32,751 bases of DNA, taken from the NCBI GenBank assembly GCA_031180805.1, contig JAPSLL010000046.1, forward strand, positions 1-32,751. Direction: 5' to 3'. Positions 1 through 32,751 of this stretch are shown here, one piece after another (positions within the stretch are counted from its first letter, which is position 1; every line of letters starts with the position of its first letter). A program made the position numbers and the translations under genes. The notes beneath the pieces were generated by a model. That model did no database searches. It was not told where the DNA came from and saw nothing but the letters and a program-made list of their open reading frames with translations. The stretch comes from Bacillus sp. (in: firmicutes). GTDB lineage: Bacteria; Bacillota; Bacilli; Bacillales; Bacillaceae.

Positions 1-578
1 TCTCCCTTTGAAATTTTATTCGCTTTAATGAGTTCAATAAGCTTTTTACTACGGAGAACATACGTAACAAATAGTGAGATAATGAAAAACAAGACAATAA
101 ATGAAACAAATGTCATAATGATCGCTTGTGTTGGAAAATAAAATGGCAGCGAGCTTTCAATAATCAATACATTTTCGGCAACTAACAAAATTCCTTTTGC
201 AAACACAATGCCTAGTAAAATTCCACCAATTGTAGCAAATAAACCGATTAGCATATTTTCTAAAAACACCATAAGGCGGATTTGTTTCATTGACATCCCT
301 TGAATCATCAATAGCCCGAATTCTCTTTTCCGTGATTGTAAAAACGAGCTCATCGAATAAAGAACGAAAAAGAAGGAAAAGACATAGATGATTCCTGCCG
401 AAATATTCATCCCTTGTGTCACATTTGAATTCATATCACTTCCGCTTAATCCCGGATGAAAGGCAAAAATCGAAAATGTAAAGAAAACCATAACGGTGAA
501 AAGGCTACTAAGAAAGTATGCAGCATACAACCTTTTATTTCGAATAACATTATTAAATGCGAACTGACGAAAGGTCAT
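1..578 (-). CDS. BceB/YxdM-type ABC transporter permease (partial, N-terminal 192 residues)
   Basis: This is the permease of a peptide-antibiotic sensing and detoxification ABC transporter in the cell membrane. Only the N-terminal part is visible; the gene runs off the left edge. The ATG at 576-578 has a GGGAGGGG-like ribosome binding site just upstream and overlaps the end of the ATPase gene by 26 bases. The visible protein begins MTFRQFAFNNVIRNKRLYAA, which resembles the YxdM/YtsD branch of the FtsX-like family as I recall it. A first membrane segment lies near residues 18-40, and three more lie near 58-78, 105-130 and 150-175. The segment SRKREFGLLMIQGMS (about 82-96) is the cytoplasmic coupling region typical of FtsX permeases. 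Full-length family members have about 620-660 residues with ten membrane helices and a large external domain that binds the peptide; that domain would lie outside the window. Confidence 0.9.
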   Translation of the reverse strand, partial: MTFRQFAFNNVIRNKRLYAAYFLSSLFTVMVFFTFSIFAFHPGLSGSDMNSNVTQGMNISAGIIYVFSFFFVLYSMSSFLQSRKREFGLLMIQGMSMKQIRLMVFLENMLIGLFATIGGILLGIVFAKGILLVAENVLIIESSLPFYFPTQAIIMTFVSFIVLFFIISLFVTYVLRSKKLIELIKANKISKG

Positions 579-1317
579 GTGCATCCCCTCCCAGTAAAGA
601 AAGTGTATCAATAATCTTTTGGAAAAAGGCTTGGCGATTATCCCCACGATGGATTTCCGAATAGAACTTTCCATCACGAATAAAGACAACCCTGTTACAA
701 TAGCTTGCAGCTTGCGCATCATGAGTTACAAGCATCATCGTTGTCCGTTCCTTTTTATTAATGTCCTCGAGCATTTCCATAACATCCTTTGAGGATTTTG
801 AATCAAGATTTCCTGTTGGTTCATCAGCTAATAATAGCTTTGGTCTATGAATCATCGCTCTTGCAACGGCTGCTCTTTGTGCTTGTCCCCCTGAAATTTC
901 GTAGGTACGCTTTTTCATAATTCCGCTAATACCAAGCTTTTCAGCAATTTCATTCGCTTTTTGCTTCATTTCCTTTACTTTTTTCCCATCTAATGTTAAC
1001 GGAAGAACGATATTTTCCTCGACGGTTAACGTATGGAGTAAATTAAAATCTTGGAACACAAAGCCTAGCTCACGCCGTCTAAATTTTGCTAATTCCTCTT
1101 TCTTTAATTTATGTGGGTTATTTCCGTTAATTAAAATTTGCCCTGTTGTTGGCTCATCAATTGTTGCGATCATATTGAGTAACGTCGTTTTCCCACTTCC
1201 TGATGGCCCCATTATCCCGACAAATTCACCTTCATCAATTGTTAAATCTATATCTGTTAACGCACGGTAGGCAATATTACCTTCATAAACTTTACTTACT
1301 TGTTTTACATTCAGCAT
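553..1317 (-). CDS. BceA-type ABC transporter ATP-binding protein
   Basis: This is the ATPase subunit of the peptide-detoxification transporter and drives the adjacent permease. It has 254 residues, normal for this MacB/LolD-like family. Walker A GPSGSGKTT is at 37-45, the Q-loop at about 89 (FQDFN), signature ISGGQAQR at 141-148, Walker B LLLADEPTGNLD at 161-172 and the switch His at 199. The ATG at 1315-1317 was chosen over an upstream TTG because an AAGGGAG ribosome binding site sits eight bases before it. The gene has its own likely promoter (TATACT at 1360-1365, minus strand) downstream of a BceR-type box at 1410-1423, so it can be induced separately from the two-component genes. BceA, PsdA and YxdL cannot be separated from sequence alone. 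Confidence 0.95.
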   Translation of the reverse strand: MLNVKQVSKVYEGNIAYRALTDIDLTIDEGEFVGIMGPSGSGKTTLLNMIATIDEPTTGQILINGNNPHKLKKEELAKFRRRELGFVFQDFNLLHTLTVEENIVLPLTLDGKKVKEMKQKANEIAEKLGISGIMKKRTYEISGGQAQRAAVARAMIHRPKLLLADEPTGNLDSKSSKDVMEMLEDINKKERTTMMLVTHDAQAASYCNRVVFIRDGKFYSEIHRGDNRQAFFQKIIDTLSLLGGDAHDLSSVRI

Positions 1318-1359
1318 CACAAGTTCTCCCTTCAATTCAAATTTCTTTAACTTGTGACT

Positions 1360-1365
1360 AGTATA
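1360..1365 (-). promoter_or_regulatory. -10 element of the bceAB-like promoter
   Basis: Read on the minus strand, TATACT lies 43-48 bases upstream of the ATPase start. The -35 position at 17-bp spacing is only a T-run (TTTTTT), which suits a promoter that needs an activator. The BceR-type box ends 44 bases upstream of this hexamer. The assignment is by inspection; no transcription start is known. Confidence 0.6.
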
Positions 1366-1407
1366 TCCTCTATTTGATTAGTAAAAAATCGATTTTTCTT
1401 TCACTTT

Positions 1408-1425
1408 CCTTACACGGCTGTAAGG
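1408..1425. promoter_or_regulatory. BceR-type operator overlapping the kinase stop codon
   Basis: CCTTACA-CGGC-TGTAAGG is a perfect inverted repeat. Its core (1410-1423) matches TNACA-N4-TGTAA, the consensus known for BceR-like regulators. On the minus strand a second half-site-like TGAAAG follows after five bases (TGTAAG-N5-TGAAAG). The same arrangement occurs at the second box (3185-3211). It overlaps the last codons and TAA of the kinase gene and sits about 54 bp (centre to centre) from the TATACT hexamer before the ATPase gene. Confidence 0.8.
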
Positions 1426-2411
1426 TTTTGTGTAGAAGTAAAAATAATTCTAAATGTTGACCCCTCACCGACCTTTGACTCAAGTTCGATACGATGCCCA
1501 AGATGCTCTATAGCCTCTTTCGTCAAGTAGAGACCCATTCCCGTTGATTCTCTGAATTTCCGCCCATTTTCTCCCGTATAAAACGGGTCAAAGACACGAC
1601 GCTTATCTGTTTCAGGTATGCCTACTCCATAGTCTTTTACCTCTAAAATAGCTTCTCCAGCTTTTTCATAAATTGAAATGTTAATGGTCTTACCTTTTCC
1701 TTTCGAATACTTAACGGCATTATTAATAAGCTGTGAAAGCATAAAGAACAACCATTTCTCATCAGTCTCTACCGTAATCCCATCCTTTTCCTGCGAAAAA
1801 TTTGGATATACCTGATTTCTTATATAGAAGCGTTTATTTTCACGATTAACTTCACTTACAAGCTTTGTAAGATTAACGGGTTTAATATGAAAATCCTGTT
1901 CAATCGTCCGCAGTCTTGCCATATAAAGAATCGTATTTAACCCTGTTTTCATCCTGTCCGTTTCCTCGCGAATATTCGATGAATCCGGTTCATCTAAGTT
2001 TTGTGCAATTAACTCGATGACAGAGATGGGTGTTTTCATTTGGTGGACCCATTGATCCATAAACTTCAAATGCTCAGTTTGTCTTGACTCTAATCTTTTA
2101 ATTTGCTCCTGATAATGTTTGTATTGATCCTTTAAAAGATTATCAAGCGCCTCAGAAATAGGGGTTTGTTCTGTTTTTTGGAGAGATTGATCCAAGGATT
2201 CAAGTTCATTGCTGAGTCGTTTGTAAAAAAGTCGCCGGCTATAATAGTGATAAATTAAATATCCGCCAAGAAAAAAGAAACCGAGAAATACCGCATATAG
2301 TGCTGGTAATAGACGAGGGTAGCCATCAAGAAAATAGATTGATAAAATGACAAAAAATTGAATGATTTGAATAGCAATAAGTAGAGCATGCTCCTTTAAA
2401 AATAGCTTCAT
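1410..2411 (-). CDS. Intramembrane-sensing histidine kinase (BceS/YxdK family)
   Basis: This membrane sensor kinase is expected to be controlled by the neighbouring transporter rather than by direct ligand binding, as is known for the BceS family. It has 333 residues. Two membrane helices (about 9-28 and 34-56) are joined by only a few residues, so there is no external sensor domain. The phospho-acceptor is His123 in WVHQMKTPIS. The N-box is QLINNAVKYS (Asn230/231), the G1 box is VKDYGVGIP (Asp260) and the G2 box is STGMGLYL near 289-296. The ATG overlaps the stop of the response-regulator gene by four bases (ATGA), so translation is probably coupled. Its own 3' end carries a BceR-type operator. 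Confidence 0.93.
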   Translation of the reverse strand: MKLFLKEHALLIAIQIIQFFVILSIYFLDGYPRLLPALYAVFLGFFFLGGYLIYHYYSRRLFYKRLSNELESLDQSLQKTEQTPISEALDNLLKDQYKHYQEQIKRLESRQTEHLKFMDQWVHQMKTPISVIELIAQNLDEPDSSNIREETDRMKTGLNTILYMARLRTIEQDFHIKPVNLTKLVSEVNRENKRFYIRNQVYPNFSQEKDGITVETDEKWLFFMLSQLINNAVKYSKGKGKTINISIYEKAGEAILEVKDYGVGIPETDKRRVFDPFYTGENGRKFRESTGMGLYLTKEAIEHLGHRIELESKVGEGSTFRIIFTSTQNLTAV

Positions 2412-3115
2412 TGCTTCTCAGCCTTTGACCAGGAAATATTCAAGCGATAGCCTGCCCCTCTAACCGTTTCGACTGCCCCTTTAATCCCTACTGCTTCAAA
2501 TTTCTTTCGAACTCGGGTAATGTTAACATTCAAGGTGTTTTCATCAACATACATTTGGTCGTCCCATAATTTTTCAAGCAAATCCTCACGTCCCGCAACA
2601 CGTGGATATCGTTCAATTAAGCTTTCGATAATATCAGATTCCTTTTTTGTTAGTGTAACTGTTTCAGCATTAAAAGATAGCTCTAGCCTTTCGGGATATA
2701 GCTTTAAGCCTTCTGTTTCTAATACACGCTCCTCAACATGTGCAGCATATTCCCCGTAAGCACGACGAAGCTGACTGCGAATCTTTGCCATAACTATTTC
2801 GGGATGGAAGGGCTTAGTAATAAAATCGTCGCCGCCATTTTCAAGCGCCATTACTTGATCCATTTCACCGACACGTGCTGATATGAAAATAACAGGACAA
2901 ATTGATTCCTTACGAATTTGCCGACACCAATAATAGCCATCAAAGCTTGGTAAATTAATATCTAAAAGAACGAGATCAGGATTAAATGCTTGAAAGTCCT
3001 TCATCACATGTTCAAAATCAGTAACAATATTCGCCTCATATCCATATTTATTTATGTAAGATTGTAAATGCTCCGCAATTTTCGGATCATCCTCAATAAT
3101 TAATATCCTTTGCAT
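2408..3115 (-). CDS. OmpR-family response regulator (BceR/YxdJ type)
   Basis: This cytoplasmic DNA-binding partner of the adjacent kinase has 235 residues. The receiver domain has acidic residues Asp9/Asp10, phospho-acceptor Asp52 (LLDINLPSFDG), Ser79 and Lys101. A winged-helix trans_reg_C domain (about 135-230) ends in VETVRGAGYRL. The start is the ATG at 3113-3115, with AAAGGAG eight bases upstream; a longer in-frame TTG extension has no ribosome binding site and would put hydrophobic residues before the receiver domain. It is the first gene of the module. Two TNACA-N4-TGTAA boxes, the motif bound by BceR homologues, lie in the module, so autoregulation and control of the transporter genes are likely. 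Confidence 0.95.
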   Translation of the reverse strand: MQRILIIEDDPKIAEHLQSYINKYGYEANIVTDFEHVMKDFQAFNPDLVLLDINLPSFDGYYWCRQIRKESICPVIFISARVGEMDQVMALENGGDDFITKPFHPEIVMAKIRSQLRRAYGEYAAHVEERVLETEGLKLYPERLELSFNAETVTLTKKESDIIESLIERYPRVAGREDLLEKLWDDQMYVDENTLNVNITRVRKKFEAVGIKGAVETVRGAGYRLNISWSKAEKQ

Positions 3116-3184
3116 CTCACCCACTCCTTTATCTGTGAAAATTATGCCATATAATAGAAGATTAAAAAAGGCTATCTCCACAAC

Positions 3185-3211
3185 CTTACAAGATTGTAAG
3201 AAAAATGTAAG
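3185..3211. promoter_or_regulatory. BceR-type operator in the divergent intergenic region
   Basis: CTTACA-AGAT-TGTAAG is a perfect inverted repeat (core 3186-3199) matching TNACA-N4-TGTAA. A third half-site, TGTAAG at 3206-3211, follows five bases later on the plus strand. The same head-to-tail extension is seen at 1408-1425 reading toward the transporter genes, so the asymmetry here points to the plus-strand gene at 3282. The distance from the core to TATAAA at 3242-3247 is 42 bases, against 44 at the transporter promoter. It may also serve the minus-strand regulator gene, which has a CATAAT hexamer at 3141-3146. Confidence 0.8.
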
Positions 3212-3241
3212 ACTATTCAATTTCTTTTAACTAATGCCATT

Positions 3242-3247
3242 TATAAA
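3242..3247 (+). promoter_or_regulatory. -10 element for the 22-codon membrane-peptide gene
   Basis: TATAAA lies 35-40 bases upstream of the ATG at 3282. There is no good -35 hexamer at 16-18 bp spacing, again consistent with activator dependence. The placement relative to the BceR-type box matches that of the transporter promoter to within two bases. Confidence 0.5.
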
Positions 3248-3281
3248 ATGAAATAACAGGATTTGAAAAAGGAGATAAGCA

Positions 3282-3350
3282 ATGAAAAAAGTTATTTTTG
3301 AAATGCTCGCTATTGTTGTTATTTTAATTGGTGGCTATGCTGTTATTTAA
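3282..3350 (+). CDS. 22-residue single-pass membrane peptide, putative BceR regulon member
   Basis: This short gene encodes MKKVIFEMLA followed by IVVILIGGYAVI: two lysines, then an almost uninterrupted hydrophobic stretch long enough for one membrane helix. An ideal ribosome binding site (AAGGAG, seven bases before the ATG) precedes it. It diverges from the regulator-kinase-transporter module and shares the intergenic BceR-type operator, which faces it. I do not recognise the peptide. Small membrane proteins are known next to related systems (VraH with VraDE in Staphylococcus aureus), so an accessory or stress-output role is a fair inference. A type I toxin-like peptide is an alternative. 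Its short length makes the call uncertain, but the ribosome binding site plus operator geometry argue that it is expressed. Confidence 0.65.
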   Translation: MKKVIFEMLAIVVILIGGYAVI

Positions 3351-3504
3351 ATTTGCACAACTGGTAACCAAGACTTTTGCAGCTGTACTGTAGGAGTGTG
3401 GACGTTTTAAAAGGTAGTTTAAGTTCGTGGTTATCAAAAATTAGTGTAGTTAGAATACTTAAGTGAAAAGATAAATAAGAAGTATCCAATAAGGGCTGAA
3501 TATA

Positions 3505-3543
3505 AAGCAAGCGAAAAAAATAGTGCATTTTCTTCACTTGCTT
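3505..3543. repeat. 17-bp stem hairpin, 5-nt loop
   Basis: The arms AAGCAAGCGAAAAAAAT and ATTTTCTTCACTTGCTT flank AGTGC. Read on the minus strand all 17 positions pair, two as G-U; on the plus strand those two are mismatches. No strong U-run follows on the minus strand; on the plus strand the sequence continues TAGTATTTG, so weak termination of the 3282 transcript is possible. Confidence 0.55.
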
Positions 3544-3625
3544 TAGTATTTGATACCTCGTCCAATTTTCATTTTTCAGTCGTTTAGATACCTTACTTTC
3601 AATAATACTCTTCGAACTAGACATG

Positions 3626-3656
3626 AAAAGGGGAAACAAAGTCAATTATCTGACTT
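3626..3656 (-). terminator. Weak terminator after the chemotaxis receptor gene
   Basis: On the minus strand AAGTCA-GATAAT-TGACTT (3639-3656) forms a six-pair stem just after the stop codon and is followed by a pyrimidine-rich TGTTTCCCCTTTT. The stem is short and the U-run is interrupted. Confidence 0.45.
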
Positions 3657-3657
3657 C

Positions 3658-5475
3658 TTAGACAGCCTCGTCATTATTTAAGCTCACATTAAATTGTTTC
3701 GAAGTACTATATAATGAATTGGATAACCCTTTTAATTGCAAACCAATTTGATGAGTGCTTTCCATCTGCTTTATTTGAATATTACTTGTTGAAAGCATTT
3801 GTTCTGTACTAGCAAGGGTTTCTTGTGAGATTGATGCAAAGCTTAATGTTTCTTCTTCTAGGTCCGGCAAAATCTGTTTTAGACTTTGAAGCTCTCCTTG
3901 CATTCCTTGAAGCTTTTTACTAACCGTATCAATTTCATTCATTAATTCATCAAAGGAAGCTTTAGAATCGTTTGCCGTTTCTAAGTAGCTTCTAATTTTC
4001 ATAAGCATATCGTCAAATTCATTTGTAGCTCGAATCGTTACATCTTCCATTTCAATAATTGATTTTGAGATATCTACAGTAGCAGACGAGGATTGTTCTG
4101 CAAGTTTACGGACCTCGTTAGCAACAACTGCAAATCCTTTTCCCGCTTCTCCTGCTCTTGCTGCCTCGATTGTTGCATTCAGCGCTAATAACTTCGTCTG
4201 ATCAGCGACACCTTTAATTAAACCTACAAGATTTGTTATGGAAGATGAATGCGCCTTTACTTGTTGAATAGTTGACGTCATGTGCTCAAACTCTCTCTCA
4301 AAACTGTGGATTGTATTAATTAAATATGTATTGTTCTTTTCTCCACGCTCTGCGGATATATTCATATCTTCTGCGCTTTGAAATACTGTATCCATCCCCG
4401 AAATTAACAATTGAATTTTTTGTTTCATTGCCCGGAAGCCCTGTACACTATTATCCGAGCTACTTGCTGTTTGTTCAGCACCGTGCTTTACGACATTAAT
4501 AGCTTCAATTAACTGACGGCTATAAGACAGTGCATCTTCAGAAGAATGACTCAATTTTTCTCCGGTTGTTTCTAGCTCTGTTGTTGTTTCATTTATGTCA
4601 TTTATAACGTTTCTCATCTGTTCAATCATCATATTAAAGCTTACTTTTAGAGATTGTAACTCTGGAATCGTAGTTTTAATTAAAGCTTTTTCATTTAAAT
4701 TCCCCTCTCGTACCTTTGTCATAACATTTCTCAGGTCATTAAGAGGTTTTGTTAGACTACGAACAAACAAGATTATAAGAAGAGTTGAAATGATTATGCT
4801 AACAGCCATTACAACGATCATAAATTTTGCCATTTCATTCACTGGTCCCAAATAAGATGCTGTCGGAACAACCAATAGGGATTTGCCATCAATTTCCGGC
4901 ACTTTTAAAACAGAAATTGTATAGTCTTCACCATTAATTTTTTGCTGAAAGACATCTTTATTTTCACTTTGTATCTTTTTTATAAAAGAGTCTGTAAAAG
5001 ATATGTTTGCTTTATTACTTACTTTAAATGGTTTGATTTCTTCATCTGTATAATAGAATATATGTGCTTTAATTCCATCTGTTTCTAACTGGCGTTGCTG
5101 ATCACGAATACTAATCTCTAATTGCTGCATAAAATAGGAGTCATCACTTACATATAAAAACTTTAAGTTTTTAGCAACATACGCCATAACCTCTGATTCA
5201 CGACTTATACGATTTTCAATCGTCTCAATTGTCGTATCCTTTGCCTTTAAATAGGAACTAATTCCTACAGTGGTAATGGAAACGACTAATAAAAAAATAA
5301 ATAAAAACAATAATCGGCTTTGCAAGTTAACGTTTGCAAATACTTTATCCAAAAGTCGATTAGGCGCTGATAGATTTTCCCTTTCAGTTTTCTTTGTCTT
5401 TCCAGGCTTTTTCAATTTATTCTTTACTTTATGTATGAGTCTATTTTTTAAGTGGTACGCCCATTTCTGTTCCAA
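3658..5475 (-). CDS. Methyl-accepting chemotaxis protein
   Basis: This membrane chemoreceptor signals to CheA/CheW. It has about 605 residues. A basic cytoplasmic leader of some 50 residues precedes a first membrane helix near 55-76. An external sensor domain of about 140 residues (probably single-Cache-like) is followed by a second helix near 217-238, a HAMP domain and a long coiled-coil signalling domain. The conserved hairpin tip contains [20 protein letters not shown]. The preferred start is TTG at 5473-5475, because GGAGGG lies seven bases before it. The ATG five codons upstream has no ribosome binding site and is itself part of that GGAGGG. The ligand cannot be read from the sequence. 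A TGTTATAAT extended -10 at 5511-5519 suggests expression by the housekeeping sigma factor. Confidence 0.93.
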
Positions 5476-5510
5476 AACTGAGCCCTCCATATCTCGAGTA
5501 ATTTTGACTC

Positions 5511-5519
5511 ATTATAACA
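5511..5519 (-). promoter_or_regulatory. Extended -10 promoter for the chemotaxis receptor gene
   Basis: On the minus strand TGTTATAAT gives a TG-N-TATAAT extended -10 about 36 bases before the TTG start. No clear -35 or SigD-type (TAAA...GCCGATAA) sequence was found in the correct position. Confidence 0.6.
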
Positions 5520-5875
5520 TTTAAATATTAAGCTAGTGTTAAGAATGAAAGCCTCGTCAATATGGCATTTTCCTTATTTTCCAGAAACGACTAGTAGTTA
5601 TCTGGAACTATTTGCATGTCACCAAAACTTAAAATTAAGTATAAATCCCTAAAAAATTGTCCGTTGAAAACTGTATCTATTATAAATAAAAGATATGTTA
5701 AGTAATATGATGATGACCTCCAGAGGTTAAAATCAATATATTAAGTGGTTAATTCGTGAGTATGAACCTAACTCATCCTTGTAAATCTTTGCTTTATAGG
5801 CTTGTTATTATAATAAATACTAAAATATTTCTCCAAATTTGTGTCTATATCCTAAAATACACAAGACTTACTCGA
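5520..5875. other. Intergenic stretch with a 7-bp inverted repeat
   Basis: No gene with a credible ribosome binding site is visible on either strand. The only structure of note is TTCCAGA...TCTGGAA at 5579-5607 (15-base spacer), upstream of the chemotaxis receptor promoter on the minus strand, which could be an operator. A second tiny inverted repeat, ACCTC-CA-GAGGT, lies at 5716-5727. Confidence 0.4.
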
Positions 5876-5928
5876 AAATATAAAAATAAAAGGCAACGGA
5901 AAACTATATTATTTTTCCATTACCTTTT
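5876..5928 (-). terminator. Strong terminator of the formate dehydrogenase-like operon
   Basis: On the minus strand a 16-bp stem (arms 5913-5928 and 5888-5903, two G-U pairs, no mismatches) is followed by ATTTTTATATTTT. It lies 33 bases after the last stop codon of the operon. Confidence 0.9.
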
Positions 5929-5960
5929 AGAAACGTATCGAGCAACCATTTATTGAGCCA

Positions 5961-6089
5961 TTATTCTTCCGGATCTACAACATCAACATACCTGTCATTC
6001 ATACAATTATCGCAAACACCATAGATGTCATACACCTCTTCCTCCTGATGTTCCTCTTTTCTTCCGCAAACCTCACAAATCTTTGGCAT
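5961..6089 (-). CDS. 42-residue zinc-ribbon-like protein
   Basis: This small acidic protein starts MPKICEVCGRKEEHQEEEVY and has two CxxC pairs, Cys5/Cys8 and Cys26/Cys29, the usual four-Cys set for one zinc or iron ion. The ATG at 6087-6089 is preceded by GAGGTG with five-base spacing. It is the last gene of the formate dehydrogenase-like operon: it begins 11 bases after the HMA-like gene ends, and the strong terminator follows. No named family was recognised. Its position suggests an accessory role (assembly, metal supply or regulation of the molybdoenzyme), but that is inference. Confidence 0.8.
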   Translation of the reverse strand: MPKICEVCGRKEEHQEEEVYDIYGVCDNCMNDRYVDVVDPEE

Positions 6090-6100
6090 ACTATCACCTC

Positions 6101-6334
6101 TTATTGTTTAATTGGTCCTTCTTCATTTTTCACTTCAAAGCCGTTATCAACAATTGCCTGTTGAAAGTCTTGGATGGAGGCTGCCTTTTCATCATAGGAA
6201 ATCGTTGCCTCACCCTTATCAAGCTGAATCTCGACATTGCGAATTCCCCAGACATCATGTAACGTTTCACTTACTCTTTTCGCATCCTCTGGTGTGTTCA
6301 TATCTTTTAGGGAAATCGTCTTTTTCACTACCAT
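6101..6334 (-). CDS. HMA-fold protein lacking the CxxC metal site
   Basis: This 77-residue cytoplasmic protein has the sequence pattern of a CopZ-like heavy-metal-associated (ferredoxin-fold) domain: an early MVVKKTISLKDM strand, helix, GIRNVEIQLDKGEATISYD and a C-terminal DNGFEV. In metal-binding members the first loop is MxCxxC; here it reads MNTPEDA and there is no cysteine in the whole protein. Soft-metal binding in the usual way is therefore unlikely. The start is ATG 6332-6334 with AAAGGGG eight bases upstream; an upstream GTG is too close to that site. It lies 22 bases after the DUF1641 gene and 11 bases before the zinc-ribbon gene in one operon. Confidence 0.85.
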   Translation of the reverse strand: MVVKKTISLKDMNTPEDAKRVSETLHDVWGIRNVEIQLDKGEATISYDEKAASIQDFQQAIVDNGFEVKNEEGPIKQ

Positions 6335-6356
6335 CTTTAACACCCCTTTGTCTACG

Positions 6357-6845
6357 TTAATGGAACGGCTTTTGATTCGTATTAAATTCCTTGCCCATGC
6401 CTTGAAGGAAGCCTGTCATGGTTGCGATAGAGGCAAGAACATCCGGATCATTCATTGATTTAATGAGCTTCCATTTGCTTACCTTACCGTCTTGTTCACC
6501 CATTTGGTCTAAGCCTCTCATAACAGCACTCATCAATATATTTACCTTTTCTGGGTCTATTTCACCAACGAGCTTTACCATGTTAATTGCATTTTTGATC
6601 GTGTTGTGCATATTCGGTTGATTTAATTGTCCCATAGCAAGGACACCGACCTTTTCGCGCGTTTTTAATAGTCCCTTCACTACATCTAATACACCTGTGC
6701 TATGCAACTCTTGAAGGATTTCTAAGCTAGTTGTAATTGCCTCGCGATTTTTTGCAATTAACGAGATAATTTCACCTATTGCTTCAGCCTGTTCCTCCGC
6801 TTTAGTCGGTACCCTTTTTTCAATGTGATGAATAGGCTTGGCCAT
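6357..6845 (-). CDS. yrhD: DUF1641 protein (YrhD/YjgD family), formate dehydrogenase partner
   Basis: This 162-residue, mostly helical soluble protein belongs to the DUF1641 family, always found beside YrhE/YjgC-type oxidoreductases in Bacillus. The segment around GLLKTREKVGVLAMGQLNQP and the later DPEKVNILMSAVMRGLDQM is characteristic. It probably acts as an accessory or subunit of the large molybdoenzyme; its biochemical role is not settled. Two adjacent ATG codons (6846-6848 and 6843-6845) are possible; the second has the better spacing (seven bases) from GAGGGA. The gene overlaps the 3' end of the large-subunit gene by about 26 bases, so translational coupling is likely. The symbol is given by family resemblance; yjgD is equally possible. 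Confidence 0.85.
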   Translation of the reverse strand: MAKPIHHIEKRVPTKAEEQAEAIGEIISLIAKNREAITTSLEILQELHSTGVLDVVKGLLKTREKVGVLAMGQLNQPNMHNTIKNAINMVKLVGEIDPEKVNILMSAVMRGLDQMGEQDGKVSKWKLIKSMNDPDVLASIATMTGFLQGMGKEFNTNQKPFH

Positions 6846-9807
6846 CATCTGTTCCCTCACTTTCCATCATCTCAGGGATTTGTATGAAATCTCGGCGATT
6901 CCACTTTTTCTCAACCTCTACACCAATATGCGGCTGACGATTACCAAAGCGATAGTTTTCTTTAGCAATCGGTGAAGGACCTTCAGCCTCAAGCACCTCC
7001 ATCTTGACGTGCATCTCTTTGTAGTTAGGTGTATGAGTAATCTTATCGTGGTAGCTACTTGTTAATTTGTTCACCGCAGACTCATCGCTTCGTGTATTCA
7101 TTGGTAAATAAAGTTGTTTTCCTTTTACAAGATCAGTTACCCAAACTCTGATCTTCACTTCACCATACGGAGATATTAATTTTACCAATGCCCCTGTCTT
7201 TATCCCTCTTTCCTCTGCTAGCTCAGGAGACACCTCAAGCCAAGGATCTGGAACCTTTTTCGCAATCCCTTCGACGCGATACGTCATATTGCCTTCATGG
7301 AAATGCTCAAGCATCCGCCCGTTATTTAAATGCAAATCATACTCTTCTCCTACCTCAAGCGGCTCCGTCCATTCAACAGGGAAGAGACGCGCGAAGCCAT
7401 CTGGGAAGTTAAACTTATCTTCATAAAGAAGCGGTGTGTCTGTTCCATCAGTAGCAACTGGCCATACGAGACTATTCCAGTTTTCAAGACGTTCATAGCT
7501 TACTCCTGCAAAGATCGGAGCAAGACTAGCTGCCTCTGCCATAATTTCACCCGGATGTGCGTAATTCCACTTTGCCCCTAGTGCATTTGCAATCTCTTGA
7601 AAAATAACCCAGTCAGGCTTACTATCACCGAGTGGTTCAAATACCTGGTAAAGCCTTTGAATTCGACGTTCAGTATTTGTAAACGTTCCTTCTTTTTCTA
7701 GGCTTGGGGAAGCTGGAAGAACAACATCTGCATACTTCGCCGTTTTTGAAAGGAAGATGTCCTGAACAACGAAGAAATCAAGCTTTTCAAACGCATCTTC
7801 TACATAATTAATATTTGAGTCTACTAGCCCCATTTCTTCACCGAATAAATACATCGCCTTTACCTTTCCATCCATAATCGCCTCTACAATTTGATGGTTA
7901 TTCAAGCCAGGCTTTTTCGGGATTTCTGTCCCCCATTTTTTTTCATAACGAGCTCTTACCTTATCATTTTCAACTGGCTCATAGCCTGGCAACCATGCAG
8001 GCATTGTTCCAAAGTCACAAGCCCCTTGAACATTATTGTGTCCACGCAATGGATAAGCTCCAGAACCAGGCTTTGCATAATTTCCTGTCACTAATAAAAG
8101 ATTCGAAATTGCGGTACTTGTATCAGATCCACCCATATGCTGAGTAACACCCATTGCCCAAAGAATACAGACAGTTTTTGCCTCATGAATCATTGTTGCG
8201 AGCTGAATAAGCTCTTCCTTGCTAACACCTGTTTTTTCCTCTGCATATTCGAGAGTGAATCTATCTAATGATGAAACATATTCCTCATAGCCTTTTACCC
8301 GTTTATCTAAAAACTCTTGATCCTGCCAACCCTGTTCGATAATATACTTCGTTATCGCATTTAACATAACTAAATCACTACCAGGGTTTGGGTGGATTTT
8401 AAAATCAGCCATTTGTGCCAGCTCATGCTCACGAATATCAGCAACAACAATTTTTTGTCCGTGAAGCTTATGAGCGCGCTTCACCCGAGTTGCAAGCACA
8501 GGGTGTGATTCAGCGGGGTTTGCCCCAATAACAAAGACAAGTTCAGAACTTGCAATATCCTTCATCGTTCCAGAATCACCACCATAGCCAACCGTCCGCA
8601 TTAAGCCCGTTGTTGCAGGTGATTGACAATACCGTGAGCAATTGTCAACATTATTCGTTTTGAATATTGAACGGGCTAACTTCTGGAAAAGATAATTTTC
8701 TTCATTTGTACATTTGGACGAAGCAATAAACCCTAATGATTCAGGACCATGCTCATCCATTGTCGTTTTAAGCTTTGAAGCAACAAGAGCAATTGCTTCC
8801 TCCCAAGTTGCTTCAACAAACATATCCCCCTGACGGATAAGCGGCTTCGTCAAACGGTCCTCACTATTAACAAAGTCCCAGCCGAATTTTCCCTTCACAC
8901 AGGTAGAAATTCCATTCACTGGTGCTTCAGCTTGTGGCTGTATTTTTAAAATATCGCGATCCTTTGTCCAAACCTCAAAGCTGCAGCCAACTCCACAATA
9001 GGTACAAACTGTTTTTGTTCGTTTAACCCTATCCTCCCGCATCGTTGCTTCAATATTTGATATCGTAAATATCTCTTTGTAGCCTGGCTCTACCTCTTTC
9101 GTAAGGTCAATCATCGGTTCAAGAATATCCTTTGGAATCCCTGTCATATAGCCTGCTTTTCCAAGCATCGATTTTTCCATTAATGCATTACAAGGGCAAA
9201 CCGTTACACAATGGCCACATGATACACATGATGACTCGTTTATCGGGACATCATTATCCCAAATAACCCTTGGGCGTTCCCGTTCCCAATCAATACTTAA
9301 CACTTCACTCACTTGAACATCCTGACATGCTTCCACACACATTCCACATAAAATACATTGGTCCGGTTCATAACGATACATTGGATGTGAGTTGTCAGCA
9401 GGATATGGTTTTGGTTCAAATGGATATTTTTGATGCTCTATGCCGAGATGCTCTGCAGTATTATGTACTTCACAATTCCCATTGTTATTATCACAAACCG
9501 TACAATAAAGCTCGTGATTTTTCAAAATTCGGGACATCGCTTCATGCTGCGCAGCTTGTGTTTTTTGTGAATTTGTATTAACCTTCATTCCTGGCTCAGC
9601 CTTTGTTGCACAAGCTCTTTTTAACTCTCCATTTATCTCAACCATACAGGTATCACATGTTTGCAATACACCAACTCCAACCTGTGGCTGATATGAACAA
9701 ATTCCAGGTATGTATAAGTCACTGTGATTTTTGGCAATTTCAAAGATCGATTGCTCAGAGCTGGCCTCATATGTCTTCCCGTTTATTTCAATCGAGAATG
9801 TTTTCAA
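6820..9807 (-). CDS. yrhE: Molybdopterin oxidoreductase, formate dehydrogenase alpha-like (YrhE/YjgC family)
   Basis: This 995-residue cytoplasmic molybdo/tungsto-enzyme has a chain of iron-sulfur clusters. The order is: [2Fe-2S] ferredoxin domain (Cys37, 51, 54, 66); NuoG-like His-Cys3 site (His98, Cys102, 105, 112); two [4Fe-4S] ferredoxin motifs (Cys151/154/157/161 and 194/197/200/204); the molybdopterin Fe4S4 domain (Cys268, 271, 275, 303); the catalytic domain; and a C-terminal dinucleotide-binding domain (about 865-970). The metal ligand is Cys394 in NCSRYCQSP, the position held by selenocysteine in E. coli FDH-H. The next residue is Gln395, where the E. coli enzyme has the catalytic His. 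I believe this is shared by YrhE/YjgC homologues, so formate as substrate is plausible but not proven. The start is TTG 9805-9807 with AAGGAGGT eight bases upstream. No selenocysteine is needed. Confidence 0.93.
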   Translation of the reverse strand: MKTFSIEINGKTYEASSEQSIFEIAKNHSDLYIPGICSYQPQVGVGVLQTCDTCMVEINGELKRACATKAEPGMKVNTNSQKTQAAQHEAMSRILKNHELYCTVCDNNNGNCEVHNTAEHLGIEHQKYPFEPKPYPADNSHPMYRYEPDQCILCGMCVEACQDVQVSEVLSIDWERERPRVIWDNDVPINESSCVSCGHCVTVCPCNALMEKSMLGKAGYMTGIPKDILEPMIDLTKEVEPGYKEIFTISNIEATMREDRVKRTKTVCTYCGVGCSFEVWTKDRDILKIQPQAEAPVNGISTCVKGKFGWDFVNSEDRLTKPLIRQGDMFVEATWEEAIALVASKLKTTMDEHGPESLGFIASSKCTNEENYLFQKLARSIFKTNNVDNCSRYCQSPATTGLMRTVGYGGDSGTMKDIASSELVFVIGANPAESHPVLATRVKRAHKLHGQKIVVADIREHELAQMADFKIHPNPGSDLVMLNAITKYIIEQGWQDQEFLDKRVKGYEEYVSSLDRFTLEYAEEKTGVSKEELIQLATMIHEAKTVCILWAMGVTQHMGGSDTSTAISNLLLVTGNYAKPGSGAYPLRGHNNVQGACDFGTMPAWLPGYEPVENDKVRARYEKKWGTEIPKKPGLNNHQIVEAIMDGKVKAMYLFGEEMGLVDSNINYVEDAFEKLDFFVVQDIFLSKTAKYADVVLPASPSLEKEGTFTNTERRIQRLYQVFEPLGDSKPDWVIFQEIANALGAKWNYAHPGEIMAEAASLAPIFAGVSYERLENWNSLVWPVATDGTDTPLLYEDKFNFPDGFARLFPVEWTEPLEVGEEYDLHLNNGRMLEHFHEGNMTYRVEGIAKKVPDPWLEVSPELAEERGIKTGALVKLISPYGEVKIRVWVTDLVKGKQLYLPMNTRSDESAVNKLTSSYHDKITHTPNYKEMHVKMEVLEAEGPSPIAKENYRFGNRQPHIGVEVEKKWNRRDFIQIPEMMESEGTDDGQAYSSH

Positions 9808-10050
9808 ATATTCATACCTCCTTCTAATGTTTATTTTCTAATACTATTTTTCACTATTTTTTAACTGATATACTCAAATTCTCCTTGTCTCTCTGTCTTT
9901 ATACTCATTGATACAAAATAAATGGAACCCATGACATAATGAATGTCTTATTTCTAAACTTTGTTGCTTTTTATTAGCAGTTGTTTTGGTTGTTTTTCTA
10001 GTGCAGTGCTTACTTTCTGCACCAAATCACCCTTTAAAAAGCAATAACAA

Positions 10051-10077
10051 AAAGACCTTCCAACTAGGAAGGCCTTT
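10051..10077 (-). terminator. Terminator of the methyltransferase gene
   Basis: On the minus strand AAAGGCCTTCC-TAGTT-GGAAGGTCTTT forms an 11-bp stem with one G-U pair and runs into TTTTTG. It lies just after the methyltransferase stop codon at 10086. Confidence 0.9.
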
Positions 10078-10085
10078 AACACGAA

Positions 10086-10841
10086 CTATTTCGCTTTTGC
10101 CAACACCATAAAGCGATGTTGTGTAAAATCAATATAACCCTTTTGCTCAATTTTCTGATGAATCTTATATAAACTAGGTAGGAAAGATTCAACATCAAAA
10201 TTCGGGACTTGCCAAGGAATCGCTTTTAAATAATAAACCAATGCTCCAACATCATAAAACCGTTGAGCTGGATAATCCTCACAAGCTTTAATAACTTCAA
10301 AATTATATGTCTTTAACTCTTTTAAAGCTGTTTTTAAGCTCCAATCAGCATATTCATCGTTAATCGGGACACCTAACATCTCATTAATCCCTTTGCAGTC
10401 AAGACCACCAACCTGTTGCGTTAAAAACATTCCATCGTTTTTGAGAATCCTTCTTACTTCCTTCGCTGAAAAGGATTCATGTTGATTCAGAATAAGGTCA
10501 AACTGTCCTGTCTGAAACGGAAGCCTATTATCCTCTTCTATCTGAACCACCTTTACTCCTAATGGTGTTAAACGAGCTTTTGCAATCGATACATTAGGCA
10601 AATAGCTTTCTGTTGCATAAACGGAAGGTGGAAAAGGTCTTAACGATTCTAAAAACTCTCCACCACCTGTTCCCATATCTAACATAGATGATGCCTGTTG
10701 AATCGCTCGAATAGCCATACTTCCATATGACCATGACAATGGCTCACTATTCATTCTGTCTGATTCTGTGATATATGAAAAATCCCAGCCGACAAATGGT
10801 TCATCAGCCTGTTTAATAAAAGCACGAAATATATGTTCCAT
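10086..10841 (-). CDS. Class I SAM-dependent methyltransferase, substrate unknown
   Basis: This 251-residue cytoplasmic protein has a Rossmann-type methyltransferase core. Motif I is LDMGTGGGEFL (about 54-64). An acidic residue in YATES (about 76-80) would bind the ribose of SAM. The motif IV region is FDLILNQHESF, and motif V follows at RRILKNDGMFLTQQV. Nothing marks it as an rRNA, tRNA or small-molecule enzyme. The start is ATG 10839-10841, with GGAGGGA six bases upstream; an ATG five codons earlier overlaps the ribosome binding site itself. The gene stands alone with its own terminator. An upstream sequence at 10883-10891 can pair with the ribosome binding site (see the regulatory entry). 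Confidence 0.9.
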   Translation of the reverse strand: MEHIFRAFIKQADEPFVGWDFSYITESDRMNSEPLSWSYGSMAIRAIQQASSMLDMGTGGGEFLESLRPFPPSVYATESYLPNVSIAKARLTPLGVKVVQIEEDNRLPFQTGQFDLILNQHESFSAKEVRRILKNDGMFLTQQVGGLDCKGINEMLGVPINDEYADWSLKTALKELKTYNFEVIKACEDYPAQRFYDVGALVYYLKAIPWQVPNFDVESFLPSLYKIHQKIEQKGYIDFTQHRFMVLAKAK

Positions 10842-10849
10842 TATGATTC

Positions 10850-10891
10850 CCTCCAAATTGTTATCTTTATAAAAATCTGTCTATTTGGAGG
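10850..10891 (-). promoter_or_regulatory. Inverted repeat that can sequester the methyltransferase ribosome binding site
   Basis: CCTCCAAAT and ATTTGGAGG form a perfect 9-bp inverted repeat with a 24-base spacer (10850-10858 and 10883-10891). In a minus-strand transcript that begins upstream of 10891, the first arm would pair with the GGAGG of the methyltransferase ribosome binding site. On the plus strand the same right arm provides GGAGG for a 19-codon frame at 10900. The inverted repeat is seen directly; its regulatory role is inferred. Confidence 0.5.
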
Positions 10892-10899
10892 AGCTCTTT

Positions 10900-10959
10900 G
10901 TGAAACGAAAAATTGTTATGTATCATGTTCTTTTCTGTTCATTTTTCATCTCCGTTTAA
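10900..10959 (+). CDS. Possible 19-residue hydrophobic peptide
   Basis: GTG at 10900-10902 follows GGAGGAG with good spacing and opens a 19-codon frame, MKRKIVMYHVLFCSFFISV, ending in TAA. A basic start and hydrophobic remainder would suit a mini membrane peptide or leader. It lies on the plus strand between two minus-strand genes, with a TATAAA at about 10868-10873 but no clear -35. Chance is a real alternative at this length. Confidence 0.25.
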   Translation: MKRKIVMYHVLFCSFFISV

Positions 10960-10965
10960 CATATT

Positions 10966-11466
10966 TTAATTAAATTTAGTAAAGTGGGGTTTTATAAATT
11001 TGGTTGCGGCAACATAACTAAACATTGCCAAACCAATTAGTAAAAAGCAATAGTGGAAGCTTTTTAATCCTACTGTTGGAGAATTTGCTATTACAGTACT
11101 CCCACAAAGAAGAAGAAGCCCAAGAATAGCTAAAAACACCGTGAACATGCCATTACGCTTGAATAGTATAGAGCTTAATAAAACGATAATGTACATACCA
11201 CTAAAAAACATCAGGAGCGGGAATAGCGGTAGAAACTTTGCTGCGTATACAACATGATCAATAGGTAATATATCATTTGCTTGTTCCACCGAACCGTTCA
11301 TCATACGAGAAAATATTGCTGAATATTTCCATTCCGATGGATTATCTAAAATCTGACTACCTTCATACCAAGCTGCAGCAGTTGAGATAAGGAATAAAAG
11401 AAAAGCTGCTCCTAATTGAGTCCATTTACTTAACAACACGCTCAAGTCCCTCGATTCCATTTGCAT
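10966..11466 (-). CDS. Four-helix membrane protein, possibly DUF4306 (YjdJ-like)
   Basis: This is a small integral membrane protein of 166 residues with hydrophobic segments near 15-35, 75-98, 103-125 and 135-155. After the first helix comes AAAWYEGSQ, a motif I associate with YjdJ/DUF4306 proteins of Bacillus; that link is from memory and tentative. The function is unknown. The ATG at 11464-11466 has only a weak AAGAAG site; a GTG nine codons later (11437-11439) has GAGGG at eight bases and would shorten the protein to 157 residues without losing a helix. It is followed by the methyltransferase gene on the same strand, but the 124-base gap and separate features argue against a tight operon. 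Confidence 0.75.
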   Translation of the reverse strand: MQMESRDLSVLLSKWTQLGAAFLLFLISTAAAWYEGSQILDNPSEWKYSAIFSRMMNGSVEQANDILPIDHVVYAAKFLPLFPLLMFFSGMYIIVLLSSILFKRNGMFTVFLAILGLLLLCGSTVIANSPTVGLKSFHYCFLLIGLAMFSYVAATKFIKPHFTKFN

Positions 11467-11625
11467 TTATATTCTTCTTAATATAAGACGAATCCCATCG
11501 AACAAAGTTCCTTTTTCTAACAAATTTATTTGTGCTATATCTGTAATATTATTACAATTATTTTATCATCTAAGTATATAAAACTTAAGTTTTTTCCTAT
11601 ACAATCATTCGAGCTGTCTTAGGTG

Positions 11626-11659
11626 AGCATAAATTGACAGGATGGATTTAATTTATGCT
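11626..11659. promoter_or_regulatory. 10-bp inverted repeat upstream of the AraC-type gene
   Basis: AGCATAAATT and AATTTATGCT are perfect inverted repeats separated by 14 bases. The spacer begins in a perfect -35-like TTGACA (11634-11639), and a TG-C-TACAAT extended -10 lies just after (11659-11667). The dyad is likely an operator or leader hairpin for the regulator gene at 11688; the promoter spacing is not canonical, so the start of transcription is uncertain. Confidence 0.5.
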
Positions 11660-11687
11660 GCTACAATTTTGTTAGGAGTTGAGAAGC

Positions 11688-12548
11688 ATGGCACTAGTTG
11701 AATCATTACAAAAGGCAATCGATTATATGGAGGAGCATTTATTAGACGATATCAAAATTGAAGATATCGCAAAGGAAGCTAATATTTCGCCGTTCCATTT
11801 CCAGCGTACGTTTATGATTCTGACAGATATATCAATCGGAGAATATTTACGCCGGCGCCGTTTGACATTAGCTGCTCAAGAATTAATAAGCACAAACAGA
11901 AAAATTATCGATCTTGCCTACCGCTACGGCTATGAAACTCCTGAGGCTTTTTCAAAGGCTTTTCGAAAGCAGCATAAGATTACACCCACTGAGGCGCGAA
12001 AAGGGTTTGGAAGGCTACAAGCTTATAATCGCCTGACAATACAGGTAAGTCTGAAAGGAGCAGATCCAATGAAATACCGAATGATTGAAAGAGACGCCTT
12101 TCAAGTGGTTGGCGTCAAGCGTACTTGCACTACCGAGACAACAAATGAAGGTTTACCAGGCATCACAGATTTTTGGGCTGATATGCATCAACAAGGTGTA
12201 ATCAAACAATTACTTGAGCAAAATGATGGGCAAGTAAAAGGATTATTAGGCATTAATGACTGCTACAACGATGAGCAAAATACGCTTGATTATTGGATTG
12301 CAACTGAACATAAAGGAAGCGTACCAGAAGGCATGAATGCGTTTCATTTTCCAGCTTCAAAATGGGTCGTGTTTGAGGTACGCGGACCCGTCCCAGATGC
12401 TTTTATTCAAACATGGCGAAGCATTTATTCAGAATGGTTCCCTTCGAATAGATATGAGCCAGCAGATATCGCAGGTTTTGAGCTTTATATAAGCGAAGAC
12501 GTTTATCAACCAGATTCGATAAATGAGATTTGGATTGCAATTAAATAA
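11688..12548 (+). CDS. AraC-family regulator with GyrI-like effector domain
   Basis: This 286-residue transcription factor has an N-terminal DNA-binding domain of two helix-turn-helix motifs (about 5-105): IEDIAKEANISPFHFQRTF for the first and DLAYRYGYETPEAFSKAFRK for the second. A GyrI/SOUL-like ligand domain follows (about 120-286). The layout matches Rob/SoxS-type regulators with a small-molecule pocket, often tied to multidrug or stress response. The ATG at 11688-11690 is chosen because AGGAG lies nine bases before it; a TTG three codons upstream overlaps that site. An inverted repeat lies over the promoter region. No target gene is obvious, as its neighbours run on the opposite strand. 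Confidence 0.92.
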   Translation: MALVESLQKAIDYMEEHLLDDIKIEDIAKEANISPFHFQRTFMILTDISIGEYLRRRRLTLAAQELISTNRKIIDLAYRYGYETPEAFSKAFRKQHKITPTEARKGFGRLQAYNRLTIQVSLKGADPMKYRMIERDAFQVVGVKRTCTTETTNEGLPGITDFWADMHQQGVIKQLLEQNDGQVKGLLGINDCYNDEQNTLDYWIATEHKGSVPEGMNAFHFPASKWVVFEVRGPVPDAFIQTWRSIYSEWFPSNRYEPADIAGFELYISEDVYQPDSINEIWIAIK

Positions 12549-12559
12549 GCTGTAAATAG

Positions 12560-12590
12560 CTAAAGGCAGGTTTTGTTAACTTGCCTTTAG
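12560..12590 (+). terminator. Probable terminator after the AraC-type gene
   Basis: CTAAAGGCAGG and CTTGCCTTTAG form an 11-bp stem (one G-U pair) with a nine-base loop, 12 bases after the stop codon. The tail TTCGTCCTTATCTTT is only moderately U-rich. Confidence 0.65.
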
Positions 12591-12644
12591 TTCGTCCTTA
12601 TCTTTCGTATTACCATTGATTTTGCTCTCCTTAAAATCCTACTC

Positions 12645-13544
12645 CTACCAAACTAAACTATTTCTGACGAGAAATTTACCATCAAATCGGATCGGAACTC
12701 CCTTACCATCCTTTTCTGCATGAATATGTAAATGTGGTTCGGTTGTATTACCCGAATTGCCGACCTGACCAATCGGTTGACCTGTTTTTATAGCATCACC
12801 TGCTTCCACAAGAACACTTCTTTTTTTCATATGAGCAATAAGGATAGTTGTATTCTGATTTTCACAATTGATTTTGACATAATTCCCTTCCGGATTTTTC
12901 GGATCAGCCTTCGGTGGAGCTAAATCCGGTAAATCATTTCTTGATGCGATAATTTCACCAGTACAAGGACTATATAATGTATCCTCATATATTTCATATT
13001 TAGACAGTTGCTCAGGGTATATTCCCGTTGCTCTCATCCCAAATTGATTCAGCTTCAAAACATCTAGTGCATACTTTTGATCTGGATATGCATTATGATA
13101 ATTCAATTGCACATGATTCCCACCTTGACCAACATAATACCACCCATCCTTCAATGGGAAGTCAAGTTCAATTACTTTCTCATTTGTTGAAAATCCACTA
13201 AATACCCACACATTATACATACCGAAGATACCGATTAACAAAATACTAATTCCTAGAGAAAACTTTTGCTTACCTGTACAATTCAGCAAAAATGATAACT
13301 CACGAGCCTTTCTCCATGAAATAATTAAGACAACAATGAATAAAAGAACCCAAACAAACCGCAAGTAATAACTAAACCAGCTCCATGGCGATGAAAAAAA
13401 TCCCCAGCTAATTACTAAAAGCGCCAGTAACCCCTGTAATATCCAATCAAGCTTACTTTTATATTTTCCTCTCCATAACGAATAAATAAAATAAGCTGGC
13501 AGAATTAACTGGATGACAATTAATTGTAATATAGCAACTATCAT
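12645..13544 (-). CDS. Membrane-anchored M23 (LytM-like) peptidase domain protein
   Basis: This 299-residue protein starts with four hydrophobic helices (about 3-22, 34-50, 55-76 and 97-117). An external C-terminal M23 beta-sandwich domain (about 180-290) follows. Catalytic signatures are AHM (about 236-238) and HLHIH (about 271-275), with the usual VEAGDAIKTGQPIGQVGNSG between. The usual first metal motif HxxxD appears as KYALD within HNAYPDQKYALDV, so the expected His is not at its normal place; a His eleven residues upstream might substitute. It may be an active cell-wall endopeptidase of a divergent subgroup or a regulator without activity. The ATG has AAAGGAG at seven bases. It is monocistronic; no terminator was found on its strand. 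Confidence 0.85.
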   Translation of the reverse strand: MIVAILQLIVIQLILPAYFIYSLWRGKYKSKLDWILQGLLALLVISWGFFSSPWSWFSYYLRFVWVLLFIVVLIISWRKARELSFLLNCTGKQKFSLGISILLIGIFGMYNVWVFSGFSTNEKVIELDFPLKDGWYYVGQGGNHVQLNYHNAYPDQKYALDVLKLNQFGMRATGIYPEQLSKYEIYEDTLYSPCTGEIIASRNDLPDLAPPKADPKNPEGNYVKINCENQNTTILIAHMKKRSVLVEAGDAIKTGQPIGQVGNSGNTTEPHLHIHAEKDGKGVPIRFDGKFLVRNSLVW

Positions 13545-13700
13545 TTTTTGTCTCCTTTATGTGAATAAATCTTACTAATTCCTACGGGTGAAAAACGGAT
13601 AAGTTCCTTTTAAATCCATCCTATATCTCATTTTAGTAAAAATGAATGAATTCAAACTCTCAGGATACATTAACAAAGAGGTTATTAAAGGAGGATTCAC

Positions 13701-13832
13701 ATGGAAAACACACATGAATTTGTAGAAAAATTACACGAAGATCAAGCTAAGGCAAGACAAAACGAAAAACGTCAAAGCAAAGCGCAGGCTAATCGCAAAT
13801 TACCAAATAAACAGCATAGCACGAATAAGTAA
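13701..13832 (+). CDS. DUF4023 small protein
   Basis: This 43-residue hydrophilic peptide starts MENTHEFVEKLHEDQAKARQ and ends in a basic tail with LPNKQHSTNK. That layout, including the MENTHEFVEKLHE start and LPNKQH motif, is typical of the DUF4023 family found in Bacillus; the function is unknown. AAAGGAGG lies seven bases before the ATG. It has a separate terminator and appears to be its own transcription unit. Confidence 0.85.
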   Translation: MENTHEFVEKLHEDQAKARQNEKRQSKAQANRKLPNKQHSTNK

Positions 13833-13842
13833 TGTCAATTTT

Positions 13843-13868
13843 GGCTGCTAAACTGCAGCCTATTTTCT
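13843..13868 (+). terminator. Terminator after the DUF4023 gene
   Basis: GGCTGC-TAAACT-GCAGCC followed by TATTTTCTT, starting 10 bases after the stop codon. Confidence 0.85.
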
Positions 13869-13943
13869 TATCTTATATTTTAAGAATCATACGATTTCAA
13901 CTTCCCATACTTCCAATAAATCGATTATGAGAGGGTGAAAACA

Positions 13944-14930
13944 GTGAAAAAGCATTTTCTGCTTATCATTTGTCTCATTTATTTTCTATTCATTGTAGCT
14001 TCTTCATCTTATGCTCAAAACCAGAGCAATCTTTACGAGGTAAAGCCTGGTGATACGTTATCAAAAATCGCAAAAGAATATCATACCTCTATAGCTGAGC
14101 TTAAATTATATAATGGATTGCAAGCAAATACCGTTTCACAAGGACAAAAGCTACTTGTTCCAATTACGTATACGGTTCGCTCTGGAGATACGCTAAAACG
14201 ATTGTCATCAACCTTTCAGCTATCAAGCGAGGCAATAAAAAAGATAAACCGACTTTCATCAGACCAACTACAAAAAGGGCAGCAATTAAGGATTATTCCT
14301 AAAAAGCTAAACATGCATGGTCAGCATATTGTTATGACAAGAGAACAATTTAAAACGTGGCTAGAAAACAACACATTTAACCGTAAAATCACACTCATTC
14401 AGCACCATCACACATGGCAGCCATCATACAAGGATTTTACTGGAAATAACCATTTCGCAATGCTCGAGAGTATGGAAAATTTCCACAGAAAAAATATGAA
14501 CTGGAAAACGATTGCTCAAAATCTTACGACATTTCCAGATGGGACCATTGCCATCTCAAGGCCATTTAATATCGCCCCAGAAGGTTCAATAGGAAATAAG
14601 GCGAACTATGCCGGACTAATGATTGAAAATATCGGTAATTTTGATATCGGACATGACGTAATGACAAAGGAACAAAAGGATACAATCGTTTACATGACTG
14701 CACTACTTTGTCTCAAATTTGGATTAACCCCATCAATTGATAGCATTACCTACCATCATTGGTGGAATTTAAAAACTGGTGAAAGAGTATTAGACAATGC
14801 CAAAAGCTTTGAGGTTAAAACATGTCCAGGCACCGGGTTTTTCGGCGGAAACACAACCACCAGTGCAAAAAAATACTTTTACCCACTTATCCAAAAGAAA
14901 ATGAACGACATCTCCTCTACTATGGAATAA
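13944..14930 (+). CDS. Secreted LysM protein with N-acetylmuramoyl-L-alanine amidase domain
   Basis: This exported cell-wall hydrolase has 328 residues. A signal peptide (about 1-24, likely cleavage after SSSYA) is followed by two LysM repeats that bind peptidoglycan: YEVKPGDTLSKIAKEY... and YTVRSGDTLKRLSSTF.... The C-terminal domain resembles amidase_2/PGRP: the IQHHHTWQPSY segment, ENIGNFD, HHWWN and KTCPGTGFF supply the likely zinc-binding His residues and Cys. The start GTG at 13944-13946 has GAGGGTG six bases upstream; a GTG three codons earlier lies inside that site. It is transcribed alone and is separated from the convergent ABC genes by a shared hairpin. Confidence 0.88.
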   Translation: MKKHFLLIICLIYFLFIVASSSYAQNQSNLYEVKPGDTLSKIAKEYHTSIAELKLYNGLQANTVSQGQKLLVPITYTVRSGDTLKRLSSTFQLSSEAIKKINRLSSDQLQKGQQLRIIPKKLNMHGQHIVMTREQFKTWLENNTFNRKITLIQHHHTWQPSYKDFTGNNHFAMLESMENFHRKNMNWKTIAQNLTTFPDGTIAISRPFNIAPEGSIGNKANYAGLMIENIGNFDIGHDVMTKEQKDTIVYMTALLCLKFGLTPSIDSITYHHWWNLKTGERVLDNAKSFEVKTCPGTGFFGGNTTTSAKKYFYPLIQKKMNDISSTME

Positions 14931-14941
14931 AATAGGAAAGA

Positions 14942-14964
14942 GACAGCCCCCAGTGGGGACTGTC
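14942..14964. terminator. Shared hairpin between convergent amidase and ABC transporter genes
   Basis: GACAGCCCCC-AGT-GGGGACTGTC forms a ten-position stem. On the minus strand all positions pair (one as G-U) and TCTCTTTCC follows; on the plus strand there is one mismatch. It most likely ends the ABC operon and may also end the amidase transcript. Confidence 0.65.
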
Positions 14965-14979
14965 CCTAATAAATCATTC

Positions 14980-16836
14980 TTAACCTGCCACTTGTTGCTC
15001 GGAAAATTGACTATTGTATAGGTCAGCATAAAAGCCCTTTTTCTCTAATAACTCCTCATGTGATCCTTGTTCAATAACCTTTCCTTGGTTCATAACGAGA
15101 ATTAAGTCAGCATCTCGGATTGTTGAAAGACGATGAGCGATGACAAAGCTCGTTCTCCCTTCCAACAAACGATTCATAGCTTGCTGAATAAAAATCTCTG
15201 TTCGGGTATCAACACTTGATGTGGCTTCATCTAAAATCATAATTGGCGGGTTAGCTAAAACAGCTCTAGCAATTGTTAACAGTTGTTTTTGCCCTTGAGA
15301 AATATTCGATGCCTCTTCATTTAATACAGTGTCATAGCCATCAGGCAATGTTCTAATAAAATGGTCGGCATGAGCAATTCGTGCTGCCGCAAATATTTCC
15401 TCATCTGTTGCCCCTTCCTTGCCATAAGCCAAATTCTCTTTAATCGTTCCATTAAAGAGCCAAGTATCCTGAAGAACCATCCCGAAGCTTTTTCTTAACT
15501 CACTTCGAGAAATTTCCCTCGTATCAATTCCATCAATTTTAATCTTTCCGCCGTTCACCTCATAGAAGCGCATCAATAGATTAATCATTGTCGTTTTCCC
15601 AGCACCAGTTGGCCCAACAATTGCAACCGTTTGACCAGGTGAAACATGAAGATTCATATCGGTAATTAATAAATCATCACCATAACCAAAATCAACATGC
15701 TCAAAATCAACCTCACCTTTTGCATTTGTAAGAGTTGCTGTTGTAACTTCCTTCACTTCTTCCTCTTCATCTAGAAGCTCAAAGACACGCTCAGCAGCTG
15801 CAACCGTTGCTTGAACAATATTTGCAATGTTTGCCGTTTGCGTGAGCGGTTGGGTAAACTGCTTTGAATACGTAATAAATGCCTGAATATCCCCGATTGT
15901 AATCGCACGTTGGGTAACTAAAATCCCACCTACAACACTAATGACAACATAGCTGAGATTTCCGATAAAAAACATGAGCGGCATAATAATCCCTGAAACA
16001 AATTGTGCTTTGCTTCCCGCTTCATATAATTCTTCGTTAACGGCATCAAACTTAGCCCCTGCTTTTTTCTCATAGCCAAACGCTTTAACAACCTGATGAC
16101 CGGTATACATTTCTTCAATATGACCATTTAGCTCACCAAGTGTCCGTTGCTGATCAGAAAAATGCTTTTGCGACCGTTTAAGAATTGGTCCAATCACAAA
16201 GAGTGAGATTGGCAATGTAATAACAGTAATTAATGTTAACAATGGACTGATTGTAAGCATCATAATGATAATCCCAACAATCGTAACAATCGACGTTATA
16301 AATTGTGTTAAGCTTTGCTGAAGCGTGCTACCGATTGTATCGATATCATTTGTTACTCGGCTAAGAATTTCACCATTTGTTCGTCCATCAAAATACTTCA
16401 AAGGCAATCTTTCAAGCTTTTCATTCACATCTTCCCGTAAATCATATACTGTTTTCTGTGCAACACTAGACATAATATATTGTTGAACATAAGTAAATAA
16501 ACTGCTAAACACATATAATCCAGCTAAAAATAACGAAATTCGCCCAATCTCAGGAAAATCAATTGCCGCTCCTGGAACTCCCTGAAACTTCGCATAGGCT
16601 CCTTCAAACAGTAAGGTAATCGCGTCACCCATGATTTTCGGACCAACAATCGTAAAGACCGTACTTAAAATTGCCGCGATAAATACTGCAATTAATTGGT
16701 TTCTTCTAGGTTTTAGATAGGTTAGAAGCCGACCAAGTGTCCCTTTGAAATTTTTCGGCTTTTGTCCCATTACCATCATGCCACCACCTGGACCATGACC
16801 AGGATGTCCGCCTTGAGGCTTTTTATGCTTACTCAT
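14980..16836 (-). CDS. yfiC: ABC exporter half-transporter with intact Walker B/His (YfiC-like)
   Basis: This membrane protein of 618 residues is one half of a heterodimeric multidrug-type exporter. A His/Gly-rich start (about 4-24) precedes six membrane helices (about 45-345). The ATPase domain has Walker A GPTGAGKT (408-415), signature ISQGQ (512-516), Walker B IMILDE with catalytic Glu537, and switch His568. The signature differs from LSGGQ. In heterodimers this defines the partner that supplies the poor signature to the degenerate ATP site. It starts with ATG overlapping the stop of the partner gene by four bases. The yfiC assignment rests on general resemblance to the YfiB/YfiC pair and the MarR neighbour; BmrCD-like exporters are an alternative. 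Confidence 0.9.
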   Translation of the reverse strand: MSKHKKPQGGHPGHGPGGGMMVMGQKPKNFKGTLGRLLTYLKPRRNQLIAVFIAAILSTVFTIVGPKIMGDAITLLFEGAYAKFQGVPGAAIDFPEIGRISLFLAGLYVFSSLFTYVQQYIMSSVAQKTVYDLREDVNEKLERLPLKYFDGRTNGEILSRVTNDIDTIGSTLQQSLTQFITSIVTIVGIIIMMLTISPLLTLITVITLPISLFVIGPILKRSQKHFSDQQRTLGELNGHIEEMYTGHQVVKAFGYEKKAGAKFDAVNEELYEAGSKAQFVSGIIMPLMFFIGNLSYVVISVVGGILVTQRAITIGDIQAFITYSKQFTQPLTQTANIANIVQATVAAAERVFELLDEEEEVKEVTTATLTNAKGEVDFEHVDFGYGDDLLITDMNLHVSPGQTVAIVGPTGAGKTTMINLLMRFYEVNGGKIKIDGIDTREISRSELRKSFGMVLQDTWLFNGTIKENLAYGKEGATDEEIFAAARIAHADHFIRTLPDGYDTVLNEEASNISQGQKQLLTIARAVLANPPIMILDEATSSVDTRTEIFIQQAMNRLLEGRTSFVIAHRLSTIRDADLILVMNQGKVIEQGSHEELLEKKGFYADLYNSQFSEQQVAG

Positions 16837-18557
16837 GCAATCTCCTCCTCTGACAGCTGGGACTCGACAATCTCTCGGTAAACATCATTTGTTTCTAGCA
16901 GCTCTTGATGTGTTCCCATTCCTGCAATTTTCCCATTATCTAAAACAATAATTCGATCTGCATCAACAACTGTACTTACACGCTGAGCAACTAATAGCAT
17001 CGTCGCATCACGTATCTCATCCTTCAATGCAGCTCGAAGCTTTGCATCTGTTTTAAAGTCTAGCGCAGAGAAGCTATCATCAAAGATATAAATATCCGGT
17101 TTACGGACAAGTGCTCTTGCAATCGATAATCTTTGCTTTTGGCCTCCAGATAAATTCGAGCCACCTTGTTCAATTTCAGAATTATAGCCATCAGGCATTT
17201 TTTGAATAAAATCATCAGCTTGAGCAATTTTTGCTGCATGAATAATCTCATCCTCTGTTGCATCCTCTTTCCCAAACCGGATATTATCTGCAATCGTCCC
17301 TGTAAATAACACGGCTTTTTGTGGAACAAAGCCAATTTTTGAACGGATTTCTGCTTGAGAGGCATCGCGAATATCAACACCATTGACACGAATAACACCA
17401 CTTGATACCTCATAAAATCGGGGAACTAGATTAACTAGCGTCGATTTCCCTGAACCCGTACCACCGATAATAGCAGTTACCTCACCTTGCTCAGCAGTAA
17501 AGCTAATGTTCGATAATGCAGGCTCCTCCGCTCCCGGGTAACTGAATGACACGTTTTCAAATTCAAGCGTACCTTGCTTCTTATTTGCGTGCGATGTTCC
17601 ATTATCTTGGAAGGATGGCTTCATTTCAAGAACATCATTAATTCGCTTCGCTGATACAGCAGCTCTCGGAATCATGACAAACATCATCGATGCCATAACA
17701 AGCGCAAACATAATTTGCATCACATATTGGATAAATGCCATCAAATCACCAATTTGCATCGCACCGTTATCGATTCGAATTCCACCAAACCAAATGATTG
17801 CAACAACCGTCAAATTCATCACAAGCATCATCACAGGCATCATGAACGCCATTACTTTATTCACCTTTATCGAAACATCTGTTAAATCTCGATTTGCCCG
17901 CTTAAGACGTTGCTTTTCTTGTGTTTCTTTATTAAAAGCACGAATTACGCGAATCCCTGTTAAATTTTCTCTAAAAACAAGATTCAATTGATCGAGTCGC
18001 TTTTGTACAAGCTGAAATAGCGGCATTCCGATCTTGAATATCAAAAGTATCGCACCAATTAACACAGGCATTGTAACAAGTACAATTAGAGAAAGCTTCG
18101 GATCCTTTGATACCGCCATAATAATGCCCCCAACTAACATAATTGGTGCACTAACGACCATACGCAGCATCATAATGACGACTTGCTGAACTTGGGTAAT
18201 ATCATTTGTCGTCCTCGTAATAAGTGAAGCTGTACCAACCTCATCAAATTCCTGTAAAGAAAAATTCTCGACATGATAAAATACCTTTTTTCGAATATCT
18301 CTGCCAAATCCCATTGCTACACGGGACGAATAATAGCTTGCAATGACTGATGCCAGCGCACCAATAGCTGAAACACCAAGCATCAAACCACCGATTTTCC
18401 AAATGTATGCCGTATCACCTGATACAACTCCTTTATCAACGATATCGGCCATAAGTGTCGGTAAATATAGCTCAGCCATCGATTGTAAAAAGATCAAGCC
18501 TAATACAGCTAAAATCATCCATTTATATGCTGTTAACTTCTTTAATAATTTGAACAA
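16833..18557 (-). CDS. yfiB: ABC exporter half-transporter with degenerate catalytic site (YfiB-like)
   Basis: This is the partner half-transporter, 574 residues: six membrane helices (about 15-300) and an ATPase domain with Walker A GGTGSGKS (365-372), canonical signature LSGGQ (469-473) and Walker B IYIFDD. The catalytic Glu is replaced by Asp494 and the switch His by Gln525 (LLVAQRVSTV). Its own ATP site should therefore hydrolyse poorly, while its signature completes the active site of the other subunit. It begins two bases after the MarR gene ends and overlaps the second ABC gene by four, so the three genes form a tight operon. Export of drugs or lipophilic compounds is inferred from family and MarR control. 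Confidence 0.9.
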   Translation of the reverse strand: MFKLLKKLTAYKWMILAVLGLIFLQSMAELYLPTLMADIVDKGVVSGDTAYIWKIGGLMLGVSAIGALASVIASYYSSRVAMGFGRDIRKKVFYHVENFSLQEFDEVGTASLITRTTNDITQVQQVVIMMLRMVVSAPIMLVGGIIMAVSKDPKLSLIVLVTMPVLIGAILLIFKIGMPLFQLVQKRLDQLNLVFRENLTGIRVIRAFNKETQEKQRLKRANRDLTDVSIKVNKVMAFMMPVMMLVMNLTVVAIIWFGGIRIDNGAMQIGDLMAFIQYVMQIMFALVMASMMFVMIPRAAVSAKRINDVLEMKPSFQDNGTSHANKKQGTLEFENVSFSYPGAEEPALSNISFTAEQGEVTAIIGGTGSGKSTLVNLVPRFYEVSSGVIRVNGVDIRDASQAEIRSKIGFVPQKAVLFTGTIADNIRFGKEDATEDEIIHAAKIAQADDFIQKMPDGYNSEIEQGGSNLSGGQKQRLSIARALVRKPDIYIFDDSFSALDFKTDAKLRAALKDEIRDATMLLVAQRVSTVVDADRIIVLDNGKIAGMGTHQELLETNDVYREIVESQLSEEEIA

Positions 18558-18559
18558 TT

Positions 18560-19039
18560 TCAGTTTCCCCCCTTTTCATTACCTTGCTGCTCCAAAAAAT
18601 CAGCTAGTTGACGATGTGCCTCAAGAAGACTTTCATACTGCTTCTCAGATAAAGTTTCGATTGCAGATTGAAAAATCTTAAACAATCCATCCTCATGATT
18701 ATGAACTGTTTTTAAAAACGCTACACCCTCATCTGTGATCATTAACTGTATCTCACGGCGATTCCCTTCCATCTGCGCTCGGCTTAAATAATTTGCACGA
18801 ACGAGTCCATCAACAGCTTGACTTAATGTACTTTTCGGAAAAAAAGTTACCTCTCCTACCTTTTTTTGTGACATTTTCTCGTTTTGGGCAACCGTCGTCA
18901 AAATTGTATACTGTGGGACGGTTAATCCACTCTCGACAGCAGCTTTTTGAACATATCGCATAATGTTTTTTTGGACATGATAAAAAGATTGCAAAAGTTC
19001 GATTGCTCGCGGTAATTCTGAAGTTTCCTTTTCCATCAT
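18560..19039 (-). CDS. MarR-family transcriptional regulator
   Basis: This winged-helix dimeric regulator of about 159 residues is first in the operon with the two ABC half-transporters. The DNA-binding region runs from LTVPQYTILTTVAQNEKMSQ through FFPKSTLSQAVDGLVRANYL, with the wing at GNRREIQLMITDEG. MarR proteins usually repress their own operon until a ligand binds, so it is likely the drug-responsive switch for the exporter. Three ATG codons are possible (19046-19048, 19037-19039, 19034-19036); the middle one has GGAAG nine bases upstream. A palindrome at 19064-19079 lies just before the start and is a likely operator. Confidence 0.88.
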   Translation of the reverse strand: MMEKETSELPRAIELLQSFYHVQKNIMRYVQKAAVESGLTVPQYTILTTVAQNEKMSQKKVGEVTFFPKSTLSQAVDGLVRANYLSRAQMEGNRREIQLMITDEGVAFLKTVHNHEDGLFKIFQSAIETLSEKQYESLLEAHRQLADFLEQQGNEKGGN

Positions 19040-19063
19040 TATCACCATCTTCCATTTTCAGAT

Positions 19064-19079
19064 AGTTCCATTTCGAACT
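19064..19079. promoter_or_regulatory. Candidate MarR operator
   Basis: AGTTC-CATTTC-GAACT is an inverted repeat 25-40 bases upstream of the regulator start, next to an AT-rich TATATA that could be the -10 on the minus strand. The dyad fits the size of a MarR site, but no copy was found elsewhere in the window to test it. Confidence 0.45.
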
Positions 19080-19250
19080 GTTTATATATGAACCTTAAAC
19101 CTTTTTAACTATTTAGTCAATCTATTCTCACTAATTCTTCCTAACTTTTAACCTAAAACTTATAAGTCTAAAATCCTATCAAATCAAGGATTTCAGCCCT
19201 TCCCCTCTAAAAATGTCATTTACATCCAGGAAAAACTTTATGTAAAACGC

Positions 19251-19278
19251 TTGCAACGAAAATCATTTTCGGTATAAT
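19251..19278 (+). promoter_or_regulatory. Promoter of the gnt operon
   Basis: TTGCAA (19251-19256) and TATAAT (19273-19278) are separated by 16 bases. The spacer holds CGAAAATCATTTTCG, itself a palindrome. The -10 overlaps the first two bases of the GntR operator. A transcription start near 19285 would lie inside the operator. Confidence 0.88.
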
Positions 19279-19294
19279 ACTTGTATACAAGTAT
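19277..19294. promoter_or_regulatory. GntR operator
   Basis: ATACTTGTATACAAGTAT is a perfect 18-bp palindrome directly after the -10, in the position and with the sequence known for the Bacillus subtilis gnt operator. Gluconate is the known inducer that releases GntR. A further CTTG follows at 19296-19299. Confidence 0.93.
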
Positions 19295-19320
19295 ACTTGA
19301 ATAATAAGCAGGTGAAATAA

Positions 19321-20052
19321 ATGTCAGAATCAAAGGAATTACTATATCCTTCAAAATGGCTTGCAAAGGCTTCCGCTGGCGACCGTGTTGCATATGAGCT
19401 AAGAATGCGAATTATTTCTGGCTTAATTGAAAGCGGTACCGTTCTATCTGAAAATAAATTAGCTGCTGATTTTGCGGTGAGTAGGTCTCCCATCCGGGAT
19501 GCACTTAAAATTCTTGCCTCTGAAAATATCATTCGTTTAGAAAGAATGGGTGCAGTTGTAATTGGTCTATCTGAAAAGGAAATTGAAGAAATTTATGATG
19601 TTCGCTTACTTATTGAAACATTTGTATTTGAACGGCTTGTCAAAATTGACACAACAGAGCTCGTTATCGAGCTTAGTAAAATATTAGAAATGATGAAAGT
19701 TGCGATTAAATATCACGATGCTGACGAATTTTCCTATCAGGATGTCCTGTTTCACGAAACGATTATTCGCTCAGTTAACCACTCATACATCCTCATGATT
19801 TGGGACAATTTAAAGCCAGTTATGGAAAGCTTTATACTCATTTCAATGCGAACTCGCTTCAAAGAGAAGTATGAGGATTTTACAAGAATTATTAACAATC
19901 ATGAGCTCTATCTGGAAGCGATTAAAACTAGAAATCGAGATCTTATGATTAAATCTTTACATGAAAACTTTGATGATGTTCAAGGAAAAGTTGAAGACCT
20001 ATGGATGTCACAACAAATGTATTCCAAAGGAGTCGAACAAGATAATGACTAG
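19321..20052 (+). CDS. gntR: Gluconate operon repressor GntR
   Basis: This FadR-subfamily GntR regulator has 243 residues, the same length as the Bacillus subtilis protein. The winged helix (about 20-90) includes GTVLSENKLAADFAVSRSPIRDALKIL, with the recognition helix at SRSPIRDAL. The all-helical FCD domain (about 90-230) binds the effector, with metal-ligand-type residues at DVRLLIE, HETIIRSVNH and the last helices. It represses its own operon by binding the palindrome at 19277-19294, and gluconate relieves this. The ATG has AGGTGAA upstream. An intragenic cre lies in codons about 36-41. It overlaps gntK by eight bases. Confidence 0.95.
   Translation: MSESKELLYPSKWLAKASAGDRVAYELRMRIISGLIESGTVLSENKLAADFAVSRSPIRDALKILASENIIRLERMGAVVIGLSEKEIEEIYDVRLLIETFVFERLVKIDTTELVIELSKILEMMKVAIKYHDADEFSYQDVLFHETIIRSVNHSYILMIWDNLKPVMESFILISMRTRFKEKYEDFTRIINNHELYLEAIKTRNRDLMIKSLHENFDDVQGKVEDLWMSQQMYSKGVEQDND
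19428..19441 (+). promoter_or_regulatory. Intragenic catabolite-responsive element (cre)
   Basis: TGAAAGCGGTACCG matches the CcpA site consensus (TGNAANCGNWNNCA) except for the last base. It lies in the gntR coding region about 150 bases after the presumed transcription start, the same relative place as the known cre of the Bacillus subtilis gnt operon. It would give CcpA-dependent repression in glucose. Confidence 0.8.
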
Positions 20053-21580
20053 CTATATGTTAGGTATTGATATTGGTACGACAAGTACAAAAGCTGTTTT
20101 ATTTACTGAAAAGGGTAAGGTCATTGCAAATGAAAATATCGGTTACCCGCTTCATACTCCGGATATTTCGACGGCAGAGCAAAATCCAGATGAAATTTTT
20201 CAGGCAGTTTTACAAGCGATTACATCGATTACGAAAAAACATCCAGAGAAAAAGATTGGCTTTGTTTCATTCAGTAGTGCCATGCACAGTTTGATTGCAA
20301 TTGGTCAGGATGATAAGCCGCTCACACCATGTATTACATGGGCTGATAATCGGAGTGAAGCATGGGCACATAAAATCAAGGATGAGTTACACGGTCATCA
20401 AGTATATAAGCGAACTGGTACACCGATTCATCCAATGTCACCTTTAACGAAAATTACTTGGATTGAGAATGACCGTCGTGAAATCGCTAACAAGGTGAAA
20501 AAGTATATCGGCATTAAGGAATATATTTTCTTCAAATTCTTTGGCCAATATGTTGTTGATTATTCCCTTGCCTCTGCTATGGGAATGATGAATCTTAAAA
20601 CGTTGGATTGGGATGAAGAAGCATTAAGTATTGCGGGAATCACAAGCGATAAATTATCTGAGCTCGTACCAACTACAAAGATATTTAGCGACTGTCAACC
20701 TGAGTTAGCAAAGCAAATCGGAATAGACCCTGAAACACCATTTGTCATTGGTGCAAGTGACGGTGTTTTATCAAACCTTGGCGTAAATGCAATTCGAAAA
20801 GGTGAAGTGGCCATTACGATTGGAACGAGCGGAGCGATTCGGACAATTATTGATAAGCCGCAGACAGATGATAAAGAACGAATTTTTTGTTACGCCTTAA
20901 CTGAAAACCATTGGGTCATCGGTGGACCTGTTAACAATGGCGGAATGGTGCTTCGCTGGATACGAGATGAGCTAGCATCCTCTGAGGTGGAAACAGCGAA
21001 AAGATTAGGCATTGACCCGTATGAGGTATTAACAAAAATTGCCGAGAGAGTTAGACCAGGCTCAGATGGGCTACTATTTCACCCATACCTTGCCGGTGAA
21101 CGTGCCCCTTTATGGAATCCAGATGTCCGCGGTTCATTTTTCGGATTAACGATGTCCCATAAAAAGGAGCATATGATTCGAGCTGCCTTAGAAGGTGTCA
21201 TTTACAATTTATACACTGTGTTTCTTGCCTTAACAGAATGTATGGACGGTCCTGTAACACGGATTCAAGCAACAGGAGGCTTTGCAAGATCAGAGGTATG
21301 GCGCCAAATGATGGCCGATATTTTTGAATCTGAAGTTGTCGTACCTGAAAGCTTTGAAAGCTCCTGCCTTGGTGCTTGTATTTTAGGACTTTATGCAACT
21401 GGAAAGATTGACAATTTTGAAATCGTTTCAGAAATGATTGGCAGCACTTACAAACACTCTCCACAAGAGGAAGCTGCAAAGGAATACCGAGAATTGATGC
21501 CAATTTTCATTAATTTATCAAGAGTATTAACAGAAGATTATACGCGTATTGCGAATTATCAAAGAAGTTTACTCAACTAG
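20045..21580 (+). CDS. gntK: Gluconokinase
   Basis: This cytoplasmic FGGY-family kinase makes 6-phosphogluconate from gluconate and ATP. It has 511 residues, the family's usual size. The N-terminal phosphate loop is MLGIDIGTTSTKAVLF. The substrate region includes TWADNRSE, and the C-terminal ATPase domain has TIGTSGAIR, LAGERAPLWNPDVRG and ATGGFARSEVWRQMMADIF. The ATG at 20045-20047 overlaps the gntR stop; its distance from AAAGGAG is long (about 12 bases), so a start at ATG 20057 (MLGIDIG) cannot be excluded. It is second in gntRKPZ. Confidence 0.94.
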   Translation: MTSYMLGIDIGTTSTKAVLFTEKGKVIANENIGYPLHTPDISTAEQNPDEIFQAVLQAITSITKKHPEKKIGFVSFSSAMHSLIAIGQDDKPLTPCITWADNRSEAWAHKIKDELHGHQVYKRTGTPIHPMSPLTKITWIENDRREIANKVKKYIGIKEYIFFKFFGQYVVDYSLASAMGMMNLKTLDWDEEALSIAGITSDKLSELVPTTKIFSDCQPELAKQIGIDPETPFVIGASDGVLSNLGVNAIRKGEVAITIGTSGAIRTIIDKPQTDDKERIFCYALTENHWVIGGPVNNGGMVLRWIRDELASSEVETAKRLGIDPYEVLTKIAERVRPGSDGLLFHPYLAGERAPLWNPDVRGSFFGLTMSHKKEHMIRAALEGVIYNLYTVFLALTECMDGPVTRIQATGGFARSEVWRQMMADIFESEVVVPESFESSCLGACILGLYATGKIDNFEIVSEMIGSTYKHSPQEEAAKEYRELMPIFINLSRVLTEDYTRIANYQRSLLN

Positions 21581-21603
21581 AATAGACATTAGGAGGATTT
21601 ATC

Positions 21604-22950
21604 ATGCCATTAGTTATCGTAGCTATCGGAATCGTAGCATTACTCATTTTAATTATGGGATTGAAACTAAACACGTTTATTTCATTAATCATTGTTTCCT
21701 TCGGTGTTGCTTTAGCACTTGGAATGCCACTTGATCAAATCGTTAAAACGATTGAAGCTGGATTAGGCGGAACACTCGGACATTTAGCATTAATCTTCGG
21801 ACTTGGTGCGATGCTCGGAAGATTAATCGCTGACGCTGGTGGTGCACAACGAATTGCGATGACCCTTGTTAATAAATTCGGTGAAAAAAATATTCAATGG
21901 GCTGTCGTTGTAGCCTCATTCATTATTGGTGTTGCCTTATTCTTTGAAGTAGGACTAGTATTATTAATTCCAATTGTTTTTGCAATCTCGAAAGAATTAA
22001 AGGTTTCAGTCTTGTTCCTCGGAATTCCGATGGCAGCAGCATTGTCAGTCACACACGGATTTTTACCACCACACCCTGGTCCAACCGTAATTGCTGGTGA
22101 ATATGGAGCAAACCTTGGTGAGGTATTACTTTACGGCTTTATTGTCGCAGTTCCTACTGTAATTTTAGCAGGTCCAGTTTTTACAAAAATTGCGAAAAAG
22201 CTCGTCCCAAACTCTTTCACAAAAACAGGTAGTATTGCATCTTTAGGTGAACAAAAAACATTTAAATTAGAAGAAACACCTGGATTTGGTATTAGTGTAT
22301 TTACAGCAATGCTTCCGGTTATCTTAATGTCAATTGCAACGATTATTAATTTACTTCAAAAAACAATGGGCTTTGAGGATAATAGTTTACTTGCTGCAAT
22401 ACGTTTTATTGGAGATGCTTCAACATCTATGCTAATCTCATTATTAGTTGCTGTTTATACAATGGGCTTAGCAAGAAAAATTCCAATCAAAACAGTAATG
22501 GAATCTTGTACAACCGCAATTACACATATTGGAATGATGCTATTAATTATCGGTGGTGGCGGTGCCTTCAAACAAGTGTTAATTGATGGCGGTGTTGGTG
22601 ACTATGTTGCAGATCTATTTAGCACAACAAATTTATCACCAATCTTGCTTGCATGGTTAATCGCTGCAATCCTTCGTATTTCATTAGGTTCAGCAACCGT
22701 TGCAGCATTAACAACTGCAGGACTTGTTATTCCAATGTTAGGTCAATCTGACGTGAATCTTGCTTTAGTTGTTCTTGCAACAGGAGCTGGTAGTGTCATT
22801 GCATCACATGTAAATGACGCGGGATTCTGGATGTTTAAGGAATACTTCGGATTAAGCATGAAAGAAACATTTGCCACATGGACATTACTAGAAACAATCA
22901 TTGCTGTAGCAGGATTAGGATTTACTTTATTACTAAGTTTATTTGTATAA
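21604..22950 (+). CDS. gntP: Gluconate permease GntP
   Basis: This integral membrane H+/gluconate symporter of the GntP family has 448 residues, with about 12-14 hydrophobic segments along its length. Family signatures include GLGGTLGHLALIFGLGAMLG near the N-terminus, THGFLPPHPGPT in the middle, and near the C-terminus IASHVNDAGFWMFKEYFGLS. AGGAGG precedes the ATG by seven bases. It lies 23 bases after gntK. A hairpin separates it from the next gene. Confidence 0.95.
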   Translation: MPLVIVAIGIVALLILIMGLKLNTFISLIIVSFGVALALGMPLDQIVKTIEAGLGGTLGHLALIFGLGAMLGRLIADAGGAQRIAMTLVNKFGEKNIQWAVVVASFIIGVALFFEVGLVLLIPIVFAISKELKVSVLFLGIPMAAALSVTHGFLPPHPGPTVIAGEYGANLGEVLLYGFIVAVPTVILAGPVFTKIAKKLVPNSFTKTGSIASLGEQKTFKLEETPGFGISVFTAMLPVILMSIATIINLLQKTMGFEDNSLLAAIRFIGDASTSMLISLLVAVYTMGLARKIPIKTVMESCTTAITHIGMMLLIIGGGGAFKQVLIDGGVGDYVADLFSTTNLSPILLAWLIAAILRISLGSATVAALTTAGLVIPMLGQSDVNLALVVLATGAGSVIASHVNDAGFWMFKEYFGLSMKETFATWTLLETIIAVAGLGFTLLLSLFV

Positions 22951-22970
22951 GTCCATACTACTTATAGGTA

Positions 22971-23010
22971 AGGCAGTAATCCCCGCTTTTTATGTGAGGG
23001 TTTACTGCCT
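22971..23010 (+). terminator. Intercistronic hairpin between gntP and the 6-phosphogluconate dehydrogenase gene
   Basis: AGGCAGTAA-T-CCC pairs with GGG-T-TTACTGCCT across a 14-base loop. No U-run follows, so it is not a full intrinsic terminator. It may partly terminate, stabilise the upstream mRNA end, or act as a processing site. Confidence 0.6.
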
Positions 23011-23038
23011 ATTCATCTGAGAGAAAGGGAGTCATAAA

Positions 23039-24442
23039 ATGGTTAATACGATTGGTGTTATCGGTCTAGGAGTTATGGGAAGTAATATCGCACTAAATAT
23101 GGCGAATCATGGTGAAAAGGTTGCAGTCTATAATTACACGAGAGATTTAACAGACAAACTCATGGAAAAAAGTGAGGCACAATCACTTCATCCATATTAT
23201 GAAGTTCAAGATTTTGTTCAATCTTTAGAGGTTCCACGTAAAATCTTTGTCATGGTTACTGCCGGAAAAGCAATTGATTCTGTTATTAGCTCTGTCGTTC
23301 CGTTCCTTGAGGAAGGGGATGTCATTATGGATGGCGGTAACTCCCACTATAAAGATACCGAGCGTCGCTATGATGAATTAAAAGCTAAAGGAATCGGCTA
23401 TTTAGGCATCGGAATTTCTGGTGGTGAGGTCGGTGCATTAACTGGACCTTCCATTATGCCTGGCGGAGATAAAGACGTTTACGATAAAGTAGCACCTATT
23501 CTAACAAAAATCGCTGCACAAGTTGATGGAGATCCTTGCTGTGTTTATATCGGTCCAAAGGGTGCTGGTCATTTTGTAAAAATGGTACATAACGGAATTG
23601 AATATGCTGATATGCAATTAATTGCTGAAGCATACACATTTTTACGAAACAGACTACATTTACAGGTTGATGAAATTGCTGAAATTTTTGAAACATGGAA
23701 TAAAGGTGAGCTTAAGAGCTATTTAATCGAAATTACAGCTGAAATTTTAAGAAAAAAGGATGAATTAACTGGCCTTCCATTAATTGATGTCATCCTTGAT
23801 AAAACTGGTCAAAAAGGAACAGGAAAATGGACAAGCATGCAGGCGATTGATAATGGTATTCCTTCTTCCATCATTACAGAATCGTTATTCGCTCGCTATA
23901 TTTCTTCTTTAAAAGAAGAACGTGTTCAAGCAGAAGACGTTTTATCAGGTCCAGATGCAGAGCTGCAGGAGCTTGATAAGGAGCAATGGATTGAATATAT
24001 TCGCCAAGCATTATATATGGGAAAAGTTTGCGCCTACACTCAAGGCTTTGCCCAATATAAAATGAGCTCTGACCTATATAACTGGAATTTACCATTAAAG
24101 GATATCGCTCTTATCTTCCGTGGTGGCTGTATCATTCGTGCAGACTTTTTGAATGTTATTAGCCAATCATTCAGTAAGCAAGATAATTTAACGAATTTGC
24201 TTCTTGCTCCATTCTTTGCTGAAAAGGTTAAGGAATACCAAAGCGGATTACGTAAGGTTGTTAGTGATGGAGTTCTTTCTGGCATCTCGTTCCCATGCTT
24301 TAGCTCTTCACTTACTTACTATGACAGCTATCGCAATGGTCGCTCAAATGCTAGTCTGCTTCAGGCTCAACGCGATTACTTCGGCGCTCATACTTATGAG
24401 AGAATTGACCGTGAAGGTATTTTCCATACAAACTGGCAATAA
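23039..24442 (+). CDS. gntZ: 6-phosphogluconate dehydrogenase, decarboxylating
   Basis: This cytoplasmic enzyme converts 6-phosphogluconate to ribulose 5-phosphate and CO2 with NAD(P)+. It has 467 residues, the standard length. The nucleotide-binding GLGVMGSNIALNMA is at about 9-22, MDGGNSHYKDTERR is the substrate loop, and ISGGEVGALTGPSIMPGG is diagnostic. GAGHFVKMVHNGIEYADMQ carries the catalytic Lys and Asn, and the C-terminal tail HTNW completes the partner's active site. GAGAAAGGGAG lies before the ATG. It is last in the gluconate operon, as gntZ in Bacillus subtilis. The symbol follows gene order; gnd is the general name. Confidence 0.95.
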   Translation: MVNTIGVIGLGVMGSNIALNMANHGEKVAVYNYTRDLTDKLMEKSEAQSLHPYYEVQDFVQSLEVPRKIFVMVTAGKAIDSVISSVVPFLEEGDVIMDGGNSHYKDTERRYDELKAKGIGYLGIGISGGEVGALTGPSIMPGGDKDVYDKVAPILTKIAAQVDGDPCCVYIGPKGAGHFVKMVHNGIEYADMQLIAEAYTFLRNRLHLQVDEIAEIFETWNKGELKSYLIEITAEILRKKDELTGLPLIDVILDKTGQKGTGKWTSMQAIDNGIPSSIITESLFARYISSLKEERVQAEDVLSGPDAELQELDKEQWIEYIRQALYMGKVCAYTQGFAQYKMSSDLYNWNLPLKDIALIFRGGCIIRADFLNVISQSFSKQDNLTNLLLAPFFAEKVKEYQSGLRKVVSDGVLSGISFPCFSSSLTYYDSYRNGRSNASLLQAQRDYFGAHTYERIDREGIFHTNWQ

Positions 24443-24452
24443 GAAGCTTGAT

Positions 24453-24500
24453 AAAAAAGCTCTTATGAAGTGTTTAAGCTTCATAAGAGCTTTTCTTTTT
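24453..24500. terminator. Bidirectional terminator between the gnt operon and the laccase gene
   Basis: A perfect 16-bp stem (24455-24470 with 24479-24494) is flanked by T-runs on both strands: CTTTTT follows on the plus strand and TTATC after a T-run on the minus strand. It serves both convergent genes. Confidence 0.92.
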
Positions 24501-24520
24501 ATGTTTGCTAGCGGCAACAA

Positions 24521-26050
24521 TTAATCGATTATAAGATATGGCCGCATCATATCATAATCCTCATGCTCAAGAACGTGGCAATGCCACACATATTGACCTG
24601 AATAAGGATCAAAATGGACAATAACACGAGTTACTTCACCAGAATGTGCAGCAACTGTATCCTTATATCCCCGTTCATTAAGTTCCGGAGGTCGCGCTGG
24701 TCCTGTATATTTGATTACTCCGGTTTCATTATAATGCGCCAAATCAAATGGTCTCCGATCTAAAATTTGAAATTGAATTAAATGGAGATGTATCGGATGA
24801 GTAAAGCCCATGATATTAATAAATGACCATATTTCTGTCGTGCCTAAACCTGGCTTCTCTGTAACTGGATCCGCCCATTTTTTCCCGTTAAGCAATGGAA
24901 GTGGACGACCATATTCATCCGTTGTACCAGTTAGCTTTAAATTCCGATGTGCAGTAATTCGATTTCCCTTAAGTGAAGGGATGTAAGATAAACGCTTTGG
25001 AATGTTGCTAACACCCTCTTCTGAAAGAGGTAGACTAACTCTAAATTTCATGACATCAAATGTTTCATCCTCTGGATCTGGATTTGGACCTAAATCATTC
25101 TTCAAAATAATCTCTTCACCAGCATAATTTGAAAAATCAATTAGTAAATCAACTCGTTCCGCTGGCTCTAGTACGAGCCTATCAAGCTTCACTGGCTTGC
25201 GTAATAACCCTCCATCTGTTCCGATTTGAAAAAAGGATTGGCCTGAATCAAGGTATAATTGATAGGAACGACCATTCGATGCATTTAATAGGCGGAATCG
25301 GTATAACCGTGGTTCAACCTCAAGATAAGGCCATACCTTCCCATTTACTAAAAGCGTATCTCCTTGAAAAAACGGAACAATCGATGGATTTGGCAAATTT
25401 TCCGAGGCATTATCAGGCTGTTCAGGATAGAGCAAAGACCCATCATCATGAAAGGAACGATCTAATAGAATGAGAGGGATTTCATACTCCCCTTTTGGAA
25501 GCTTCAAGCTTTCCTCCCTTTTATCACGTAAAATATACATCCCAACAAGACCTGCATACACGTTAAGCCTAGTCATCCCCATAGCATGATCATGGTACCA
25601 TAACGTAGCTCCACGCTGATGATTTGGATAATGGTAAATCTCCCTTTTGAAAAACGGACCTACATGTTGAAAATCCTTTGTAAACCAAGCTTCTGGATAG
25701 CCGTCACTATCCGGCTCCGTCTCCATGCCATGTAAATGTGTCACCGTTCGAACTTCCGCATCGTGCCCGTCATGAAAAATAGAATGATCAACCGGGAGGA
25801 AATGGTTATCTGGAAGCTGATTTATCCATTTCACATCAACTGGCTCCCCTTGTTTAACATCAAACAGCGGACCTGGGAACTGTCGATTATACCCCCATAG
25901 CTTAGTCTCTTCCAAATCTCTATGCAGCTTTTGTGTAAACTCCTCCATAGTCACTTCATAATATGCTGTATGATTATCCTTATTAAGAGGAGTAGCTACC
26001 GACATTTTAGGAAGCATATCAACAAATTTTTCAAGTTTTCTTGTCATCAT
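24521..26050 (-). CDS. cotA: CotA-type spore-coat multicopper oxidase (laccase)
   Basis: This copper oxidase of 509 residues oxidises phenols or bilirubin-like compounds with oxygen; in Bacillus subtilis it is an outer spore-coat protein making the brown pigment. It has no signal peptide, as expected for a coat protein made in the mother cell. Three cupredoxin domains carry the copper ligands: HLH (105-107), WYHDH (about 151-155), HPIHLHL (about 415-421) and the C-terminal HCHVLEHEDYDMM, with Cys491, His496 and axial Met501. Sequence similarity to CotA is high along the whole length, including LWGYN, FPGP and DSDGYPEAW. The start is ATG 26048-26050 with GGAG six bases upstream. No convincing SigK promoter was found. 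Confidence 0.93.
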   Translation of the reverse strand: MMTRKLEKFVDMLPKMSVATPLNKDNHTAYYEVTMEEFTQKLHRDLEETKLWGYNRQFPGPLFDVKQGEPVDVKWINQLPDNHFLPVDHSIFHDGHDAEVRTVTHLHGMETEPDSDGYPEAWFTKDFQHVGPFFKREIYHYPNHQRGATLWYHDHAMGMTRLNVYAGLVGMYILRDKREESLKLPKGEYEIPLILLDRSFHDDGSLLYPEQPDNASENLPNPSIVPFFQGDTLLVNGKVWPYLEVEPRLYRFRLLNASNGRSYQLYLDSGQSFFQIGTDGGLLRKPVKLDRLVLEPAERVDLLIDFSNYAGEEIILKNDLGPNPDPEDETFDVMKFRVSLPLSEEGVSNIPKRLSYIPSLKGNRITAHRNLKLTGTTDEYGRPLPLLNGKKWADPVTEKPGLGTTEIWSFINIMGFTHPIHLHLIQFQILDRRPFDLAHYNETGVIKYTGPARPPELNERGYKDTVAAHSGEVTRVIVHFDPYSGQYVWHCHVLEHEDYDMMRPYLIID

Positions 26051-26181
26051 ATTCAACTCCACTCCATTATGATCTATATAGTAGATGACAAAAACACCCA
26101 TTTGTAGATAGGCTATTTCACTAAAAACACTTTATCGTAACGGCGAGAAATTACGTCATTCTGTTCGAGATGTATATTATC

Positions 26182-27120
26182 TTATAAACTGATAATCATC
26201 TCGTTCTTTTCTAATTGAATTTTCTTTAATTCTCCTTCCTTTTGGTCAATTTGGTTCGATAACTTTATTAAAATTTGATTTACTTTTTCATAATGCTCTC
26301 TTGTTTGTTTTAGTGATTTAGTAATCTTCCCTTGAACCATATAATCAGTGATAAATCCATCAAAGAAGAAATCAGCAAACTTTAGCATCTCTGATATATT
26401 CACTTCCACTTGAACAGCTTCTTTGACATCTAATAGTTCCTTTTGGAATTGGCGCATTCTTGTTTGAGCTTCATGTAAATCCTTTTCAGCTTGATCGATA
26501 TGCTGATGCTTTACAAAACCTGATATTGTCCCCCCGCCGAACATATCCAAAGCTCCCCAATTTTCTGCGTTTTCCAGCGATGTAATTGCTTGGTCAAGAG
26601 AGTGCTTAACCCGCTCTCCAGCGATTTTTGCTTCTTTAAGCTCTGCTATGTATGCTTTTAAATTACCTTCCTTTTCACTTAATTCGAACACATCATTCGC
26701 ATAAGACGATGAACTCTCTTTAATAAGAGTTTCTTTTTGCAGCAGTAACTGTTGATACTCGTATTCCGTATTTTTTAAATGGAATAGCTTCTGCTTGAGC
26801 TTTTGTATTGCTTCTTCAATTTCCATTTTCGATTTTGCCGCCTCTTCAAGCTTATGCTGGGCAGCGATCAAATCCTGTTTTTCCTTTGATAATTTATCAT
26901 GCTTCCTCCCAGATAATGTTGCAAATAAGTTCGTTAAACTAAAGCCTTCTAGCTTCTCAACATCTACCTGCTCTGCTTCAAATTGGATCCTAAGCTCTGA
27001 TAATCGTTCATCAAGTATTTCTGCTTCCTTATAATAATCTGCTAGTTGGAGCTCATACTTCTCTTTTTTCCGTAAATCCCCTCGAATTTCAACTAGCCTT
27101 TCATTTATTTCTGTGAACAT
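26182..27120 (-). CDS. Coiled-coil protein of unknown function
   Basis: This soluble, highly charged protein of 312 residues is nearly all predicted helix. Long coiled-coil segments (about 10-55, 75-145, 205-235 and 275-310) flank a short non-coil centre, WGALDMFGGGTISGFVKHQ, whose glycine-rich part is likely a membrane-facing or hinge element. An earlier GFSLTNLFATLSGRKHDKL segment breaks the coil as well. No signal peptide or membrane helix is present. The ATG has AGGAGGG seven bases upstream. It is transcribed alone, upstream of and in the same direction as cotA, with 131 bases between the two genes. I do not recognise the family and assign no function. Confidence 0.8.
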   Translation of the reverse strand: MFTEINERLVEIRGDLRKKEKYELQLADYYKEAEILDERLSELRIQFEAEQVDVEKLEGFSLTNLFATLSGRKHDKLSKEKQDLIAAQHKLEEAAKSKMEIEEAIQKLKQKLFHLKNTEYEYQQLLLQKETLIKESSSSYANDVFELSEKEGNLKAYIAELKEAKIAGERVKHSLDQAITSLENAENWGALDMFGGGTISGFVKHQHIDQAEKDLHEAQTRMRQFQKELLDVKEAVQVEVNISEMLKFADFFFDGFITDYMVQGKITKSLKQTREHYEKVNQILIKLSNQIDQKEGELKKIQLEKNEMIISL

Positions 27121-27251
27121 GGAGATCCCTCCTATTAGTACTAGTAATTAATACGCAAATAGAGAAAAAAGGTTTCATTAAACATCAGCCTTATTTCCTA
27201 TCAAACTGCTACTCTAAATAATTTCTTTATTAAGCATTTCACAATTTCATA

Positions 27252-27280
27252 TTGTGTAAGTTTTTCCAATAGGTTATCAT
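27252..27280 (+). promoter_or_regulatory. Promoter of the siderophore uptake operon
   Basis: TTGTGT (27252-27257) and TATCAT (27275-27280) are spaced by 17 bases, and the -10 overlaps the Fur box. A transcript starting near 27287 would have a leader of about 100 bases before the lipoprotein gene. Confidence 0.6.
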
Positions 27281-27295
27281 TGATAATGATTATCG
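27274..27295. promoter_or_regulatory. Fur box (two overlapping 7-1-7-type motifs)
   Basis: TGATAATGATTATCG (27281-27295) matches TGATAATNATTATCA at 14 of 15 positions, and TTATCATTGATAA (27274-27286) overlaps it as a second palindrome. The location over the -10 fits repression by Fur with iron as corepressor. Confidence 0.9.
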
Positions 27296-27389
27296 ATATC
27301 ACTTAGAAAATTACTTCTTATATTTCGTTACCAACTAGTTGGAACTAAACAATCAAAAAAATAAAATCTTTATACGATGGAGGATAAAA

Positions 27390-28376
27390 ATGAAAGGTAA
27401 AAAATATTGGCTTTTAGGTGGAACAGCATTACTAGCAATTAGCTTATCAGCATGTAGTGATAACAAGGAGACAACTTCTACGACAGCAAAGGAGGATGTA
27501 ACAACAGAAAAGGAAACGAAAGAAGGTCAAGCTACTGAACAGACGATTTCCTACTTAGGAGAAAATTATACGCTACCAGCGGAGGTCAATAATATTGTCG
27601 CTGCTAGTCTTGAATCAATGGAGGATGCAGCAATTTTAGGGGTAAAACCAGTCGGTGTACTAGCGATTGCCAACGAAATTCCTACATATCTAGCAAATGA
27701 GTTAGAAGGTGCAGAGTTAATCGGAGATAAATTCGCTCCAAATAACGAGGCAATCCTTGCATTAAAACCAGACGTCATTCTCGGTTCATCAAAGTTTCAG
27801 GAGGAAGTTGTAACTCAATTAAATAAAATTCAAACGATGATCCCTTACTCTCATATTTCATCAAATTGGAAGGACAATTTAAAGCTATTAGGACAGCTTT
27901 CTGGAAAGGAATCTAAGGCTGATAGCATCATTGCTGATTATGAGAAAAAGGCAGCTGAGGCAAAGGCAAAAATAGAAGGCTCAATAAAGGATAAGCAAAT
28001 CCTTATTATTCGCGTACGTCAAGGAATTATGAACGTATATCCTGCAAATGTTTATTTAAATCCAGTACTATATGAAGATTTAGGTGTACAAATTCCAGAG
28101 GTTATTAGCAACACAAAGGCACAGTCAGAGATTTCATTAGAGGCTTTAGCAGAGGTCAATCCAGATTATATCTTTTTACAATTTGAAACAAGTGAAAACA
28201 GTGAAAATCCAACTGCACTTGATGAATTAATGGAAAATCCAATTTTCCAAAGTATTGAGGCAGCTAAAAATGACCATGTTTTCGTAAATGTCGTTGATCC
28301 GTTAGCACAAGGCGGAACTGCTTGGTCAAAAGTTAAATTTTTAGATGCTGCCATTGAAAGCCTCTCAAAGGAATGA
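27390..28376 (+). CDS. feuA: Siderophore-binding lipoprotein (FeuA-like)
   Basis: This extracytoplasmic binding protein is anchored by lipid at Cys22 (lipobox LSAC) and delivers ferric catecholate siderophore to the two permeases. It has 328 residues with two lobes. Family-typical segments are AASLESMEDAAILGVKPVGV, PDVILGSSKF, YSHISSNWKDNLKLLGQLSGKE and VDPLAQGGTAWSKVKFLDAA, the last few being close to FeuA of Bacillus subtilis (bacillibactin/enterobactin). The ATG at 27390-27392 has GGAGGAT nearby. A Fur box lies upstream. The operon has no ATPase gene, so a distant YusV-like protein must power it. YfiY-type specificity is less likely. Confidence 0.92.
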   Translation: MKGKKYWLLGGTALLAISLSACSDNKETTSTTAKEDVTTEKETKEGQATEQTISYLGENYTLPAEVNNIVAASLESMEDAAILGVKPVGVLAIANEIPTYLANELEGAELIGDKFAPNNEAILALKPDVILGSSKFQEEVVTQLNKIQTMIPYSHISSNWKDNLKLLGQLSGKESKADSIIADYEKKAAEAKAKIEGSIKDKQILIIRVRQGIMNVYPANVYLNPVLYEDLGVQIPEVISNTKAQSEISLEALAEVNPDYIFLQFETSENSENPTALDELMENPIFQSIEAAKNDHVFVNVVDPLAQGGTAWSKVKFLDAAIESLSKE

Positions 28377-28390
28377 CGAAGGTGTGAAGA

Positions 28391-29404
28391 ATGGTCATGA
28401 CGAAAAACAATTGGCTCGCAACGATGATTCTCGTCATTTCTCCATTATTCATTGTTTTAGCGATTATCGTTTCTATCTCATATGGTGCAAAGGAGATTTC
28501 TCCTTTCACTATTTGGGAGGCGCTGACACAATTCAATGGAAATAATGTCGATCATAATATCATTACAACAGCCCGATTACCTCGTGTAATCGCCGCTTTA
28601 TTAGTAGGGGCATTTTTAGCGGTTTCCGGTGCAGTTATGCAAGGCATGACGCGAAATTACCTTGCCTCTCCTTCAATTATGGGAGTAAATGACGGCTCTG
28701 CCTTTGTTATTACTTTGGCAACCGTCTTTATCCCCGGGCTTTCAAATATGCAGATGATTTTATTATCAATGGTAGGCTCTGCAATAGGTGCAGGCTTAGT
28801 TTTCGGCTTTGGCTCCCTTGTAAAAAACGGGCTCTCACCTGTCCGCCTCGCCATTATTGGAACGGTAATTGGGACCTTTTTAAGCAGCATTGCTCAAGCG
28901 ATCGCTATGTATTTCCAAGTTTCTCAAACGATTACTGTTTGGTATAATGCAAAGCTTCAAACAGTAAATCCAGATTTATTGCTCGTGTCAATTCCTTTTG
29001 GGATAGTCGGTCTTCTTCTCGCTTTAGTTATAGCAAAATCAGTTACGATTGCTTCATTAGGAGAAGATGTTGCTGTCGGGTTAGGCTTGCGAACAAAATG
29101 GGTGAAAGCAATTAGCATTTTCTCTGTCATTTGTCTGACCGGGACAGCTGTTGCATTAGTTGGGAAAATTGCCTTTGTCGGACTTGTGATCCCTCATATT
29201 ACCCGCCTTATTGTTGGCGTTGATTATCGCTTAATCATCCCATGCTCAGCTGTGATTGGCGCAGTTTTCCTAGCGTTTTGTGACGTATTTAGCCGATTCA
29301 TTAATTATCCTTTTGAAACTCCGGTCGGTGTTGTAACTGCGATGATTGGCATTCCCTTCTTTCTTTATTTAATAAAGACAAAAGGAGGAGGACGCCATGG
29401 GTAA
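28391..29404 (+). CDS. feuB: Siderophore ABC transporter permease (FeuB-like)
   Basis: This FecCD-family inner-membrane permease has 337 residues and about nine to ten helices. Signatures ARLPRVIAALLVGAFLAVSG, MQGMTRNYLASPSIMGVNDG and IAFVGLVIPHITRLIVGVDY are present, the last containing the coupling helix that docks onto the ATPase. It closely resembles FeuB, including SRFINYPFETP and the ending FFLYLIKTKGG. The start ATG 28391-28393 has AAGGTG six bases away. It lies 14 bases after the lipoprotein gene and overlaps the next gene by eight bases. Confidence 0.93.
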   Translation: MVMTKNNWLATMILVISPLFIVLAIIVSISYGAKEISPFTIWEALTQFNGNNVDHNIITTARLPRVIAALLVGAFLAVSGAVMQGMTRNYLASPSIMGVNDGSAFVITLATVFIPGLSNMQMILLSMVGSAIGAGLVFGFGSLVKNGLSPVRLAIIGTVIGTFLSSIAQAIAMYFQVSQTITVWYNAKLQTVNPDLLLVSIPFGIVGLLLALVIAKSVTIASLGEDVAVGLGLRTKWVKAISIFSVICLTGTAVALVGKIAFVGLVIPHITRLIVGVDYRLIIPCSAVIGAVFLAFCDVFSRFINYPFETPVGVVTAMIGIPFFLYLIKTKGGGRHG

Positions 29405-30428
29405 GCAAACGCTTGGTAGGTTTATCATTACAATGCTCGTTTTTTTAGGATTTACCTTTATCGCCTTTTATTTTCATTTAACAAATGGTGCTTTTGATAT
29501 GTCTGTTGCCGACGTTATCAAAACAATCCTTCACATTGATACAAATGAACATCACCAATTAGTAATTTTTGAATTTCGCTTACCGCGAATTATCATTGCT
29601 GCAATAGTTGGAATAGGCTTAGGAATTGCCGGAACTGTCATTCAAGGAATTACACGAAATGGCTTGGCCGATCCTGGAATATTAGGCATTAATGCAGGTG
29701 CTAGCGCTTCAATTGTTTTGTTTATGTTTTTCTTTCAATTCGCTTATACAAACATGAGTGAAAACAATTGGACATCGATCTTGATGATGCCTCTTTTCGG
29801 CTTTGTTGGCGGTTCTCTTGCTGCACTAATCATCTTTCTTTTCGCAATGCGTCGAGGCGTTCTAGATATGCAAAGGCTCATTCTTACAGGAATAGCAATT
29901 AGCAGCGGCTTTAGTGCAGTTACTCTTTATCTATCATTAAAAATGAATGAAAAGGATTACGAAATGGCTGCTGTTTGGATATCTGGAAGCATCTATCATG
30001 CGAATTGGACCTTTATCATTGCCATTCTCCCTTGGATTATCCTATTAGGATCAATCATTATCAGAAAAAGCTATTTACTCAATTACTTTCAATTAGAAGA
30101 AACAAGTGTAAGAAGCTTAGGGATTTCGGTAAATAAAGAAAGGTCGATCCTCTTACTATGCAGCATTGGCATTGTAAGTGCATGTGTCTCTGTTTCAGGT
30201 GGAATCGGATTTATCGGTTTAATCGCCCCACATATTGCGAGAGGATTAGTCGGAATTGATCATCGCTTCATTGTCCCAGCAAGTGCGATAATCGGGATGT
30301 TCTTACTCATTGTCTCAGACTTTTTTGCCAAAACATTATTTGAACCATCAGAACTCCCGGTAGGAATTGTTATTTCAATTGTCGGCATACCGTACTTTTT
30401 ATATTTATTAGCTAAGGCAACGGCCTAA
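29397..30428 (+). CDS. feuC: Siderophore ABC transporter permease (FeuC-like)
   Basis: This second FecCD-family permease has 343 residues and pairs with the FeuB-like subunit. Signatures include FRLPRIIIAAIVGIGLGIAG, IQGITRNGLADPGILGINAG and GFIGLIAPHIARGLVGIDHR. SGSIYHANWT and SVRSLGIS match FeuC-like proteins. The ATG has GGAGGAGG just upstream and overlaps the previous stop, so translation is coupled. With the FeuB-like protein it forms the channel; ATP hydrolysis must come from a protein encoded elsewhere. Confidence 0.93.
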   Translation: MGKQTLGRFIITMLVFLGFTFIAFYFHLTNGAFDMSVADVIKTILHIDTNEHHQLVIFEFRLPRIIIAAIVGIGLGIAGTVIQGITRNGLADPGILGINAGASASIVLFMFFFQFAYTNMSENNWTSILMMPLFGFVGGSLAALIIFLFAMRRGVLDMQRLILTGIAISSGFSAVTLYLSLKMNEKDYEMAAVWISGSIYHANWTFIIAILPWIILLGSIIIRKSYLLNYFQLEETSVRSLGISVNKERSILLLCSIGIVSACVSVSGGIGFIGLIAPHIARGLVGIDHRFIVPASAIIGMFLLIVSDFFAKTLFEPSELPVGIVISIVGIPYFLYLLAKATA

Positions 30429-30484
30429 AATTTACGGCTATCTATAGGAGGATAGTCTTTGCGAAAATAAGAGGTGATATTTCT

Positions 30485-31279
30485 TTGAAAACTAACGTTC
30501 AGTTAGCTCAAACAGAAGCATGGGAAATCTACTCCCAAATCATGGACTACACATATGAGATAAAGGTTTATCTTCCAGATGAGGAGCCCCCTGAAAAGGG
30601 ATTTCCGGTTTATTACCTGTTGGATGGGAATGATTATTTTCAGTTCGGACGTGACATTGTTAAGCTACAATCACGAAACACACAAAAAACAGCAATTTCT
30701 CCTGCAATCGTCATTGGTATTGGACACAAGCATCTTGAGGAAAGGGTAAAAACGCGTTTTTATGACTTTACCCCCCCTGCATCACAATATGTTTATCCTG
30801 ACCGTATAAAGGAAAAGAACTTAAATTTAGGAAAACATGGTGGAGCAGAAAAGTTTCTTACCTTTTTAGAAAGTGAATTACTGCCAGTCATTTCGAAAAC
30901 CTATCACATCAATAGTGAAAAACAAGCATTGTTTGGCCATTCACTAGGTGGCTTATTCGTACTTTGGACGCTATTTACACGACCAGATCTTTTTCAAGTT
31001 TATTTGGCCTCTAGCCCTTCAACATGGTGGAATGATTACGAAATCCGAAAGTATGCAGAGAAATTCTGTGAAATGAAAATAAACGTTGATCGTAAACTAT
31101 TTGTGTCAGTTGGCAGCGAGGAAATGTTTATGGTGGAAGATGCGAAACAAATCGTTTTAAACTTAAATGATCATAACATAGAAAGATTACATAAAAGCAT
31201 CTATGTGGCACAGGATGAAAATCATGCATCTGTCGTGCCAACAATTATGAGTCGGGCCTTTCGCTTTGCCGCCTTTTGA
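30485..31279 (+). CDS. ybbA: Siderophore esterase-like alpha/beta hydrolase (YbbA/Fes family)
   Basis: This cytoplasmic hydrolase of 264 residues belongs to the esterase-D/Fes-like family; in Bacillus the feu operon gene ybbA occupies the same position. It likely cleaves the imported ferri-siderophore so that iron is released. The nucleophile is Ser153 in FGHSLGGLF, and His247 in the C-terminal ENHASVVP is the probable general base. PVYYLLDGNDYF and TRPDLFQVYLASSPSTWW are typical. The start is TTG 30485-30487, with AGGTGAT six bases upstream; no better ATG exists. The gap from feuC is 56 bases. Confidence 0.88.
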   Translation: MKTNVQLAQTEAWEIYSQIMDYTYEIKVYLPDEEPPEKGFPVYYLLDGNDYFQFGRDIVKLQSRNTQKTAISPAIVIGIGHKHLEERVKTRFYDFTPPASQYVYPDRIKEKNLNLGKHGGAEKFLTFLESELLPVISKTYHINSEKQALFGHSLGGLFVLWTLFTRPDLFQVYLASSPSTWWNDYEIRKYAEKFCEMKINVDRKLFVSVGSEEMFMVEDAKQIVLNLNDHNIERLHKSIYVAQDENHASVVPTIMSRAFRFAAF

Positions 31280-31311
31280 TAATGCTATTTGATAAGAAAA
31301 GTAAGTTCTTA

Positions 31312-31391
31312 AGGGTCTGACCCCTCCAACAAACACCAGTATATAGTAATCTAACCTTCATTAGTCTATATATAGTGTTTGAGGGGTCGTA
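31312..31391. repeat. Imperfect palindromic element (MITE-like)
   Basis: Successive arms pair around a centre near 31357: GACCCCTC/GAGGGGTC (31318-31325, 31380-31387), AAACAC/GTGTTT (31330-31335, 31374-31379), TATATAG/CTATATA (31339-31345, 31365-31371) and CTAA/TTAG. It starts with GGGTC-T-GACCC, a small palindrome of its own. It lies 30 bases after the ybbA stop codon, and TTTGTTTTT follows, so it could also end that transcript. No transposase is near it. Confidence 0.6.
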
Positions 31392-31473
31392 ACCTTTGTT
31401 TTTGAGCTCACCTCTTTTTTTACAAAGCTTTATGTAGATACAATGATGTGATAATGAAATAATCATCAGTAGA

Positions 31474-32019
31474 CTAACTGTTTTGAGCTTGCATCAGTTC
31501 ATAAATTTTACGAGCAGTATTGACATTTCTTACCGTAACTTGTTTGTATATCTTTGTACCAATGATTTTTGACTTTCCGCTTTTGGTTACATTCTGCTTG
31601 TCAACTGACCATAGGATTGCACCTGGGACATATTTGACCGTGTCAATATTCGGTTTAATGACAAGATTCTCAAGGACGGATTCATCATCAATTTCATCCC
31701 ATAAAAACATGACATCACTTGACATGTCTTTGTCATTTTTCCATGTATCAGGAATAGTGTTAATTATTCCTCCGACATCATCGATACTGCGAACTACTAC
31801 TTTAATTTGCAATCCGAAATCACGCTCGATCGCCTCTTCCAAAATGACAGATAGTTCCGTTTTTGATAGGTCTTTATTTGAAAAAATAATATTACCTGTA
31901 TTGATGTATGTTACAACATCTTTCATTCCGGCTTGTTCAAACGTTTGTTTAAGCAGCTTCATGTCAATTTTATTTTTTCCACCAACATTAATCCCCCGAA
32001 GCAAAGCAACATAAACCAT
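31474..32019 (-). CDS. DUF1697 protein
   Basis: This cytoplasmic protein of 181 residues belongs to the DUF1697 family: VALLRGINVGGKNKIDMKLL at the start, then YINTGNIIFS and KPNIDTVKYVPGAILWSVDK. Family function is unknown; structures show an alpha/beta fold. The ATG at 32017-32019 was preferred because AGGTGG sits six bases before it; an ATG two codons earlier abuts that site. It stands alone on the minus strand, with 104 bases separating it from the hydrolase gene. Confidence 0.9.
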   Translation of the reverse strand: MVYVALLRGINVGGKNKIDMKLLKQTFEQAGMKDVVTYINTGNIIFSNKDLSKTELSVILEEAIERDFGLQIKVVVRSIDDVGGIINTIPDTWKNDKDMSSDVMFLWDEIDDESVLENLVIKPNIDTVKYVPGAILWSVDKQNVTKSGKSKIIGTKIYKQVTVRNVNTARKIYELMQAQNS

Positions 32020-32123
32020 ACCCATCCACCTTTCAATTTTTTACATATAAATCCATTATATTCTTAGTGATGATACTTGTCATACTCTTTCCTGTTTATT
32101 TTAGTTATTAAGGTTTCAAAAAA

Positions 32124-32751
32124 TCATTCCTCTATAGAATGGAAGCGAACCTCCGGATAGTTAGCATTTTGCTCACTTTTCAAACCACCATCTATCCCTT
32201 GCAAATGGTTAGAAAAGAAATCGACTACATATTTGTTTACAATTTCAGTACCTCGTTTTCCATCGATTGAGCCTGTATAGCCAATTAAGTTTAATAGATT
32301 AGAAAAAAGCTGGAAGTCTGTAAAATTATAATGCTTCGTTCCCTTAATAGACATCATTACCCCTCGTGAAGCGAGAGATCGATTAATTGTTTCAAATTCT
32401 TTTCGCTTATAATTCATTAATTCATTCCATTCTTCCTCTGTCATATTACTTGTATTTGTCACTTTATTCTTTTCAATTTCTTCCTTTTGAACGATAAATT
32501 CTTCAGGCTGAATAAACATAAATGGTTTTGTTGAACTAGGTATACTATCCATATTATACAGCGTACCATCCATATTGATCCCTGCTTTTATTCGTTCATT
32601 TGTCGCTACAGCATTGAAAGCTGTTGCTCCTCCAAACGAATGCCCCATCATGCCGATATTGTTTAAGTCTAGCTTTCCTTCAAATTTACTTCGAATTGCT
32701 CCGTTATTTATTTTCTCTAGATTATGAAGAACAAATTCTAAATCCGCTATC
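32124..32751 (-). CDS. PAF-acetylhydrolase-like alpha/beta hydrolase (partial, lacks the N-terminus)
   Basis: This is the C-terminal part (about 208 residues) of a serine hydrolase; its start lies beyond the right edge. The visible protein enters with IADLEFVLHNLEKINNGAIR, typical of the platelet-activating factor acetylhydrolase family in bacteria. It then has the nucleophile elbow GHSFGGATA, the acid in INMDGTLY and the catalytic His in GTKHYNFTDF. Such proteins are often exported or membrane-anchored esterases, but the signal region is outside the window. The substrate is unknown. The reading frame is open without interruption from the edge to its stop codon. Confidence 0.88.
   Translation of the reverse strand, partial: IADLEFVLHNLEKINNGAIRSKFEGKLDLNNIGMMGHSFGGATAFNAVATNERIKAGINMDGTLYNMDSIPSSTKPFMFIQPEEFIVQKEEIEKNKVTNTSNMTEEEWNELMNYKRKEFETINRSLASRGVMMSIKGTKHYNFTDFQLFSNLLNLIGYTGSIDGKRGTEIVNKYVVDFFSNHLQGIDGGLKSEQNANYPEVRFHSIEE

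What the first reader, a model, noticed from the sequence alone, without database searches (positions are those of the whole stretch)
3185..3350. A 22-residue membrane peptide gene placed under a BceR-type operator, divergent from a Bce module
The gene at 3282-3350 has an ideal ribosome binding site and encodes a basic start plus one membrane helix. It lies downstream of a TNACA-N4-TGTAA box whose third half-site and distance to the -10 (42 bases) copy the arrangement at the transporter promoter (44 bases). Small helper proteins are known beside some related transporters (VraH with VraDE), but this peptide is unfamiliar to me. It may be a new output or accessory subunit of peptide-antibiotic detoxification modules, or a stress toxin. 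The geometry is seen directly; the role is inference.
Basis: partly seen in the sequence, partly recalled or inferred. Interest (0 to 1): 0.72.

Follow-up and report, generated by a model that had tools for sequence, protein, structure and literature searches.

The report
Tiny membrane peptide in yxeA's slot
Next to a bacterial antibiotic-defence gene cluster, a switch of the cluster's own type stands before a gene for a 22-residue membrane peptide, exactly where related bacteria keep a larger accessory gene called yxeA, so the peptide is probably what remains of that gene and may still tune the cluster.

Summary
The assembly has two full TTACA-N4-TGTAAG palindromes, both in this module: before bceA and before the 22-aa frame. 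Operator, ribosome site and frame are conserved in one relative (regulator 97% identical; 5 silent, 3 replacement changes). The other 78 family genomes have no credible match.

Of 80 named bceR loci, 8 have an exact divergent operator, and all 8 also carry a divergent yxeA (DUF1093/TIGR01655); 1 of the other 72 does. Operator-to-start is 101-110 bp there and 96 bp here. A YxeA-family protein, YsaD, alters Bce-type signalling in Lactococcus (PMC7438565). I read the peptide as a BceR-controlled, anchor-only miniature or relic of YxeA. Sequence support for that descent is weak: no TIGR01655 hit and no C-terminal remnant. Function is undecided: sister species have lost the slot, while this pair keeps it intact.

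The parts
3186..3199 (+). BceR-type operator TTACA-N4-TGTAA
3206..3211 (+). third half-site TGTAAG, 11 bp after the second
3244..3249 (+). -10 TAAAAT, 44 bases from the box (overlapping TATAAA 3242-3247 at 42)
3266..3276 (+). ribosome binding site AAAAAGGAGAT
3282..3350 (+). 22-aa membrane peptide frame, in the slot of yxeA
3498..3551 (+). hairpin between the converging transcripts, possible terminator
   Evidence: -16.1 kcal/mol, z -2.6
2408..3115 (-). bceR-type response regulator
1410..2411 (-). bceS-type intramembrane-sensing kinase
1398..1423 (-). operator of the transporter promoter: box 1410-1423 and third half-site TGAAAG 1398-1403
1360..1365 (-). -10 TATACT of the transporter promoter, 44 bases from its box
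553..1317 (-). bceA-type ATPase
1..584 (-). bceB-type permease, N-terminal part only (contig end); nearest solved chains PsdB, then BceB

Best explanation
The 22-codon frame is the BceR-controlled gene of the slot that holds yxeA (DUF1093/TIGR01655) in other Bacillaceae, reduced here to the membrane anchor and still used. Proposed working: a peptide antibiotic engages the transporter, the kinase phosphorylates the regulator, the regulator binds the three half-sites and switches on bceAB and, divergently, the peptide. The peptide inserts as one helix with its basic end inside, beside permease and kinase, and tunes signal relay, as the YxeA-family protein YsaD does in Lactococcus. Shown: operator, promoter geometry, frame, conservation in one relative, yxeA in this slot elsewhere. 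Inferred: regulator binding, expression, translation, descent from YxeA, function.
For: Of 80 named bceR loci, 8 of 8 with an exact divergent operator carry a divergent yxeA, against 1 of 72 without; that one (L141) has the operator with two mismatches. Operator-to-start 101-110 bp there, 96 bp here; operator to bceR 53-88 bp there, 70 bp here. In G202 the same divergent layout holds a full yxeA. In the regulator tree the window pair falls in a 20-row group with three yxeA-slot rows, support 93/83, not strong. The peptide aligns without gaps to YxeA starts, at least five of which share MKK and GG at 17-18; on a profile against other membrane starts 2 of 119 background starts reach the window peptide and 0 of 119 the G010 one. 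Frame, ribosome site, operator and stop are kept in G010; dS 0.43, dN 0.06; so few replacements without a stop in 3-5% of neutral simulations (3-6% if stop-free runs only are counted). Deleting ysaD changes module signalling (PMC7438565, abstract and passages).
Against: No TIGR01655 or Pfam hit to the peptide. No YxeA remnant behind it, pieces searched apart. DNA identity to yxeA starts is no better than background: 29-33 of 66, with 5 of 141 background starts at least as good as the best. An unrelated long protein matches 12 of 22 residues, so anchors converge. Without the first three residues 3 of 119 background starts reach the window peptide. In its own leave-one-out test only 4 of 30 YxeA starts score lower than the peptide. 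Only 2 of 80 family genomes have it. Deletion of ysaD left resistance nearly unchanged.
Confidence: 0.4

Rival explanations
1. A dead relic: yxeA was lost, and promoter, ribosome site and the first 22 codons have not yet decayed; the operator may be kept, if at all, for other uses such as bceR autoregulation.
For: The slot decays often: G019 keeps the operator but has no -10 and no peptide; G016, L128, L129 and L134 show damaged boxes, read by eye; in L207 the divergent yxeA is out of frame with its apparent start. Own genome has no PF06486 match.
Against: Operator (26 of 26 bases), ribosome site, start, length and stop are all kept in G010 while the sequence behind the frame has large indels; silent changes exceed replacements.
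Confidence: 0.28
2. An independent short membrane peptide, not derived from YxeA, that moved into the slot: a new feedback subunit, or a secreted signal peptide.
For: Other short membrane frames unlike YxeA lie under promoters of the same geometry: 38 aa in G009, its 30-aa relative directly upstream of a bceR paralogue in G015, 40-46 aa in other genomes. Weak sequence link to YxeA.
Against: Same slot, distance and orientation as yxeA. The only family-model hits are NprX pheromone models over the first 15 residues, 14.0 and 14.8 bits against a cut-off of 33.
Confidence: 0.25
3. A chance frame behind an operator that serves bceR only.
For: The operator stays in G019 without any peptide.
Against: 7 of 5000 shuffles give such a frame; it is kept in G010; third half-site and -10 point to the peptide, and on the bceR side of the G010 box no good -10 lies at 40-47 bases.
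Confidence: 0.05

Closest known systems
YxeA / YsaD family (TIGR01655, PF06486 DUF1093)
   Same: slot, operator, distance to start, basic start plus one N-terminal membrane helix
   Different: no extracytoplasmic domain: 22 aa instead of about 110-130; no family-model hit
VraH of Staphylococcus aureus VraDEH
   Same: small one-helix protein tied to a Bce-type transporter (PMC5786555, passages)
   Different: per that review VraH has a positively charged C-terminus with a conserved motif; this peptide ends at the helix and is divergent from bceR
BceR-type regulated promoters of bceAB
   Same: TNACA-N4-TGTAA consensus (as quoted in PMC9020739, passage), third half-site, -10 at 44
   Different: the gene controlled is a short peptide. 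That a secondary site helps BceR binding is recalled from the B. subtilis literature, not read here

Membership tests
BceR-type regulated promoter | TNACA-N4-TGTAA operator | tested here: met
BceR-type regulated promoter | spacing to -10 as at the transporter promoter | tested here: met
   44 bases at both
BceR-type regulated promoter | binding and activation by the regulator | not testable with these tools
   needs gel shift or reporter
Bce-type module | intramembrane kinase and BceAB-type transporter | tested here: met
   kinase to solved BceS over 2-325 of 333, E 7e-38; permease N-terminus to PsdB E 3e-30 and BceB E 2e-11
YxeA (TIGR01655 / PF06486) | family-model match | tested here: not met
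   no hit in Pfam at 0.001 or NCBIfam at 10; a 22-aa query cannot score high
YxeA (TIGR01655 / PF06486) | DUF1093 domain after the anchor | tested here: not met
   stop at codon 23, no remnant behind
YxeA (TIGR01655 / PF06486) | anchor resembles YxeA anchors more than other membrane starts | tested here: inconclusive
   2 of 119 and 0 of 119; DNA-level test negative
VraH-type subunit | charged conserved C-terminal motif and binding to the transporter ATPase | tested here: not met
   sequence ends GGYAVI; binding not testable; feature from PMC5786555 passages
NprX-type pheromone | family model match above cut-off | tested here: not met
   14.0 and 14.8 bits against 33

The most novel reading that the evidence does not exclude
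BceR-type regulons of Bacillaceae repeatedly carry very short membrane peptides as outputs: 22 aa here and in G010, a 30-38 aa family in G015 and G009 (in G015 directly upstream of a bceR paralogue), 40-42 aa in G122, G160 and G290, 46 aa in G153. They would be a largely overlooked class of accessory or feedback subunits of peptide-antibiotic detoxification modules, some of them stripped-down YxeA anchors.
Probability: 0.3. Interest if true: 0.65.

Novelty: new variant of a known kind. Interest (0 to 1): 0.45.

Why it matters
YxeA-family proteins accompany Bce-type antibiotic sensors and can alter their signalling, but how is unknown. If one species pair has kept only the membrane anchor under the same switch, the anchor may be the part that contacts the sensor complex, which a start-codon mutant or an anchor-only construct could test. 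The promoter geometry seen here (three half-sites, -10 at 44) also gives a specific way to list BceR regulon members, short genes included.

Tried and rejected
A -10 distance of 42 as a near copy of 44: replaced by TAAAAT at exactly 44. A second short frame at 3377-3466 looked conserved in G010 in an ungapped count, but it has no shared start or ribosome site and the gapped alignment of the same call puts an 8-base gap near its end; not claimed. YxeA C-terminal remnants downstream: none. DNA-level homology to yxeA starts: no support. The first background test (3 of 127 for the window, 1 of 127 for G010) held YxeA proteins in its background; one search removed them, but its background still contains starts from loci fetched by the peptide query (L051, L055), which counts against the peptide. 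Weak peptide hits lie in or at the start of long unrelated frames. No plasmid match. Structure prediction was not run: a lone 22-residue helix would say little.

Full report
Setting. The window is one whole contig (G000:C3). The genus is almost certainly Metabacillus: over the columns kept, the regulators of five same-genus genomes are identical to those of M. fastidiosus, M. litoralis, M. crassostreae, M. niabensis and M. halosaccharovorans. On the minus strand lie a bceB-type permease cut by the contig end, bceA, bceS and bceR. The kinase matches solved BceS; the permease start matches PsdB (E 3e-30) better than BceB (E 2e-11), so the module may be closer to the lantibiotic type Psd than to BceAB itself. 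A chemoreceptor gene (3658-5490) converges on the peptide transcript, with a hairpin between.

Observation. Operator, third half-site, ribosome site and 22-codon frame are there. TTACA-N4-TGTAAG is at two sites in the assembly, both in this module; the looser TNACA form is at background. With the third half-site the motif is in 5 of 80 family genomes (control 1 of 80) and in 24 of 397 order genomes, 33 sites (control 0 of 397). Both promoters of the window have a -10 at 44 bases.

What such promoters drive. Of 34 loci read (three of the 33 order sites came without a locus), I count by eye 14 before bceA, 2 before yxeA (L058, L069), and others before membrane genes that look like PAP2 phosphatase, VanZ and DUF418; five kinds of short membrane frame also occur, in seven loci. 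Scanning every locus then on hand for box, third half-site and -10 at 43-46 gave 126 distinct promoters: 91 before bceA-like ATPases, 9 before yxeA, 13 before frames of at most 60 aa, 11 others, 2 without a call. Of the 13, five are false or doubtful: L069 is really yxeA, L207 is a yxeA out of frame with its apparent start, and L074, L152 and L187 are frames of 16-21 aa. That leaves the two 22-aa frames, L028, L046, L063, L065, L077 and L084. The loci had been gathered by regulator, motif, yxeA and peptide searches, so these are not frequencies. Class names other than bceA and yxeA are recalled patterns, not searched.

The yxeA slot. Eight have the exact operator within 450 bp on the divergent side. 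A YxeA profile finds a divergent yxeA in nine of the 80, among them all eight. In L203 the gene lies about 1 kb off with its own operator. The ninth, L141, has the operator with two mismatches. Seven loci hold less than 5 kb upstream of bceR, the shortest 335 bases, so a few genes could be missed. Operator-to-start is 101-110 bp (window 96), operator-to-bceR 53-88 bp (window 70). G202 has the same layout with a full yxeA.

Is the peptide a YxeA anchor? It aligns without gaps to YxeA starts. On a profile contrasted with other membrane starts, 2 of 119 background starts reach the window peptide and 0 of 119 the G010 peptide; without the first three residues, 3 and 0. Against this stand: no family-model hit, no DNA-level support, no remnant behind the stop and a 12-of-22 match to an unrelated long protein. 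The own genome has no PF06486 match; 5 of 21 genus genomes have one, 4 of them over the cut-off. The claim of descent rests mainly on position.

Is it used? G000 and G010 share operator, ribosome site, start, length and stop. The frame has 5 silent and 3 replacement changes (dS 0.43, dN 0.06; neighbouring genes dS 0.12-0.19); neutral simulations give so few replacements without a stop in 3-5% of runs. That is suggestive, from one species pair. Two of 80 family genomes have the peptide. G019 keeps the operator at the same place without -10 or peptide; G016, L128, L129 and L134 show damaged boxes by eye. In the regulator tree the window pair groups with three yxeA-slot rows, G019 and others at 93/83. 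So the slot is often lost, and this pair keeps it: a retained miniature or a recent relic.

Mechanism. In Lactococcus, deleting ysaD (YxeA family) hardly changed resistance but altered promoter response to bacitracin, down or up depending on the transporter (PMC7438565; abstract and passages). In Enterococcus faecium a DUF1093 protein is in the LiaR regulon (PMC10269926, passages). An anchor-only version could act through membrane contacts with permease or kinase. This is inference.

Literature. Searches (terms on BceR, BceAB, YxeA, YxdJ, DUF1093, VraH, small membrane protein, microprotein) listed no title that reports a short peptide in this position; I judged listings and the passages of seven papers. 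Most subscription papers are not held. PMC11502775 passages describe a 9-gene BceR regulon in Streptococcus agalactiae.

Noticed in passing
L028 (G015:C87:263171-263260) and L046 (G009:C10:34721-34834): A 30-aa frame directly upstream of a bceR paralogue and a 38-aa frame elsewhere, 47% alike (E 0.004), each under a BceR-type promoter with -10 at 44.
   Followed up: partly
L063, L065, L084 (G160, G290, G122): Short membrane frames of 40-42 aa under BceR-type promoters, away from any Bce module; the 42-aa one is in 2 of 10 genus genomes.
   Followed up: partly
window 3377-3466: A second short frame behind the peptide, partly alike in G010 but without a shared start or ribosome site.
   Followed up: partly
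L207 (Oceanobacillus oncorhynchi), divergent side of bceR: The yxeA in the slot is out of frame with its apparent start in this record.
   Followed up: no
L057, L073, L075, L078: BceR-type promoters before genes that look like VanZ, PAP2-type phosphatase and DUF418 membrane proteins (names recalled, not searched).
   Followed up: no
L014 (G019), between bceR and a LysE-like gene: An orphan operator with exact third half-site but no -10 at the usual distance.
   Followed up: no
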